From Candidatus Aenigmatarchaeota archaeon (GTDB taxonomy: Archaea; EX4484-52), in the NCBI GenBank assembly GCA_023137195.1, contig JAGLPV010000024.1, forward strand, positions 1 through 60,040: 60,040 nucleotides of DNA, given 5' to 3'. Below are positions 1-60,040 of this stretch, piece after piece. The notes beneath the pieces are model-generated. The model made no database searches, was not told the DNA's origin, and saw only the letters and a list, made by a program, of their open reading frames with translations. Both the position numbers and the translations under genes were made by a program. Numbering within the stretch: position 1 is the first letter of the stretch; each line of letters begins with the position of its first letter.

Positions 1-203
1 TCCACTACACGTTCTGTTTCTGGTTTTGTCAAAACCTGTAGTGCCAGAACAAAGAAGATTAAACCAGCAAGAATTAAACACACACTCAGAAAAAATATAG
101 TTTTGGAACCTGTTTGAGATAACAATATAACAACTCCTAACAAGATAATACTCAAATCAATTCCCATAAACAGTAAACTCCTTTTATCCCTTCTTGTTTT
201 CAT
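1..203 (-). CDS. Partial small membrane protein, probably DUF2178-like (C-terminus outside window)
   Basis: The reading frame starts with ATG at 203 on the minus strand and runs off the left edge. About 67 residues are visible: a basic start (MKTRRDKR), two hydrophobic membrane segments, then KPETERVV. It begins one base after the stop of the gene at 205-591, so it is the last visible member of the same operon. The two-helix layout followed by an acidic/arginine motif resembles its three upstream neighbours, so a fourth paralogue is likely. The diagnostic DER-x-x-x-x motif would lie just outside the window. No function is known to me. Confidence 0.6.
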   Translation of the reverse strand, partial: MKTRRDKRSLLFMGIDLSIILLGVVILLSQTGSKTIFFLSVCLILAGLIFFVLALQVLTKPETERVV

Positions 204-204
204 A

Positions 205-591
205 TCATTCACCTTTTTTATTATACATCCATTGAAATGTAAGCCACACATATATTCCAACGAAAAATAGCAATGCATATATTTGAGATGGTAACGGCAT
301 CCATATTTTATAAATATAAAGCAGATTGAATGTAATTATCAATATAAGCATCGTATTAAATGCATGATACCCTGCTTTTTCTTTATTTCTTAATGAACGC
401 TCATCTTCAATAAAATTTTCTTTTGGTTTTGTAGCATTGTACAACGCGCCAAGCGTCAGAACGGACCCTGCAAAAATCCAGCCATATCCTATATTTTTAA
501 AGCCAAGCATTAGGACTGCAAAACCCAATGCCATTGATCCCATGCTCAGCATCAAATTATTCCTTACCTCTTCATCTGTTCTTAATTTCAT
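205..591 (-). CDS. DUF2178-like integral membrane protein
   Basis: This protein of 128 residues has two hydrophobic segments (about 17-50), a cytoplasmic-looking linker with EDERSLRNKEKAG (about 62-74), and two further hydrophobic segments. The linker motif, DER followed by a basic/amide stretch, is typical of the archaeal DUF2178 family of unknown function. It overlaps the upstream gene (588-920) by 4 bases and ends one base before the next start, so translation is probably coupled. Such proteins often sit beside small transcription regulators, but none is visible here. The family assignment rests on motif and topology; the role is unknown. Confidence 0.7.
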   Translation of the reverse strand: MKLRTDEEVRNNLMLSMGSMALGFAVLMLGFKNIGYGWIFAGSVLTLGALYNATKPKENFIEDERSLRNKEKAGYHAFNTMLILIITFNLLYIYKIWMPLPSQIYALLFFVGIYVWLTFQWMYNKKGE

Positions 592-920
592 TTTACGCCA
601 CCTATTTTATCATAATAAAACAAAGAGACGAGGCACACAATAAGAGAGCCACCAAAAAGAGCCACAAATGCAGGAGCAAATAATTCTGTGTTGCTGGTTA
701 GGTAAATATAGATAATTGTTCCGACTCCGAAAAATATGGTGTATGCAAAAGCATTTCTTGTTGCTTTCCCTATATTTATCTCGATTCTCTCATCCTTTGC
801 ATTATATGTTCCAAAATAAGGGATGAAACAAAGAAACCACAGGAAACTAGTATTTCCTTCAACAAAATACAGCAAACTCACAACCGACAAAAAACCCAAA
901 TACCAAAGTATATTTTTCAT
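588..920 (-). CDS. DUF2178-like integral membrane protein
   Basis: This protein of 110 residues has hydrophobic segments near 1-35, a KDERIEINIGKATRNAF motif at about 42-58, and two more membrane segments. It is the second of three or four tandem paralogues. The gene overlaps both neighbours by 4 bases, which indicates one operon with coupled translation. Sequence identity to the adjacent copies is low outside the DER motif, so the duplication is old. No catalytic residues are obvious and the function is unknown. Confidence 0.7.
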   Translation of the reverse strand: MKNILWYLGFLSVVSLLYFVEGNTSFLWFLCFIPYFGTYNAKDERIEINIGKATRNAFAYTIFFGVGTIIYIYLTSNTELFAPAFVALFGGSLIVCLVSLFYYDKIGGVK

Positions 921-1333
921 TCAATATCACCTTTTCTATTAACCATAAAATAACACATTCCGAAAATGATTGCCATGCCAATAATTCCTGTGCTTATTGC
1001 CTGTGGAATATCTCTAAAATAAATCCATTCATTTGAAGAAGCAAAACCTATTGCAAGAAGCCAGTAAAGGGACATATAATAAGCATAAGCCGCCGTGCGA
1101 TTCATTATCTTCTTTGACCTCTCATCTTCGAAAGGGAATCCTTTTTTTACATCAAAGAATCTTCTCTTTACAAAGGGAATCATGAATAAACCAATTATTA
1201 CTATAATTCCTATTGGTAAAATCATATCTATGGTTTTTCCTTTAGCCAACAGTGTGCCTGCAAAAAGCAAAGAAGTCAGTATCACAATTGCTGTTATTAT
1301 TCCTGCCAATACAACTCTTGTTTTATCTTTCAT
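917..1333 (-). CDS. DUF2178-like integral membrane protein (first gene of operon)
   Basis: This protein of 138 residues has two membrane segments (about 7-55), the linker EDERSKKIMNRTAAYAYYM (about 70-88), then two further hydrophobic segments. It is the most upstream member of the tandem set. An AT-rich stretch with ATATATAA at about 1370-1380 lies ahead of the start and could be the promoter for the whole group. The DER motif supports DUF2178. The role is unknown; related proteins are simply annotated as predicted membrane proteins in archaea. Confidence 0.7.
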   Translation of the reverse strand: MKDKTRVVLAGIITAIVILTSLLFAGTLLAKGKTIDMILPIGIIVIIGLFMIPFVKRRFFDVKKGFPFEDERSKKIMNRTAAYAYYMSLYWLLAIGFASSNEWIYFRDIPQAISTGIIGMAIIFGMCYFMVNRKGDIE

Positions 1334-1391
1334 TTTCTCACCTTGTTGTTTATTTCTAACTTAATGTTAGATATATATAACATCAAATTAT

Positions 1392-1880
1392 TTAAATGTT
1401 TTTGTTTTTGGCAATTTTGTGCAAATAAAGAACACCTCCGATAAGAAAGCAAAGAACACAAAAATTATAGATGATAGAATTACTGAACATGCCCAAAAAC
1501 GGATTTGTCAAATTAGGCCAAAGAGGAAACATATCCGAATAAAGGAATGCATCAAGCAGGATATGAAGCCATACGCCGATTAATGCCCCGGCAGTAATTG
1601 ACTTCAAAGAATAATCCTGGTGGATTTTAAAAAAATCAGATATTTTACCCAGTTGCCTACGAAACATATAGATTCCTGCGATGACAAACATTGCCGAAAC
1701 TGTTGCGCCAACAAAAGTGTGCAATGGACCATGAAGCGGACAATTGCTGAAAAAAAGGCAATAAATTGCGCGGATATCGATGATTATACTTGCAAGTAAA
1801 ATCGAGGCAATATTGATGTGTTTTTTGAAGAGCATTCCTATTGCTAAACCCGGACCAAGATGAAAAGGAGTGAATGGCAT
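1392..1880 (-). CDS. DUF457/YdjM-like membrane protein (predicted metal-dependent hydrolase)
   Basis: The 162-residue protein begins MPFTPFHLGPG, a start typical of the DUF457/YdjM group of membrane proteins annotated as metal-dependent hydrolases. Histidines and acids are spread between membrane segments: H7, the DIRAIY segment, PLHGPLHTF and WLHILLDAF. About five hydrophobic segments are present. A TATA box on the minus strand lies 22-32 bases upstream, so the message is probably leaderless. A second member of the broad group lies at 34329-34874. Enzyme activity is inferred from family annotation only. Confidence 0.65.
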   Translation of the reverse strand: MPFTPFHLGPGLAIGMLFKKHINIASILLASIIIDIRAIYCLFFSNCPLHGPLHTFVGATVSAMFVIAGIYMFRRQLGKISDFFKIHQDYSLKSITAGALIGVWLHILLDAFLYSDMFPLWPNLTNPFLGMFSNSIIYNFCVLCFLIGGVLYLHKIAKNKNI

Positions 1881-1901
1881 AATATATTCTATGCTGTAAA
1901 T

Positions 1902-1912
1902 CTATATAAATA
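1902..1912 (-). promoter_or_regulatory. TATA box for the DUF457-like gene
   Basis: On the minus strand the stretch reads TATTTATATAG, a good archaeal TATA element. It lies 22-32 bases upstream of the ATG at 1880, which fits a leaderless transcript. No Shine-Dalgarno word is visible in between. Confidence 0.55.
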
Positions 1913-1950
1913 TTCTGCGCATTATAAAATTTCAATTTTAGATTGTGCAA

Positions 1951-1962
1951 AAGTATATAAAT
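1951..1962 (+). promoter_or_regulatory. TATA box for dapB
   Basis: AAGTATATAAAT lies about 45-50 bases ahead of the dapB start at 2004. This spacing gives a short leader, and that leader contains AGGGG at 1992-1996, a plausible ribosome binding site. Together these support the ATG at 2004 rather than an upstream in-frame start at 1860. Confidence 0.5.
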
Positions 1963-2003
1963 TAGAATCACCCATATATGCAAGAGATATTAGGGGTTAT
2001 AAA

Positions 2004-2837
2004 ATGGAAAAAACATTAGTTATGGTTAATGGCTTATCGCCAAATGCAGGGAAAATGGCATATAAAGTTGCTGAACATGTTCAGGCTAGTTCTGATATGG
2101 AATTGCTTCCTTTTTCATTGACTGGTTCAAATGTTGAAGCAGACAGGATGCAGGTTGGTGATCTGGAAATTAAATTGGTGAAGCCGGAAGACAGGAAGGA
2201 GTTTATTGAAATGGTTTCTGATCAATCATTTATTTCTGTGGATTATACTCATCCAAATGCTGTAAATGAAAATGCAGAATTTTATTGCAGTAATCGTCTT
2301 CCTTTTGTTATGGGAACAACAGGGGGAGACAGGGATGTATTGGAAAAAACAGTTGTTGATTCAGACAATGTGGCTGTTATTGCTCCGAATATGGCGAAGC
2401 AAATTGTCGCATTTCAGGCAATGTTGGAATATGCGGCAAATACATTTCCTGATGCATTCAAAGGATATACATTGGAGATAGCAGAAAGTCATCAAAACGG
2501 AAAAGCTGACACAAGCGGTACTGCCAAAGCAATGATTGGTTATTTTAATCAATTAGGGCTTCCCTTTACAAAAGACCAGATTAAAATGATCAGGGCTCCG
2601 GATGAACAGTTGGAGATGGGAATTCCTGAAAATACATTGACTGGTCATGCATGGCACACTTATACATTGAAATCAAAAGAAGGAGATGTCTTATTTGGGT
2701 TTACTCATAATGTGAATGGAAGGGATATTTACGCGGCAGGAACATTGGACGGGGTCAGGTTTTTGATCGGCAAGCTTGGTGAAAAAGGTAAAGTCTATTC
2801 CATGATGGATGTTTTGAAAGGCGCAACCACAGATTAA
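2004..2837 (+). CDS. dapB: 4-hydroxy-tetrahydrodipicolinate reductase, plant-type DapB
   Basis: DapB reduces the cyclic product of DapA with NAD(P)H in the lysine/diaminopimelate pathway. The 277-residue protein begins with a nucleotide-binding strand (VMVNGLSPNAGKMA). It contains the VDYTHP segment, VMGTTGGDRD, NMAKQIVAFQ, and the signature ESHQNGKADTSGTAKA with the catalytic His and Lys, then GHAWHTYTL and NVNGRDIYAAGTLD. These patterns match the plant-type DapB branch better than the classic E. coli type, as I recall them. The start at 2004 follows AGGGG and makes the nucleotide-binding strand N-terminal. No other lysine gene is adjacent. Confidence 0.88.
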   Translation: MEKTLVMVNGLSPNAGKMAYKVAEHVQASSDMELLPFSLTGSNVEADRMQVGDLEIKLVKPEDRKEFIEMVSDQSFISVDYTHPNAVNENAEFYCSNRLPFVMGTTGGDRDVLEKTVVDSDNVAVIAPNMAKQIVAFQAMLEYAANTFPDAFKGYTLEIAESHQNGKADTSGTAKAMIGYFNQLGLPFTKDQIKMIRAPDEQLEMGIPENTLTGHAWHTYTLKSKEGDVLFGFTHNVNGRDIYAAGTLDGVRFLIGKLGEKGKVYSMMDVLKGATTD

Positions 2838-2930
2838 TCCACAGAACCCACGGGAACTGATTTAATCCATGAGATTCTTGGCGATAGCACAGATGCTGAT
2901 TTAATAGTTTGTCTTGTGGAAAATACAGAC
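2836..2930. repeat. Dispersed intergenic CCACAG-type repeat, copy 1
   Basis: Just after dapB, and including its stop codon, the sequence starts TTAATCCACAGAACCCACGG and ends near CTTGTGGA. It holds two copies of CTGATTTAAT and a small AGCA/TGCT hairpin. Its words (AATCCA-GAGATTCTTG, CCACAGA, TTGTGGA) recur in intergenic gaps at 28850-28927, 31387-31608 and 34905-35002. The element appears noncoding. Confidence 0.5.
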
Positions 2931-2940
2931 GAGGAAAAAA

Positions 2941-2950
2941 AGTATATAAA
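2941..2950 (+). promoter_or_regulatory. TATA box for the toxin-antitoxin pair
   Basis: AGTATATAAA lies 21-30 bases ahead of the ATG at 2971, the spacing expected for a leaderless archaeal transcript. It supports 2971 as the antitoxin start over the later ATG at 2983. Confidence 0.55.
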
Positions 2951-2970
2951 GATTCTTGCCATGAAATATT

Positions 2971-3264
2971 ATGAGAAAACAAATGATTAAAACAAGCAGA
3001 GAAGAGAATATTTCGATGTATCCACGATTGGAAGAAGTTTTAATGATTGAATCCTTTATCCGGGAACACAATGGAGAATATAAAAAACAGGAATTGATTG
3101 ATAATCTGCCTGAAGAGACAAATCAGGAAATTTTTGATGCAATAATTGATAATCTTCTTGATGAACACAAAATTTCAATAGATGCAGAGGGCAAAATAGG
3201 GTGGATATATGATCCAGCCGGTGTAAAAAAATATCTCAAAAAAAATGAATTGTCATGGAGATGA
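2971..3264 (+). CDS. Putative antitoxin, winged-helix-like small protein
   Basis: The 97-residue protein has a predicted helical core (LEEVLMIESFIREHNGEYKKQELIDNL) followed by a second helical part and a strand pair with KIGWIYDP. This resembles small winged-helix proteins that sit beside RelE-like toxins in archaea. It overlaps the downstream toxin-like gene by 10 bases, a layout typical of type II toxin-antitoxin operons. A TATA box at 2941-2950 fits the chosen start. The antitoxin role comes from context and fold impression, not from a recognised family motif. Confidence 0.55.
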   Translation: MRKQMIKTSREENISMYPRLEEVLMIESFIREHNGEYKKQELIDNLPEETNQEIFDAIIDNLLDEHKISIDAEGKIGWIYDPAGVKKYLKKNELSWR

Positions 3265-3593
3265 AATCGCAAATAGTATTTTGCCAAGAAAAACTGAAAA
3301 ATGCATTTTTATCGCTTAAAAATTCTAAACTCCATGAAGAAAGGCAAATATATCGATGGCTTGAGCGGGCTTTTGTGGATTTAGAAGAAAATGCCTTTTG
3401 TGGCATTCAGATTCCAAAAAAACTGATTCCGGCATCTTATATCCAAAAATACGAGATAGACAATTTATGGAAATATAATTTGCCAAATGCATGGAGATTA
3501 ACGTATTCTATAAAGGGAAGTGAAATAAAAGTCGTCAGTATCGTTGTCGAATGGATGAGCCACAAGGAATACGAAAAAAGATTTGGTTATTGA
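3255..3593 (+). CDS. RelE/ParE-like toxin
   Basis: The 112-residue protein has an N-terminal helical hairpin (about 1-50), then IPKKLIPASYIQKYEIDNLWKYNLP and NAWRLTYSI, and ends VEWMSHKEYEKRFGY. The strand with WRLTY and the tail HKEYEKRF are recurrent in archaeal RelE-superfamily toxins, which cleave mRNA on the ribosome. It starts inside the end of the putative antitoxin gene, so the two are co-translated. A second in-frame ATG lies at 3261. The toxin call is reasonably firm by motif; its target is unknown. Confidence 0.65.
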   Translation: MEMKSQIVFCQEKLKNAFLSLKNSKLHEERQIYRWLERAFVDLEENAFCGIQIPKKLIPASYIQKYEIDNLWKYNLPNAWRLTYSIKGSEIKVVSIVVEWMSHKEYEKRFGY

Positions 3594-3647
3594 TGTTATA
3601 GATACTCTTGTGGATTTCAACGGTTCTGCGACCCATGGATGTTATTA

Positions 3648-3657
3648 TTATATAAAT
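3648..3657 (+). promoter_or_regulatory. TATA box for the flavin-binding protein gene
   Basis: TTATATAAAT lies 20-29 bases upstream of the ATG at 3677. This fits a leaderless archaeal promoter. No ribosome binding site is apparent. Confidence 0.5.
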
Positions 3658-3676
3658 GTAAATAGGTTTAATTAGT

Positions 3677-4063
3677 ATGGAAATTCCAAAGTATATTCAG
3701 GAAATAATTGACAAACAGGAATTGCATATCCTATCAACTTCATCGGGAAAAGGAGTGCCCAATATCATTTACCTGAAATTTCTCAAAGTGTATAATGATG
3801 AACAGATTTTGATTGCCAATAATAAATTTTTCAAGACAGAAAAAAATCTAATTGAAAACCCGAGAATCGCTTTTGTTGTACGTGATAAGGAGACAGGAAA
3901 ATCATATCAAATCAAAGGGACTGTCGAAATGCACAAAGACGATAAAATTTACGATGATGTTGTCAAATGGGTTGAAGAAATAAGAACAAAACCTCTGACA
4001 CCCAAATCCGCGGTAATTCTTAATGTGGAAGAAATATATTGTGGGGCAGAGAAGATATTGTAA
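3677..4063 (+). CDS. Pyridoxamine 5'-phosphate oxidase-like flavin split-barrel protein
   Basis: The 128-residue protein has the layout of the FMN-binding split barrel: an N-terminal helix (IPKYIQEIIDKQ), the strand HILSTSSGKGVPNIIYLKFL, then ILIANNKFFKTEKNLIENPRIAFVV and a strand ending SYQIKGTVEMH. The NxKFFKTxKNLxENPR segment is characteristic of PNPOx-like proteins of about this size. Members bind FMN or F420 and have varied redox roles; the substrate cannot be read from sequence. It has its own promoter. Confidence 0.75.
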   Translation: MEIPKYIQEIIDKQELHILSTSSGKGVPNIIYLKFLKVYNDEQILIANNKFFKTEKNLIENPRIAFVVRDKETGKSYQIKGTVEMHKDDKIYDDVVKWVEEIRTKPLTPKSAVILNVEEIYCGAEKIL

Positions 4064-4094
4064 CTGGCAAGGTAGATGTAAGGAGTGTTGAGAT

Positions 4095-4391
4095 ATGAAG
4101 AAAAACTTAGCCATTAGAAATTCAACAGCAGAATTTTTGATATTCCCGGCACAATCAAAAGAAGATTCTATTGAAGTTAAATACGCAGATGAAAATATTT
4201 GGTTGTCACAAAAAATGATTGCAAAATTGTTCAATGTGGATAGAACTGTAATAACTAAACATTTACTAAATATTTTTGAAAGTGATGAATTAGATGAAAA
4301 AAGCAATGTGCAAAAAATGCACTTTAGTCATTCTGATAAACCAATTAACTTCTATAACAGAGAAGATTTTAGAGGAGTGAAATCAATATAA
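4095..4391 (+). pseudogene. Truncated RhuM-family protein (N-terminal remnant)
   Basis: The 98 residues match the N-terminus of the RhuM family: AEFLIFPAQSKEDSIEVKYADENIWLSQ, a helix-turn-helix (KMIAKLFNVDRTVITKHL), then FESDELDEKSNVQKMHF and PINFYN. In intact proteins a segment of the type LDAIIAVGYRVNS and a long C-terminal part should follow. Here the frame turns to REDFRGVKSI and stops. The remaining two thirds of the gene are absent, and the next gene begins six bases later. It is best read as a deletion remnant, though a short DNA-binding product is possible. Confidence 0.65.
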
Positions 4392-4397
4392 ATTATT

Positions 4398-4634
4398 ATG
4401 GATACGCACAAAAGGACGATTGTTAAAACAATTACGTGGAGAATAATTGCGACTTTGACTACTGTATTGACGATATATTTTTGGACCGGGGACTGGTCTA
4501 TTGCTCTTGGTTCCGGTCTGGTTGCGAATGCTTTGAAAACTGTGTTTTATTATATTCATGAGAGGGCGTGGAATTTAAGTGATTTTGGGCGGTTGTCTGT
4601 TCCTGTGAAAAGTTCCGGTCATGACCGTAAATAA
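4398..4634 (+). CDS. DUF2061 membrane protein
   Basis: This 78-residue protein contains the DUF2061 signature: HKRTIVKTITWRIIATLTT at the start, a membrane segment, then SIALGSGLVANALKTVFYYIHERAW. Two transmembrane helices are predicted. In other genomes this small domain stands alone or is fused to sulfate-assimilation proteins; its role is unknown. It follows the RhuM remnant closely and has no strong promoter of its own that I can see. Confidence 0.8.
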   Translation: MDTHKRTIVKTITWRIIATLTTVLTIYFWTGDWSIALGSGLVANALKTVFYYIHERAWNLSDFGRLSVPVKSSGHDRK

Positions 4635-4756
4635 GTTGATTTTTTTAGAGGAATAGTTCGCTTTTTGTTTGGATTTTATTTGGATGAAAACAATTCGCAG
4701 TTGTTATATTACTTTTAGGGCTTGATAAGTTAGACCTATTTCCTTCAGTAAAATAA

Positions 4757-5482
4757 TTATCCTCTTCTGCCTGAATCAGTATTACGTTTAGGTTCAAACT
4801 TTTCTCCCTGGAAAAAATTTTTTGTTTTAACCCAAATGCCCCCGAAGAATTTTGTAACTATGCTTGTTTTCTTTTGTGCATTTTCAGATGCAGGTACTTT
4901 AAATTTTGTCTTTTTATTAAATTCGACTTTACCTGCATGAACCAGCATTAACGTTGCTTTTGCACCTTCCTCAACAAGAACTGTATCGCCGGGAAGAACT
5001 TCAGTTCCAATGACCACGGGAATAATCTCTATGCCTCTTTCGATAAGCACTTTACCTTCAACTAAAACAAAGCCGCCTTTGCATAAATCGTCTGTTTTGC
5101 AAGTATAAGATACTTCTTTTTCATCATCGCTTGATTCTGTGGTTTTAGAAGAAAAAGCAGAAAATAATTTTTTAAAAAAAGACTTTATGCCTCCTGATTT
5201 TTTACCGGTGTCATTATGGTCTTTGCAGATATATGCATCCGGTTGATTAACGCAAATGTGAACACATTTATTCAAATTTACATCCCATGCATGGTATTGG
5301 AGGTCTCTGCATTTTGGTAAACATTTTCCGTCAACATAATCTTGTGCAATGGTACACTTTGGAACACATATGTCTTTATACATATTGTATTTTTCAGAAT
5401 CCAAACAATTGCCGGAATTTGCATAAACGGGTGTGATTAAAACAAAAAAAGTCAAAATAAATAAAATTATTTTTTTCTTCAT
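4757..5482 (-). CDS. Secreted Cys-rich protein with FecR-like domain
   Basis: The 241-residue protein starts with a clear signal peptide (MKKKIILFILTFFVLITPVYA). A cysteine-rich region (about 26-90) with C-x-x-x-C pairs follows, then a charged linker with IKSFFKKLFSAFSS. The FecR-like beta domain (about 132-200) shows VEGKVLIERG, GTEVLPGDTVLVEEGAKATLML and GKVEFNKKTKFKV. FecR-like domains elsewhere sense or bind surface partners. There is no C-terminal anchor, so it is probably secreted or surface-attached. A minus-strand TATA box at 5505-5515 lies ahead. Confidence 0.65.
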   Translation of the reverse strand: MKKKIILFILTFFVLITPVYANSGNCLDSEKYNMYKDICVPKCTIAQDYVDGKCLPKCRDLQYHAWDVNLNKCVHICVNQPDAYICKDHNDTGKKSGGIKSFFKKLFSAFSSKTTESSDDEKEVSYTCKTDDLCKGGFVLVEGKVLIERGIEIIPVVIGTEVLPGDTVLVEEGAKATLMLVHAGKVEFNKKTKFKVPASENAQKKTSIVTKFFGGIWVKTKNFFQGEKFEPKRNTDSGRRG

Positions 5483-5504
5483 AGGTTTATTGATTGTATT
5501 GGGC

Positions 5505-5515
5505 TTATATAAAAC
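5505..5515 (-). promoter_or_regulatory. TATA box for the FecR-like gene
   Basis: On the minus strand TTTTATATAAG lies 23-33 bases ahead of the ATG at 5482. The spacing fits leaderless initiation. The remainder of the gap up to 5669 shows no gene. Confidence 0.5.
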
Positions 5516-5669
5516 TTTTGATTTATTGGAACGGGAAAATGATGTGTAATTTCATGTTTTTAATGGGGATTAATGGGAAACTTGGGAAAAGCTAACTTTT
5601 TATGTTTTTATGAAATGCCCTTTCTCGTCCTTTGAACATGTCAAAGTTAGAAAATAAGCTGGCTATTAT

Positions 5670-6365
5670 TTAATTATGTTTTATAGGGTCATTTACAGTA
5701 TCATTTACAGTATCATTTACAGTATCATCCAAAACATAATATCCTGTTTTTGCCGAGCCTTCAAATCGGACAATCTTCTTTGATTTTAAGTCCAACAAAT
5801 CTCTTTTAGCAGTAATTATTGGTATGTTAACCAGAGCAATATATTCCTTTGTGGTTATTTTACCCTTTTCCGCAATATATCTAATTGCTTTCTTCTGCCT
5901 TTCATTTAATTCGTGTTTTTCTTCAATTACATCCATGGAAATTGTCCTGACCTGTGATTTAAAAATAACTTTTGTTTCAATATCGCCTAAATTATACATT
6001 GGTTTCTCATTGCCATTCATACGGCAAAGTTCATTTTCAAGATAAATTCCTGAACCATATCTTTCAATAAGACCAATATCATACATATAGTTGGACAGAA
6101 TAGAATTAACTGGTTTATGAATGGGTTCTTCAGGGCTTACGCCTTCCGGAAATGAACCGGGACTTACAATCTCAATGCGCTCATCATATATAAAAACTCT
6201 TACATCTGCCATACTTTGATAGTCTCTATGAATCAGCCCGTTGATTATTGCCTCTCTTAATGCCTTTAGAGGATATTCATATTTGTCTATTCTCTGGAAC
6301 TTATCTGTTCTTAATCCCATATATCTTATGTTTCTTTTGATGAAATTTTCAGCTTCCAGAACCAT
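5670..6365 (-). pseudogene. N-terminally truncated AlbA_2/HATPase_c_4-type ATP-binding protein
   Basis: The 231 residues correspond to the C-terminal part of the DNA-binding AlbA_2 plus divergent ATPase family: YPLKALREAIINGLIHRDY, VRVFIYDERIEIVSPGSFPEGV, GLIERYGSGI, then a winged helix (about 165-215). The usual AlbA_2 N-terminus is missing. Eight codons upstream of the ATG still read as family sequence (DCDGTLWN) and are then cut by TAG at 6390-6392, so this is a truncation and not a short gene. The C-terminus ends in three tandem VNDT units. An intact relative lies at 20266-21612. Confidence 0.7.
5689..5724. repeat. Three perfect 12-bp in-frame tandem repeats
   Basis: The unit TCATTTACAGTA occurs three times in a row and encodes repeated VNDT at the C-terminus of the truncated ATPase gene. 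A fourth partial unit follows. Copy number could change by slippage without breaking the frame. Confidence 0.85.
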
Positions 6366-6393
6366 ATTCCATAAAGTACCATCGCAGTCCTAT

Positions 6394-6416
6394 AATAGGT
6401 TGTTAAGTAACCTATT
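6394..6416. repeat. Inverted repeat at the truncation point
   Basis: AATAGGTT (6394-6401) and AACCTATT (6409-6416) form perfect 8-bp arms with a 7-base loop. The hairpin lies 1 base upstream of the TAG that ends the ATPase remnant, and 47 bases after the stop of the receiver gene. It may act as a 3' end structure for the operon, or mark the edge of a lost segment. Confidence 0.6.
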
Positions 6417-6462
6417 TTCAAGTCTCTTTTTTTTATATTTGTTAATATGGAAAAATGTGAAT

Positions 6463-7350
6463 TTAAGCATTTAAGTCATCTATAATTTTTTGAAAAATAC
6501 GTTTGTATTCATGAATATCTTTTCTGATTTTAATAAACTCCGGTTCGTCATATGGTATAATAGTTCCGTCACTTTTTTTAATTCTCATAAGCGTCGAAGT
6601 ACTAGAATCTTCTGGATTATGAGCTAAATTGTTTCTTTCTTGTTGTATATTTTGGTATAATTCAATCTCATCACGTGTTAAAGAATTTTTATCACATGTG
6701 GCAAAGATTAACAAGGTTCTTAGTAAAAAAGAAGCATCAAAATGTCTGGATTTTAGCAATCTTTGAAATTCGTCTGGCAATGAATATTTTTTTAAGTCTT
6801 CATCATTTTCTTTATACCGTTTAATTAATTTCTGTTTTCTCTCTATTATTTTTTGTTGCTTAACCTTACCTTTTTCTGCTAATAAATTTAGAATCTCTCT
6901 TATCATTTCATCTAGCTCACTTGTTTCAGCCATAACCAATCCACGAAGATTGTTTAAATCCTGAGTTTTTCTAATGGTTGTATAAATAAGTCTCTTTAAT
7001 TTTTCTATATAATTATCTTTACTGGCACAATAAACCCCATCTATTCTTTCTTTTTTGGCAATTATTTTTCTTAGTTTTCCTTCCCCGTACTGAGAATAAA
7101 ATAATATTTCTGTATACAGTTCTTGCTTCCTTATTTTTTCAATAACATCTTGTCCTTGCTCTTCATCTGCAAGTTCATAATCAACGACGATTATATCGAA
7201 TTTAGAAAAATCATATTTTTCATATTTTTCGGGATTTTTATATTCTAGTATAAATCCGTATTTTTTGAGATATGATTCAATAAATTCAATTTCAGATTCT
7301 ACCCAATCCGTGTCATCTTCAACCCATAAAATTCTATATTTTAAATTCAT
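6463..7350 (-). CDS. Response-regulator-like protein with C-terminal HEPN-like motif
   Basis: The 295-residue protein has an N-terminal receiver domain with the full phosphorylation set: D12/D13, D57 at the end of strand 3 (IIVVDYEL), S86 (FYSQ) and K111 (ASKD). A helical, charged region follows (about 120-190). The last third is helical and contains QQERNNLAHNPE, giving R239-N-N-L-A-H244, the RX4-6H pattern of HEPN ribonuclease domains. There is no DNA-binding output domain. The gene starts 2 bases after the upstream kinase-like gene, so the two form one operon. I infer a phosphorylation-controlled RNase or related effector; the HEPN call is by motif only. Confidence 0.7.
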   Translation of the reverse strand: MNLKYRILWVEDDTDWVESEIEFIESYLKKYGFILEYKNPEKYEKYDFSKFDIIVVDYELADEEQGQDVIEKIRKQELYTEILFYSQYGEGKLRKIIAKKERIDGVYCASKDNYIEKLKRLIYTTIRKTQDLNNLRGLVMAETSELDEMIREILNLLAEKGKVKQQKIIERKQKLIKRYKENDEDLKKYSLPDEFQRLLKSRHFDASFLLRTLLIFATCDKNSLTRDEIELYQNIQQERNNLAHNPEDSSTSTLMRIKKSDGTIIPYDEPEFIKIRKDIHEYKRIFQKIIDDLNA

Positions 7351-7352
7351 AA

Positions 7353-9536
7353 TTATTTAGCAAATGTTAATGTAAAAGTTATTCCCTTTGTTTTTTTATT
7401 AGATGCAACGGAAATATTGGCATTGAAAACAGATTTTAGTATTTCTTCAACATGAAATAATCCTATTCCTGCTCCATCTGTAGAAGAAGTTTTTAGATTA
7501 AAAATTTCATCCGTGTTATTTTGGAATTTTTCATTTATTCCTGATCCGTTATCCATCACAAAAATTTCCAAAGTTTTATCATCTCCATATAGTTCAATAT
7601 TGCAATTTTTTGCCTTTGCCTTTTTTGCATTATCAAGCAAATTATCAAATATGACTAAAACATCAAAAGGTCTAAAAGAAGTAAGAAAATCTTTAGTTGT
7701 ATTGTCTTTTATAGAAATTTCAAGTCCGTCGGCTGCAACTGGAATATAGTCGTCTTCTAAGTATTTTTTAATTATATTGTTCAAACTTCTTTCTTTTTTT
7801 GTCGCAAGCTCATTCATTCCACTTCCTGTTGCAAATCTTGCAATAGTATTTATTTTGTCATTTTCTTTTTTTATTTTTTGCAAATATTTTTCTAATTTTT
7901 CATATTTTTGACCAGTTATGGCATTAAAAGCATGTAATATATAATTATCTATTGTCTTGGAACTGATACCAATTTGATGGTGATAACTCTGAAGATTTTT
8001 CAGATTTTTACTAGAAAAATTTCTTAAAGCAGATACTTGATCTTCTGATCTTTTTATTTTACTTTCCTGTTTTTGAATAATATGTTTTTGTTGTTCTTGT
8101 GTTTCCTCAATTTTTTTTACTGCTTTTAGTAACTTTTCGTCCCCTGTTTTTCTGGCCTCTTTCTTCAATTGTCCTGTTGCTCCTTGAAAACCTTGTTGGG
8201 TTTTTTCTTCAATTTTTTCTAAAAATATATAACTATGCTCTATATCCAAAAAATCTTTTGATTTCGTAAGTTTTTTTATCATTACCTGAATTTCTTTTTC
8301 TTTTTCTTTTGGAAAAAATTCTTTTTCAATATTTCTTTTATATGTCCAATTAAGAGTACCAATAACGTAAGACTCGAGTCTTCGGAGTACCTTTTCTTCA
8401 AAACAAGATTTTAAATTTTTAACACTCGTTGTTGCAATTAGACCCCCATCACGACTAGTAGTTTCTTTAAATTCATCACTTGTATTATTTATATCAATAA
8501 AACCCACAACATCACGAGTTCCTAAGTATCTTGCATATCCTTGTTGTTTACGTAAATTTACTCCAAGAGAATCATCATCTAATTCACCATAAGGAAAGAC
8601 TCTAAAACCATTTTTATACAAAAATATGGACCCGAACTCTTTTGAGCGAACACCCATATAATGCTTGAATGTTATTTTTGTAGGAGTATTTAAATAAAAT
8701 AATTGAATTCTTATATCAAAAAGAAATTTTTTCCATTCATTCTTTTCTTTTATCTTGTAAATTTTCTCTCCTCTATCTATTAATTCTGTGATTATATATT
8801 CCCCATTTTGAGAAATATCTATATTTATTTGTGTTGTTTTTAGAGCAAGTTTTTCAAAAATAAAATTTTCTACCTTTTTATTATCAAGAAAAACATCAAA
8901 AACATCTTCAGAATCTTTTTTTATAGGATTAATAAGTTTTGATAAATGTGTCTTTAACTTTTCTTTTTCGCTTTTTTTACCATCCGTCCATTCTTCCCTT
9001 AGTTCTGATATTTCTAAAATAGTTCCGTGTTTTATTTCAGAATATGGATTTTCATCTAAAGTTTCATGAGTAACATCTATATTAATAAAATCTTTTTTAG
9101 AATCTTTTTCAAACAATTCCCATTCTACAGTAATTTTCTCAATTTTAGGATTTTCTTCTTCTTTAATTGAAATGAGTTTTAATTTTTTCCCTATACGATC
9201 ACAAGCAAATCTTCCAACTCCTTTTGCTCCTGCAAAAGCATGGCGAGTCTTTATTTTATTTCTGTAATCATTGTACCCTCTATTTTCCGTGTTATCTGCT
9301 TTTGCTGAGTACCCAACAAAAAGCCATTTATCTTTTATGTCCTTAATATTCATTCCTTTTCCATCATCTTTGATAACAATTTTATCTTCATAAAAATTGA
9401 CATCTACTCTTTCTGCGTATGCATCGAATGAGTTTTTCACTAATTCAAAAATAGCAATATATTTATCAGTAATAAGTTCTTTGCCAATAATATTTTTTAG
9501 AGCTGCACTAACCTTAAATTGTAATTTTTCTTTCAT
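7353..9536 (-). CDS. Double-GHKL ATPase: N-terminal MORC/Hsp90-like module and C-terminal histidine-kinase module
   Basis: The 727-residue protein has two ATP-binding folds. The first (about 1-190) shows ELVKNSFDA (31-39), DDGKGM (57-62) and GAKGVGRF (103-110), as in Hsp90/MutL/MORC proteins. A transducer-like region with YKNGFRVFPYGE and KETTSRDGGL follows (about 210-370). A coiled coil (about 405-510) leads to a possible phospho-acceptor, H519/H520 in SYHHQIG. The C-terminal kinase ATPase has DNLLDNA (631-637), DNGSGI (662-667) and GAGIGL (688-693). It lies between the methyltransferase (4-base gap) and the receiver gene (2-base gap). Its likely role is to sense a DNA or stress signal and pass phosphate to the receiver protein. 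Confidence 0.75.
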   Translation of the reverse strand: MKEKLQFKVSAALKNIIGKELITDKYIAIFELVKNSFDAYAERVDVNFYEDKIVIKDDGKGMNIKDIKDKWLFVGYSAKADNTENRGYNDYRNKIKTRHAFAGAKGVGRFACDRIGKKLKLISIKEEENPKIEKITVEWELFEKDSKKDFINIDVTHETLDENPYSEIKHGTILEISELREEWTDGKKSEKEKLKTHLSKLINPIKKDSEDVFDVFLDNKKVENFIFEKLALKTTQINIDISQNGEYIITELIDRGEKIYKIKEKNEWKKFLFDIRIQLFYLNTPTKITFKHYMGVRSKEFGSIFLYKNGFRVFPYGELDDDSLGVNLRKQQGYARYLGTRDVVGFIDINNTSDEFKETTSRDGGLIATTSVKNLKSCFEEKVLRRLESYVIGTLNWTYKRNIEKEFFPKEKEKEIQVMIKKLTKSKDFLDIEHSYIFLEKIEEKTQQGFQGATGQLKKEARKTGDEKLLKAVKKIEETQEQQKHIIQKQESKIKRSEDQVSALRNFSSKNLKNLQSYHHQIGISSKTIDNYILHAFNAITGQKYEKLEKYLQKIKKENDKINTIARFATGSGMNELATKKERSLNNIIKKYLEDDYIPVAADGLEISIKDNTTKDFLTSFRPFDVLVIFDNLLDNAKKAKAKNCNIELYGDDKTLEIFVMDNGSGINEKFQNNTDEIFNLKTSSTDGAGIGLFHVEEILKSVFNANISVASNKKTKGITFTLTFAK

Positions 9537-9540
9537 AATA

Positions 9541-10740
9541 TTACTTTAAAAGTTGAGCTAATATAAGTCCTGCTTGTTCACCAAAAAGAGGAGGTATTGC
9601 ATTTCCAACTTGTGTATATCGTGGCACTTCTATCTTTCTCAATTTTCCACCAGTTGTGTATTTTTCCCTGAATTCAAACCAGTCATCAAAAGTTTGAATT
9701 CTAGCATATTCTCTAACGGTTAAAATCCTTGGTTCGGAATAATGGATGTAATCATCAGGCAATGTTGTTAATGTTGGACTTTTTTGATTCATATCCAATG
9801 GAATCGTGCATCTCTTTTTAAGTTTAAATTTGTCCTTAGTTGATTCGTTAATTGTTTTATTTCTAGAACAATTAGTAAGGATATAGTTAAATTTATTTAT
9901 TGTTTTCTTGTTATGGTTTGCGAATCTATGACTATCTGGGAAATTGTAATCACAATCTGTTTTTATATATTTCTGATAATTTGTTTTTGGTTTTGAATAT
10001 ATACCTTCTTTGAATTTTTTATAACTAATTGATGAAATTTCTCCGTTAATTCTTTCTAAATCAGAAATTGCAGATTTTACAGAATTATTGGCTTTTAAAC
10101 CCTTTTTTTTCAAAAACGAAACTTTATTATTAACAATTAATTCAAAAAATTCTTTAGGGTCTCCTGATTTTAATCCAACTAGGATAAATCGTTTCCTCTT
10201 TTGGGGGACACCAAACTTAGAAAAATCAATTATCCTTCCTTCAACTCCATAACCTATCTCTTTTAATTTTTTTTGAACATAAATGGAATATGCAGTTCCT
10301 TTAGACTTCTTATTCTTAAATCCAATTGTAAATCCTTTTACATTTTCAAAAAAAATCATCTTTGGTTTAACTAGTGAAATAAATTTTATATAAGAATCAA
10401 TTAATTTATTTCTACTATCTCCTTCGTTTCTTCTACCTGCTAATGAAAAGCCCTGACAAGGAGGTCCACCAACAACCATATCTACTTTTCCACGAAGTTT
10501 TTCGAGTTCTTTTTCATAGTTAACCAGAACTTCATTGATATCATGCGATGTTTGGGGGAGCCAGATAGGCCATTTAAAATGTTTTTTCTTCTCAATCAAG
10601 TTGTGTTTTAGGGTCTCAAATGCCATTGGACTTTTTTCAATAGCAAAAAGTCCATGCCAGCCCGATTTATACAATCCTAAAGAAAGACCACCACAACCTG
10701 CAAATATATCAATATAAGTAAACTTAGATTGCTTCACCAT
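9541..10740 (-). CDS. DNA (cytosine-5-)-methyltransferase
   Basis: The 399-residue enzyme has the motifs of C5 methyltransferases in order: motif I DIFAGCGGLS (11-20) for SAM binding, motif IV GGPPCQGFS with catalytic C95, motif VI ENV (132-134), motif VIII in FSKFGVPQKRKR, and motif X QVGNAIPP near the C-terminus. It should methylate cytosine in a short DNA site that I cannot predict. No restriction endonuclease is adjacent. It heads an operon with the double-GHKL and receiver proteins. A Mig-like glycosylase, which would repair deaminated 5-methylcytosine, lies just upstream on the same strand. Confidence 0.92.
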   Translation of the reverse strand: MVKQSKFTYIDIFAGCGGLSLGLYKSGWHGLFAIEKSPMAFETLKHNLIEKKKHFKWPIWLPQTSHDINEVLVNYEKELEKLRGKVDMVVGGPPCQGFSLAGRRNEGDSRNKLIDSYIKFISLVKPKMIFFENVKGFTIGFKNKKSKGTAYSIYVQKKLKEIGYGVEGRIIDFSKFGVPQKRKRFILVGLKSGDPKEFFELIVNNKVSFLKKKGLKANNSVKSAISDLERINGEISSISYKKFKEGIYSKPKTNYQKYIKTDCDYNFPDSHRFANHNKKTINKFNYILTNCSRNKTINESTKDKFKLKKRCTIPLDMNQKSPTLTTLPDDYIHYSEPRILTVREYARIQTFDDWFEFREKYTTGGKLRKIEVPRYTQVGNAIPPLFGEQAGLILAQLLK

Positions 10741-10756
10741 ACTATATTTTATATTT

Positions 10757-10770
10757 GAGTTTATATAAAG
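10757..10770 (-). promoter_or_regulatory. TATA box for the methyltransferase-kinase-receiver operon
   Basis: On the minus strand CTTTATATAAACTC lies about 25 bases ahead of the ATG at 10740. This is a strong archaeal TATA element with leaderless spacing. It places a promoter between the glycosylase gene and the three-gene operon. Confidence 0.6.
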
Positions 10771-10785
10771 ATTTGTTTATGCTCC

Positions 10786-11439
10786 TTACCTTGATGCTAT
10801 TTTGATAAAAAAAACGCATTTTTTAGTCAATGGACACTTATCGCACGACGGTTTTGTCTTGCAAACCAACGCCCCGAAATCTAGCAATCCCCAGTTATAT
10901 TCCTTGAAATTCTTTCTTGGAAGAATTTCATTTGTCTTGTCTTGTATTTCTTTATTATCTCTTAAGTCTTTAATATTATCAATGTGAAAATACCGGGAAA
11001 TTATCCTGCTTGTATTTACATCTAAGATTGGAGCCCGTTTATTAAAACCAAAGCATAGAGTAGCATTAGTAACATACAATCCAATATGTGGTATTTCCAA
11101 TAGACTTTCTATCTCACCCGGGAGATTATCATTAAAATTTTTGTGAATATAATTTGAAATCTCTTTTAATCCTCTAGTTCTCTGTTTTCCTAATCCTAAT
11201 CTTGAAATTTTATTAAAAATCTCGGAATAACTTGCTCTATGAAGTTTTATATTTGAACTATACTCTATTATAACAGGATACATATATTTATCAACCGTTT
11301 CTGCTTTTGTCTTTTTAAGAAATAATTCTGTTATCATTACTTGAAAAGGTTCTAAATCTTCCCTTCTCCAGAAAAAATCTCGTTTATTCAGACTGTAAAA
11401 ATCCAGTATCTTCTTTCGAAAATAGGTATTTTCAATCAT
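10786..11439 (-). CDS. HhH-GPD base-excision glycosylase with 4Fe-4S cluster, Mig/TDG-like
   Basis: The 217-residue protein has the HhH-GPD fold: ITELFLKKTKAETV (36-49), the helix-hairpin-helix EIPHIGLY (115-122), catalytic D140 in ILDVN, and cysteines 193, 199, 202 and 208 for an iron-sulfur cluster. Aligned by spacing to endonuclease III, the lyase lysine (K120 there) is Tyr122 here, as in the thymine-DNA mismatch glycosylase Mig. That enzyme removes T from T:G pairs made by deamination of 5-methylcytosine. Placement next to a C5 methyltransferase fits exactly. The first cysteine spacing is five residues, one fewer than usual. Confidence 0.82.
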   Translation of the reverse strand: MIENTYFRKKILDFYSLNKRDFFWRREDLEPFQVMITELFLKKTKAETVDKYMYPVIIEYSSNIKLHRASYSEIFNKISRLGLGKQRTRGLKEISNYIHKNFNDNLPGEIESLLEIPHIGLYVTNATLCFGFNKRAPILDVNTSRIISRYFHIDNIKDLRDNKEIQDKTNEILPRKNFKEYNWGLLDFGALVCKTKPSCDKCPLTKKCVFFIKIASR

Positions 11440-11535
11440 AATTTAGTAAACGAGATAGAATTATTTAAACATATTCGATCTGTACAACAAGATACATATT
11501 TAAAGAATAAAATATCAATCCATTAAGGCAATACA

Positions 11536-11856
11536 ATGAAAATCGGAATAATTATTAGTCAAACTGAACCGGAAACTGTATGGAATGCATTTAGATTTGG
11601 GAATTTTTCTTTAGATAAAAACCATTCCGTCAAGGTATTTTTAATTGGCAAAGGAGTTGAATACGAAGATATCAACGATGAGAAATTCAATGTCAGGGAA
11701 CAAGTAGAAAAATTCATTGACAATAAAGGAGAAATCTTTGCCTGTGGTTCTTGTATCAAATCCAGAAAAAAAGAAGGTTCTCCTGTTTGTCCATTATCCA
11801 CAATGCATGATTTAATGACTATTGTTGAAGAATCTGACAAAATAGTATCCTTCTAA
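11536..11856 (+). CDS. DsrE-family protein
   Basis: The 106-residue protein shows the DsrE/TusD-like fold: KIGIIISQTEPETVWNAFRF at the N-terminus, SVKVFLIGKGVEYEDI, then VREQVEKFIDNKGEIFACGSCIKSRK. The cysteine in ACGSC corresponds to the sulfur-carrying region of the family. Members move sulfur or have poorly known small-molecule roles. Its own AT-rich promoter lies ahead (ATATTTAAAG near 11493). No sulfur-relay partner is in the window. Confidence 0.72.
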   Translation: MKIGIIISQTEPETVWNAFRFGNFSLDKNHSVKVFLIGKGVEYEDINDEKFNVREQVEKFIDNKGEIFACGSCIKSRKKEGSPVCPLSTMHDLMTIVEESDKIVSF

Positions 11857-11940
11857 AATCTTGCCGAAACAAAACTAATGAACTCTTAATAGGATACATG
11901 GCTTTGAAAAATAATATAAAGAATATATCCTATATTAAAC

Positions 11941-12279
11941 ATGGATTTAAAAAACATTAAAAGTTGGCATATAGCACTGCTTGCTATTGTTGTAAATATT
12001 GTTTTTATGTTCTGGCACTTTTTCGGTCGTTGTGGTTTGGGTTGCAGTCCTTTTTACACGCAATTATCTTTAGGTAGTATTTTCTATAAAACTATTTTTT
12101 TGTTAATTCCAACATTATTTTTGATAAATGTTAAAACAAAAAAAATAGGGGCTATATTTTGTATTCTTTTAGGAGTAACTAGATTTTTTGCTTATGAAAA
12201 TGAACTTTTTATTTCCGGAGTTATTCAAGGATTTCTTTTGATAACTGCGGCACTCTATTATTTCCGGAAAAAAGTTTGA
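11941..12279 (+). CDS. Small integral membrane protein of unknown function
   Basis: This 112-residue protein has about four hydrophobic segments and a short loop with FFGRCGLGCSPFYTQ containing two cysteines four residues apart. I do not recognise a family. An AATATAAAG element about 25-30 bases before the ATG suggests its own leaderless promoter. It ends RKKV, a basic cytoplasmic tail. It sits alone between the DsrE-like gene and the convergent arg operon. Confidence 0.55.
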   Translation: MDLKNIKSWHIALLAIVVNIVFMFWHFFGRCGLGCSPFYTQLSLGSIFYKTIFLLIPTLFLINVKTKKIGAIFCILLGVTRFFAYENELFISGVIQGFLLITAALYYFRKKV

Positions 12280-12349
12280 TTATTATCCAAAATATATACA
12301 ACTCTTATCTATATATATTATTTCGTACTTTTCTTTAATATCCAGACCC

Positions 12350-13534
12350 TCACTTTCCATACTTCTCACCAATCTCCCGGTAAGCATCCCTAAACGAAAC
12401 CCCTTTCTTTACAAGCTCATAAGCCTCCTCTGTCGCATACAATTCTTTGCTCATCGCTTTTTGACAGTTCTCTTTGTTGACCTTTATCCCTTTAAGAAAC
12501 AATATCATCATCTCCAGACAGCTTTGAGTTATCTCCACTGAATTTATCAAAGATTCTTTTGTCAATTGAATGTCCCGGTTATAGCCGGAAATAAGATTCC
12601 CCATAAGACTTTTTGTCTTGAATTCTTCCCCTAAAACAACATGGTATTTTGCCCTTATCAATTCAAGGACATCGGGATTTTTCTTTTGTGGCATGATGGA
12701 ACTGCCTGTGCAGAATTCATCAGGGAATTCCACGAATCCGAACTCTTTCATATTAAATAGTATCAAATCAGTCGAGAGTTTGTTTAAGTCAAACATCACC
12801 TGTGACAGGACATTAATGATTCCGAACTCAAATTTTCCTCGGCTCATCTGGCAGTACATTGGATTGATCTGGACTTTGGCGAATCCTAAAAGGTCGGCTG
12901 TGTATTCTCTGTCTATCTTTATGTTTGGAACGCCGAATCCTGCCGCGCTTCCAAGAGGAGATTTATCTATTGTCTTGAAAACACAATCTAATAGTGGAAT
13001 GTCATCATCAACAGCATCGGCAAAACTGTTCAGCCATAGTCCAATGGTTGTCGGCATGGCTTTTTGCATGTGGGTGTAGCCGGGGATTGATATCGTTTTG
13101 TATTTTTCTGCTGTGCGGTTTAACTCATCCTTGAAATCCATCAACAGTTCCCTGATTTGCTTTAAGTTGTCTTTTTCATACAGCCTTAATGCAGTCAATA
13201 CCTGGTCGTTTCTTGAACGGGCGGTGTGTATCTTCTTGCCGACATCACCGTATTTTGAAGTCAGGTAATTCTCGATGGCGGTATGGCAGTCCTCGTCCCC
13301 CGGGCTGATTGGGAAATTGTTGTTTGAATGCAAATCAATGATTTCGTTTAGTCCTTCGACCAACTGGCTTAATTCTTCATCGGTCAGGATGCCTATTTTG
13401 TTCAGCATCTTTGCATGGGCAATTGATGCGATGCAGTCATATTTGACCAGCTTTTGATCCAGTAGATAGTCGTTTCCTACTGTGAATTTTTCTATTTTCT
13501 CATTTAAATTATAGTTCTTTTTCCAGAGTTTCAT
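12350..13534 (-). CDS. argH: Argininosuccinate lyase
   Basis: ArgH splits argininosuccinate into arginine and fumarate, the last step of the pathway. The 394-residue protein has HTARSRNDQVLTALRLYEKDNL, GYTHMQKAMPTTIG and the fumarase/lyase signature GSSIMPQKKNPDVLE. It is somewhat shorter than many ArgH proteins (about 450-500), with the C-terminus ending soon after the core, so the C-terminal domain is reduced. It overlaps argC by 4 bases and is the last gene of the operon. Confidence 0.93.
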   Translation of the reverse strand: MKLWKKNYNLNEKIEKFTVGNDYLLDQKLVKYDCIASIAHAKMLNKIGILTDEELSQLVEGLNEIIDLHSNNNFPISPGDEDCHTAIENYLTSKYGDVGKKIHTARSRNDQVLTALRLYEKDNLKQIRELLMDFKDELNRTAEKYKTISIPGYTHMQKAMPTTIGLWLNSFADAVDDDIPLLDCVFKTIDKSPLGSAAGFGVPNIKIDREYTADLLGFAKVQINPMYCQMSRGKFEFGIINVLSQVMFDLNKLSTDLILFNMKEFGFVEFPDEFCTGSSIMPQKKNPDVLELIRAKYHVVLGEEFKTKSLMGNLISGYNRDIQLTKESLINSVEITQSCLEMMILFLKGIKVNKENCQKAMSKELYATEEAYELVKKGVSFRDAYREIGEKYGK

Positions 13535-14424
13535 TCTAATCCCTCTTTATGGTTTAATCCGAACATTATGTTCATGTTCTCTATTGCCTGCGAAGCGGCT
13601 CCTTTCATAAGGTTGTCGATGACTGAGATTATGACAATGTTGTTGTTGTCTTTTTCAAAGCCGCCGATGTGACAGTATGGAGTATGAGATACATCTTTTG
13701 TGCATGGTATCTTATTTTCAATTACTTTTGTAAATGTGTTGTTGTAGAAGTCCCTGTATTTTTGCTTTATTTCCTTTACATCAATATTTGTTTTTAGTTT
13801 TAGATGCGTTGTGCACATGATGCCTCGGAATGTATTCACTACATGCGGCGTGAATGCAATATTCCCGCCAAGGATTTTTTTCATTTCAGGGATATGAAAA
13901 TGGCTGTTGAGTTTGTAGGCGATTATATTTTCTTCATGACTGTATTTTGCTCCTGCTTTTTTTCCGCCGCCTGAATATCCACTAATACAGTTAAAGACAA
14001 TATTCTCTGCAATTTCGATTAATGGATATACAGACAATATGCATGCTGTGGCATAGCACCCGGGATTTGCGACAATTCGGGAATGCTCTATTTTATCATG
14101 AAATATCTCGGGGATGCCGTAGGTTTGAGTCAGCCTGTGGTCTGCTGAGATGTCTATTATTTTACATGTGATTTTTGATGTTATTTGTTCTGCTTTCCCG
14201 TGGGGCACTGCAAGGAAAACAACATTCATCTTGTTTAATTCTTCAATTGATATTTTGGAAAAAGAAAGGTTGAGGTTTATGTCTTTGTATTGGTCGGATA
14301 TTTTTTTCCCTTCAAGAGATGTGCTTGCAACTGTTTTTATTTCAGAGTGATTGTGTTTTGAAAGGATGTTGATTAAGTTGTAGGCGACATATCCTGAACC
14401 GCCGACAATGCCTATTTTAATCAT
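13531..14424 (-). CDS. argC: N-acetyl-gamma-glutamyl-phosphate reductase
   Basis: ArgC reduces N-acetylglutamyl phosphate to the semialdehyde with NADPH. The protein has the Rossmann start MIKIGIVGGSGYVAYNL, the active-site segment NPGCYATACILS with the catalytic Cys, GYSGGGKKAGAKY, and HIPEM. I place the start at 14424 and not at the upstream in-frame ATG (14475), because the Rossmann strand should be at the N-terminus. This gives 297 residues and an 8-base overlap with argD, in line with the rest of the coupled operon. Confidence 0.92.
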   Translation of the reverse strand: MIKIGIVGGSGYVAYNLINILSKHNHSEIKTVASTSLEGKKISDQYKDINLNLSFSKISIEELNKMNVVFLAVPHGKAEQITSKITCKIIDISADHRLTQTYGIPEIFHDKIEHSRIVANPGCYATACILSVYPLIEIAENIVFNCISGYSGGGKKAGAKYSHEENIIAYKLNSHFHIPEMKKILGGNIAFTPHVVNTFRGIMCTTHLKLKTNIDVKEIKQKYRDFYNNTFTKVIENKIPCTKDVSHTPYCHIGGFEKDNNNIVIISVIDNLMKGAASQAIENMNIMFGLNHKEGLE

Positions 14425-15583
14425 CTGAATCACCCCCCACGAGAACTGATTCAAGGACTGTAATGCAAAAATCAATCTCGTTTTGCGTTATTGTCAATGG
14501 TGGAAGAAATCGCAGGATTTTTTCGTCTATGCAGTTTATCAGCAGTCCTTTTTTGGCACATTTTTCTGCTATGGATTTATCTTTTTTGTTTAGTTCAAGC
14601 GCTACCATAAGTCCTTTGCCTCGGACTTCTTTGATGTTGTCCGATTTTATGGAATTTAGTTTTGACATGAAATAATTGCCTTTGGGCTCCACATCCAGCA
14701 GGATGTTTTCAATGAGTTCTATTGTCTTTAATGCAGCGGCACAGCACAGGGAGTTTCCGCCGAAAGTTGAGCCGTGGTCGCCGGGGTTGAAGTTGATGCT
14801 CCTCTTTGAGAGGGTGACACCTATCGGAAGACCATTGGCAATACCTTTGGCAAGGGTGATGATGTCAGGAGATATATCTTCATGTTGGAAACAGAAATAT
14901 TTTCCGGTCCTTCCGTTTCCTGTCTGGATTTCATCAAGGATAAGTAGGATATTGTTTTTTTTGCAGAGTTCTTCTACTTTTTTTAGGTACCCTGGGGGTG
15001 GGACAATAACACCGGCTTCGCCCTGTATGGGTTCGAGGATTACTGCCGCAGTGTCTTCACTTATCTGGCTTTGAAGTGCATCTATATCTCCATAATCGAC
15101 ATGCTCAAAGCCCGGGATTAAGGGACTGAAGGGGGCTTTGTAGGATTCTTTCCATGTCGCCGAAAGGCTTCCTAGGGTCCTGCCATGAAATCCGTTTTTC
15201 ATTGCAATTATTTTGCTTTTTTTTGTGACTTTTTTTGCAAGCTTTATTGCCGCTTCGACAGCTTCACTGCCTGAGTTGGAGAAAAAACATTTGTCCAGAC
15301 CCGAGATTTCGGATAATTTTTTTGCAAGAGCTAATTGGGGTTCTGTATAGAACAGGTTGCTTGCATTGATTAATTTTTCTGCCTGGCGGAAAATAGCTTT
15401 TACAAGAGTTGGGTTTGAGTGCCCGATACTGCATGTGGCTACACCTCCAATCATGTCAAGATATTTGTTGCCGTTAGTATCCCATACATAACTGCCTTTG
15501 CCGTGTTCGAGAACAAAAGAAGACCTTTTGTATGTCTGCATGAGATATTTTTTTTCTGTTTCAATATAGTCAAATTGCTCCAT
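14417..15583 (-). CDS. argD: Acetylornithine aminotransferase
   Basis: This class III PLP enzyme of 388 residues transfers the amino group from glutamate to make N-acetylornithine. Visible features are GGVATCSIGHSNP, CFFSNSGSEAVEAAIKLAKK, NGFHGRTLGSLSAT, ILDEIQTGNGRTGKYFC and the PLP lysine in ITLAKGIANGLPIG. In some archaea such enzymes also act in lysine synthesis; here the operon points to arginine. It overlaps argB by 14 bases. Confidence 0.92.
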   Translation of the reverse strand: MEQFDYIETEKKYLMQTYKRSSFVLEHGKGSYVWDTNGNKYLDMIGGVATCSIGHSNPTLVKAIFRQAEKLINASNLFYTEPQLALAKKLSEISGLDKCFFSNSGSEAVEAAIKLAKKVTKKSKIIAMKNGFHGRTLGSLSATWKESYKAPFSPLIPGFEHVDYGDIDALQSQISEDTAAVILEPIQGEAGVIVPPPGYLKKVEELCKKNNILLILDEIQTGNGRTGKYFCFQHEDISPDIITLAKGIANGLPIGVTLSKRSINFNPGDHGSTFGGNSLCCAAALKTIELIENILLDVEPKGNYFMSKLNSIKSDNIKEVRGKGLMVALELNKKDKSIAEKCAKKGLLINCIDEKILRFLPPLTITQNEIDFCITVLESVLVGGDSDD

Positions 15584-16409
15584 TTTTTATAACCTCCGTG
15601 CCTATGCCTTTGTCTGTAAATATTTCAAGCAGTAAAGAATGCCTGGTGGTGCCGTTTATAAGATGCACTTTTTTTACATTATGTTTTAGGGCGTCAATGC
15701 ATGCAAGCACTTTTGGTATCATGCCTCCGTTAATCTCTTTGCTTTGGATATGGGTTTTTACATCATCTATGTTCAGGTGAGAAACAAAATTGCCTTTGAT
15801 ATAGATGCCGTCAACATTGGTCAGGAATGTGAGTTTTTCCGCGTTTAATTCCTTGGCTATCTTTATTGCGACAGTATCTGCATTGATATTTGTTTCCTGT
15901 CTGGTTTGGGTTTTGCCCAGAGGTGAAACTATCGGGATGCATCCGTCATTGATTTGGTCAAGCAGGATTTTTGCATTTATCTTTGTTATTTTTCCGACAT
16001 AGCCGAGTTCTTCTTGGTTGCTTATTTTTGTTGAGATTAGCCCTTCTGTGCAGTCTTTCGCTTCGATTCCCATGGAATTGAAATGGTCGACGCATTCTGT
16101 GTTTTTTTGCTTAAGGACTTTTGTGACAATATTCAGGGTTTCATAATCCGTTACCCTTATGCCGTCGATTATTTTTTTTTGCATATTTTTCTTTTTCATT
16201 TCTTCGTCTATAAATGGCCCTCCGCCATGCACCACCACTATTTTCATTCCCAGCTGCTTTAGTATGCTGATGTCGGTAAATACTGATTTTTGGAGTCCTT
16301 TATCTGTCATTGCATTCCCTCCATATTTTATTACTACTATTTTTTCGCTGAATTTTTTTGCCCAGTGGAATGCTTCCACCAAAATGTGCGCTTTTGTTAT
16401 GCTTTCCAT
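15570..16409 (-). CDS. argB: Acetylglutamate kinase
   Basis: ArgB phosphorylates N-acetylglutamate and is usually the feedback-controlled step. The 279-residue protein shows the amino-acid kinase motifs: VIKYGGNAM near residue 27, VVVHGGGPFIDEEMKK, NINADTVAIKIAKELNAEKLTFLTNVDGI and GGMIPKVLACIDAL. Length and motifs are normal for the family. The gene starts one base after argJ ends. Confidence 0.93.
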   Translation of the reverse strand: MESITKAHILVEAFHWAKKFSEKIVVIKYGGNAMTDKGLQKSVFTDISILKQLGMKIVVVHGGGPFIDEEMKKKNMQKKIIDGIRVTDYETLNIVTKVLKQKNTECVDHFNSMGIEAKDCTEGLISTKISNQEELGYVGKITKINAKILLDQINDGCIPIVSPLGKTQTRQETNINADTVAIKIAKELNAEKLTFLTNVDGIYIKGNFVSHLNIDDVKTHIQSKEINGGMIPKVLACIDALKHNVKKVHLINGTTRHSLLLEIFTDKGIGTEVIKNGAI

Positions 16410-16410
16410 A

Positions 16411-17586
16411 TTATGTCGTATAGCATGAATTTATCTTCACATAATCGTAACTCATGTCGCATCCGTATGCGGTGGCTTGTTCTGTGCCCGAGTTTAGGAT
16501 TATTGTTATGGTTGTTGTCTTTTCCTCCATAATTGATTTTGAAATTTTTTTGATGTCAAAGTCCGGGCTTTGCTGACCTTCTGTAAATACAGGAAAATCA
16601 TTGATGAATATTTGGATTTTGTTTTCTTCAAATTCTGCATCGGTATTTCCGATGGCGCAAAGAACTCTCCCGTAATTCGGGTCATTGCCGAATATTGCGC
16701 ACTTTATAAGTGTCGAATTAACGATTGCCTTTGCTATTTTTTTTGCATCTTCGGTGGTTTTTGCGTTTATTGCTTTTGCAACTATCAGCTTGGTTGCCCC
16801 TTCGCCGTCCATAGCAATCATCTTTGCAAGTTCGATGCATACTATATCAAGAGCTTTTTTGAATATGTTTTCATCAACTTTTCCTGCAATGCCATTTGCC
16901 ATAATTATTGCCATATCACTTGTCGATGTGTCCATGTCAACATTAATCATATTGAATGACTTGTTGACGCCGGAGCTAAACATATTTTGCAGATTCTTGG
17001 TGCAAATGTCTGCGTCGGTAACGATGAATGCAAGCATTGTTGCCATGTTTGGACTTATCATGCCTGAACCTTTTGCAGTGCCTGCAACTGCAAATTTTTC
17101 AGTAGTCACAGAGACTTGTTTTGTCGCTGTGTCTGTCGTAAGGATGGCATTTGCGAAATCGTCGCCTGAATCCTGGGTTTCCAGCTCGTTTTTAAGGTCC
17201 ACCAGACCATGCCTTATCTTTTCCATCGGTAGGGGTTTGCCTATAATTCCTGTTGATGCTACAAGAACCAAATCTTTACTTATTTCTAATTCATTGGCAA
17301 CAATCTCGGTCATTTCCCCTGCATTGTCTATGCCTGTCTGCCCTGTGGAAACGTTTGCAATCCCACTGTTGATTACTATTGCCTGGGCTTTGCCGTCATG
17401 AAGATGCTCTTTTGTTACATACAGAGGGGCGCCTTTTATCTTGTTCTTTGTAAATACTGCCACGGTGTTGCAGATGTTTTTTGAATACAATACTGCGATA
17501 TCTTTCTTTTTTTTCTTTATCCCTATGTGTTTTCCAATGCAGGCAAATCCTTTTACGGAATTGATTCCCTTGTTTTCTATTTCCAT
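16411..17586 (-). CDS. argJ: Bifunctional ornithine acetyltransferase / N-acetylglutamate synthase
   Basis: ArgJ moves the acetyl group from acetylornithine to glutamate, closing the acetyl cycle. In many organisms it also makes acetylglutamate from acetyl-CoA. The 391-residue protein starts GINSVKGFACIGKHIGIKKKKKDIAV and carries the autocleavage region GSGMISPNMATMLAFIVTDADI, where the Thr of MATML becomes the N-terminal nucleophile. NDPNYGRVLCAIGN near the end is also typical. No separate argA is seen, which agrees with a bifunctional enzyme. It overlaps argF by 10 bases. Confidence 0.93.
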   Translation of the reverse strand: MEIENKGINSVKGFACIGKHIGIKKKKKDIAVLYSKNICNTVAVFTKNKIKGAPLYVTKEHLHDGKAQAIVINSGIANVSTGQTGIDNAGEMTEIVANELEISKDLVLVASTGIIGKPLPMEKIRHGLVDLKNELETQDSGDDFANAILTTDTATKQVSVTTEKFAVAGTAKGSGMISPNMATMLAFIVTDADICTKNLQNMFSSGVNKSFNMINVDMDTSTSDMAIIMANGIAGKVDENIFKKALDIVCIELAKMIAMDGEGATKLIVAKAINAKTTEDAKKIAKAIVNSTLIKCAIFGNDPNYGRVLCAIGNTDAEFEENKIQIFINDFPVFTEGQQSPDFDIKKISKSIMEEKTTTITIILNSGTEQATAYGCDMSYDYVKINSCYTT

Positions 17587-18436
17587 GTCAGCAATGTCAG
17601 CATGATGGCTTTTTGTATGTGCATCCTGTTTTCAGCCTGTTCATAGACGAGTGATTTTTCGCTCTCTATTACTTTGTCAGTAACTTCCTGTCCACGGATG
17701 GCAGGAAGGCAGTGCATGAAGAACCTGTTTCCCAAAAGAGTTTCATTTACCTGGAACTCCTTTAATGCATGCATCTTTTTTTCTTTTTTTTCTTCATCTC
17801 CCATCGACACCCATGTGTCGGTGTAAACAAAATCTGCGTTTGATACTGCTTCTTGTGGGTTTTCTGTCAAAAAATCAGGAACATAGTCCGGTTCCAGAGA
17901 TTTCGGAGCGGCGACATTTATCTTTATGCCAAGTGTTTTGGCGGCGATAATAAGCGAATTGCAGACATTGTTGCCATCCCCTATGTAGGCAATGGTCGCA
18001 TCTTCCGGGTTTTTTATGGTCTCAAATATTGTCATCATGTCCGCAAGTGCCTGGCATGGATGGAATTTATCGCAAAGTGCGTTGATTATGGGGACACTAC
18101 TTGCTTCCTGAAAAGTTGCAATCGTCTCATGGTCAAATACCCTTGCCATCATTATGTCAGCATACCTACTTAGGCATTTTACTTCGTCAGACAGGTTTGC
18201 TTTCTTTGTGTGAGTAGTAGAAGCATCCAAATATATTGCATGTCCGCCAAGCCGGGTTGCTCCTGTCTCGAAAGATACTCTTGTCCTTAACGATGATTTT
18301 TCAAACCACATTACAAGCGTTTTGTCTTTCATTGAATCCCTGTACTTTTCCGGCTCTTTCTTGATGTCTATGCCAAGGTCGATTATTTCTTTCAATTCCT
18401 GTTTTGAAAAGTCCAGGAGGTTTGGCATGTGTTTTA

Positions 18437-18440
<4 letters not shown>
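17577..18440 (-). CDS. argF: Ornithine carbamoyltransferase
   Basis: ArgF joins ornithine and carbamoyl phosphate to give citrulline. The 287-residue protein has [17 protein letters not shown] (the S-x-R-T carbamoyl-phosphate loop), [40 protein letters not shown] (HPCQ) and [13 protein letters not shown], all normal for OTCase. It is at the short end for the family. The ATG overlaps the argG TGA in an ATGA junction, so translation is coupled. Confidence 0.93.
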
Positions 18441-19648
<1,208 letters not shown>

Positions 19649-19689
19649 TTTAATCACGTTCTTTAATAGATATATGTGGCTGTAGAGGG

Positions 19690-19699
19690 CTTTATATTT
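19690..19699 (-). promoter_or_regulatory. TATA box for the arg operon
   Basis: On the minus strand AAATATAAAG lies about 45 bases ahead of the argG start. Transcription from there would give a leader of roughly 20 bases that includes the GTGAT ribosome binding site. No clear operator repeat is visible. Confidence 0.45.
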
Positions 19700-19812
19700 G
19701 ATGTCCCATATGAAACAGGGTTTTAGAAATTTGTTTTATTTGAAACAAATGCAGAAGCATAAAAACCAAAGAATTTATTAAGACAGGATTCAAATATTAT
19801 TAGGGATGAGTT

Positions 19813-20259
19813 ATGGAGGGAGAAGATAAAAATATGACGGCATATTGTGGTCTTTACTGTGGCGATTGTTTTGGATATAAAGGCGATGTTGCTGATATGG
19901 CAAGGGATTTGAGAAAGGAAATGAGAAAGCCGGAATATAAACGATTTGCAGAGTTTATTTCTAAGACTCCTTTTGGCAAAGCATATGAAAATTATGATGC
20001 CTGTTATGAAATGCTCGGTGCAATGGTAAGATTCCGGTGCAAAAGAGGATGCAAAAATGGGGGTGGTCCGCCGTTTTGCAAAATAAGGCAATGCGCACAA
20101 AAAAAAGAATATGAAGGATGCTGGGAATGCGATGAATTTGAGACCTGCAAAAAACTGGATTTTTTAAAAGATGTTCATCTTGATGCGCATATCAAAAATT
20201 TAAAAATTATCAAAAAGAAAGGAGTTAAAGAATTTGAGAAAGGTAAAAGGAATTGGTAG
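19813..20259 (+). CDS. DUF3795 cysteine-rich protein
   Basis: The 148-residue protein carries TAYCGLYCGDCFGY near the N-terminus and further cysteines in FRCKRGCKNGGGPPFCKIRQC and GCWECDEFETC. This spacing is characteristic of DUF3795, thought to bind metal or an iron-sulfur cluster; function unknown. Two starts are possible: ATG 19813 (preceded by AGGGATGAG) and ATG 19834, which begins directly at the conserved MTAYCGLYCGDC. The downstream ATPase gene follows within 7 bases, so the two may be co-transcribed. Confidence 0.75.
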   Translation: MEGEDKNMTAYCGLYCGDCFGYKGDVADMARDLRKEMRKPEYKRFAEFISKTPFGKAYENYDACYEMLGAMVRFRCKRGCKNGGGPPFCKIRQCAQKKEYEGCWECDEFETCKKLDFLKDVHLDAHIKNLKIIKKKGVKEFEKGKRNW

Positions 20260-20265
20260 TTGTCT

Positions 20266-21612
20266 ATGGATGGGAGAATAAAGCAGTTGCTTGAAGAAGG
20301 AGAAGGACAGTTTGTTGAATTCAAGGAAAATATTGACAAGTCCCTGGCAAAGGAAATTGTTGCTTTTGCCAATGCAACGGGCGGAAAAATATACCTTGGG
20401 ATAGATGATAAAAATATTTTGAAAGGAATTGAAGTGACTAACAGGTTAAAATCACAGGTAACAGATATTGCGAAAAACTGCGACCCGAAAATACCTGTGT
20501 CTCTTGGGAAAATAGAAAATTTACTTATCATAACCGTTTTGGAAAGCGTGAACAAACCGCATCAATGCAAAGAAGGTTTTCATTTGCGGCTCGGGGCAAA
20601 TTCCCAGAAATTAACAAGGGATGAAATCATCAAATTCTGCATCAGGGAAAACAAAATAAGGTTTGATGAGCAGATTTGCAAAAATTTTGATTTTGCGGAT
20701 TTTGATGACGAAAAATTTGAATATTACCTGAAACTTGCGCGCATTTCAAATACACTTGACAAAAAAGAGTTGTTGAGAAATATTCGTGCTTTAACTGTCG
20801 AGGGAATGACCAATGCAGGTGTTTTGTTTTTCGCAAAAGAGCCATACAAATATATAATGACTTCAAGGATAAGATGCGTGCTTTTCAAGGGGAATGAAAG
20901 AGTCAGAATTCTGGATAAAAAAGAAGTTGATAAAGGAATTATCGGCAATATTGAATATGCTGTGAACTATCTGGATGAGCATGTTCCTGTAAGGTTTGAA
21001 ATTAAAGGCCTTTACAGGAAAGAGTTTCCGCAGTTTCCGCAGGATGCGTATAGGGAAGCAATTGTCAATGCTGTAATTCATAGGGATTATTTTGAAAATG
21101 GAGAAGTTGCAGTTGAAAAATCCCGGAATTTTATTTATATCAACAACCCGGGCGGGGTTGTTTCTTCGCTGTCAAAAAAGGATTTTGGAACACTAAGTTG
21201 GCCAAGAAACAGGTTGCTTGCTGATTTGCTTTCAAGAACGTATCTTATGGAAAAGGCAGGAACTGGAATCAGGAGGATAAAAGATGCGTCTTTAGAGAAT
21301 AAAAATCTTGTAGAATTTAGGGACAGGGGAACTTATTTTTTCGCTGTATTTGAAAATAAGGAAAGTCCTGATGTTTCTAAAGAAAGTTCCCAGAAAACTG
21401 TGGAGAAAACTGTGGAGAAAACTGTGGAGAAAATAATCAATGTTATAAAAGAAAATCCAAAAGTCACAGTCAAGGAACTTGTTGCAAGAACCGGTCTTTC
21501 AAGAAGAGGTGTTGAATGGAACATCTTAAAGCTAAAAGAGAAAGGTTTATTAAAAAGAATAGGACCGGATAAAGGAGGATATTGGAAAATAATTATGGAG
21601 GAGAATAAATAA
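20266..21612 (+). CDS. AlbA_2-type DNA-binding ATPase, putative transcriptional regulator
   Basis: The protein of about 448 residues has the AlbA_2 domain at the N-terminus (EFKENIDKSLAKEIVAFANATGGKIYLGI), a central region, the divergent ATPase segment (DAYREAIVNAVIHRDYFE, NNPGGV, LMEKAGTGIRRI) and a C-terminal winged helix (VTVKELVARTGLSRRGVEWNILKLKEKGLLKRIG). Between the ATPase and winged helix is a linker of three VEKT units encoded by 12-bp repeats. Such proteins bind DNA and are common in accessory regions. I start at ATG 20266, not TTG 20260. It is the intact relative of the remnant at 5670-6365. Confidence 0.82.
   Translation: MDGRIKQLLEEGEGQFVEFKENIDKSLAKEIVAFANATGGKIYLGIDDKNILKGIEVTNRLKSQVTDIAKNCDPKIPVSLGKIENLLIITVLESVNKPHQCKEGFHLRLGANSQKLTRDEIIKFCIRENKIRFDEQICKNFDFADFDDEKFEYYLKLARISNTLDKKELLRNIRALTVEGMTNAGVLFFAKEPYKYIMTSRIRCVLFKGNERVRILDKKEVDKGIIGNIEYAVNYLDEHVPVRFEIKGLYRKEFPQFPQDAYREAIVNAVIHRDYFENGEVAVEKSRNFIYINNPGGVVSSLSKKDFGTLSWPRNRLLADLLSRTYLMEKAGTGIRRIKDASLENKNLVEFRDRGTYFFAVFENKESPDVSKESSQKTVEKTVEKTVEKIINVIKENPKVTVKELVARTGLSRRGVEWNILKLKEKGLLKRIGPDKGGYWKIIMEENK
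21394..21429. repeat. Three perfect 12-bp in-frame tandem repeats
   Basis: The unit AAAACTGTGGAG occurs three times in a row and encodes repeated KTVE in the linker before the winged helix of the AlbA_2-type protein. The period of 12 equals that of the repeat in the truncated relative at 5689-5724, although the sequence differs. Confidence 0.85.
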
Positions 21613-21615
21613 ACT

Positions 21616-22359
21616 ATGCTATACATGATAGGATTAGGAATAAGCGGAATCGGAGATATAACGCTAAAAGGAGCAGAAATGCTGGGGAAAAGCGATGCCA
21701 TTTTTATGGAAGAATACACATGCCCGCTGAACATTAAATTAAAAGACCTTGAAAAACTTACAGGGAAAAAAATCACGCTTTTGGATAGGAAAGGCGTGGA
21801 AGAAGACAATAATATATTAAAAAATGCCTCAAAAAAAGATATTGCTTTTTTGGTTGGAGGAGACCCACTGAGTGCTACAACGCATAAGGAATTGTTGATT
21901 GAAGCAAAACAAAAAAACATCAAATACACGATAATTCATTCTTCTTCAATTTTTAGTGCAGTTGCAGAATGCGGACTGGAACTCTATAATTTTGGAAAAA
22001 CTGTCAGCCTGCCGTTTTTTGCCAGGAATTTCACGCCTCAATCGCCTTATGAAAATATCGAAAAAAACAAGGCAAACAATCTTCATACTCTTCTTTTGCT
22101 TGATATTGGAATGGATGTAAAAACAGCAATAAACCAGTTGATGAAAATAGAAAAACAGATAAAACACAATCTTTTTACTAGTAAATCCATGTTGATTGCC
22201 TGTAAAAACATTGGTTCTGATGATTCAGGAATCAAGTATGACACTATTGAAAATCTTTTGAAAATGCCTTTTTCAAATAAGCAAAACACATTGTATTGCC
22301 TTGTGATTCCCGCAAAGTTGAATTTCAAGGAAAAAGAATACCTGTCTGTCGTTGTTTGA
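21616..22359 (+). CDS. dphB: Diphthine synthase
   Basis: DphB methylates the modified histidine of elongation factor 2 in diphthamide synthesis using SAM, a step of archaea and eukaryotes. The 247-residue protein begins MLYMIGLGISGIGDITLKGAE, has EEYTCPL, the segment FLVGGDPLSATTHKELLIEA, SSIFSAVAECGLELYNFGKTVSLPFF and SPYENIEKN, all standard for the family. It starts 4 bases after the AlbA_2-type gene and probably shares its transcript. Confidence 0.93.
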   Translation: MLYMIGLGISGIGDITLKGAEMLGKSDAIFMEEYTCPLNIKLKDLEKLTGKKITLLDRKGVEEDNNILKNASKKDIAFLVGGDPLSATTHKELLIEAKQKNIKYTIIHSSSIFSAVAECGLELYNFGKTVSLPFFARNFTPQSPYENIEKNKANNLHTLLLLDIGMDVKTAINQLMKIEKQIKHNLFTSKSMLIACKNIGSDDSGIKYDTIENLLKMPFSNKQNTLYCLVIPAKLNFKEKEYLSVVV

Positions 22360-22370
22360 TAGATGAAAAG

Positions 22371-22380
22371 TTATATAATT
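22371..22380 (+). promoter_or_regulatory. TATA box for the pilin-like gene
   Basis: TTATATAATT lies 21-30 bases ahead of the ATG at 22401. This fits a leaderless transcript and supports 22401 over the upstream in-frame start at 22296, which lies inside dphB. Confidence 0.5.
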
Positions 22381-22400
22381 ATTTCATATATATAATCTAC

Positions 22401-22913
22401 ATGAGAATAAAAACAACAAAAAAAGCATTATCTCCTCTTATTGCGGCAATGCTTTTGTTCGTCATAACATTTGCTATTTCTGCAACAGTCAGCTACTGGT
22501 TTCGGGACAGTACCAATGATTATATGGTTATTGGAAATGAACAGCAAAAGATATTGGAGTCATGCACTTCGCAGATGATTAAGATAACAGATGTTCGGAT
22601 AAAGGACAATGCATATCATAATGAATCTTCTATAACTGTTTTTATAAAAAATGACGGCAGTATGGGAAACAGCACTTTTGTGGAGGCAAGGGCATTTAAT
22701 AGTGTGAATAGTACGCCATGTTTGTTGAATCTTTCCGATACTATTGTTGAGGCGGGGAAAACCACAAGTGCAGTAAATGCCAACTGCGGCAGCATCTATT
22801 TTGGAAATTCCAATAACAAGAAGTTTAATTATGTTACGGTGACAACAACCTGCGCGAAAGTCGAGGATAAATTCGGGGATTCTGCGGTGGAGATTCCAAC
22901 ATGGCTGGATTAG
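22401..22913 (+). CDS. Archaeal type IV pilin-like protein
   Basis: The 170-residue protein begins MRIKTTKKALSPLIAAMLLFVITFAISATVSYWF. This is a class III signal peptide: a short basic leader, a likely cleavage site after the alanine of KKA by an archaeal prepilin peptidase, then the hydrophobic SPLIAAM helix typical of archaeal pilins. The rest is a beta-rich secreted domain with four cysteines and many Asn-Ser/Thr sites. A TadC-like pilus membrane protein lies 7 kb away at 30328-31386. Its stop overlaps the next gene by 13 bases. Confidence 0.72.
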   Translation: MRIKTTKKALSPLIAAMLLFVITFAISATVSYWFRDSTNDYMVIGNEQQKILESCTSQMIKITDVRIKDNAYHNESSITVFIKNDGSMGNSTFVEARAFNSVNSTPCLLNLSDTIVEAGKTTSAVNANCGSIYFGNSNNKKFNYVTVTTTCAKVEDKFGDSAVEIPTWLD

Positions 22914-23434
22914 ATTACAATATCATCGGCATAATTGGTGTTGCAAGAAGCGGCAAAGATACTGTGGCGAAATACATCTCAGAAAAATATAATTATTATC
23001 ATGTTGATTTTTCAAATGATGGGCTTGAACCTCTGCTGAAAGAAAAAAACATTGCTCCTACAAAAGACAACAAAAGCAGGTTTGCTAAAGACCTGAGAAA
23101 AAAAGAAGGAATGGATGTCATTGCAAAACTCCTGTGGAAAAATATAAAACAGCAGGACAATAAAAATATCGTTGTAAGTGGTTTTAGATGTATTGAAGAA
23201 ATTGATTACTTAAGTTCAAAAGCAAAAAAAATAACATTTATCAAATTGATGGCAGATGAAAAATTTCTTTTGAAATATGGATCTGAAGCAGATTTATTGC
23301 GTAATAAAGGCGATTTAAAAAATTTTGGATTTGATAAGGTACTGAATTATCCTGCTATAAAAATAGAAAATAACGGGACAATAGATGAGTTATTTGGGAA
23401 AATAGACTCAACCCTTATCCGGATAAAAGATTAA
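22901..23434 (+). CDS. P-loop NMP/dephospho-CoA kinase-like protein
   Basis: The 177-residue protein has a P-loop near the N-terminus, GVARSGKDTVAKYI, followed by a Walker-like strand (NIVVSGFRCIEEIDYL) and FIKLMADEKFLLKYGSEADLL. This resembles archaeal kinases related to dephospho-CoA kinase and deoxynucleotide monophosphate kinases. The conserved GKDT in place of GKST is common in these groups. The substrate is unknown. The gene starts inside the pilin gene and overlaps nrdD tail to tail by 4 bases. Confidence 0.65.
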   Translation: MAGLDYNIIGIIGVARSGKDTVAKYISEKYNYYHVDFSNDGLEPLLKEKNIAPTKDNKSRFAKDLRKKEGMDVIAKLLWKNIKQQDNKNIVVSGFRCIEEIDYLSSKAKKITFIKLMADEKFLLKYGSEADLLRNKGDLKNFGFDKVLNYPAIKIENNGTIDELFGKIDSTLIRIKD

Positions 23435-25422
23435 TCTTTCTTTTCTTTTTCTCCACAGATGGGGCATGTCCAATGTTCGCCGGGGATGTATCCATGAACA
23501 GGACAAATGCTGAATGTCGGAGTTATTGAAAAATAAGGCAGTTTATAGTTTTGGGCTACTTTTTTTACAAGCTGTTTGCACATCTCTTTATCGTTTATTC
23601 TTTCTCCCAAAAATAAATGCATAACTGTTCCTCCTGTGTATTTGCACTGCAACTCATCCTGGTGCTGGAGAGCAAAGAACATATCCTCTGTATGCTTCAC
23701 TGAAAGCTGGGATGAATTTGTGTAATATGGTTCATTCGTTCCCTGCTGTATTATATCAGGGTACTGCTTTTTGTCCACTTTTGCAAACCTGTATGTGCAT
23801 CCTTCTGCCGGGGTTGCCTCGAGATTATACATGTCTCCTGTTTCTTCCTGGAAATCAGAGAGTTTTTTTCTCATGAAATCCATGATTTCAAGCGCAAATG
23901 CCTTGCCTTTTTTTGTGGCAATGTCTTCTCCGGTGTAGTTTAAGACTGATTCGTTCATGCCAACAATACCTATTGTGCTGAAATGATTGCTCCAGTATTT
24001 TTCTGTGGATTTGAATATGTTTCTCAGGTAAAATTTTGCATATGGGTAGAGTCCTCCTTTTGTGTATTCTTCCAGGATTTTTCTTTTGATTTCAAGACTG
24101 GTTTTTGCAATGAGCATCAGATGCTCTAAATGCTCAAAGAATTCGTTTTTATTTGCGGATATGTATCCTATTCTTGGCATGTTGATTGTGACTACGCCTA
24201 TGCTTCCTGTAAGCGGGGCTGAAGCAAATAAACCACCCTGTCTTTTTCTTAGTTCCCGGTTATCCAACCTGAGCCGACAGCACATACTTCTTGCATCATC
24301 CGGCTTCATGTCGCTGTGGATAAAATTTGCAAAATATGGTGTGCCGTATTTTGCAGTCATCTCCCATAAAAAATCAAGATTTTTATTGTCCCAGTCAAAG
24401 TCTTTTGTTATATTGTATGTTGGTATTGGAAATGTAAATATTCTTCCCTTTGCATCTCCGTTGCACATGACCTCCGCAAATGCCCGGTTGAGCATATCCA
24501 TTTCATTTTGAAAGTCAGCGTATGTTTCTTTTTGCTTTTTCCCGCCGATTATTACATTTTCTTTTGCGACCAGCCCGGCAGGGGTTAAATCCATTGTGAT
24601 ATTTGTAAATGGAGTTTGGAATCCTACTCGTGTAGGTACATTGATATTGAATATGAATTCCTGCATTGCCTGCTTTACTTCATTGTAATCGAGTTTATCA
24701 TATTTTATGAATGGCGCCAGGTATGTATCAAAATTACTGAAGGCGACAGCTCCTGCCGTTTCCCCCTGGAGGGTGTAAAAGAAATTCACTACCTGTCCTA
24801 ATGCTGTCTTAAAATGCTTTGGAGGTCTGCTTTCTACTTTCCCGCAAACACCCCCGAATCCTTTCTCCAGCAAATCCTTCAATTCCCATCCACAGCAGTA
24901 TGTGGCGAGCATTCCAAGATCGTGGATGTGGAGTTCTCCTTTTGTGTGGGCTTCTCTTACTTCTTTGGGATATATTTTATTCAGCCAGTATTTTGAGATT
25001 ACAATATTTGCTATGTAATTGTTCAGTCCCTGGAGAGAAAAACCCATGTTTGAATTTTCCTTTATCATCCAGTCCATCTTTTTCAGGTATTTATTTACCA
25101 TGTCTGCAGAGTTGATTATACCCTGCATTTCTCTTACCTGCTTTCTTTGATTCCGGTACAGTATGTATGCTTTGGCAGTCTGTGCATGACCTTCTTCGAT
25201 GAGTACTTTTTCAACGCAGTCCTGTACCTGTTCGACTGTAGGCGTATCTGTACTTAAAGCTACTTTTGCATAGAACATAACCTTATCTGCAATCTCTTTT
25301 GAAAGAGCGAAGTCCTTTCCGCCAATGGATTGAGCGGATTTAAAAATAGCGCGGCTTATTTTTGATTTGTCAAAATCAACAATTTTCCCGTTTCTCTTAA
25401 TTATTTTCTTTAATTCTACCAT
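23431..25422 (-). CDS. nrdD: Anaerobic ribonucleoside-triphosphate reductase, lacking the C-terminal glycyl-radical motif
   Basis: NrdD makes deoxyribonucleotides without oxygen. The 663-residue protein has an N-terminal ATP cone (IKRNGKIVDFDKSKISRAIFKSA), the catalytic barrel with MCCRLRLDN, GSIGVVTINMPRIGY, TIGIVGMNES and ATPAEGCTYRFAK, then TPTFSICPVHGYIPGEHWTCPICG. Normally the zinc-site cysteines are followed by about 40 residues with the glycyl-radical motif RVxGY. Here the protein stops eight residues after CPIC. Other frames downstream do not restore the motif. No nrdG activase is adjacent. I prefer ATG 25422 over GTG 25431. Confidence 0.9.
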   Translation of the reverse strand: MVELKKIIKRNGKIVDFDKSKISRAIFKSAQSIGGKDFALSKEIADKVMFYAKVALSTDTPTVEQVQDCVEKVLIEEGHAQTAKAYILYRNQRKQVREMQGIINSADMVNKYLKKMDWMIKENSNMGFSLQGLNNYIANIVISKYWLNKIYPKEVREAHTKGELHIHDLGMLATYCCGWELKDLLEKGFGGVCGKVESRPPKHFKTALGQVVNFFYTLQGETAGAVAFSNFDTYLAPFIKYDKLDYNEVKQAMQEFIFNINVPTRVGFQTPFTNITMDLTPAGLVAKENVIIGGKKQKETYADFQNEMDMLNRAFAEVMCNGDAKGRIFTFPIPTYNITKDFDWDNKNLDFLWEMTAKYGTPYFANFIHSDMKPDDARSMCCRLRLDNRELRKRQGGLFASAPLTGSIGVVTINMPRIGYISANKNEFFEHLEHLMLIAKTSLEIKRKILEEYTKGGLYPYAKFYLRNIFKSTEKYWSNHFSTIGIVGMNESVLNYTGEDIATKKGKAFALEIMDFMRKKLSDFQEETGDMYNLEATPAEGCTYRFAKVDKKQYPDIIQQGTNEPYYTNSSQLSVKHTEDMFFALQHQDELQCKYTGGTVMHLFLGERINDKEMCKQLVKKVAQNYKLPYFSITPTFSICPVHGYIPGEHWTCPICGEKEKKD

Positions 25423-25550
25423 CTTCAACACATATTAAAAACCATATTTATCTAAAAAAAACAACTTTTAAAAACATATTGAAATTGATTTTTTATTGTA
25501 ACCAAACCACAATAAAAATGTTCGATTCAAATAGATACTCTTCTCCTGAT

Positions 25551-25895
25551 CTAAATATTGAGTTTGATTCTGTATCCTTTCTCTGTTTTCTCTACGTTAT
25601 CCATAGCAATAATAAACCAGTTTTTGTTTTTTACATGCTTGACTGCAAACAGGGATTCTGCACCGAATTGTTCTGCTGTTTTTTTCAGGTTTTCTATCTC
25701 TCTTTCCTCGAGGTAAACGATTGAATTTTTTGTTGATTTGCATTCTATGACAATGATTTTTTTGTCTTTTGCTGCAATCAGGTCTGGCTTTTTGCTCCCG
25801 GCAGACCGGATTGCAGTCCACCCGTCTTCTTCGAGTTTTGTTTTGACAGCTCTTTCGAAGGCACATCCTTTTAGATAGGCTTTATTTGCTGACAT
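25551..25895 (-). CDS. hjc: Archaeal Holliday junction resolvase Hjc
   Basis: Hjc cuts four-way DNA junctions in recombination and repair. The 114-residue protein has the full nuclease signature: KGCAFERAVKTKLEEDGWTAIRSAGS with the catalytic Glu, KPDLIAAKDKKIIVIECKST giving the PD...ECK motif, and a basic C-terminal part. The length is typical for archaeal Hjc. It ends 128 bases upstream of nrdD on the same strand, and starts 5 bases after the lipoprotein gene stops, so these may share a transcript. Confidence 0.92.
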   Translation of the reverse strand: MSANKAYLKGCAFERAVKTKLEEDGWTAIRSAGSKKPDLIAAKDKKIIVIECKSTKNSIVYLEEREIENLKKTAEQFGAESLFAVKHVKNKNWFIIAMDNVEKTEKGYRIKLNI

Positions 25896-25900
25896 AATAA

Positions 25901-26662
25901 CTAAGGTGCATCAAATTCAACCCTATAGGTTGCCCTGCCTCTTAAGAAATCGACGGTTTTGGTATCTTCATCTCCTGTTGAAATTACTTTTGCTGTAATT
26001 GTTGCTTTGTTTATATTTGTGTTTAGGCATGTGTTTGGAGCATAAACACTTCCACCGTATTTAAGTCCGTTGTTCTGTAATTCAACATTTATCTTTATTT
26101 GTTCATTTCCAGCTCCTGTTTTGATTATCACAGGATTTGTGTTTATTGCTATCTGAACGGGTCCCTCTGTCTGGGTGAATTTCAGGTAATCTGATGGTAT
26201 TTGTCCTCTTTGTTTAAGCATCTGGTATTCTTCTTTGGACATTGACTTAATCTTTAGTATTGCTTTTGTCTGGTAATGACCGCATACTTTGGCAGTTGGT
26301 TTGTAATATATATCGAAAGGGTTGTTATTCTGGTTTGCTGTGGCAGTCCACTCCACCAATTCCTCGTTAAGGGAGGTTCCTGTGTTTTTCTTTGCATCAA
26401 GAGAATCTATTTTTTTGTTATTCAAAGGGCTGAATCCATCTTCTTTTATGCTTACTGTGATGTCATCTGCTTCTACAAGTCCTGTGTTTTTGACAACAAC
26501 ATAGACTCCTACTTCTTCCCCACCATAGGCTTCTTTCGGGGTGATTTGGAAATCTGCGATAATCAACCCGTCTATTGGATTACTCTGTTCTTTTGAACAG
26601 CCGGATGATAAGATTAAAATGAGCAATAGAGCAGAAACAAAGAGACATTTTCTAAAATTCAT
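25901..26662 (-). CDS. Secreted lipoprotein with CARDB-like beta-sandwich domains
   Basis: The protein has a signal sequence ending in a lipobox (ILILSSGCSK), so a lipid-anchored surface protein is likely. The first domain (about 35-115) reads IADFQITPKEAYGGEEVGVYVVVKNTG, typical of CARDB/APHP-like beta-sandwiches; a second beta domain follows near the C-terminus (INVELQNNGLKYGGSVYAP). I choose ATG 26662 because an AT-rich element about 26 bases ahead fits leaderless initiation and the leader length is normal. The 48-base gap to trxB holds both divergent starts. Function unknown. Confidence 0.62.
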   Translation of the reverse strand: MNFRKCLFVSALLLILILSSGCSKEQSNPIDGLIIADFQITPKEAYGGEEVGVYVVVKNTGLVEADDITVSIKEDGFSPLNNKKIDSLDAKKNTGTSLNEELVEWTATANQNNNPFDIYYKPTAKVCGHYQTKAILKIKSMSKEEYQMLKQRGQIPSDYLKFTQTEGPVQIAINTNPVIIKTGAGNEQIKINVELQNNGLKYGGSVYAPNTCLNTNINKATITAKVISTGDEDTKTVDFLRGRATYRVEFDAP

Positions 26663-26710
26663 AGTATTATAAAAATTAAACATTTATTAAGGTTTTGTTG
26701 TAATAAAATA

Positions 26711-27661
26711 ATGGATAGAACTGATGAAAATAAGCAAAATTATGATTTGGTAATTATTGGGGCTGGCTGTGCCGGTCTTACGAGTGGAATATATGCAGGA
26801 AGATACAAACTCAAGACAGCTATTATTGGTTCGTATCAGAATAGTGTGATTATCGAAGCGCACGATATTGAGAATTATCCTGGTTTTGTTTCTATAAGCG
26901 GGATGGATTTGATGAAAAAATTCAAGGAAAGCGTTGATTTGCTTGAGGTCCCGGTACTTGATGAAGAAGTGCGTTCTGTAAAAAAGGACAAGGATAAGTT
27001 CTGTATAACGACCACTGATGGTAAAAAAGAGATTTATGCTGATGCTGTTATTGTGGCATGCGGGACAAAAAAAAGAAAATTAGGTATAGATGGAGAGGAT
27101 GCATTTGGGTCCAGAGGCGTCTCTTATTGCGTGACATGTGATGCTCCTTTGTTTAATGATAAAACTACTGCGGTTATAGGGGGTTCTGATTCTGCATGCC
27201 AGGCGGCGATTCTTCTTTCAAAACATGCAAAGAAAGTGTATCTGATTCACAGGAAAGATAAGCTGAGAGGAGAGCCAATAAATGTAGAGCATGTGTTGAA
27301 AAACAAAAAAATAGAGATTATTTATGCTACTAATGTTATGAAATTCAAGGGGGCGAAAATGCTTGAGTCGATAGAGCTTGACAAGGAATATGATGGGTCT
27401 AAAGAACTTCCTCTTGATGGTGTGTTTATTGAAATTGGTACTGTTCCTTCAACATATTTCTTAGAAGGATTAAATCTTAATCTGACGAAAAATAATGAAA
27501 TAATTGTGGATAAATTTTGTAAGACAAATGCAGAAGGGGTTTATGCGGCAGGAGATATTACAGATACTCCGTTAAGGCAATTGGTGACTGCATGTGGGCA
27601 GGGGTCTATTGCAGCTCTTTCTGCTTTTAAATATATTTTGAAGAAAAAAAGGAGTCAGTAG
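26711..27661 (+). CDS. trxB: Thioredoxin reductase-like flavoprotein
   Basis: The 316-residue protein has the FAD-binding GAGCAGLTSGIYAGRYKLKTAIIG near the N-terminus, the redox pair C140-V-T-C143 followed by D, the NAD(P)-binding GGSDSACQAAILLSKHAKKVYLIHR, and the C-terminal FAD motif GVYAAGDITDTPLRQLVTACGQG. This is the standard TrxB order. It should reduce thioredoxin or glutaredoxin-like partners, which could in turn supply anaerobic NrdD or other enzymes. Leaderless initiation is likely from the AT-rich gap. Confidence 0.9.
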   Translation: MDRTDENKQNYDLVIIGAGCAGLTSGIYAGRYKLKTAIIGSYQNSVIIEAHDIENYPGFVSISGMDLMKKFKESVDLLEVPVLDEEVRSVKKDKDKFCITTTDGKKEIYADAVIVACGTKKRKLGIDGEDAFGSRGVSYCVTCDAPLFNDKTTAVIGGSDSACQAAILLSKHAKKVYLIHRKDKLRGEPINVEHVLKNKKIEIIYATNVMKFKGAKMLESIELDKEYDGSKELPLDGVFIEIGTVPSTYFLEGLNLNLTKNNEIIVDKFCKTNAEGVYAAGDITDTPLRQLVTACGQGSIAALSAFKYILKKKRSQ

Positions 27662-27665
27662 TAAT

Positions 27666-28829
27666 ATGGCAACATATTCTCATTCAAGAATATCCTTGTT
27701 TGAGCAATGCAAATACCAGTACAAACTCAAATACATTGATAAAGTCAAGGTGGATATCAAGACAACAATAGAGGCATTTTGCGGGGATATTGTTCACCAG
27801 ACACTTGAAAAACTCTACAAAGATTTGAACTATCATAAATTAAATACGTGTGAAGAACTGCTGAATTTTTATTCTTCGCTGTGGGATGAGAAATATACGG
27901 ATGATATTCGAATAGTCAAAAAAGAGTATTCTGCCCAAAACTACAAGGATCGAGGTGCGAAATTTGTCTGTGATTATTACAAGCACTACAAACCATTTGA
28001 AGAAACAAGAGTGCTGGGGCTGGAAACGCAGGATATGTTGGATTTATCAAACAGCAGTAAATACCATGTCCGAATTGACCGGCTGTGTTCAGATAACAAA
28101 GGCAATTATTATGTCTGTGACTATAAGACAAACAGCCGATTGAAGACGCAGGAAGAAGCTGATGGTGACCGTCAGCTTGCAATGTATGCCCTGTGGGTAA
28201 AGGATAGGTTCAAGGATGCAAAATCAGTGAAGCTGATATGGTATATGCTTGCTTTTGACAGGGAAGTACTATCAGAAAGGACGGAAAAAGAACTCGATGA
28301 ATTGAAAAAAGATGTTGAACGAAAAATAGAAACAATTGAAAACTGCCGAAATTTTCCGACGAGCGAGAGTAATTTATGTACGTGGTGTGTCTACAGTCAT
28401 TTGTGTCCTTTATTCAGTCACAAAGCTGATCTGGAAGATAAAAAAGGGCTTAAAAAATATATGGCACAAGATGGTCTGGTATTGACAGATTCTTTGGCAG
28501 ATATGCTTACTCAAAAAAAAGAAATTGAGAGAAAAATAGATGAAGTCAAGGAAAATTTAATTGAATTTGCAAAGCAGAGCAATGCAGATGTGATTTATGG
28601 GACTGATAAAAAGGCAGCTGTAAAAGAATATGAAAAAGTGGTCTATCCTTCAGATAAAGAGAAATTTATTGATACATTAAAGCAAAAAGGACTTTACGAG
28701 GAATTTTCCGGCATCAACTACCTGAAATTAGGCAGCCGGATACTCAAGAAAGAGATTGATAAAGATATAATTGAAATGACCAAACTGGAAAAGAATTACA
28801 GGATTTCTATAAGTAAAAACAAGAACTAA
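27666..28829 (+). CDS. RecB-family PD-(D/E)XK nuclease
   Basis: The 387-residue protein begins TYSHSRISLFEQCKYQYKLKYIDKV, the first signature of the PDDEXK_1 RecB/Cas4-like nucleases. It continues with GDIVHQTLEKLYKD, HVRIDRLCSDNKGNYYVCDYKTNSRL (the D...DYK catalytic core) and the cysteine group CTWCVYSHLCPLF, which probably holds a 4Fe-4S cluster with an upstream Cys. There is a helical tail. It follows trxB by 4 bases. There are no cas genes, so a repair or recombination role is more likely than Cas4. Confidence 0.82.
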   Translation: MATYSHSRISLFEQCKYQYKLKYIDKVKVDIKTTIEAFCGDIVHQTLEKLYKDLNYHKLNTCEELLNFYSSLWDEKYTDDIRIVKKEYSAQNYKDRGAKFVCDYYKHYKPFEETRVLGLETQDMLDLSNSSKYHVRIDRLCSDNKGNYYVCDYKTNSRLKTQEEADGDRQLAMYALWVKDRFKDAKSVKLIWYMLAFDREVLSERTEKELDELKKDVERKIETIENCRNFPTSESNLCTWCVYSHLCPLFSHKADLEDKKGLKKYMAQDGLVLTDSLADMLTQKKEIERKIDEVKENLIEFAKQSNADVIYGTDKKAAVKEYEKVVYPSDKEKFIDTLKQKGLYEEFSGINYLKLGSRILKKEIDKDIIEMTKLEKNYRISISKNKN

Positions 28830-28849
28830 GCCCACAAAAGAAAAAGAAA

Positions 28850-28927
28850 GTGATTTTAATCCACAGAAAGAAAGAAAATAACCTCCTTTTTCCACGCTTC
28901 CTGTGTCTTCCGTGCGTTCTTGTGGAT
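28850..28927. repeat. Dispersed intergenic CCACAG-type repeat, copy 2
   Basis: The gap before aspS starts TGATTTTAATCCACAGAAAG and ends CTTGTGGAT. The segment 28897-28927 aligns over 31 bases with 31577-31607 (shared CCTGTGTCTTCCGTG and TGTGGAT, few mismatches). It seems noncoding. Confidence 0.6.
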
Positions 28928-28958
28928 AAGTTTAATAAATTAACTCCATTGTTTGGTT

Positions 28959-30263
28959 ATGAAAGAAAAATCTATTAAAACATTTACGTCAGATGCACCA
29001 TCCAACATTGGGAAAACTATTGTTCTTAAAGGCTGGGTGGATGATATAAGAGATATAGGGAAGCTTGTTTTTCTGATATTGAAAGACTCAAAATCAAGAA
29101 TACAGGTTGTCGCAAAAGAAGGCGTTGTGGATAGTAAAATAATAGATATAATAAAAAAGATTCCAAAAGAAAGTTCTGTTGAGATAAAAGGACTTGTAAA
29201 AGAAGCAAAGAGTGCGATGAATGGAGTTGAAATAGTTCCTGAAAGTGTTGTTGTGCTGGGTGCTTCTGAACCTAATCTGCCTATTCCTACAGACAAAAAA
29301 GCAACAATCACGCTCTCAAAAAGACTTGATTACAGGTATATTGACCTGAGAAATGACAGGGTTTTGGCCATCTTTAAAATACAGGCCGTAATAATGGATA
29401 CTTTCAGGCAATTTATGACAAAAAAGGATTTTATTGAATTTAACTCTCCAGGCATAATATCTTCTTCATCTGAAGGAGGAGCTGATTTGTTTCCATTGCT
29501 TTATTATCAAAAAGAGGCATTTTTGGCTCAAAGTCCGCAGTTGTACAAGCAGATGGCAGTGGTTGGTGGGATGGAAAGAGTGTTTTCTATTTCAAGAATA
29601 TGGAGAGCTGAGGTTTCAAATACAATCAAGCATCTGTCTGAATCAAGACAGATGGATATGGAAGCATGCTTTTTTGATGATGAAGATGCCATGGATTTGC
29701 TGTGCAAGTTTGTTATGCATGCGATAAAAACAGTCAATGAAAAATGCAGTGCAGAATTAGAACTTTTGGGCGTAGAGCCTTATGTGGTTGATGACGTTCC
29801 TCAGATTGATTACAAAGAAGCAGTTGAAATACTTCAAAAAAACAATATTGGCATAAAGTATGGAGATGATCTTGGCAGTGAGTCGGAAAAAAAATTATGT
29901 GAATTATACAAAGGCAAGCCAGTGATTGTTAAAAAATGGCCTTGCAGTCTAAGGGCATTTTATTCTATGCCTGATGATGAAGATAAAACGCTTTCAAAAT
30001 CCTATGATTTGTTGTACCAGGGAATGGAACTGGCTTCAGGGGCACAGAGGATTCATATCCCTGAATTGCTGGAAAAAACATTAAGGGAAAAGCAGATGGA
30101 TGTTGATAATTTCAAGTCTTATATTGATTCTTTCAGGTACGGGGCTCCACCACATGCGGGTTGGGCTCTTGGTCTTGAACGGCTTACAATGGCAATATGC
30201 CGTCTTTCCAATATAAGGGAAGCGACATTATTTCCACGGGATACAGAAAGGATTACTCCTTAG
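28959..30263 (+). CDS. aspS: Aspartyl-tRNA synthetase, archaeal type
   Basis: This class II synthetase of about 434 residues charges tRNA with aspartate. It has the N-terminal OB-fold (KGWVDDIRDIGKLVFLILKD), motif 2 region MERVFSISRIWRAEVS with the Arg, and motif 3 GAPPHAGWALGLERLTMAI. Its length is archaeal; the bacterial GAD insertion is absent. The OB-fold position that is Trp or His in well-studied discriminating or non-discriminating enzymes looks like Asp here, so anticodon specificity is unclear. Start ATG 28959 is preferred over TTG 28953. Confidence 0.93.
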   Translation: MKEKSIKTFTSDAPSNIGKTIVLKGWVDDIRDIGKLVFLILKDSKSRIQVVAKEGVVDSKIIDIIKKIPKESSVEIKGLVKEAKSAMNGVEIVPESVVVLGASEPNLPIPTDKKATITLSKRLDYRYIDLRNDRVLAIFKIQAVIMDTFRQFMTKKDFIEFNSPGIISSSSEGGADLFPLLYYQKEAFLAQSPQLYKQMAVVGGMERVFSISRIWRAEVSNTIKHLSESRQMDMEACFFDDEDAMDLLCKFVMHAIKTVNEKCSAELELLGVEPYVVDDVPQIDYKEAVEILQKNNIGIKYGDDLGSESEKKLCELYKGKPVIVKKWPCSLRAFYSMPDDEDKTLSKSYDLLYQGMELASGAQRIHIPELLEKTLREKQMDVDNFKSYIDSFRYGAPPHAGWALGLERLTMAICRLSNIREATLFPRDTERITP

Positions 30264-30290
30264 TTGTAATACTGCCTGTTCGACATCAAA

Positions 30291-30300
30291 TTATATAAAT
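30291..30300 (+). promoter_or_regulatory. TATA box for the TadC-like gene
   Basis: TTATATAAAT lies 28-37 bases ahead of the ATG at 30328. A second weaker element (CATATAAATAG) follows at about 30309-30319. Both suit a short or absent leader. Confidence 0.5.
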
Positions 30301-30327
30301 TTGAATTCCATATAAATAGTATATAAT

Positions 30328-31386
30328 ATGTTTGACAGCAAAAACAATAAAGACAAGAGATATAATTCTACGATTGCCCTGGAAAAAAGATTGATGGAAA
30401 AGGGCTATCAAAAAAGAAAGATTCTATTTGAAAAAACTTTTTTTGACGAACTTCTGCTTTTTGTTGATGTTGTTTTCAGGGCACTGGTTGAAGTTGAGAG
30501 GACAAAAAACATCATGATTTTCATGAATGCTTTTTTTATTGATATAATCAAATCATATCCTTTTATTTTTGAACCACTGAAATCAAAGGTTATCGCAAGC
30601 AATATGTATGACATACCCGAGGAATATATAACAAAAACGATGAGCGTCTCAGTGGTTTCTTTTTTCCTTGTGTTTATAGCTGAGTTTGTTAAAATTCTTC
30701 TTTTATCTTCACAAAACCTTACTTTGAAAATGCTTGTGTTTGATTTGGCAATGATACCATTCTTTTCTTTTGTTGCACTAAGTATTTTATTTTATTTTGC
30801 TCCATTTGCTATTGCAAACAACAGGAAGCATAGCATTGAAACAAATATGCCGTTTGGGATAAATCATATGTCTGCTATTGTTTCTGCCGGGGTTCCACCT
30901 GAAAAAGTGTTTAAGATGCTTGTTGAATATGGAGAATATGGAGAATTTTCCAAGGAAATAAACAAGATTGTCAAAAGAATGAATACGTTTGGAGAAGAGT
31001 TGGATAAATCGATAAAGTATGTCCTTAAAACTACACCATCGGAAAAATTCAGGGAATTTCTTTACGGGATGATTTCTGTTGTTGAAGGAGGTGGAAATGT
31101 AAATGAATATCTTAATCAAATGGCTTCAGTTTCTATGTTTGATTATAAAATGAAGAGAAAAAGATATTTAGAATCACTTTCAACATTTGGGGATATTTAT
31201 ACAGTTATTTTAATTGCGGCTCCGTTTTTTATTATATCTCTTTTTACAATAATGAATATGGTTCCTGATGCGAAAATAGCAGGAATGGATATTATGACTC
31301 TTATGAGTATAACTACTTATATGTTTATTCCGGGTCTGAATTTTGCATTTATTGGATTTTTATATGTATTCCAGCCTGAGTTGTAA
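30328..31386 (+). CDS. TadC/FlaJ-like type II secretion F domain membrane protein
   Basis: The 352-residue protein has an N-terminal cytoplasmic helical region, two membrane helices (about 105-165), the T2SSF domain (about 170-275: GINHMSAIVSAGVPPEKVFKMLVEY, FGEELDKSIKYVLKTTPS, GMISVVEGGGNVNEYL) and C-terminal membrane segments. Such proteins form the inner-membrane platform for archaeal pili and archaella. No assembly ATPase is adjacent. It may assemble the pilin-like protein at 22401-22913; this link is inferred. Confidence 0.82.
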   Translation: MFDSKNNKDKRYNSTIALEKRLMEKGYQKRKILFEKTFFDELLLFVDVVFRALVEVERTKNIMIFMNAFFIDIIKSYPFIFEPLKSKVIASNMYDIPEEYITKTMSVSVVSFFLVFIAEFVKILLLSSQNLTLKMLVFDLAMIPFFSFVALSILFYFAPFAIANNRKHSIETNMPFGINHMSAIVSAGVPPEKVFKMLVEYGEYGEFSKEINKIVKRMNTFGEELDKSIKYVLKTTPSEKFREFLYGMISVVEGGGNVNEYLNQMASVSMFDYKMKRKRYLESLSTFGDIYTVILIAAPFFIISLFTIMNMVPDAKIAGMDIMTLMSITTYMFIPGLNFAFIGFLYVFQPEL

Positions 31387-31608
31387 GAATTTTTTAATCC
31401 ACAGATGCGAGAATGCAGGAATGCGAGAAAATCTCCATGATTTTCTGCACATCTGTTCGATACAGATGACTCAAAGATTTTCCGTACATCGGTCAAAGAC
31501 CGATGACTCAAAGATTTTCTGCATATTCAATTTCATTGAATAACGCACGGGAAAGTGATTTATTTTCTTCTTGCATGTTCCTGTGTCTTCCGTGTCTTCC
31601 TGTGGATG
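31387..31608. repeat. Composite intergenic repeat region, copy 3, with tandem hairpins
   Basis: This 222-base gap between two convergent genes starts with TTTTTTAATCCACAGATGCG, continues with a perfect 8-bp hairpin AGAAAATC/GATTTTCT (31426-31446), a three-unit 37-bp tandem array (31439-31549), and ends with the CCTGTGTCTTCCGTG...TGTGGAT segment shared with the gap before aspS. No reading frame is convincing. It may serve as a double terminator, or be a mobile or RNA-forming repeat. Confidence 0.7.
31439..31549. repeat. Three tandem 37-bp units, each with a different perfect hairpin
   Basis: Units at 31439-31475, 31476-31512 and 31513-31549 share the opening GATTTTC-Y-G-Y-A and, in units 1 and 2, the closing ATGACTCAAA. 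Positions 12-19 and 23-30 hold the stems: CATCTGT/ACAGATG in unit 1, CATCGGTC/GACCGATG in unit 2, TATTCAAT/ATTGAATA in unit 3. The stems differ between units but remain fully complementary at the same positions. Confidence 0.85.
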
Positions 31609-32886
31609 TTATTTGAAAGGATTGCTGAAAGTGCAGTTATCCTCTTCCATCTCTTCTATTCTCAATAGCTGGTTGTATTTTTCTGTTCTTTCGCTTCTTG
31701 CGGGGGCTCCGGTTTTTAGTTGTCCTGAGCCCAGACCTGCGGAAAAATCACTTATGAAAGCATCACATGTCTCTCCTGAACGGTGGCTTACTACAACGTT
31801 AAAATCGTTTTTCTTTGAAAGCCGGAATGCCTCTACTGATTCTGTCAGGGTGCCTATTTGATTTAATTTTAATAGCAGGGCATTTGCGCTTTTCTTATCA
31901 ATACCTTCCTGGATTCTTTCTGTGTTTGTTACGAAGAGGTCATCTCCTACAATCTGTATGTTTGTTTTTCCTGTGAGTTCTGCAAATCCTTCAAAATCGT
32001 TTTCCTCTAAAGGATCCTCGAGAGAGCAGATAGGGTATGTTTTTATCATGTCTGCATAGTAGTCTATCAATTCGCCGGGGGAGTATTGCTTTTGACCTAC
32101 AGTGTATTTTTGTGTTTGTGAATCATAAAACTCGCTTGCGGCAGGGTCCATTGCAATCATCAGGTTATCCTGTCCTCCGCCATATTCTTCGATGATGTTT
32201 ACCAGTAAATCCAAGGGTTCTTCAGGGCATGTGAATGGCGGGGCATATCCTCCTTCATCTCCGACGTTTACTGCACTTTTGCCGTATTTATTTTTTATTT
32301 TTGTCTTTAGTTCGTGGTAGCATTGGACGCCTGTTTGAAGGGCAGAGCTAAATGATGTTTCTCCAATTGGCATTATCATGAACTCCTGCATCTGTAGTTT
32401 GCTTCCTGCATGTTTTCCACCGTTTAAGACATTCATCATGGGGACAGGCATTATGTATTTTGAATGCTCTGTGTATTTTTGAGCCAGGTATTGATGCAAT
32501 TGCATGTTCATGGAATTTGATGCTGCTCTTGCACATGCCAATGACACGCCAAGGATTGCATTTGCGCCCAGATTGGCTTTGTTTGGTGTTCCGTCCAGTT
32601 CAATCATTGCTCTGTCTATTTCTTCCTGTTCTTTTGCATCCATTCCTGTTATTTTTTTCGCAATGATATCGTTTACGTTATTGACGGCATTCATTACGCT
32701 TTTTCCGTTGAATATGTCTGGGTTGTTGTCCCGCAATTCAACTGCTTCATACTCTCCTGTAGATGCACCGCTTGGGATTTTAGCTCTTCCAAAACCATTA
32801 TTGGTCTTAACGTCCACTTCAATTGTTGGATTGCCACGGGAATCCAAAATCTGCCTTCCAAAAATACTCTCTATTGTTGTATCCAT
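31609..32886 (-). CDS. eno: Enolase
   Basis: Enolase interconverts 2-phosphoglycerate and phosphoenolpyruvate. The 425-residue protein shows SIFGRQILDSRGNPTIEVDV, GRAKIPSGASTGEYEAVELRD, the acidic metal ligands in MIAMDPAASEFYD, SLEDPLEENDFEG and QIVGDDLFVTN, and the C-terminal SHRSGETCDAFISDFSAGLGSGQLKTGAPARSER. All catalytic parts look intact. A minus-strand TATA box at 32906-32918 lies ahead at leaderless spacing. Confidence 0.96.
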   Translation of the reverse strand: MDTTIESIFGRQILDSRGNPTIEVDVKTNNGFGRAKIPSGASTGEYEAVELRDNNPDIFNGKSVMNAVNNVNDIIAKKITGMDAKEQEEIDRAMIELDGTPNKANLGANAILGVSLACARAASNSMNMQLHQYLAQKYTEHSKYIMPVPMMNVLNGGKHAGSKLQMQEFMIMPIGETSFSSALQTGVQCYHELKTKIKNKYGKSAVNVGDEGGYAPPFTCPEEPLDLLVNIIEEYGGGQDNLMIAMDPAASEFYDSQTQKYTVGQKQYSPGELIDYYADMIKTYPICSLEDPLEENDFEGFAELTGKTNIQIVGDDLFVTNTERIQEGIDKKSANALLLKLNQIGTLTESVEAFRLSKKNDFNVVVSHRSGETCDAFISDFSAGLGSGQLKTGAPARSERTEKYNQLLRIEEMEEDNCTFSNPFK

Positions 32887-32905
32887 TGAAAAATAGTTAA
32901 GTAAC

Positions 32906-32918
32906 TTTTATATATTTT
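32906..32918 (-). promoter_or_regulatory. TATA box for enolase
   Basis: On the minus strand AAATATATAAAAG lies about 20-32 bases ahead of the enolase ATG at 32886. This fits an archaeal leaderless promoter. Confidence 0.55.
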
Positions 32919-32990
32919 TGGAATTGTAATACAAAGTATGGCTTTTTAGAATATATATTATTCTTGATTTAAATTTGTTTTAACTAAAGT

Positions 32991-33002
32991 ATTATATATT
33001 TA
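32991..33002 (+). promoter_or_regulatory. TATA box for the MtdA-like gene
   Basis: ATTATATATTTA lies 18-29 bases ahead of ATG 33020. It is too close to the earlier ATG at 33005 for that start to lie on the transcript, so 33020 is preferred. Confidence 0.5.
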
Positions 33003-33019
33003 ATATGTACTTATTTACC

Positions 33020-33877
33020 ATGGGGAAAAAAATTCTTGTTTATCTTGATTCAGGAACATATCCCTGTCCTTTTGACTGCTTGCTTGCTTATGATAGCGGT
33101 TATGATCACATTGTTAACTACCATAGCGTTGACGGGGAAAAAGGAGTGAAGATAATACAGGATGTTATATTTACAAGAAGCGAAGAAGACCTTAAAAATA
33201 CTGTTTTTTTTATTGGCGGCACAGATATAAAAACAGCGGAAAAATGTTTCAATGAAATAAAACTATTTTTATTGACTTCAAAAATGCCGCAAGTGTCAAT
33301 TATTTTTGATCCAAATGGCATATACACTATAACTGCCTCAATGCTGATCAATATTAAAAAAAAGATTAAAGATATCGAAGATAAAAAAATTCTTGTCCTT
33401 GGAGGGACTGGTTCTATAGGACAATGTATTGCCCAGTTATTGGCTGAAAAAAAAGCGTTTGTGACAATTACTTCAAGAAGCAGAGATAAACTAAATGGTA
33501 TTTTGTCTGTCCTGGACAATAAGAGAATAGATGGATTTGTATGCGAGTGTGAAAGTGACACCCGTCTTATTTCTAAGAGGAAAGATATAATTATTACTAC
33601 CGGACCCCCCGGACGTACAATGATAAGGAAAGAAACAATAGCTAAAATAAATCCTTCTGCGGTTGTTGATGTGAGTGCAATAATGCCTTTTGGAATTGAA
33701 AATTTCAATAAAACTAAAGATTTGACGGACTTGAAAAAAAGATTTGCATGTATTGGGGGGAAGGACATATGGTCACTGAAAAATAAAATTGAGAAAAAAA
33801 TTCTAAATAATGTCATTAAAAAAAGAATTATTTATGACAAAACTGAGATATTGCGCTTTACCGGAGATAAATACTAA
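33020..33877 (+). CDS. MtdA/MtdB-like methylene-tetrahydromethanopterin (or -folate) dehydrogenase
   Basis: The 285-residue protein resembles MtdA/MtdB from end to end as I recall them. The N-terminal domain has KKILVYLDSG, a PCPFDCLLAYDSGYDHIVNY segment, TVFFIGGTD and IIFDPNGIYTITAS. The Rossmann domain has KKILVLGGTGSIGQCIAQLLAEKKAFVTITSRS. MtdA oxidises methylene-H4MPT or methylene-H4F with NADP and is best known from methylotrophic bacteria. Here it could feed C1 units to biosynthesis. The Rossmann strand is clear; the substrate is inferred from the N-terminal domain. Confidence 0.72.
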   Translation: MGKKILVYLDSGTYPCPFDCLLAYDSGYDHIVNYHSVDGEKGVKIIQDVIFTRSEEDLKNTVFFIGGTDIKTAEKCFNEIKLFLLTSKMPQVSIIFDPNGIYTITASMLINIKKKIKDIEDKKILVLGGTGSIGQCIAQLLAEKKAFVTITSRSRDKLNGILSVLDNKRIDGFVCECESDTRLISKRKDIIITTGPPGRTMIRKETIAKINPSAVVDVSAIMPFGIENFNKTKDLTDLKKRFACIGGKDIWSLKNKIEKKILNNVIKKRIIYDKTEILRFTGDKY

Positions 33878-33906
33878 CTATTTAAAGGATTTAGCCTGAA
33901 AAAAAT

Positions 33907-34320
33907 ATGGAAGGAAAAAAAGACCAGGGTGATGAAAAGATACTTAATGCAATCATAATCGCATGTGTTGTTGGAATTACAATTATCCTGGGTTTGATTT
34001 ATTACAACAGCCTGAATGAAATAGGATTTAGTGAATTGTACTTTAATGACTATTCTAAAGAGATAACAGATGGAAAAATTTCTTTTAATTATGCTATTGC
34101 AAACCACGAGGGAGTGGACACCACATATGAAGTTACTTGTAGGAAGAATGATATACTTCTTGGTAAGGAAAGAATATTTATTGAGACTGATGGAAAGAAG
34201 AGTTTTGAAAAATTGTTTGACTCTGAAAACGGGACCTATAAGATAAGCGTGGAATTTGTGAATAACAACCAGACTTATGAAATACATTTCTGGACGCAAA
34301 CAGATGAAGAATATATATAG
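33907..34320 (+). CDS. Single-pass membrane protein with DUF1616-like extracellular domain
   Basis: The 137-residue protein has a charged N-terminus, one membrane helix (about 15-35) and an external beta-rich domain. The segment ISFNYAIANHEGVDTTYEV, with the NHEG turn, recalls the C-terminal beta domain of DUF1616 proteins. It starts 29 bases after the MtdA-like gene and its stop overlaps a GTG of the next frame, so these genes may be co-transcribed. A larger DUF1616-like protein is encoded at 35592-37583. Function unknown. Confidence 0.55.
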   Translation: MEGKKDQGDEKILNAIIIACVVGITIILGLIYYNSLNEIGFSELYFNDYSKEITDGKISFNYAIANHEGVDTTYEVTCRKNDILLGKERIFIETDGKKSFEKLFDSENGTYKISVEFVNNNQTYEIHFWTQTDEEYI

Positions 34321-34328
34321 TGTTTTTT

Positions 34329-34874
34329 ATGGATTCCTTATTTCATTTTGTATTTTCGATAATTGTGGGACTTTCACTAAATATTAGAAGAAAACATAAA
34401 TTAAGGGTGATTGTATCTGCGGCTTTATTGGTTGTGTTGATAGATATTGACCATTTTTTTGGGATGACTGCAAGAGGGACATTTCACAATATTTTTTTTG
34501 TATCTGCCATACCGCTGATTTTATTTTATATTGGCTATATGTATGAGAAACCATATCATTCGATAAAACTGCAAACATATAGTTTATTGCTTGGACTTAT
34601 GCTTATTGCGCATGTGATTTGTGATATGTTTATTGATGGCAGTGTTAAATTACTGTATCCATTCAATATGACTGATTTTACGATGCCTGATATCTGGATT
34701 CTTGCTACGCCTGATTTTTTTTCGCCCATTGTTAGTCCGACAGGTATTGCTCTTGGAATAATACTTTTGTTTATTATGATTGCATTTTATGTTGAGGAGT
34801 TTATATATAACCTGGAAAAAAACAAGGAAAAACTCTCTATTGCGGTAAGGGACACTAATGAGGATGTGTTTTAG
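34329..34874 (+). CDS. DUF457/YdjM-like integral membrane protein
   Basis: The protein has about five membrane helices with polar residues typical of the membrane-bound metal-dependent hydrolase group: SLFHFVFSIIVG, LLVVLIDIDHFFGM with the acid/His cluster, GTFHNIFFV and AHVICDMFIDG. I start at ATG 34329 (181 residues); a GTG at 34320 overlaps the preceding stop and adds three residues. The C-terminus is cytoplasmic and charged. The enzyme role is only a family annotation. Confidence 0.62.
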   Translation: MDSLFHFVFSIIVGLSLNIRRKHKLRVIVSAALLVVLIDIDHFFGMTARGTFHNIFFVSAIPLILFYIGYMYEKPYHSIKLQTYSLLLGLMLIAHVICDMFIDGSVKLLYPFNMTDFTMPDIWILATPDFFSPIVSPTGIALGIILLFIMIAFYVEEFIYNLEKNKEKLSIAVRDTNEDVF

Positions 34875-34899
34875 ACTAGCATATATATGAATTCATTGA

Positions 34900-35002
34900 A
34901 TTGTTGAAATCCACAAGATTCTTGCAATCAACACAAGATGACTCAGTTTTTAATTCATATTTTAATCTCGTGGAAATCTGTGGATTAAGTCGGTTCCGTG
35001 GA
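34900..35002. repeat. Dispersed intergenic CCACAG-type repeat, copy 4
   Basis: The gap between the convergent genes holds AAATCCACAAGATTCTTGC, close to the AATCCATGAGATTCTTGG of copy 1, then AAGATGACTCAG like the ATGACTCAAA of the tandem hairpin units, and ends with GTGGAAATCTGTGGATTAA and CCGTGGATTA. It appears noncoding. Confidence 0.55.
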
Positions 35003-35527
35003 TTAGAAATTGGTCACTGGCTTTTTTCTTAAGAATAAACCTATGCTTGCAAGAGTCATGAAAAATGGTATTGCCATTGTTGAAAATTCAGGAATGCCTC
35101 CTGTTGCCTGTGCAATTACGCTTGCATCTTCCCAGTCGCCGACATCATTTGTCTTTACATAATACATGTATTTTGCTCCTGCTGTTGCATTGGATCCAAG
35201 CATTATTTTGATAATTGCCTCTCCATTGGTGTCTGTGGTTGTCTCGTTATTGCCTGTCTCGTTGAATACGACAGAAACCTCGCTACATGGATTTGATAAA
35301 AAATCATCACATATTCCATTGCTATTTGTGTCTTTGCAGATTATATTTTTGATTAGCAATGGCTTTACTTGATGTGGAGTTACCGTAGCAGTTGTATATC
35401 CTGTATTCCCTGGCATTATAGTAATGTCCATCGGATTGACTTCAATATCAAGAGAATCTGCGAACACGACCATACTGCTCAAAAGCATAAGACTTATTGC
35501 TGTAATTATTATTTTGTTTTTTTCCAT
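35003..35527 (-). CDS. Secreted protein with PEF-CTERM-like archaeosortase sorting signal
   Basis: The 174-residue protein has a signal peptide (ITAISLMLLSSMVVFADS), a beta-rich domain with Asn/Thr glycosylation-like sites (ETGNNETTT), two cysteine-containing segments, and a C-terminal tripartite signal: IPEFSTMAIPFFMTLA, hydrophobic helix, then LRKK. The PEF motif, helix and basic tail match PEF-CTERM signals recognised by archaeosortases. An archaeosortase-like gene lies 2 kb upstream on the same strand, so the pairing is likely. Confidence 0.72.
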   Translation of the reverse strand: MEKNKIIITAISLMLLSSMVVFADSLDIEVNPMDITIMPGNTGYTTATVTPHQVKPLLIKNIICKDTNSNGICDDFLSNPCSEVSVVFNETGNNETTTDTNGEAIIKIMLGSNATAGAKYMYYVKTNDVGDWEDASVIAQATGGIPEFSTMAIPFFMTLASIGLFLRKKPVTNF

Positions 35528-35591
35528 ATTTGTGTGTGTTTTTATTTTTTACCTGCTAGTAGTAAAATAACAAACAAGTATTTAAACTTTT

Positions 35592-37583
35592 CTAATTTTG
35601 TATTTCCAAAACAGAATTTTGCGCATCTATTGTCGTGCCTGTATCCACATCCATTAGTTTGACAACTGCAATAAAGTCATCGTCAATATTACTCTGACTG
35701 TCCGAGATGATATATTCTTCGCATAAAATATTGTCTTCGTCCCGGGCAATATAGCTTAAAGTATGGTTTTCTGCTACCAGACCCTGCTTCTGTGTTGAAA
35801 AGAAAATCGTCTTCACTGTGTAATTTCCCTTTGCATTTTCTTTTATATTCCAGAAATAACTGACTTTTATATCTGCATGATTCTTGCTGATATTGTAGCC
35901 AAGAAATGTTATTTTGTCGGTGAACATGATTGGATGAATGTTTTGGATGGTTACTGGTGTCCGGGTATATTTTTTATCGTCATTGTGGGGATTGTAGCAA
36001 ACTGCATTTATTTGACCACTATACCTGTCCTTTAATTCTTCCTCAATCAACTCTCTTGATTTTATGAATATGTCTGCAACATCAAATGTGTTTGCGTTGC
36101 TGTTTTGGAGAGTTAGTCTTGTTCCTGTCTTTGGATAATACAACCCTGTCTTTATTGTATACATTCCGGTTGGTGTATTTGGAGGAATCATTAAATCGTA
36201 TTGTTCTACATATATTGTGTTGTTTTTGCATTTTGAAGTCCTGAACGGCAGTTTGTGATCCTGTTGAAATGCCAGTTTATCGTTCTCATCAACTACATGA
36301 ACAAAAGCAGTATAATCTTTTTTTGTGTTTTCGAGGCATTTCCAGAAATACGTAACGCTGTATTGCTGTCCTCCTATTAATTCTTTTTCGTCAATGGATG
36401 CTCCCAGTAGTAGCATCTTGTTCTGGAAGTTTTTCATTAGAGATATTTTCATCTCTATGCCGCTTGTATTTATTACTGTATTTTTTTGAGGATTATAGAG
36501 GAGCACATCCATTGTGCTGTTGTATATTGTGTTTAGGTAATCTTCGTCGGGCTTTAAATGCAGTATGCCGAGCACGACACGATTTTTTGGATCAACAAAT
36601 TTCCCGTATAGTATTGGCATGCTGGTTCCTGCTGTATCTGTGAGACTTACTCTTAAAAAATATTCTTTGTCCTCTGTGACAAATGGAACAGTTATGTCGA
36701 ATTCCTCTTTTATGACATCGCCTTCTTTAAATTGTTTTTTTGATTGGGCAAACTGGTATTCATCAGAAAAAAATACTTCTCCTACTGAATCTGTAAAATC
36801 CAGCTTCACGTTGTATTGTTTTTTTAATTCATCTAGATAGTACCAGTACAGGGTTATGTGCATGTCTTTGCCGCTTTGAATCTCTCCTGCTCCAATGCCG
36901 TATCCGATTAAAGCTATTTTATCGTTGAAATTGTTTGCCATTTTTTTCTGGATTTCCTCGTAGCTTATTGTGCTGTCGATGTTGTTTTTGGTGTAAATGT
37001 TGTGTATCTGTGTTATTTGATTTTGGTTGTAGAGTTGGTCAAATTCTATTTTTCCCCTGTCCTGGTTGTTCATGATAACGGGGTAAAATATGTCTGCCAG
37101 GAGCAAAAAGCCAATAATGCCTGATGTTACAATTATATATTTTTGCTTACGCGACAAATTTAGCCTGTCTATTGAAGGACTTATTATACGCCTGTATATT
37201 AAGATAAATGTATTTTTGATTGGTTTTGCAAATGCAAAAAACAGGCATATGAATGCAATCTGAGCAAGAACTGTAAAGAGATTAACGGGAATATCGAGAT
37301 ATAGGTTTGAAAACATGACTGTCAGGACAACAAAGCTTATGCTCAGACCCACAGAAAGAGCAACTCTTTCGGCAAAATCTATTTCTTCTCTGGAAAAAAA
37401 GACAAATGTTGAGATGTACCCTGGTATAAAAAGCACAAGGAGTAAACCGATAATAATTCTGGCTGTTTGGTATATTAAATAAAGGAGCTTTGTTTTAACA
37501 ATCAGGACTAAAAATACAAGCAATATTAACAGGATGATTATTTGCTTATATCCTATAGAATTCAGTTTATTTTTAATATGCAT
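35592..37583 (-). CDS. DUF1616-like membrane protein with repeated extracellular beta-sandwich domains
   Basis: The 663-residue protein has about six membrane helices in the first 190 residues, including IGLLLVLFIPGYISTFVFF and DFAERVALSVGLSISFVVL, as in DUF1616. Then come three related external domains of roughly 130-150 residues. Each contains a phrase like IALIGYGI, MLLLGASI or ITFLGYNI, followed by a W-containing strand (LYWYYLDE, YFWKCLEN, YFWNIKEN) and a D/E-rich strand. It overlaps the archaeosortase gene by 11 bases, so the two are coupled. It may help present or process sorted surface proteins; this is inference. Confidence 0.6.
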   Translation of the reverse strand: MHIKNKLNSIGYKQIIILLILLVFLVLIVKTKLLYLIYQTARIIIGLLLVLFIPGYISTFVFFSREEIDFAERVALSVGLSISFVVLTVMFSNLYLDIPVNLFTVLAQIAFICLFFAFAKPIKNTFILIYRRIISPSIDRLNLSRKQKYIIVTSGIIGFLLLADIFYPVIMNNQDRGKIEFDQLYNQNQITQIHNIYTKNNIDSTISYEEIQKKMANNFNDKIALIGYGIGAGEIQSGKDMHITLYWYYLDELKKQYNVKLDFTDSVGEVFFSDEYQFAQSKKQFKEGDVIKEEFDITVPFVTEDKEYFLRVSLTDTAGTSMPILYGKFVDPKNRVVLGILHLKPDEDYLNTIYNSTMDVLLYNPQKNTVINTSGIEMKISLMKNFQNKMLLLGASIDEKELIGGQQYSVTYFWKCLENTKKDYTAFVHVVDENDKLAFQQDHKLPFRTSKCKNNTIYVEQYDLMIPPNTPTGMYTIKTGLYYPKTGTRLTLQNSNANTFDVADIFIKSRELIEEELKDRYSGQINAVCYNPHNDDKKYTRTPVTIQNIHPIMFTDKITFLGYNISKNHADIKVSYFWNIKENAKGNYTVKTIFFSTQKQGLVAENHTLSYIARDEDNILCEEYIISDSQSNIDDDFIAVVKLMDVDTGTTIDAQNSVLEIQN

Positions 37584-38742
37584 ACTTTTTTCTCTTTATT
37601 TTTCTTTTTGGATCTAATATCCTTTTGATTACATCGGATTCTTCTTTTTTGATTGTGGTGGGAGAATAGTTGTGTTTTGTGTTTGCGCTATATGTTGTAT
37701 GGTGATTCTCCGATTGGTGCAATGGTTTAGCCCGGACTTTTTTATTGTTTTGGTTTTTTCTGCCTTTCTTGGGTTGTCCCAGGGAGTTAAATGAGGGATT
37801 ATTTTTATTGCCTGTTTTTACCTGGTTTTCATCACCGGAAAATCGGAATAATATTGTCCAGAACAGAGATATCCATATGAAGAAGAAAATCCATCCTAGG
37901 TGTGTATGTACAGCCATAAGGGCATTGTTTCCTAATTTTAGTCCTACTAAGAACAAAAGCACTATCCTCATGACATTTGAAAAAAATGTTCCTGCAACGC
38001 CAAAAATGAACAAAATGACTTTGTTTTTCAGGGTTGTCCTGATATCTCCTATTATTGCAAAAAAAGCAGCTATGAATACGGACATTGATGTTACTCCAGA
38101 GCATAGCGCACCGATAAATACCTGGAATGTATTATCGCTCATCGCCAGGGTATAGCCGCCGGTTTGCTCTATAGAATATACAGAATACCCAAGGAAGGAT
38201 AATATTACTTTTGAAACATAAGTTAAAATGCTTATTAAAGGCAGGTATATTTCTTTCAGGGTGTAATCAAATACACCGCTCCTGACGTATTCTATCACGC
38301 CTGCCGGGAATATAAGAAGACCCATTACTATAAAAAACCTGAAAGAGAATCTTAAAAAAAAACTCTGTGAATTTATAAAATTGGAGATATATGAAATAGT
38401 ATCTTTCTTTAGGAATATGAAAATGCTTAATATGAAATATAGGAGGGAAAATGCAACAGGAAGCGTTGAACCCATGTTTCTTGTGTAAAATATGATGAAT
38501 AGCAAAATCATTGTCGCTATGAAAAAATAAAAACCGTGTTTTATGTCTTCTCTATTTTTGTTTTCAAAATATTCATAGCCGATGATAAAAATACTGCTCA
38601 AAAACAATGTGAGGAATGTTAATATAACCTGGATTTTACTGATGTCCTGCTGTACAAACCCATGATATCCTATTTCAAATATATATGTGAAAGAGCCAAT
38701 CAGCAGGATTATCCCAATCAATATTGTCTTGTTAATTTTCAT
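37573..38742 (-). CDS. Archaeosortase/exosortase-family transpeptidase
   Basis: Archaeosortases cleave C-terminal sorting signals and attach surface proteins to lipid. The 389-residue protein has about eight to ten membrane helices and the conserved triad: Cys214 in GALCSGVTSMSVF, Arg259 in SNVMRIVLLF, and His279/His281 in VHTHLGWIFF. A charged cytoplasmic tail of about 85 residues follows (Asn-, Lys- and Gln-rich), which is longer than usual. ATG 38742 is preceded by GTGATTAAA, so the upstream in-frame GTG is rejected. The downstream overlapping gene encodes a DUF1616-like protein, and a PEF-CTERM protein follows. Confidence 0.82.
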   Translation of the reverse strand: MKINKTILIGIILLIGSFTYIFEIGYHGFVQQDISKIQVILTFLTLFLSSIFIIGYEYFENKNREDIKHGFYFFIATMILLFIIFYTRNMGSTLPVAFSLLYFILSIFIFLKKDTISYISNFINSQSFFLRFSFRFFIVMGLLIFPAGVIEYVRSGVFDYTLKEIYLPLISILTYVSKVILSFLGYSVYSIEQTGGYTLAMSDNTFQVFIGALCSGVTSMSVFIAAFFAIIGDIRTTLKNKVILFIFGVAGTFFSNVMRIVLLFLVGLKLGNNALMAVHTHLGWIFFFIWISLFWTILFRFSGDENQVKTGNKNNPSFNSLGQPKKGRKNQNNKKVRAKPLHQSENHHTTYSANTKHNYSPTTIKKEESDVIKRILDPKRKIKRKKYAY

Positions 38743-38836
38743 TTTAATCACTATTTAATAATAAAAAATAAAAAATTTTATATACCTTCTTTAATACCTC
38801 TCTTTGTTAAAATTCCTTTTCTGATATACAATAAGA

Positions 38837-40222
38837 TCATATTGGTTTGACAGCTTTCGACTTAACATATAATCCTACAAGCAATAACAGAATGAATAGA
38901 ATGCTAAATGGTGTTGCTATTTTATCGATGAATCTACCTGTTATTGCAGGTGGTTTTGTTTTCTGACAGGCACCGCAATCCAATTCACAGTTCTTGCAGT
39001 CTTCTTCGCCATTGCATGCTCCATCTCCGCATATTATGCATGCACCACAGTCTTCTTCGCATGTTTCGCAGGTTTCGTTAGTCTGGCATATCTGGTCACC
39101 ACAGTATTCTATTATGGGACATATTCCACAGTCTTCTTCGCATGTTTTGCAGGTTTCATTAGTCTGGCATGTTTTATCTCCACAGTATTCTTCCGGTGCT
39201 GTTATTTTTGGAAAATAAGTACAGTTTTGTTCTACTGCTGGTTTTCTATATGCGGTTCTGCAATTGTTTTTATCTGTACATATCCTTGTCTGGATTCCGC
39301 TCGAAACACATTCAGACCAGTTTGCACACACCCAGTTCGGATAACATCCTATGCCTCCTCCGCTGCTGCTTCCACCGCTACTACTACTACTACTACTTCC
39401 GCCTGTATTGCATACGCCGCCTTCATCTATCTGGCTATCGCAGTTGTTGTCTTTTCCATCGCAGATTTCTGTTGTTGGACTACCTGGAGTACATGTATCT
39501 GTTTCAGTACCGTTAACACATGTCAACATCCCCTGAGCAGAACATTCACCCACTCCGCAACTTGTCTGTGTTTCATTATAATCTTCATCAATTTGATCAT
39601 TACAATTGTTGTCTATGCCGTCGCATGTTTCATTTGCACCCGGGTTGACTGCTGTATTATTATCATCACAGTCCAATTGGGTGTAATTACAGAAAAAAGA
39701 TGCCGGGTTTCCGTATCCGTCGCCATCATCGTCTGTACAATTCGTGCAATATTTGTCATCTGTATCATTAAATCCATCGCAGTTGTCGTCTATTGTGTTT
39801 GTGCAGTTTTCAACAGCGCCAGGGTTTACATATGGATTTGTATCATTACAGTCCTCATACCATGTATAAGTGTCGTTGTCTGCGTCTGTCACTGTGAGAT
39901 TTACAACAGTCATTTCTCCTTCTCCATCACAGTATTGTGGATTTTGATCTGCAAGTTCCCCTGAAACTCTTAATAATATGTATGTTGTAGAGGTATTTTG
40001 CAAAGTTATATTATATCCTGCCGAAACTGTCTGACCTGTTGCAATAAGTTCGCCTGTTTCAAATAGATATGCATTTACTTCTGTTCCTTCAACAGAATCT
40101 CCGCTTATGTTTGAGACAGTTCCTGCAAAAACGCAGGAATGCATAGCATAAGCGCTATTCATTAAAAAAATTAATAAGACTGCAAATACAGTCATTAGAC
40201 TAAAAATAGATTTTTCTTTCAT
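38837..40222 (-). CDS. Secreted cysteine-rich protein with MopE-like metal-binding repeats and C-terminal anchor
   Basis: The 461-residue protein has a signal peptide, a beta domain (about 27-115), then repeated Asp/Asn/Cys motifs such as DADNDTYTWYEDCND, NCTNTIDDNCDGFND, DGDGYGNPA and NETCDGIDNNCNDQIDE, the putative metal-binding motif first noted in MopE-like proteins. A Ser/Gly linker partly coded by (AGT)n, a thrombospondin-like CysTrp segment (WVCANWSECVSSG) and repeated CGD-x-C-x-x-NETC blocks follow. It ends ITGRFIDKIATPFS, a membrane helix and KSKAVK, probably an anchor or sorting signal. Confidence 0.72.
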   Translation of the reverse strand: MKEKSIFSLMTVFAVLLIFLMNSAYAMHSCVFAGTVSNISGDSVEGTEVNAYLFETGELIATGQTVSAGYNITLQNTSTTYILLRVSGELADQNPQYCDGEGEMTVVNLTVTDADNDTYTWYEDCNDTNPYVNPGAVENCTNTIDDNCDGFNDTDDKYCTNCTDDDGDGYGNPASFFCNYTQLDCDDNNTAVNPGANETCDGIDNNCNDQIDEDYNETQTSCGVGECSAQGMLTCVNGTETDTCTPGSPTTEICDGKDNNCDSQIDEGGVCNTGGSSSSSSSGGSSSGGGIGCYPNWVCANWSECVSSGIQTRICTDKNNCRTAYRKPAVEQNCTYFPKITAPEEYCGDKTCQTNETCKTCEEDCGICPIIEYCGDQICQTNETCETCEEDCGACIICGDGACNGEEDCKNCELDCGACQKTKPPAITGRFIDKIATPFSILFILLLLVGLYVKSKAVKPI

Positions 40223-40331
40223 AAATACCCCTCTTTCCCTTATGTATTTCTTTTGCTTTTTTTTCTTTTTTCAAAAATTAGTATTTTTTCATTTGCTTAT
40301 CATTATACTTATAAGATAATTTGAAACTCAA

Positions 40332-41255
40332 CTATTCATCTACAACTCCTTTGCTGCTTTTGGCAAATTTTTTTGCATAGATAATTCCGCCAATAATTAG
40401 TATCAACAATATCCCGCCAGTAATTGGAACTGAAGCACTTCCTGCAACAGAACTCAAAAAATTTCCTGTTATTGATGAAAGCAAACCGCCATTATTTTCT
40501 TTTTTATCCTCCTCAGATAAAGGCATTGTGCATTCTCTGCTTATTGTCGGCTTGTCTGTTTCTGTTTCGCAACTGTTCAAATCCATGCATACTCTTTTCT
40601 GCCTGCTGTTAAAGCAGTCAAACCACTCGCTGCATTTCCAGTTTTCAGTGCATGTCGTTTGCTCTGTCTCTTCTTCCTGATTATCTGTCTGTTCATTATC
40701 TCCTGTGGTTGTTGTTGTTTCATCGTCGTCTGTTTTGGTTGTTGTTACTAAAGGTGCACTTCCGCCTGAAGAACTGCTGCTTGAGCTACTACTTGAAGAA
40801 CTGCTCGATGAAGATGAAGTACACGCTCCGCAGTCATTAGGGCATGTTGAGCAGGACTCTCCTGATTCACATACCTCATCTCCGCAGAAATTTGGTATTG
40901 TTGCAGATAAATCAACTTTTGTGCTTTCGCCACTGGAGAAAATATATTCTGCTGCTTTGACATCATTTATATAGAATTCAATCAATTTGCCGTCCCGGTT
41001 CCCGTCCGGATTGAGAACATAAAATATTGGCTCATAGCCGTATTTTCCATCTTTTGTAAAAGCACTCGATACAACTTCATTGCTTATTTTTGCATCAATC
41101 AATACATTGTCCGGCGAAGTTTTTCCATTGACAATTACATCCCCATAAAACTGATGCGGCATTCCTGGTGCTGCCAAAGCAATACTTGTAAATACAACAA
41201 TTGCTGCTATGGCTGCTGTCAACAAAGCCCTGTTTTCAATATTTAATTCTATCAT
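40332..41255 (-). CDS. Secreted protein with poly-Ser linker, Cys-rich modules and C-terminal anchor
   Basis: The 307-residue protein has a signal peptide (about 10-30), a beta domain (about 31-120), a cysteine module FCGDEVCESGESCSTCPNDCGAC, then a run of about 17 serines coded by mixed codons, a Thr/Glu/Asp-rich stretch, and CTENWKCSEWFDCFNSRQKRVC like a thrombospondin type 1 core. The C-terminus has SSITGNFLSSVAG, a membrane helix and KKFAKSSK. The layout parallels the neighbour at 38837-40222, including the ITG motif, so they may share an anchoring route. Confidence 0.7.
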   Translation of the reverse strand: MIELNIENRALLTAAIAAIVVFTSIALAAPGMPHQFYGDVIVNGKTSPDNVLIDAKISNEVVSSAFTKDGKYGYEPIFYVLNPDGNRDGKLIEFYINDVKAAEYIFSSGESTKVDLSATIPNFCGDEVCESGESCSTCPNDCGACTSSSSSSSSSSSSSSSSSGGSAPLVTTTKTDDDETTTTTGDNEQTDNQEEETEQTTCTENWKCSEWFDCFNSRQKRVCMDLNSCETETDKPTISRECTMPLSEEDKKENNGGLLSSITGNFLSSVAGSASVPITGGILLILIIGGIIYAKKFAKSSKGVVDE

Positions 41256-41294
41256 AATTCCCCCCTAAAAAATTATTTAAAAAAATAAAAAAAA

Positions 41295-44200
41295 TTATGG
41301 ACTGAAGCGTCCACAAAATGTGGAAAAGGAGTAGGTGTCCTCTACATCTATTTCCATCCAGTACCCTGCACCGGCATCCATATTATTCTTGGCATACATA
41401 TATTTCCATGGTGGATTGTTTGGACCCCAGTATGTTACAAGAGAGCTCCATCTTGGATTCCCAATCACTGTATCTATAAGAGAATATAGAGCACAGTAAG
41501 TAGGGTCTCCATTTTCATTAGGGCCATAGTATCCTAGTTCACCATCAGTTCCATAATATCCTATCAGGTTCCATCCAGGCACTACTTTCTTGCTTGGCGG
41601 TGTTGCTGCTTCACTGAATAATCTTCCGCCAATGGTTAGTTGAACAGAGTTTCCTTCCATAGCACTTGTGTTCATCAATACCCAGTAGCCCCAGCCAGGT
41701 TTCATCTCGGTCAATGTATCTGTTCCTGGTCCCGGTGTATATACATACCATTCATCAGCAACGCCATCATATGTCCAGACTGAAATTACTTTGTCTGCAA
41801 TGTCTTCAAATACTTCTTCTATTGAATCCTCTGTCATTACAAACGGTACAGATATCAGGTTCCATTTGGGATTTAGTGTTATGTTAAATGCACCACCTTC
41901 TACCTTTATCCATTCCAAGTCTTTTTCGCTCTCATGACCTACTGCATCTGTGCAGTAGAATTCAAGCTGATGTAGGCATTCTTCTTCCAGATATATTTCT
42001 GTTCCTTCTGTAGTTGTATTCCACTCAGTCCAGTTCTGTGTTCTGTCCCACCATACTCTCCAGTGAACTATTGAATGGTCTGATGGATGAGGTCCCTGGT
42101 CATCACAACTCAATATTATGGGTGTCATTGTTGTTACTTTCCATTCCCATGTGCAGTTGCCGGAAATATTATCACAATAAGAGTTTGGCTTTCCGACTTT
42201 CTTATCTGGAATAGGTGCGGTATTGTCAACAAAGACGCACTGGTGGTTCAGGGTTTCTGTCTTGTTCACATTGTCTACACTGTAGTATTCTATTATGTGG
42301 CATGATTCCTCAAGACCTGTGTATTTGTAGCCAGTTGGATTGTATGGTTCAGGTGCTGTTGGCAGTCCATATCTTGCATCCTGTGTCCATTCGCTACAGT
42401 TGTCGTAGCAGTAGTGCCAGTCTGTCTCATTCTCCAGATATACATCCCTGTAATATGTTCTATTTACTCCAGATGGATGTGGTTCTGAATCGTATGCAAA
42501 CAATGTTATATTGGTCATGTTTGTTATCCACTTTGTGCCTTCTTCTTCAAAGAAAGGAGCCGAGTATGTTTTGTTTGTTACTGGTGGTGTGTGGTCTACA
42601 AATACACACTGGTATTGTACATCTTCTGTATTGCCCAGTGCATCCTGACTGTAGAATTCTATCAGATGACATGATTCTTCAGGTATTCCAAAAGGTTCTG
42701 TATATGTATTGTTTATATCCTCATGCCCGTGCATTGCACTGCAATTGTTTTCACACATATAGTCCCTTACTTTTGTGTAGCTATAGTATGTATCTATTCC
42801 ATCCACATGGCAAACATCACCACCGTCTACAGCTGTTAATTCAATTCTTGATGCATTGTCTATATAATCAAAGCCAGTCTGTGGGTTCACGTAGTAAGGT
42901 TCCAGATATGTTTTTGTCGTGTTTGGTGCAACAGAGTCGACTTTGAAGTATTCCAGATCAGTTGTTTCTTCTGTATTTCCCAGGTGGTCTATACAATAGA
43001 ATTCAAGGTCATGCACTGAATCTTCTGTGAAGTTGAATACATATGGTTCATCTCCTACATAGTTACAGCACCAGTCTCCTTCCATTGTTCCTCCAAATTC
43101 TGTACAGTACTGGTTGGTTATGTAGCCCCATATACCGCTTACATTGTCGTATGAAACCCTGTAACACATAGTTTCCTGCTCAACAGGGTGGTCTCCCTGG
43201 TCTTCACAGTCAAGAGTTATCTCTGTTACATGGTCTCTTACCCACCAGCAGTCTGGTCCGGCAGGATACTCAATCTGACAGTTTTCATCACATCCATCTC
43301 CATTTTCTGTGTTGCCATCATCGCATTCCTCTCCAGAATCCAATTTGCTGTCTCCACAGTATGGGACAAATATAACTTCTCCAACGAAAAGGTCTGTTGC
43401 AGTTCCAGGCATAATTGTATTCTGTATCTCAGTCATGGTGTTTGTATTGTATGCCTTTAAATCATGCAGACCTGGATCCCCACTTGTTACATAAGTAAAA
43501 GCTGCAGTTGGATGAACTGCAATTCCTGCTGGGTCATCCATTGTTGCAGATTGGTTTGATACTCCATTGTTTATCCTGTATTTCGTAAAGCTACTCGGCG
43601 AATAATACCATGTTGTTGTATATAGATATACATCAGCCTGATTCCTTGTATCCACAGCAATTCCGACATTGTTATTTGGCAAGGAATATGTGTTCAACAG
43701 GTTCATGGTTGTGTTATACTCACGTACTGTGGTTGAACCGTCTGTGACATATATCTTGTTGTTGTTATGATCAAATGCCATACCATATATGTTTAGTCCA
43801 GTATTGTAAGTTATTACATTTGCGTGTGTTGTAGTATCATATACATGGACATTAGGTCCGTTTCTGTCAGCAACATACAGATATCCCTGAGTCTCATCTA
43901 CAAAAACTCCTGCTAAATCAGAAGCCGCTGTTGATATATTTCCCATTGGATTAAAGTTATTTGCATCAAATACATAGACATCGCCAATAAATTCAAAAGT
44001 TACAAACAACTGATCATTTACTGTATCCAGCGCAGTTCCGACAGCTCCGTTGCCGACAGTCGGCAAAGTGTAATTGCTTACATAAGTAAGGGTTCCATTA
44101 GTCTCTACATTATATGCTTCAAGAAGGTTTGGCTGCTTTGAATTATCAGCAATAACATATAGAGTTACTGGATTGATTCCCTGCACTCTTGGTGCTAACA

Positions 44201-47123
44201 TACCTCCATTTGTTGTTATATTAAATTCACTGCCGTTGCATGCAATCTTGGGCTCACCGACTGTTTTGTTTCCTCTTGGCGGTGTGTTGTCTACAAATAC
44301 GCACTGTTTTTTGATTTCTTCTTCAATTCCAAGATTATCTACACTAAAGTATTCTATCAAATGGCATGATTCCTCTGGTTTGTAAAATTGTCCCGTATAT
44401 TCTGTCCAGTTCCCCATGCCTTGTGCCTCATCACATGTAACTACATCATAGCAGTAGTTATCTGATACAACGGTATTTCTCCAGTATGTATTGTTTACGC
44501 CAGATGCGCATGGTGCCTGGGGATTGTCTGTAGCATTTAATGTTATTGGTGTTGAACTGTTTATCCAGATTGTGCAAAGCGCGTGTGTGCAGTCTTCAAA
44601 ACAAACAGGATTTCCTATGCATTGACTAATACACATTGCCTCGCAATTAGGTTCAATTTTCTGCGGATCCCCGTATGTTTTGTTTGTAAGAGGGGGCTGT
44701 GAATCTACATAGAATGTTTCAATATCTTCTATATTGTTTCCCAGAGCATCCCGACAGACTATTTCTAATTCATGCACTGTGTCTTCATAGAATCTTATGT
44801 CGAATGGAGGTATCTTATTGGATTCCCCTTTCATTGGATTGCCATCAAGATAATACATCCAATCGCATGTAACATTGCCGACAGTGCAGTTTTCGTATGT
44901 ATTATTGTCATATGCTTCTACATGTATTGTCGTGCCTGTGCCGTTTTCCTCGCAAGTCCAGTCCTTTATCCAGCAGGTATCATTTGTTCCCGGTCTTGGA
45001 GGGCAATCCCCATACTGTGGACCAATCAATGTCTTGTTTATTATAGGAGGAATTGAATCAACCCTGAAGTATTCCAGATCAGTTTGATTGTTCCTGTTTT
45101 CAAGAGCATCAACGCAGTAGAATTCAAGGCCATGAAGTGAATCTTCCTGGAATATTATTATTGTGCCTTCATCCACGCAACAGTAATCATCGTCATTTGG
45201 TCCCTGCATTGTACCGCCAAGAAGAGGACAATATACCCTATTTGTAAGCCAAGGTGCTATGTCAAATGAAATCCTGAAGCATGCTTCACCATAACCTACC
45301 GGATGAGGTTGAGGATCCATACAACTTAAGTTTATTTCAGTCACATGGTCTCTTACCCAGTAACATTCAGCAAAATTATAATCTATCAAATCAGTTTCAA
45401 ATAAGTAATTATTTGGGTTCCATGCTGTTAATCCGGGTTCACTATAATCACTTGATGGAACTAACCATATTTTTGCTCCCGTACAATGTGAATAAAAATC
45501 CGGAGCACCACAATAGTCATGTTCATTAATATCCATATTTGCATCAGGATAACTAGGTAAATTCATACCTAAATCTACACTTCCACTAACAACTAAATTT
45601 CCATTGCTATCTGAAGTTGCTTCAACTATCAATGCACCAGGGTTATCTCCTCCCCAATTATTAAATCTATCAGGTTCATCTGCATAATATATCAAAGAAT
45701 ATTCTGTATTTGTTTGAAGCCCATTTGCTGTAAGTTCATATTCAAATTCTGGACCCATATCATTATATTCTAATGTTGCTTGTATTCCATCTCCAGTAAT
45801 TGGTTGCCAAGTTGAATTTTTGTTTTCAAGAATTAAGATTAAATCCTCACCAGTAATTGATTCATCTTTACTACAAGGAATATTTGGCACTCCAACCTCT
45901 TTTGTTCCAACAGGTGGAGTATCTTCAACATAAACACACTGGTGTTTTACAGGCTCTCTGTTTCCAAGTTCATCTACACTGTAGTATTCTATAATATGGC
46001 ATGATTCTTCATTTTTGAAAAATGGACCGGTATATTCAATCCAACCGCAATCATCCCATCCGCTTGAATTCCAAGTCATACATACATTATAATCTTCACA
46101 AAATCCCAGAAGTCCCTGAGGTCCTTCATACACATTCCTGTAATATGTAGTCATGTTGCTTATATTGCATCCCTGTGTTGTTGGGTCGGGATCAACTGCG
46201 CTAAGTGTTACAAGAGTATGTGTAGTAATCCAGTGAGGGTATTGGTCTTCAACAATAGTGTAAGGGAAATGAGGATCGCCGTAAGTCTTGGTTGTTTCCG
46301 GAGGAGTGTCATCAACCCTGAAAACTTCAATATCTTCAAGTACATTGCCTGCAATATCCTTGCATGTAACATTCAAAACATGAAGGGAATCATTGTCAAA
46401 AGTCATTGAGTAATTCCATGAGCTCTCTCCATCTAAATCAGCATATATTACTGGTATTGGAGCGCTTCCGTCAAGAGTATATGAAACTTCACAAAAATCA
46501 AGTCCACTTACTCCACACAATCCTGCTTCTACAATATCAATCTGTATCTCTGTGTCTTGTCTTATCCAGCACTCTTCTCCCGATCCAGGAGGGCATGGTC
46601 CGGATTGATTGCCGATTATTTTTTTCGTTATGTTTGGTGCTAAATCATCAACGCTTGTGTTATCATAAGCAAATATCCATAAATCTGTTATATCTCTTGT
46701 TTCAAATTGCCATGTTAAATTACAATAGCCGGGTCCACTTGGAGGCGTTGTTGCAGAAAAAGTAAAATTAGTACATGTTCCTTGGGCAATATAATACCCT
46801 GGTGCTGTAGCAGTGTATTCATAATGTCCCTTTACCGGATTGTATGGGGCTTTATACCAACCTGTTTTATCATCTGCATCAAAGTTAACATAATTCGGAT
46901 TATTATAAATTCTCACTTCGTCAATTGAATCATTGCCATCAGGCACATTACAAATTTCAACCGTATACCCCATGTTCATACCCGCAGCAGACCATTCCGG
47001 CTGTAATTCAACACCACTATTATGTTGCGCAAAACCAACTGAAGCAAATAGTAGTACAACTAATACCATTGTACAAAAAGGCGTCTTTATTTTCCTATCA
47101 AAACTATAATTTTTTAATTCCAT
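41295..47123 (-). CDS. Giant secreted mosaic protein (1,942 residues) with repeated Ig-like modules
   Basis: After a signal peptide (about 15-32) the protein has roughly nine Ig/cadherin-like modules. They alternate between C-H-x-I-E-Y-x-S-V-D...QCVFVDNTPP and L-H-x-L-E-x-x-C-x-D...FxVDSxPP forms, each leading to N-K-T-x-G-x-P. Two other domains are inserted: one near 425-580, and a beta-propeller-like region near 985-1250 (YVIADNS, FVDETQGYLYVADRNG, HNNNKIYVTDGSTTVREY). A CGD...CDDGNTENGDGCDENC repeat follows at about 1255-1285. The end (about 1744-1942) is a WNLISVPF-type beta domain. No C-terminal anchor is seen. It may be an adhesin or outer sheath component. Confidence 0.72.
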   Translation of the reverse strand: MELKNYSFDRKIKTPFCTMVLVVLLFASVGFAQHNSGVELQPEWSAAGMNMGYTVEICNVPDGNDSIDEVRIYNNPNYVNFDADDKTGWYKAPYNPVKGHYEYTATAPGYYIAQGTCTNFTFSATTPPSGPGYCNLTWQFETRDITDLWIFAYDNTSVDDLAPNITKKIIGNQSGPCPPGSGEECWIRQDTEIQIDIVEAGLCGVSGLDFCEVSYTLDGSAPIPVIYADLDGESSWNYSMTFDNDSLHVLNVTCKDIAGNVLEDIEVFRVDDTPPETTKTYGDPHFPYTIVEDQYPHWITTHTLVTLSAVDPDPTTQGCNISNMTTYYRNVYEGPQGLLGFCEDYNVCMTWNSSGWDDCGWIEYTGPFFKNEESCHIIEYYSVDELGNREPVKHQCVYVEDTPPVGTKEVGVPNIPCSKDESITGEDLILILENKNSTWQPITGDGIQATLEYNDMGPEFEYELTANGLQTNTEYSLIYYADEPDRFNNWGGDNPGALIVEATSDSNGNLVVSGSVDLGMNLPSYPDANMDINEHDYCGAPDFYSHCTGAKIWLVPSSDYSEPGLTAWNPNNYLFETDLIDYNFAECYWVRDHVTEINLSCMDPQPHPVGYGEACFRISFDIAPWLTNRVYCPLLGGTMQGPNDDDYCCVDEGTIIIFQEDSLHGLEFYCVDALENRNNQTDLEYFRVDSIPPIINKTLIGPQYGDCPPRPGTNDTCWIKDWTCEENGTGTTIHVEAYDNNTYENCTVGNVTCDWMYYLDGNPMKGESNKIPPFDIRFYEDTVHELEIVCRDALGNNIEDIETFYVDSQPPLTNKTYGDPQKIEPNCEAMCISQCIGNPVCFEDCTHALCTIWINSSTPITLNATDNPQAPCASGVNNTYWRNTVVSDNYCYDVVTCDEAQGMGNWTEYTGQFYKPEESCHLIEYFSVDNLGIEEEIKKQCVFVDNTPPRGNKTVGEPKIACNGSEFNITTNGGMLAPRVQGINPVTLYVIADNSKQPNLLEAYNVETNGTLTYVSNYTLPTVGNGAVGTALDTVNDQLFVTFEFIGDVYVFDANNFNPMGNISTAASDLAGVFVDETQGYLYVADRNGPNVHVYDTTTHANVITYNTGLNIYGMAFDHNNNKIYVTDGSTTVREYNTTMNLLNTYSLPNNNVGIAVDTRNQADVYLYTTTWYYSPSSFTKYRINNGVSNQSATMDDPAGIAVHPTAAFTYVTSGDPGLHDLKAYNTNTMTEIQNTIMPGTATDLFVGEVIFVPYCGDSKLDSGEECDDGNTENGDGCDENCQIEYPAGPDCWWVRDHVTEITLDCEDQGDHPVEQETMCYRVSYDNVSGIWGYITNQYCTEFGGTMEGDWCCNYVGDEPYVFNFTEDSVHDLEFYCIDHLGNTEETTDLEYFKVDSVAPNTTKTYLEPYYVNPQTGFDYIDNASRIELTAVDGGDVCHVDGIDTYYSYTKVRDYMCENNCSAMHGHEDINNTYTEPFGIPEESCHLIEFYSQDALGNTEDVQYQCVFVDHTPPVTNKTYSAPFFEEEGTKWITNMTNITLFAYDSEPHPSGVNRTYYRDVYLENETDWHYCYDNCSEWTQDARYGLPTAPEPYNPTGYKYTGLEESCHIIEYYSVDNVNKTETLNHQCVFVDNTAPIPDKKVGKPNSYCDNISGNCTWEWKVTTMTPIILSCDDQGPHPSDHSIVHWRVWWDRTQNWTEWNTTTEGTEIYLEEECLHQLEFYCTDAVGHESEKDLEWIKVEGGAFNITLNPKWNLISVPFVMTEDSIEEVFEDIADKVISVWTYDGVADEWYVYTPGPGTDTLTEMKPGWGYWVLMNTSAMEGNSVQLTIGGRLFSEAATPPSKKVVPGWNLIGYYGTDGELGYYGPNENGDPTYCALYSLIDTVIGNPRWSSLVTYWGPNNPPWKYMYAKNNMDAGAGYWMEIDVEDTYSFSTFCGRFSP

Positions 47124-47243
47124 ATTACCCCTTGCTCATTTATGGACACTTCAACCTTAAATACTTTTCTATTTTTTAACTACTTCAAAGTTGCAACACA
47201 TATAGTATAATGTCTCCTGTCTCAAACAGATGCAAAATATTCT

Positions 47244-47921
47244 TTAAAAAAATAGAGAATGACCATTTTCCTTCAACCAGTTCCTGTGATTTTTATAATC
47301 GGGCATTATGCTGATTACCTTGTCCCAAAACTTTTTAGAATGGTTTTTTTCTTCAATGTGGCTTAATTCATGCACCACAACATAATCGATGATGTTTAAT
47401 GGCGCCATTACTAGGTGCCAGTTGAAATTAAGGTTGTCGCGTCCGCTGCATGAACCCCATCTTGTCCTGGTGTCCTTGATGCTTATCCTGTTGTATCTGA
47501 TTCCTGCGGCTGAAGAGTAATGCTTTGTCCTCTCCAGAAAAATTTTATGCGCCTGTTGCCTGTACCATCTTGTAAAAATAGATTCTGCTCTTTCTATTGC
47601 ATCCCGGGAGAGAACAAAACAATTGTCGTTAAAATGAAGATGTGGGCGGTTTCTGTCAAGTACATATAGCTTGTAGTTGTTCCCGAGATATAAAAACTCC
47701 TCGCCTTCTGCAAATTCTCTCGGGTGTTTTTGTTCGCATCTTTTGCGGACAAGTTCCTGCTTGCTTAAAATCCATTTTTTCTTTTTATCCAGCATTTTAT
47801 GGATGGCTTTATCCGAAGCGCGGTTGGGAACTCTGACGATTAATTCTCCTTTCTTGTTGATTTCCATCCCGTATGTCTTTCGGCTGGACCTTATTATTCT
47901 GTCAATTTTGATTTCTTCCAT
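47244..47921 (-). CDS. YgjP-like metallopeptidase (DUF45)
   Basis: The 225-residue protein starts with the beta-rich IDRIIRSSRKTYGMEINKKGELIVRVPNRAS region and has RWGSCSGRDNLNFNWHLVMAP, followed by the zinc motif VVHELSHIEEKNHSKKFW (HExxH with a third His). This is the standard order for DUF45/YgjP. The natural substrate is not known. It starts 2 bases after the stop of the pgl-zwf fusion, so it is the last gene of the oxidative pentose phosphate operon; a functional link is unclear. Confidence 0.85.
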   Translation of the reverse strand: MEEIKIDRIIRSSRKTYGMEINKKGELIVRVPNRASDKAIHKMLDKKKKWILSKQELVRKRCEQKHPREFAEGEEFLYLGNNYKLYVLDRNRPHLHFNDNCFVLSRDAIERAESIFTRWYRQQAHKIFLERTKHYSSAAGIRYNRISIKDTRTRWGSCSGRDNLNFNWHLVMAPLNIIDYVVVHELSHIEEKNHSKKFWDKVISIMPDYKNHRNWLKENGHSLFF

Positions 47922-47923
47922 TT

Positions 47924-49987
47924 TTAATATTCGTAAAATCCTTTTGGACCGTGGCTTCCTTTTTTGTAAGGTATGAGAGGTATGCCTTCCTTTAACTTTA
48001 AAATTTCGTCGGTGATTTTCCAGGATGTTTTCAATACATCGTACCTGGAAAATAAAGTCTTGTCTCCCCTGATGCAGTCTGCTATTAATTTTTCATAGGT
48101 GCTTATGCTTCTGGATCCAAAAGAACGGGCGTGGCTGTGCTCCATCAGGTGAGCCGCAAATGCTCCTTTCGGGTTTTTTAGATTAAGCCGAAAACTGATG
48201 TTCTTGATTGGTTGTATGTTGATAAAAAGCGTGTTTGGCTTTGCTGAAGGAAAGAGACATTTGTGTTTTTGATGCTGCTTAAATATAATTTCAATGCAGG
48301 CTCTTTTTTTTGTTAATCTCTTGCCTGTCCTTAAAATGATTGGGGTTCCCTTCCACCGTTCGTTGTTGCATGCTAATTTTAATTCAACGAAAGTCTCGGT
48401 GTTTGTTTGGGTTATGCCTGCTTTTTTTGCTTCATCAACATAGCCCTCGTACTGACCTACTACAATATTTTTTGAAGAAGTAATGCTTATTGTGTCTAGC
48501 ACCTTGACTTTTTCATTGTTTATGCTTTTTTCGTCCAAATCCTCCGGCGCATTCATAAGCATCAGGGAGACTATCTGGAGCAGATGGTTTTGGACCATGT
48601 CTTTGATTGCCCCGGCAGTGGCATAATATGCGAGCCTGTTCCCGACACCCATATCTTCGTCTGCAATTATATTGATTTGGTCGATGAATTTATTGGACCA
48701 TGTATGCTCAAAAAGAGGATTTGAAAACCTGAATGCAAGGAGGTTTTGGACTGTGTATTTTCCAAGATAGTGATCAATCCGGTAGATTGACTTTTCGGAA
48801 AAAACATTTCTTGCTTTCCTATCTAATTGGATTGATGATTCAAGGCAGTCACCGAAAGGTTTCTCAAATACTATTCGCCTGAAGTGTTCCGGGTGCTCGC
48901 AGAGGTTGTATTTCTCCAGCTGATCAATGACATTACATACTACTTCATTGCTTGTTGCAAGATAGTATATCCTGTTTCCTGAGGTCTTTGCTGATTTTGA
49001 CAGATATTCTTCAAATCCTTCCAGGGCATTTGGTGCGCTCAGGTCTGCCTGGAAGTAGTGGATATCTATGTTATCCCATGTGCTTTGGTCAATGTCATTG
49101 TCAAATTTAATAAGATGTTTTTTGTATTCTTCGTCAGACAACGGTCTTCTGCCTATACCTACAATAGAAAAATCAGATGGGATTGCTCTTTTTTTTACAA
49201 GGGAAAATATTGCGGGTGCCAGTTTTATCTTGGCAAGATCGCCGGTGCCTCCGAATACTATTAGCGTAAATGGTTTTATCTTCTCCAGATTGTCTGTGAA
49301 TACATAAGGGTGCTTTGTATTATTAATGAGTTTGGCAGGGCATTGCTCTGTCGATAGTTCCGGGTTTTTAAAGTTCTGGAATGCCTGCCGTTTGTCTTTG
49401 GTCAAAAATAATGCAATCGCTGTATCTGCATCCTCAAGCATATTTCTTGAAGCAGTTAGTCTTTCAAGTGGTGGTTTTGGCGAATCAGACATTGTGAAAT
49501 ATTCGCACCCGTTGTGTCTAATAGAATGGTGTTGCGGGGAAAGCGCCGCGACATGACTGTCTTCTCCTGCACTCAAAAGCACAATATCCAGCGGCTGAAA
49601 TTTCTTAAATTCTTCATTGTATTTTTTTACGCCCTTATCTTTTACAAATATGTCCAGCTCAAAAGGATGTACGTTTTGAGCAGGTATCTTTTTCTCTTCC
49701 AGTAATTTTGATAAGAACGAATCGTATGCATTCTTATAAATGGAGTGCCTGGAAGTGTTCTCTACCAGACGCTCATCCACCATGAAAATATGCACTTTCT
49801 CCCAGGGAATATTGGTCGTGGTTTTAAATATCTCGAATATTTCCACTATGCTTTTCCCTCCGCAAATGCCCAATACAACATATTCTTTTTGGAGAAGTAA
49901 TCTTTTGACAGAAGCTTCTATTATTTTGACAGCTTTCTTTGCCAAAGTGCGCCTGTATTCATTTGAAATGATTGTTGTTTCTGTCAT
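47924..49987 (-). CDS. zwf: Fused 6-phosphogluconolactonase - glucose-6-phosphate dehydrogenase
   Basis: The 687-residue protein has an N-terminal Pgl domain (about 1-230) and a C-terminal Zwf domain (about 238-687). Zwf features are FTLIVFGGTGDLAKIKLAPAI, FEKPFGDCLESS and the substrate motif RIDHYLGK at about 397. The Pgl part is colinear with the adjacent separate Pgl but has changes in conserved sites: R45 to K, N83 to I, G144 to S in GEDGH, and FPG (150-152) to SPQ. The lactonase half may therefore be weak. The ATG overlaps the pgl stop (ATGA). The dehydrogenase call is firm; the state of the lactonase half is inference. Confidence 0.9.
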   Translation of the reverse strand: MTETTIISNEYRRTLAKKAVKIIEASVKRLLLQKEYVVLGICGGKSIVEIFEIFKTTTNIPWEKVHIFMVDERLVENTSRHSIYKNAYDSFLSKLLEEKKIPAQNVHPFELDIFVKDKGVKKYNEEFKKFQPLDIVLLSAGEDSHVAALSPQHHSIRHNGCEYFTMSDSPKPPLERLTASRNMLEDADTAIALFLTKDKRQAFQNFKNPELSTEQCPAKLINNTKHPYVFTDNLEKIKPFTLIVFGGTGDLAKIKLAPAIFSLVKKRAIPSDFSIVGIGRRPLSDEEYKKHLIKFDNDIDQSTWDNIDIHYFQADLSAPNALEGFEEYLSKSAKTSGNRIYYLATSNEVVCNVIDQLEKYNLCEHPEHFRRIVFEKPFGDCLESSIQLDRKARNVFSEKSIYRIDHYLGKYTVQNLLAFRFSNPLFEHTWSNKFIDQINIIADEDMGVGNRLAYYATAGAIKDMVQNHLLQIVSLMLMNAPEDLDEKSINNEKVKVLDTISITSSKNIVVGQYEGYVDEAKKAGITQTNTETFVELKLACNNERWKGTPIILRTGKRLTKKRACIEIIFKQHQKHKCLFPSAKPNTLFINIQPIKNISFRLNLKNPKGAFAAHLMEHSHARSFGSRSISTYEKLIADCIRGDKTLFSRYDVLKTSWKITDEILKLKEGIPLIPYKKGSHGPKGFYEY

Positions 49988-50688
49988 ATTATATCTGTTA
50001 ATATATATGGGTGTTTTGCCTTAGTGATTGTTTTTGCAGGACATTGAATTGTTGAGAGTTCCGGATTTTTAAAGTTCAGGAAGGCTTGTTTTTTGCCTTC
50101 TCCTAAAAATAATACTATTGCTGTGTCTGCATTTTCAATCATGGTTTTTGTTGAGGTGATTCTTTCCTTGGGTGGTTTTGGCGAATCGTGCATCATAAAA
50201 AATTCATTTCCTTCCTGTTTTATAGAGTGATGCCCCGGGAAAACTGCCGCGATATGACCGTCTTCTCCTGAACCTAAAATGACAATATCGAATGGCTGAA
50301 ATTTCTTAAATTCTTCATTGTATTGTTTTATTCCTTTGTCTTCTGCTGATTTGTCCAAATGAAATGGGTGTATATTTTCAGCTGGTATTTTTTTTTCTTT
50401 TAGTAATTTTGATAAGAATAATTCGTATGCGTTCCTGTAATTGGAATCAGGAGAATCCTTATCGACTAAACGTTCGTCCACCATGAAAAAATGTATTTTC
50501 TCCCATGGGAGAAGAGTTGTAGTTTTGAATTCTTCGAATATCTCTGCTACACTCCTTCCTCCGGGAATAGCCACTACTACTTTTTCTTTTTGAGAAAGTA
50601 TTCTTTTGACTGATTCTGCTATTGTCTCGACAGCACTCTTTGCTAAAGTGCGCCTGCATTTATTTGAAATGATTCTTGTTTCCGTCAT
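49984..50688 (-). CDS. pgl: 6-phosphogluconolactonase
   Basis: Pgl hydrolyses 6-phosphogluconolactone made by Zwf. The 234-residue protein keeps the family motifs: IPGGRSVAEIF (41-51), MVDERLV (69-75), the Ser-Asn at 82-83, and GSGEDGHIAAVFPG (139-152) with the catalytic His145. It ends at TDII, exactly where the fused neighbour continues into the Zwf domain. The two Pgl sequences are similar even at DNA level, so a tandem duplication followed by fusion of one copy is likely. It overlaps gnd by 4 bases. Confidence 0.9.
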   Translation of the reverse strand: MTETRIISNKCRRTLAKSAVETIAESVKRILSQKEKVVVAIPGGRSVAEIFEEFKTTTLLPWEKIHFFMVDERLVDKDSPDSNYRNAYELFLSKLLKEKKIPAENIHPFHLDKSAEDKGIKQYNEEFKKFQPFDIVILGSGEDGHIAAVFPGHHSIKQEGNEFFMMHDSPKPPKERITSTKTMIENADTAIVLFLGEGKKQAFLNFKNPELSTIQCPAKTITKAKHPYILTDII

Positions 50689-51593
50689 TTTGGCTGATTA
50701 TGCCCTCCGAATTCATATCTTAATGCCTGTACAACTTTTCCCTGATAACGTGGTTCTTTCATTGATCTGAATCTTGCATTTACAGATTCTTCAATTACCG
50801 GGACCGGAACATTCAGCTCTTTTGCGGTCTTGACTGTCCACTCTCCCTCACCACTCAAACCTACTGCGCCGGTGTATTTTTCGAGTTCAATATCATTTGA
50901 ATAAGCTCTTTCTATGAGTTCCACAAGCCAGCTTCTGATTACAGAACCATTGTTCCAGACCTGAGAGAGCTTTCTTTTATCTATGCCATCATTGAACTCT
51001 GATTTTTCAACAACTTCAAATCCTTCTCCCATTGCCTGCATCATTCCGTATTCTATGCCATTGTGTATCATCTTGACAAAATGACCTGCTCCTGCTTTAC
51101 CGAAATAGCCGTATCCATTTTCTACACTGGTATCTCTAAAGATATCCTCTATTTTGTCATATGCTTTTTTGTCTCCTCCGACCATATAACAGGCGCCGTT
51201 CCTTGCACCTTCGATTCCTCCTGATGTCCCGACATCCAGAAACAGTATGCCTTTTTCATTGAGAAATTGACCATGCTCTATGGAATCCTTGTAGTATGAG
51301 TTTCCGCCATCTACCAGAAGGTCTCCTTCTCTCATATATGGAAGTATATTTTTCATGACTTCTTCAAGAGCATCTCCTGCAGGAACCATCAGCCAAACAA
51401 CTTTATTTTCGCCAAGCTTCTCTGAAAATTCCTCTAATGAGTACGCCCCTGTAGCTCCCTCTTTTTCAATATCCTCTACTTTTCCCCTGCTTCTATTATA
51501 TGCAACAACTTCGTGCCCCTTATCCATGAGATTTAACGCCAAATTATAGCCCATTCTTCCAAGCCCGAGAATTCCTATTTTTATCTTGTCCAT
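50685..51593 (-). CDS. gnd: 6-phosphogluconate dehydrogenase, decarboxylating, short form
   Basis: Gnd converts 6-phosphogluconate to ribulose-5-phosphate and CO2 and reduces NAD(P). The 302-residue protein begins KIGILGLGRMGYNLALNLMDKGHEVVAYNRSRGK, has LLVDGGNSYYKDS, DVGTSGGIEGARNG and GHFVKMIHNGIEYGMMQAMGEGFEV with the catalytic Lys and Asn. It matches the short, about 300-residue form found in some bacteria and halophilic archaea, not the 470-residue type. It is first in the operon gnd-pgl-(pgl-zwf)-ygjP. A minus-strand TATA element lies at 51616-51628. Confidence 0.93.
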   Translation of the reverse strand: MDKIKIGILGLGRMGYNLALNLMDKGHEVVAYNRSRGKVEDIEKEGATGAYSLEEFSEKLGENKVVWLMVPAGDALEEVMKNILPYMREGDLLVDGGNSYYKDSIEHGQFLNEKGILFLDVGTSGGIEGARNGACYMVGGDKKAYDKIEDIFRDTSVENGYGYFGKAGAGHFVKMIHNGIEYGMMQAMGEGFEVVEKSEFNDGIDKRKLSQVWNNGSVIRSWLVELIERAYSNDIELEKYTGAVGLSGEGEWTVKTAKELNVPVPVIEESVNARFRSMKEPRYQGKVVQALRYEFGGHNQPK

Positions 51594-51615
51594 AAATATT
51601 CACTTTCTAAAGATA

Positions 51616-51628
51616 TATAATTTTATGC
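51616..51628 (-). promoter_or_regulatory. TATA box for the oxidative pentose phosphate operon
   Basis: On the minus strand AAAATTATATATC lies 23-35 bases ahead of the gnd ATG at 51593. Between them is GAAAGTGAAT, a weak ribosome binding site, so either leaderless or short-leader initiation is possible. Confidence 0.5.
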
Positions 51629-52005
51629 CCTGTTCTATTTAAAAATCTATCTTTGAGAAGAAATTAACTTTTATCTAAAGGAAAATATTCTCTTAAATTA
51701 TATCATTAATTTCAAGTAAAAATCTTTCAAAAAAGATTCTTCTTTATTTCAATAAAAGAGTCTTACTCTAAATACTACTTTTAATGTTGTAAATAAACTT
51801 CTTGTGAAATTTTACTGCTTATTTACAATGTGAAAGATTTTTTCATGTTGTATCTAAACTTGTATATGAGATATAGTTTATACACAATACAACAACTATT
51901 TAGTTGTTTAATATTATCTTCGATTAAACTGGTATTTTAGTCTCTCTCTCTTTAAAAAAACGGATTTGTCTGCTGAACAAAAAATTTGGAAATAAACTAC
52001 TTTTC
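51629..52005. other. Long AT-rich intergenic region with nested inverted repeats
   Basis: No gene is seen on either strand. The region holds AACAACTA/TAGTTGTT (51891-51898 and 51901-51908, 2-base spacer) and a larger imperfect pair TGTTGTAT...ATACAACA around 51846-51897. Another GTTGTAAATAAAC-like word lies near 51786. It separates two divergent genes and may carry regulatory sites for both. Confidence 0.5.
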
Positions 52006-52048
52006 AGTTATCTTAAAAAAACAAATATTTATATATCTTTAGATAACT
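52006..52048 (+). promoter_or_regulatory. Promoter of the Fic gene flanked by an 8-bp inverted repeat
   Basis: AGTTATCT (52006-52013) and AGATAACT (52041-52048) are perfect inverted copies. They flank the TATA element TTTATATAT (about 52028-52036), and the right arm ends 9 bases before ATG 52057. A further AAGATAA follows. The layout suggests an operator that could block transcription when bound. Confidence 0.55.
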
Positions 52049-52056
52049 AAGATAAT

Positions 52057-53106
52057 ATGAAAAATAAAAATAACGCGATTAAAGACGTTTCAATCGAGAA
52101 ATTAAAAAAACAACTGGTAGTCAAAAAAATAAAAGGAAAAGAATATTATTATAGCAGGGCAAAAATCAATATAGACCTGGGGCAATACAGAGTTATAAAA
52201 CAAAAAGAAAGTTATTTGTGCCCTGTGGATTCCTGTGATTTTGAACTTGAGCGTTGCTATGTTGCTGTAAGAAAAAAACTTTTTTCTGAATTTTTTGATT
52301 TTCTTTATGACTTCTCAAAAAAAACATATTCTTCAGAATATATTGGGGAAAAGGAAAGGAAACTGCTTGAAATCCTAAGGTTTGGCTATAACATTCTCCT
52401 GAAGGAATACGGGGATTCCGACCTTAAAAGATATGAAAATAGTGTGTATGTGAAATACGTGTATGGGACAACAAGCATTGAAGGAAACACATATACTCTC
52501 AGGGAAACAGATCTTACATTAAACGAGGGGCTGACTGTCGGCGGAAAAGAAAAGAGGGAGTTTTATGAAATTGAAAATTACGGCAAACTAAAGAAATACC
52601 AGGAATCTGTAAAAAAAATAGACATCAATATCCGATTCATCAGGAAACTACATTCTCTTATCATGGATAATATTGACGCAAATTCAGCAGGGGAGTTCAG
52701 GAGAATTGACGTTGGACTCACAGGCACAGAATATGAGCCCATCCCTTCTTTGTTTGTGGAAGAGGAAATGGAAAAACTGGTTGACTGGTATAAAAAAAAT
52801 GAGAACATGATACATCCTGTTGAACTGGCATCCTTGTTTCACCAGAGATTTGAAGAGATTCATCCTTTTATTGACGGGAATGGTAGAGTTGGAAGAGAAC
52901 TGATTCGGTTGATGCTGGAAAAAAACAAATACCCTACTATTTTTATCGACAGGACAAAGAGGGAAGAATACCTGAAAAGTCTTGATGAAGGCAATGACGG
53001 AAAACATAAGAGGCTGGTTAAATTTATTGTAGACGATCTTTTGGCTGTCCATGACCGGCTCCTGAATAATGCAGGGAAAAGCCTGGGGGAAAACAACTCC
53101 TTTTAA
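52057..53106 (+). CDS. Fic-family protein (predicted AMP/NMP-transferase)
   Basis: Fic proteins transfer AMP or similar groups to protein hydroxyls. The 349-residue protein has the catalytic loop HPFIDGNGRVGRELIRLML with H269, and the inhibitory helix motif TTSIEGN with E142, a class in which the N-terminal helix blocks ATP binding. An N-terminal region of about 100 residues lacks a clear family match. A C-terminal helical part follows. The start ATG lies 21 bases after a TATA box framed by an inverted repeat, so control of expression is likely. The target protein is unknown. Confidence 0.85.
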   Translation: MKNKNNAIKDVSIEKLKKQLVVKKIKGKEYYYSRAKINIDLGQYRVIKQKESYLCPVDSCDFELERCYVAVRKKLFSEFFDFLYDFSKKTYSSEYIGEKERKLLEILRFGYNILLKEYGDSDLKRYENSVYVKYVYGTTSIEGNTYTLRETDLTLNEGLTVGGKEKREFYEIENYGKLKKYQESVKKIDINIRFIRKLHSLIMDNIDANSAGEFRRIDVGLTGTEYEPIPSLFVEEEMEKLVDWYKKNENMIHPVELASLFHQRFEEIHPFIDGNGRVGRELIRLMLEKNKYPTIFIDRTKREEYLKSLDEGNDGKHKRLVKFIVDDLLAVHDRLLNNAGKSLGENNSF

Positions 53107-53240
53107 ACACCGTACAAAAAATGTTTGGTTTTCCGGAAAATTTTCTTCTTTAAAAATTAATTCTTTTTTACCCACCGTACTCTCATTTCCCTGGTTCTGT
53201 AATGAAAATGTTATAAAACAATGCGTAAAAAAGCAAAATT

Positions 53241-53264
53241 ATATATAGTTTTAATACTATATAT
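53241..53264. promoter_or_regulatory. Palindromic TATA-like element
   Basis: ATATATAGT (53241-53249) and ACTATATAT (53256-53264) form a perfect 9-bp inverted repeat with a 6-base loop. It lies in the 265-base gap upstream of the secreted protein gene and may be its promoter region with overlapping operator, although it is about 108 bases ahead of the start. Confidence 0.4.
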
Positions 53265-53359
53265 TAGATAAAACAATGTGTTTTACTTTTTTTTGGACTA
53301 ATAAATTAAACAAGATGAAATGAAAGAATTGCCTATAATATAGAGGCAAATAATAAAGG

Positions 53360-53366
53360 GAGGTAA
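53360..53366 (+). promoter_or_regulatory. Strong ribosome binding site for the secreted toroid protein
   Basis: GGGAGGT lies 5 bases before ATG 53372. It is the strongest Shine-Dalgarno match I see in the window and contrasts with the many leaderless genes, suggesting high expression or a long leader. Confidence 0.7.
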
Positions 53367-53371
53367 ATGAT

Positions 53372-55129
53372 ATGGAAAAAAATATATTAGTATTTTCTCT
53401 ATTGATAGTTTTATTTTTTTCTTTGACAACTGTATATGGAGTAACGGAAGAACAAAAAGAACAAGCAATTGGAAATGGAACGATTTGGTTGGCAAATCAA
53501 CAAAATCCTGGTGGAAGTTGGGGTCTTTGGGAACAAACAGCATATACATGTTTCGCATTGATCAAACTACAGGATAGAGCATATGAGTTGGATTTTGAGT
53601 CGCCTTTTGACCCTAATTACGAATACTCAAGCAATGTTACTGCAGGTTGGAATTATATATTTGGCACTGACAATTTCAGTAATCCACTTTATGTCCACAG
53701 CAATACATTAAGCAATCAGAGCCATACTGGTGGAGCAAGCGGTACTGTAGATAACCCTGATTCAAATTCAAACGGGATAGGTATATCTTTTGATTCAGGT
53801 ATTGTTCATCATAAGACTTATTCTACAGGCATATGTTTGATGGCTCTTGCATCCAGCGGAACGCCAAACAGGACAAATGATGGAGGAATAGACTTTGATG
53901 GAGATAGCAACCCGGATACATTTGGTCAGATAGCACAGGATACTGCTGATTGGACTGCCTATGCCCAGGGAGATTTAGGAAATGATGAAGGTGGTTGGGG
54001 CTATGCAGCCATTAACAATAATGTATATGAAGCTACGGGTAACTGGACCGACAATTCAAATAGCGGTTATGCCATGATGGGTCTTGCTGCTGCAGAAGGT
54101 TTTGGATGCACTGTTCCGCCATGGGTAAAAACAGAACTAAATGTCTGGATAAATACAATACAGGATCCGGTAAACGGTGGTTCATGGTATAATCCTGATT
54201 GGAACTTTAATCCATGGGTAAATGAGCTAAAGACAGGCAATCTTATCTTTGAGATGACATACTATGGCGACAATGAAGGAGTTCCGCGGTTTGATTATGC
54301 AATGGACTATATTGCAAGACATTGGAATGACAACAATACTGACCCTGGCTGGAGAGGAGATATGGGCATTGACGACGATGGCGATGGATTAATAGACGAA
54401 GACCCTCTTGACGCAATAGATAATGACGGAGACGGACTGTTTAACGAGGATAGAGGAGAAAAAGCAAACTACCAGGCTATGTTCACTCTTATGAAAGGTT
54501 TTGAGTACAGTGGAATAGAATTGATAGACCTTGATAACGACAGCATAGCAGAGCACGATTGGTTTGATGAATTTGCACAAGTCATATTAGATCAGCAAAA
54601 TGCAGATGGTTCATGGTCTGGTTGTCCTTTAGGAAATCCAATACTGTGTACTGAATGGGCATTGCTTACACTGGAAAAAATCTCGCCACCTGCTCCAAAG
54701 ATAGAAGTCTATGTTGATATCAAACCCAGTTCATGTCCGAATCCAATAAATACAAAAAGCAAAGGTGTTTTGCCTGTTGCTCTTCTTGGCACAGAGGATT
54801 TTGATGTAGAGACAATTGATCCGGCTACAATCCAACTAAAACTAAATATAGGAGATGAAGAATTTGTAGAACCAATCCGATGGAACTATGAAGATGTTGC
54901 CACACCATTTGAAGGAGAGACATGCGGATGCCATGATGCCAACGGTGATGGATTTATGGATTTATCCCTTAAATTCAGCACCCTGGATGTAGTTGCACTC
55001 GGCATAGGAGATTTCGCAGGACAGACAATTCCACTTGTATTGACCGGAACTCTTAAAGAAGAATATGGTGGAACGCCAATCGAAGGTCAGGATTGTGTAT
55101 GGGTCTTAGACAAGACAAAAAATAAATAG
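53372..55129 (+). CDS. Secreted alpha/alpha-toroid (terpene cyclase/prenyltransferase-like repeat) protein
   Basis: The 585-residue protein has a signal peptide (about 5-24), then repeats resembling the squalene cyclase/prenyltransferase toroid: AIGNGTIWLANQQNPGGSWGLWEQTAYTCFALIKL, and later WAQGDLGNDEGGWGYAA-like and LDQQNADGSWSGCPLGNPILCTEWALLTL segments. Residues about 330-358 hold DDDGDGLIDED...DNDGDGLFNED, calcium-type loops. The C-terminal domain (about 445-585) has VDIKPSSCPNPINTKSKGVLPVALLGT, a beta module of secreted archaeal and bacterial proteins. Lacking the catalytic DxDD motif, it is probably a binding or structural protein. Confidence 0.68.
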   Translation: MEKNILVFSLLIVLFFSLTTVYGVTEEQKEQAIGNGTIWLANQQNPGGSWGLWEQTAYTCFALIKLQDRAYELDFESPFDPNYEYSSNVTAGWNYIFGTDNFSNPLYVHSNTLSNQSHTGGASGTVDNPDSNSNGIGISFDSGIVHHKTYSTGICLMALASSGTPNRTNDGGIDFDGDSNPDTFGQIAQDTADWTAYAQGDLGNDEGGWGYAAINNNVYEATGNWTDNSNSGYAMMGLAAAEGFGCTVPPWVKTELNVWINTIQDPVNGGSWYNPDWNFNPWVNELKTGNLIFEMTYYGDNEGVPRFDYAMDYIARHWNDNNTDPGWRGDMGIDDDGDGLIDEDPLDAIDNDGDGLFNEDRGEKANYQAMFTLMKGFEYSGIELIDLDNDSIAEHDWFDEFAQVILDQQNADGSWSGCPLGNPILCTEWALLTLEKISPPAPKIEVYVDIKPSSCPNPINTKSKGVLPVALLGTEDFDVETIDPATIQLKLNIGDEEFVEPIRWNYEDVATPFEGETCGCHDANGDGFMDLSLKFSTLDVVALGIGDFAGQTIPLVLTGTLKEEYGGTPIEGQDCVWVLDKTKNK

Positions 55130-55140
55130 ACGCACATCCT

Positions 55141-55157
55141 CTTTTTTTCTTTTTTTT
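55141..55157 (+). terminator. Poly-T transcription terminator
   Basis: CTTTTTTTCTTTTTTTT lies 12 bases after the stop of the secreted toroid gene. Archaeal RNA polymerase commonly stops at such T runs without a hairpin. Confidence 0.55.
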
Positions 55158-55238
55158 AAATTTTAGATAATATTTTATATTTCTCTCAAATTACAATAAA
55201 TCATTTGTTTTTCCACAATCAACTCAACCGGCAGAAAT

Positions 55239-55250
55239 GTTTATATATTA
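55239..55250 (+). promoter_or_regulatory. TATA box for the MFS transporter gene
   Basis: GTTTATATATTA lies 20-31 bases ahead of ATG 55270, the spacing of a leaderless archaeal promoter. Confidence 0.55.
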
Positions 55251-55269
55251 TTGACTACAGATATATTTT

Positions 55270-56394
55270 ATGAACAGGCATCATCATCTTTTTCATTTTC
55301 TGCATAACAGGGAATTGAATGAATTATATATCAGCATTGCTATCCGGACATTTGCGCTGTCCATGGTCAATGTCTTTGTGCCGATATATCTATTAAAGCT
55401 GGGGTATTCCCTGGCATCTGTATTGATTTTCTATGCGATACTAAATGCCGTGCATGCGCTGTTTGTTATACCTGCCTCTATGATTTGCTCAAAATATGGC
55501 TTCAAACACTCTATATTTTTTAGCATACCTTTTTTACTGGTTTTTTACATGCTGTTGTATTCGCTGGAGCAATACAGTTGGTCTTTGTATTTCCCTGCGA
55601 TTGTTTTTGGATTCAGCAATGCGCTTTTTTGGATGGGCTATCATGTGGATTTCTCGAAGTTTAGCGACAGGAAAAACAGGGGAGAAGAATTGGGCGTGGC
55701 TAGGATAATAAGCCAGCTGTTTCATATAATCGGCCCGGCTGTCGGGGGGCTAATTTTGACATTTATTGGTTTCAAAGCTTTGTTTGCATGTGTATCTGTG
55801 CTTTTGATGGCATCTGTAATTCCTCTTTTCTTTTCAAAAGATATACACGAACCGATGAATTTCTCTTTGACTGAAATATTTAATGGACTGAACTTAAAAG
55901 ACCGTTTGGCATTTATCGGGTATGGAATAGAAAGCGGCATGGGAACAGTAATATGGCCTATATTCATATTCTTTTCAATCTTAAATAATTATACTTCACT
56001 TGGATTTGTCTCCTCGTTGTCTTTATTTTTCTCATTGATTTTTATTTTTGTCATATCCCGATTTTCGGATAGTTACAGGAGACTTGCCCTTAGAATAGGT
56101 GCTGTTGCCAATGCGGTTATCTGGACAATGAGATCATTTGTAAAAACCGGTTTCTATGTATTTGTGATTGATTCATTCTATGGAATTGCCCAGACGACAA
56201 TAAATATCCCCTTTGATGCATTGTGCTATGATAAAGCAAACAAGAGCAATATTGTAAAATTCATAATAAACAGGGAAATTGCCATCCAGACAGGAAGGGT
56301 GTTTCTTTTTCTGGCGCTGTTGTCTGTTACGGATTTAGTTGCTGGATTTGTCCTCGGAGGGGTAGGGGCATCAGTCCTTTATTTGTTGTTTTAG
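55270..56394 (+). CDS. Major facilitator superfamily transporter
   Basis: The 374-residue protein has about eleven or twelve membrane helices. Between helices 2 and 3 is ICSKYGFKHSIF, a weak form of the MFS loop motif, and there is a longer central loop (KDIHEPMNFSLTEIFNGLNLKDRL). It starts with several His residues (MNRHHHLFHFLHNRE). The charged segment DFSKFSDRKNRGEELGVAR follows helix 4. The substrate is not predictable. It stands alone with its own promoter and precedes leuS. Confidence 0.75.
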   Translation: MNRHHHLFHFLHNRELNELYISIAIRTFALSMVNVFVPIYLLKLGYSLASVLIFYAILNAVHALFVIPASMICSKYGFKHSIFFSIPFLLVFYMLLYSLEQYSWSLYFPAIVFGFSNALFWMGYHVDFSKFSDRKNRGEELGVARIISQLFHIIGPAVGGLILTFIGFKALFACVSVLLMASVIPLFFSKDIHEPMNFSLTEIFNGLNLKDRLAFIGYGIESGMGTVIWPIFIFFSILNNYTSLGFVSSLSLFFSLIFIFVISRFSDSYRRLALRIGAVANAVIWTMRSFVKTGFYVFVIDSFYGIAQTTINIPFDALCYDKANKSNIVKFIINREIAIQTGRVFLFLALLSVTDLVAGFVLGGVGASVLYLLF

Positions 56395-56502
56395 TGATTG
56401 TAATTTATAGATGAATGGAGAAGTTAATAGAGTTGGAAATTAATATTTATTTCTTCGCACAACTAATAATTTTTAAGCTTTTGCTTCAATTTATTATTTG
56501 TT

Positions 56503-59500
56503 ATGGAGACTGTTGATTTTAGACAAACAGAGGTTAAGTGGCAGACCAAATGGAAAAAAGACGATATATTCAGAACAAAAGAGGACAAAAAGAAGAAGAA
56601 ATACTATTGCCTCGAAATGTTTCCTTATCCTTCGGGCAAGCTTCATATGGGGCATGTGCGCAATTATTCTATAGGGGATTGTTTTGCGAGATACAAGAGG
56701 ATGAATGGATTTAATGTTTTATATCCTATGGGCTATGATTCCCTGGGGCTCCCGGCAGAGAATGCGGCAATAAAGAATAAATCTCATCCGAAAATATGGA
56801 CACAGAAATGCATTGAGATGATGAAGGAACAGCAGGAGCAGATGGGTTTTTCCTATGACTGGAGCCGGGAAGTGGACACTTACAAACCAGAGTATTATAA
56901 ATGGAACCAGTGGATATTTTTGAAATTATATGAAAAAGGTCTGGCTTATAAGAAAGAGGCGCCAATCAACTGGTGTCCCGGCTGTGCCACTGTACTTGCA
57001 AATGAGCAGGTGGAGGACGGCAAATGCTGGAGATGCAAATCAATAGTTGAAGAGAAAAATATTTCACAGTGGTTCTTTAAGATTACAGATTATGCAGATG
57101 AATTACTCTCGGATATTGATAAATTAGAAAAATGGCCTGAGAAAGTGAAAGTGATGCAGAAGAACTGGATAGGGAAGTCTGAAGGGACAGAAATTCAGTT
57201 TAATGTTGTTGATTCAGATATTATAATATCTACATTTACTACAAGACCGGACACAGTTTATGGTATAACTTATCTTGTGCTTGCGCCGGAACATCCGGCG
57301 GTGGTTGAATTGACCAAAGGCACCCCTTTTGAGAAAAAAGTAAATGATTATATCAAAAAGGCAAAGAAACTCTCTACTATACAGAGGACTGATGCGACAA
57401 AAGAAAAGACAGGGGTATTTACAGGACGGTATTTTATAAATCCTGTGAATGGGGATAAGTGCCCTTTGTATGTTGCAGACTATGCTCTTATGAGTTATGG
57501 GACTGGGGCGGTCATGGCAGTTCCTGCCCACGACCAGAGGGATTTTGATTTTGCAAAAAAATATGATTTGGCTGTAAAGACTGTTATTGTTCCGAAGAAG
57601 AAGAAACTTGCGATTATTGTTCATGGATTTGAAGGACATGCAGAAAGTAATTTTTATCCATGTGCAAAAAAGAAATTGGAGGAAATAGGATATGATGTGG
57701 TATTGGAGGATATGCCTGACTCGTATCATCCTGAAATGGAAAAATGGACAGGTGTTTTAAATAAGTACAAAAACAGGATTGATGAAGATACTATTATAAT
57801 CGGACACAGTCTGGGGGGTTCGGTTGCTCCTTATTTTGTCAGTAAGTTGGATAAAAAAATTAAGGCATTGTATTTAGTTGCACCAACCAGTGAATTAATG
57901 AATTTTAATAAGCTTAGAAAAGAAGGTGAAGAATCAGACATAGATAGTTTGGAGAAAGTTGCAAAACATAATATTAGTTGGGGTAAAGTAAAAAAGAATT
58001 CCGATAAAATTTTTGTTTTTCTCTCAGATAATGATGACTGTATTCCTATTAAATCAAAAGGATATTTTGAAAACAAAGGTGCTGTATGCGAGGTTCTGCA
58101 TAATAAAGGGCATTTTAATAATTTAGAATTACCGGAATTAATTGAAGAAATTTTTGACAGGGCATACACCGATCCCGGCATCATGGTAAACTCAGATAAG
58201 TTTAATGGGATTAGTAATGAAGATGCCAAGAAAAAAATAACTGATTATTTAATTAAAAATAAGTGCGCCAAAAGGACTGTCAACTATAAATTAAGAGACT
58301 GGCTTATTTCGAGGCAAAGGTACTGGGGGACTCCAATACCAATGGTTTATTGTGATAAATGCGGGATTGTTCCTGTGCCTGAAAAGGATTTGCCTGTAAA
58401 GTTGCCGGAAAAGGCAAAATTCACAGGGAAAGGAAACCCTCTTGACAAGGCAGAGGATTTTATAAACACAAAATGTCCAAAGTGTGGCGGTAATGCAAAA
58501 AGAGAGACAGACACAATGGATACGTTTGTGGATTCTTCATGGTATTTTTTCAGATACTGTGATTCTGATAATGATAAATTGCCGTTCGGCAAAATTGCAT
58601 CGCACTGGATGCCTGTAGATCAATACATCGGCGGGATAGAGCATGCAATTCTTCATCTTTTGTATGCGCGGTTTTTTACTAAGGCACTGCGGGATATTGG
58701 ATTGACTGATGTTGATGAGCCGTTTACACGACTGTTGGCGCAGGGGATGGTAAATAAGGACGGTGTTAAGATGAGTAAGTCGCTTGGAAATGTTGTTGAC
58801 CCGGGGGAAATTATCGGCAAGTTCGGGGCAGATACAATAAGGATGTTTATTTTGTCTTCTGCTCTGCCTGAAAAAGAGCTTGAATGGTCAGACAAAGGTG
58901 CTTATTCTACTTATAAGTTTTTGAATAAGATTTACCGCCTTGTTGAGGATAACAAGAAAAATTATATTAAAGGAGAGATAAAAGTAAAAGACCTTGATGA
59001 TGCAACAAGATTCCTGCTTTCAAAAACACATATGACTATAAAGGGAGTTACTGAGGATATTGAAGAATTTAAATTGAGCTTTGCAATATCTAAAATAATG
59101 TCTTTTGCGAATCAGATTATAAAATATAATGGAAATGTTTCTAAGTTGGATGGAAATCAGAGGGTGGTTGTGAGTAGTTCGATAGATGCGCTTTTAGGGT
59201 TGTTGAGTCCGTTTACTCCACATCTGGCAGAGGAATGCAATGAGATGCTCGGGAATAAGAATTATATGTCTGTCCGGGGATGGTCTGTTTTGAACGATAA
59301 GTTTATTGATTACGAATTGATTAAGAAATATGATTTTATTGATTCTGTGATTGAAGATATAAATGAAGTTAGAAAGATTGTTAGAGGAGATTTGAAAAAA
59401 GTTAATTTGTATATTGCACCAGAGTGGAAATATTTTGCATTTAATAAGGCTGTGGGGGTTGAGGATAAAGCTCAGTTGTTTGGCGTGCTGATGGGCGAGG

Positions 59501-59733
59501 ATAGGGTGAAAAAGTACGGGAAAGAAGCGGCAGATTATATTAAATACATGCAGAAAAATCCTCCGCTTAAAAAAGCTGATAGGAAGTCTGAGTGGGATAT
59601 TTTGAAAGAGGAAGTTGCTTATGTTTCTAAATGTGTTGGGCTGGAGATTAAAGTTTTGGATTCTGTTGAGTTTGAAGGGAATTTGAAGGCGGGGAGAGCT
59701 CAGCCGGGGAAGCCTGGGATTGAGTTGGTTTGA
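56503..59733 (+). CDS. leuS: Leucyl-tRNA synthetase (bacterial type) with an alpha/beta-hydrolase domain inserted in the editing domain
   Basis: The 1,076-residue enzyme has HMGH at 48-51, zinc-type cysteines 158/161 and 176/179, the editing motif TFTTRPDTV (244-252), AHDQRDF with D347, and KMSKS at 756-760. At about 365-555 a foreign domain sits within CP1, between VKTVIVP and AYTDPGIMVNSDKFNG. It reads KKKLAIIVHGFEGHAESNFYPCAKK, GHSLGG with Ser436, SDNDD with Asp509-512, and NKGHF with His537: a complete RBBP9/YdeN-like serine hydrolase. The frame is unbroken on both sides. LeuRS activity is likely normal; the added domain could act on mischarged tRNA or be unrelated. Confidence 0.93.
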   Translation: METVDFRQTEVKWQTKWKKDDIFRTKEDKKKKKYYCLEMFPYPSGKLHMGHVRNYSIGDCFARYKRMNGFNVLYPMGYDSLGLPAENAAIKNKSHPKIWTQKCIEMMKEQQEQMGFSYDWSREVDTYKPEYYKWNQWIFLKLYEKGLAYKKEAPINWCPGCATVLANEQVEDGKCWRCKSIVEEKNISQWFFKITDYADELLSDIDKLEKWPEKVKVMQKNWIGKSEGTEIQFNVVDSDIIISTFTTRPDTVYGITYLVLAPEHPAVVELTKGTPFEKKVNDYIKKAKKLSTIQRTDATKEKTGVFTGRYFINPVNGDKCPLYVADYALMSYGTGAVMAVPAHDQRDFDFAKKYDLAVKTVIVPKKKKLAIIVHGFEGHAESNFYPCAKKKLEEIGYDVVLEDMPDSYHPEMEKWTGVLNKYKNRIDEDTIIIGHSLGGSVAPYFVSKLDKKIKALYLVAPTSELMNFNKLRKEGEESDIDSLEKVAKHNISWGKVKKNSDKIFVFLSDNDDCIPIKSKGYFENKGAVCEVLHNKGHFNNLELPELIEEIFDRAYTDPGIMVNSDKFNGISNEDAKKKITDYLIKNKCAKRTVNYKLRDWLISRQRYWGTPIPMVYCDKCGIVPVPEKDLPVKLPEKAKFTGKGNPLDKAEDFINTKCPKCGGNAKRETDTMDTFVDSSWYFFRYCDSDNDKLPFGKIASHWMPVDQYIGGIEHAILHLLYARFFTKALRDIGLTDVDEPFTRLLAQGMVNKDGVKMSKSLGNVVDPGEIIGKFGADTIRMFILSSALPEKELEWSDKGAYSTYKFLNKIYRLVEDNKKNYIKGEIKVKDLDDATRFLLSKTHMTIKGVTEDIEEFKLSFAISKIMSFANQIIKYNGNVSKLDGNQRVVVSSSIDALLGLLSPFTPHLAEECNEMLGNKNYMSVRGWSVLNDKFIDYELIKKYDFIDSVIEDINEVRKIVRGDLKKVNLYIAPEWKYFAFNKAVGVEDKAQLFGVLMGEDRVKKYGKEAADYIKYMQKNPPLKKADRKSEWDILKEEVAYVSKCVGLEIKVLDSVEFEGNLKAGRAQPGKPGIELV
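57595..58167 (+). other. Inserted RBBP9/YdeN-like serine hydrolase domain within leuS
   Basis: The segment encodes about 190 residues that are not part of any standard LeuRS. It keeps the nucleophile elbow GHSLGG, the oxyanion HGFEG, the acid in FLSDNDD and the final His in KGHF. It replaces the short loop found in E. coli LeuRS between the DQRDYEFA strand and the next editing strand. It is placed in frame and not flanked by intein-type residues. Confidence 0.85.
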
Positions 59734-59747
59734 TGGAAAAATAAATT

Positions 59748-60040
59748 TCATTTTTCATCATACAACTTTTTCAAATTAATCATCATGTTTGGTATTGAAA
59801 ATAAAACAATTGCAATTAAACCTAAAAAATAAGCTACAAAGTCTTTTATTTTTTTCGTTTTATCTTCTTCGGTCATAAAAGTAAATGGCTTTAAAACGCC
59901 CAATTTTCTTAAATGATTATGCTCATCATATCCTTCAAATTTAAATAGTATTCTTTGAACATTTTGTTCTTTTGGTGGGAAAAAAGATAGTTTATTATGT
60001 ATTGTTTTGTATGTTGTATTTTCACCAATAAATTCTATAT
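59748..60040 (-). CDS. Partial membrane protein (C-terminal part; N-terminus outside window)
   Basis: The minus-strand frame enters from the right edge and ends with TGA at 59748. About 97 residues are visible. They include IEFIGENTTYKTIHNKLSFF and a linker with EQNVQRILFKFEGYDEHNHLRKLG, which looks extracellular and beta-rich. Then come the charged EEDKTKKIKD and one membrane helix (FVAYFLGLIAIVLFSIPNMM) with a short basic tail. It converges with leuS, with 14 bases between the stops. I do not recognise a family. Confidence 0.6.
   Translation of the reverse strand, partial: IEFIGENTTYKTIHNKLSFFPPKEQNVQRILFKFEGYDEHNHLRKLGVLKPFTFMTEEDKTKKIKDFVAYFLGLIAIVLFSIPNMMINLKKLYDEK

Follow-up and report, generated by a model that had tools for sequence, protein, structure and literature searches.

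The gene at positions 6463-7350 (minus strand) of the analysed DNA, a stretch of 60,040 nucleotides from a Candidatus Aenigmatarchaeota archaeon that is referred to below as the window, encodes a response regulator in which a receiver domain is fused to a HEPN-like output domain. Together with a C5-cytosine DNA methylase and a paraMORC-type histidine kinase it forms one operon, of which it is the last gene and which, as judged from sequence comparison, is conserved in bacteria and archaea. This operon probably represents a system of immunity or cell suicide that has so far been overlooked, and the reading preferred here, with a probability of about 70%, is that the regulator is the predicted effector of a two-component system for immunity or suicide which is linked to DNA methylation and whose effectors can be exchanged.

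The glycosylase, methylase, kinase and regulator genes of the window are read in the same direction, with the HhH-GPD gene next upstream of that of the methylase. The methylase gene is separated from the kinase gene by 4 bases, and the latter from the regulator gene by 2 bases. The features of the operon are as follows.

10786..11439, minus strand: HhH-GPD base-excision DNA glycosylase, probably the T:G repair enzyme that accompanies the methylase (Pfam HhH-GPD, E = 3e-6)
9541..10740, minus strand: C5-cytosine DNA methyltransferase (DNA_methylase, E = 4e-55)
7353..9536, minus strand: paraMORC-type sensor histidine kinase of 727 residues, with an N-terminal HATPase_c_3 (GHKL) domain and a C-terminal dimerisation/His helix plus HATPase_c domain (Pfam)
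7977..7979, minus strand: codon of the predicted phospho-acceptor H520 of the kinase (His in 80/80 sequences)
6463..7350, minus strand: response regulator with receiver and HEPN-like output domain (295 amino acids, ATG start; Response_reg, E = 1.2e-5; 65 homologues)
6985..7350, minus strand: receiver (REC) domain, about residues 1-122 (Pfam Response_reg; conserved E11/D12, D57 and S86)
7180..7182, minus strand: codon of D57, predicted phospho-acceptor (Asp in 67/67 homologues)
6466..6978, minus strand: HEPN-like output domain, residues 125-295 (AlphaFold, Pfam HEPN families among homologues, hhalign against HEPN_RiboL-PSP members)
6940..6945, minus strand: R136-G137, N-terminal end of the first output-domain helix (invariant, 65/65)
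6910..6912, minus strand: D147, acidic residue in the first helix of the output domain (D/E in 64/65; in hhalign register with the conserved Glu of HEPN_RiboL-PSP)
6619..6636, minus strand: RNNLAH (R239-H244), predicted catalytic R-X4-H motif (R and H in 65/65, N240 in 60/65)

The Response_reg match of the window regulator extended over residues 7-95, and the same Pfam model was found in 49 of the 65 regulators. A sequence-only reading of the gene had proposed that phosphorylation of D57 could switch an RNase. D57 exists and is the invariant receiver aspartate, and the regulator gene adjoins that of a kinase with a conserved histidine and ATP boxes, which are the two partners of a two-component system. 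The proposed switching of the predicted HEPN RNase by phosphorylation of D57 thus gains support from the neighbouring kinase and its invariant His, and the HEPN domain, being fused to the receiver, is probably gated by phosphorylation. The usual Lys of the receiver is mostly Arg among the homologues, so that signalling may be atypical. The top single-sequence Pfam matches of the regulator, CHASE8 and DUF6586, were below the cut-off and not common to the homologues and were dismissed as coiled-coil noise. No match of the regulator was obtained with the PADLOC 2.0 models of known defence systems.

The starting point of the sequence-only reading, the motif RNNLAH at residues 239-244, is present at 6619-6636 on the minus strand; the span 6463-6745, to which that reading referred, corresponds to regulator residues 202-295. 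In a single sequence the motif is weak, since at least one RX4H was found in 16% of the shuffled versions of the window regulator, which contains 18 Arg and 3 His. Because RX4H is so frequent by chance in one protein, relatives were gathered through the kinase and not through the motif, which gave a set of 80 loci from bacteria and archaea. Sixty-five regulators from many phyla, that of the window included, were full length with a helical output domain. R239 and H244 are two of only seven invariant columns in the full-length alignment of these proteins. Within the output domain, whose mean pairwise identity is about 22%, four of 165 columns are invariant (R136, G137, R239 and H244), N240 is kept in 60 of the 65 and position 147 is occupied by Asp or Glu in all except one. 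In HEPN proteins the motif is R-X4-6-H, as a rule with a polar residue after the Arg, and RNxxAH agrees with this. It is the conservation of R239 and H244 across divergent homologues that makes the motif strong; other RX4H matches in the homologues were scattered and out of register. Variation of R or H among homologues had been named beforehand as an argument against a HEPN domain, and neither residue varies in any of the 65. In the first helix, which it opens, R136-G137 shows the same degree of conservation as the predicted catalytic motif.

A profile of the output domain alone retrieved five further members (L128, L129, L130, L132 and L134), all of them with RNxxAH and all adjoining a kinase gene. 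In the sampled genomes its yield was 4 in 247 Bacteroidota and 2 in 348 Pseudomonadota, and none was found in 246 genomes of the phylum of L073 (Methanoregula); these counts leave out the centre genomes and standalone proteins of about 200 residues.

The HEPN assignment was examined with sequence profiles, as the sequence-only reading had suggested. When the 65 output domains were scanned one by one with Pfam, HEPN_RiboL-PSP was the commonest match (nine members, best 7e-6), followed by HEPN_Swt1 (six), HEPN_MAE_28990 (three) and Abi_2 (two), with single matches to HEPN_LA2681 and Ribonuc_2-5A. Among the single proteins listed, none passed the curated cut-off of a HEPN model, and the window regulator itself matched no such model. 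In the L073 genome the regulator was the sole HEPN_RiboL-PSP match. Comparison of the output domain with 22 HEPN_RiboL-PSP members by hhalign gave a score of 31.7, against at most 12.9 for 100 column shuffles and at most 17.6 for unrelated families or other domains of the same operon. In a fuller alignment the RN..AH motifs coincided and the conserved acidic residue was paired with the Glu of the HEPN family. With RNxxAH masked, the score dropped to about 17, no better than for an unrelated helical family, which indicates that most of the hhalign signal comes from the active-site region and was counted as a weakness. Both profiles also matched standalone RN-x-FAH proteins, about 200 residues long, which thus bridge the regulators and HEPN_RiboL-PSP. 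Sequence and profile searches of the PDB returned no HEPN chain. On balance the profiles favour HEPN, with matches that are sub-threshold, repeated and specific among the homologues.

AlphaFold models of the window domain and of a compact archaeal homologue had pLDDT values of 85.8 and 92.4, respectively. In both models extra helical elements precede the motif helix, and the motif ends the long penultimate helix and is followed by a beta hairpin and a long last helix. HEPN domains are described as four-helix bundles in which helix 3 ends with the motif and inserts may occur between helices 2 and 3, and in Csx1 a beta hairpin directly follows the motif (PMC3710099). The predicted helix order, helical insert and motif position of the models fit this anatomy. 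Foldseek searches with both models against the PDB and BFVD gave no significant match to any fold, so that the comparison of folds speaks neither for nor against HEPN; the first PDB entry listed in one search was the HEPN RNase Csx1, which at E = 0.4 was not counted as evidence. A predicted fold other than HEPN, named beforehand as a finding that would speak against the assignment, did not emerge: the models gave a confident helical domain with the motif placed as in HEPN proteins, and the fold search left the matter where it was.

The 16% of shuffles with RX4H and the silence of Foldseek are what could be said for a coincidence, namely that the motif arose in an unrelated helical output domain. 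This reading was already disfavoured, and the invariance in 65 of 65 regulators, the HEPN profile matches and the bridging standalone HEPN-like proteins render it highly improbable. The HEPN-like nature of the RX4H output domain is supported by the invariance of R and H and by the sequence profiles. HEPN membership is therefore well supported from sequence, the profiles favouring it, and the fold, on which Foldseek was silent, counts neither way.

In the set of loci the methylase gene is present in 79 of 80 and lies directly upstream of the kinase gene in 62, and the kinase and regulator genes mostly overlap by 4 bases. The N-terminal HATPase_c_3 domain of the window kinase (E = 1e-22, Pfam) and the adjacent methylase gene identify the protein as paraMORC-type. 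Both of its ATP-binding sites are conserved, with N636, D662, G688, G690 and G692 in the C-terminal one, and the invariant H520 sits just before the C-terminal ATPase. Deamination of the product of C5 methylation gives a T:G mismatch. Genes for T:G repair are found near other loci as well, with HhH-GPD relatives at five and Vsr at 16, which would fit an active C5 methylase.

No homologue of the regulator was found in 100 archaeal relatives, including three searched members of the same genus, so that the operon was probably acquired by the window genome. Searches for the regulator in plasmids (tblastn) and in viral contigs (single-sequence scan) returned nothing. Elsewhere in the window, HATPase_c_4/RecG-C-like proteins are encoded at 5670-6365 (minus strand), where the protein is short and perhaps truncated, and at 20260-21612 (plus strand), the second being judged by eye. 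Both genes carry perfect in-frame 12-bp tandem repeats near their 3' ends, NDTV x3 at 5689-5728 and TVEK x3 at 21392-21433, respectively, and these tracts could be length-variable.

Evidence on the role of the output domain came from the sister loci. At eleven loci, all from Bacteroidota, the regulator has about 235 residues and lacks the HEPN domain. A downstream gene with an invariant HG and C is found at ten of them, and the contig of the remaining one (L052) ends before it. The 64 other HEPN loci all lack this gene, and one of the same kind occurs in a more distant plasmid system (L002). The contexts of the HG and C, such as LGHG...(S/T)C(N/R)S, resemble those of CHAT/caspase-like proteases; the five HG/C proteins scanned with Pfam matched no model, so that the term caspase-like refers to motif conservation only. 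These genes, and those of two loci of another type discussed below, are located as follows.

L028 8025-8780, L041 8010-8753 and L002 7785-8465, also L064, L071, L078, L080, L081, L083, L084 and L087: caspase/CHAT-like genes behind non-HEPN regulators, with invariant HG and C
L034 3922-5001 and 7241-7615, L037 3922-5001 and 7241-7624: HpaII restriction endonuclease with bare CheY-like receiver and paraMORC-kinase

In a tree of the paraMORC half the HEPN and non-HEPN loci are interleaved, and at least six changes are forced by the starred branches. In four sister pairs (L060/L083, L074/L081, L054/L064 and L071/L075) the methylases are 74-85% identical and kinase residues 1-400 are 75-87% identical. 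From roughly residue 489 onwards, a short distance ahead of H520, the two kinases of a pair share only about 8-20% of their residues, and the two regulators 22-29%. In the HEPN/HEPN control pair L060/L089, of which L060 is from the mesophile Flavobacterium swingsii, identity after the joint is 72-98%. These comparisons place a recombination joint near residue 489 of the kinase in the numbering of the window protein, the kinase core, regulator and effector moving as a block and the methylase and paraMORC half staying in place.

That a caspase-like gene can take its place suggests that the HEPN regulator acts as an effector. The exchange also argues against the view that the HEPN fold binds RNA or partner proteins without cutting and that the regulator tunes the expression or activity of the methylase. 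Some HEPN families do lack the motif and are non-catalytic (PMC3710099), and regulation of restriction-modification was an earlier guess for a related two-component system (PMC8011034). However, Arg, His, Asn and the acidic residue have hardly changed in a domain with a mean identity of 22%, which makes a pure binding domain unlikely, and no DNA-binding domain was found in the regulator by Pfam scans. A non-cutting role is therefore considered improbable.

A similarly low probability is given to a restriction-modification system of the conventional type, with the paraMORC protein as the DNA-cutting or scanning subunit, the receiver protein as an accessory regulator and HEPN as a mere back-up suicide effector. 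The N-terminal half of the kinase does resemble the BbrUII/HgiDII restriction proteins, and MORC/paraMORC genes are known to accompany cytosine methylases and Vsr (PMC2292703). In addition, the relatives L034 and L037, with their HpaII-type endonuclease and bare receiver, are predicted to encode a restriction system that has a two-component pair of its own. In the window, however, only GHKL domains were detected in the kinase and no nuclease domain was found in the trio by Pfam, and the invariant His before the second ATPase is the layout of a histidine kinase. The cognate restriction endonuclease expected of a type II system is likewise missing; an HpaII-type enzyme was found only at L034 and L037 and, apart from HNH genes at a few loci, no restriction enzyme recurs at the HEPN loci.

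Other arrangements were also seen. Receiver-only regulators with no evident adjacent effector are encoded at L055 (6624-6998) and L068 (7325-7729). Distant plasmid paraMORC-kinases (L003 4995-8511, L004 4986-8367, L005, L006 and L009) are followed by an HNH gene or by regulators whose C-terminal domains are of other kinds and, one haloarchaeal plasmid included, are candidate further output types of the same kind. Since the regulators of L002-L009 have no aligned HEPN domain, these plasmid systems were left out of the HEPN alignment.

For the preferred reading, an effector at the end of a methylation-linked two-component pathway, the following sequence of events may be envisaged. The methylase would mark self DNA, and the paraMORC half would detect DNA on which the mark is missing or has been lost, damaged DNA or another sign of infection. 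The kinase core would pass the signal on, leading to phosphorylation of D57, whereupon the receiver would dimerise or free the HEPN domain. Paired HEPN sites, probably in a dimer by analogy with other HEPN RNases, would then cut RNA, so that growth stops and the invader is limited. A more general proposal, for and against which the odds appear evenly balanced, is that a MORC-type ATPase-histidine kinase reads methylation status and fires plug-in death effectors via a phosphorelay, sensor and output cassette being recombined at a fixed joint. Recombination of the sensor (methylase plus paraMORC half) with an output cassette would turn restriction-modification into methylation-controlled programmed cell death in bacteria and archaea.

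Receiver domains usually drive transcription factors or signalling enzymes. A phosphorylation-gated RNase toxin linked to a DNA methylase would, if confirmed, bring together within a single operon abortive infection, the epigenetic marking of self and two-component signalling. For the prokaryotic relatives of MORC a path from DNA sensing to cell suicide would be predicted, and the exchange of HEPN and caspase-like effectors at one joint would represent a natural experiment in modular immunity. Detocs, which Rousset reportedly described in 2023, is said to be a two-component defence system with genes for a sensor kinase, a receiver buffer and a receiver-effector. Like the window operon it is said to combine a kinase with a receiver-fused toxic effector; its sensor and effector are reportedly different, and it is said to have neither a methylase nor a paraMORC half.

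The paraMORC restriction-modification operons of Iyer 2008 (PMC2292703) share with the window the GHKL front half and the cytosine methylase, and with the trio family the Vsr neighbours and exchangeable C-terminal domains (nuclease, TIR). They differ in that the back half of the window protein is a histidine kinase that would signal to a separate receiver-HEPN protein. PrrC, RloC and Ymh-HEPN fused to paraMORC (Anantharaman 2013, PMC3710099) have in common with the window the R-X4-6-H motif, the helix order predicted for the output domain, the methylase/GHKL context and the expected RNA cleavage, whereas in the window HEPN is fused to a receiver domain; a receiver-HEPN fusion did not turn up in that paper. 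HEPN_RiboL-PSP (PF18735) is listed for the defence systems PD-T4-2, PD-T4-5, PD-T7-3 and ApeA (PMC10952713). It is the profile closest to the output domain, with a match below the curated cut-off, and the partner genes differ. In the DefensePredictor study HATPase and REC are named only in the legend of a figure of predicted, unvalidated systems, which may or may not include the window operon (PMC13092281).

The closest precedent is the methylase, HATPase_c_3-kinase and receiver trio of Bellieny-Rabelo 2021, with PF19192 (Response_reg_2) and PF19191 (HEF_HK) (PMC8011034). The PF19192/PF19191 pair resembles the window in having a C5 methylase, a kinase with N-terminal HATPase_c_3 and C-terminal HATPase_c and a receiver protein, and in its ties to restriction-modification genes and paraMORCs. 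Membership of the window proteins in Response_reg_2/HEF_HK was rejected since they match neither Pfam model; PF19192 was found weakly in only 5 of the 65 regulators (best 0.0023). By these profile comparisons the window proteins are placed as a sister group of Response_reg_2/HEF_HK and not as members. The main text of PMC8011034 does not mention HEPN or an RNase, and neither an output domain nor an exchange of effectors is named in the parts consulted. In the literature searched, which did not extend to subscription journals and preprints, no receiver-HEPN output or HEPN/caspase-like swap was found. The gene trio is thus partly known, and the receiver-HEPN output and the effector swap are apparently new within that literature. 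With the regulator, the trio, for which the 2021 description gave no effector, would gain a defined output, and its association with the methylase would be accounted for.
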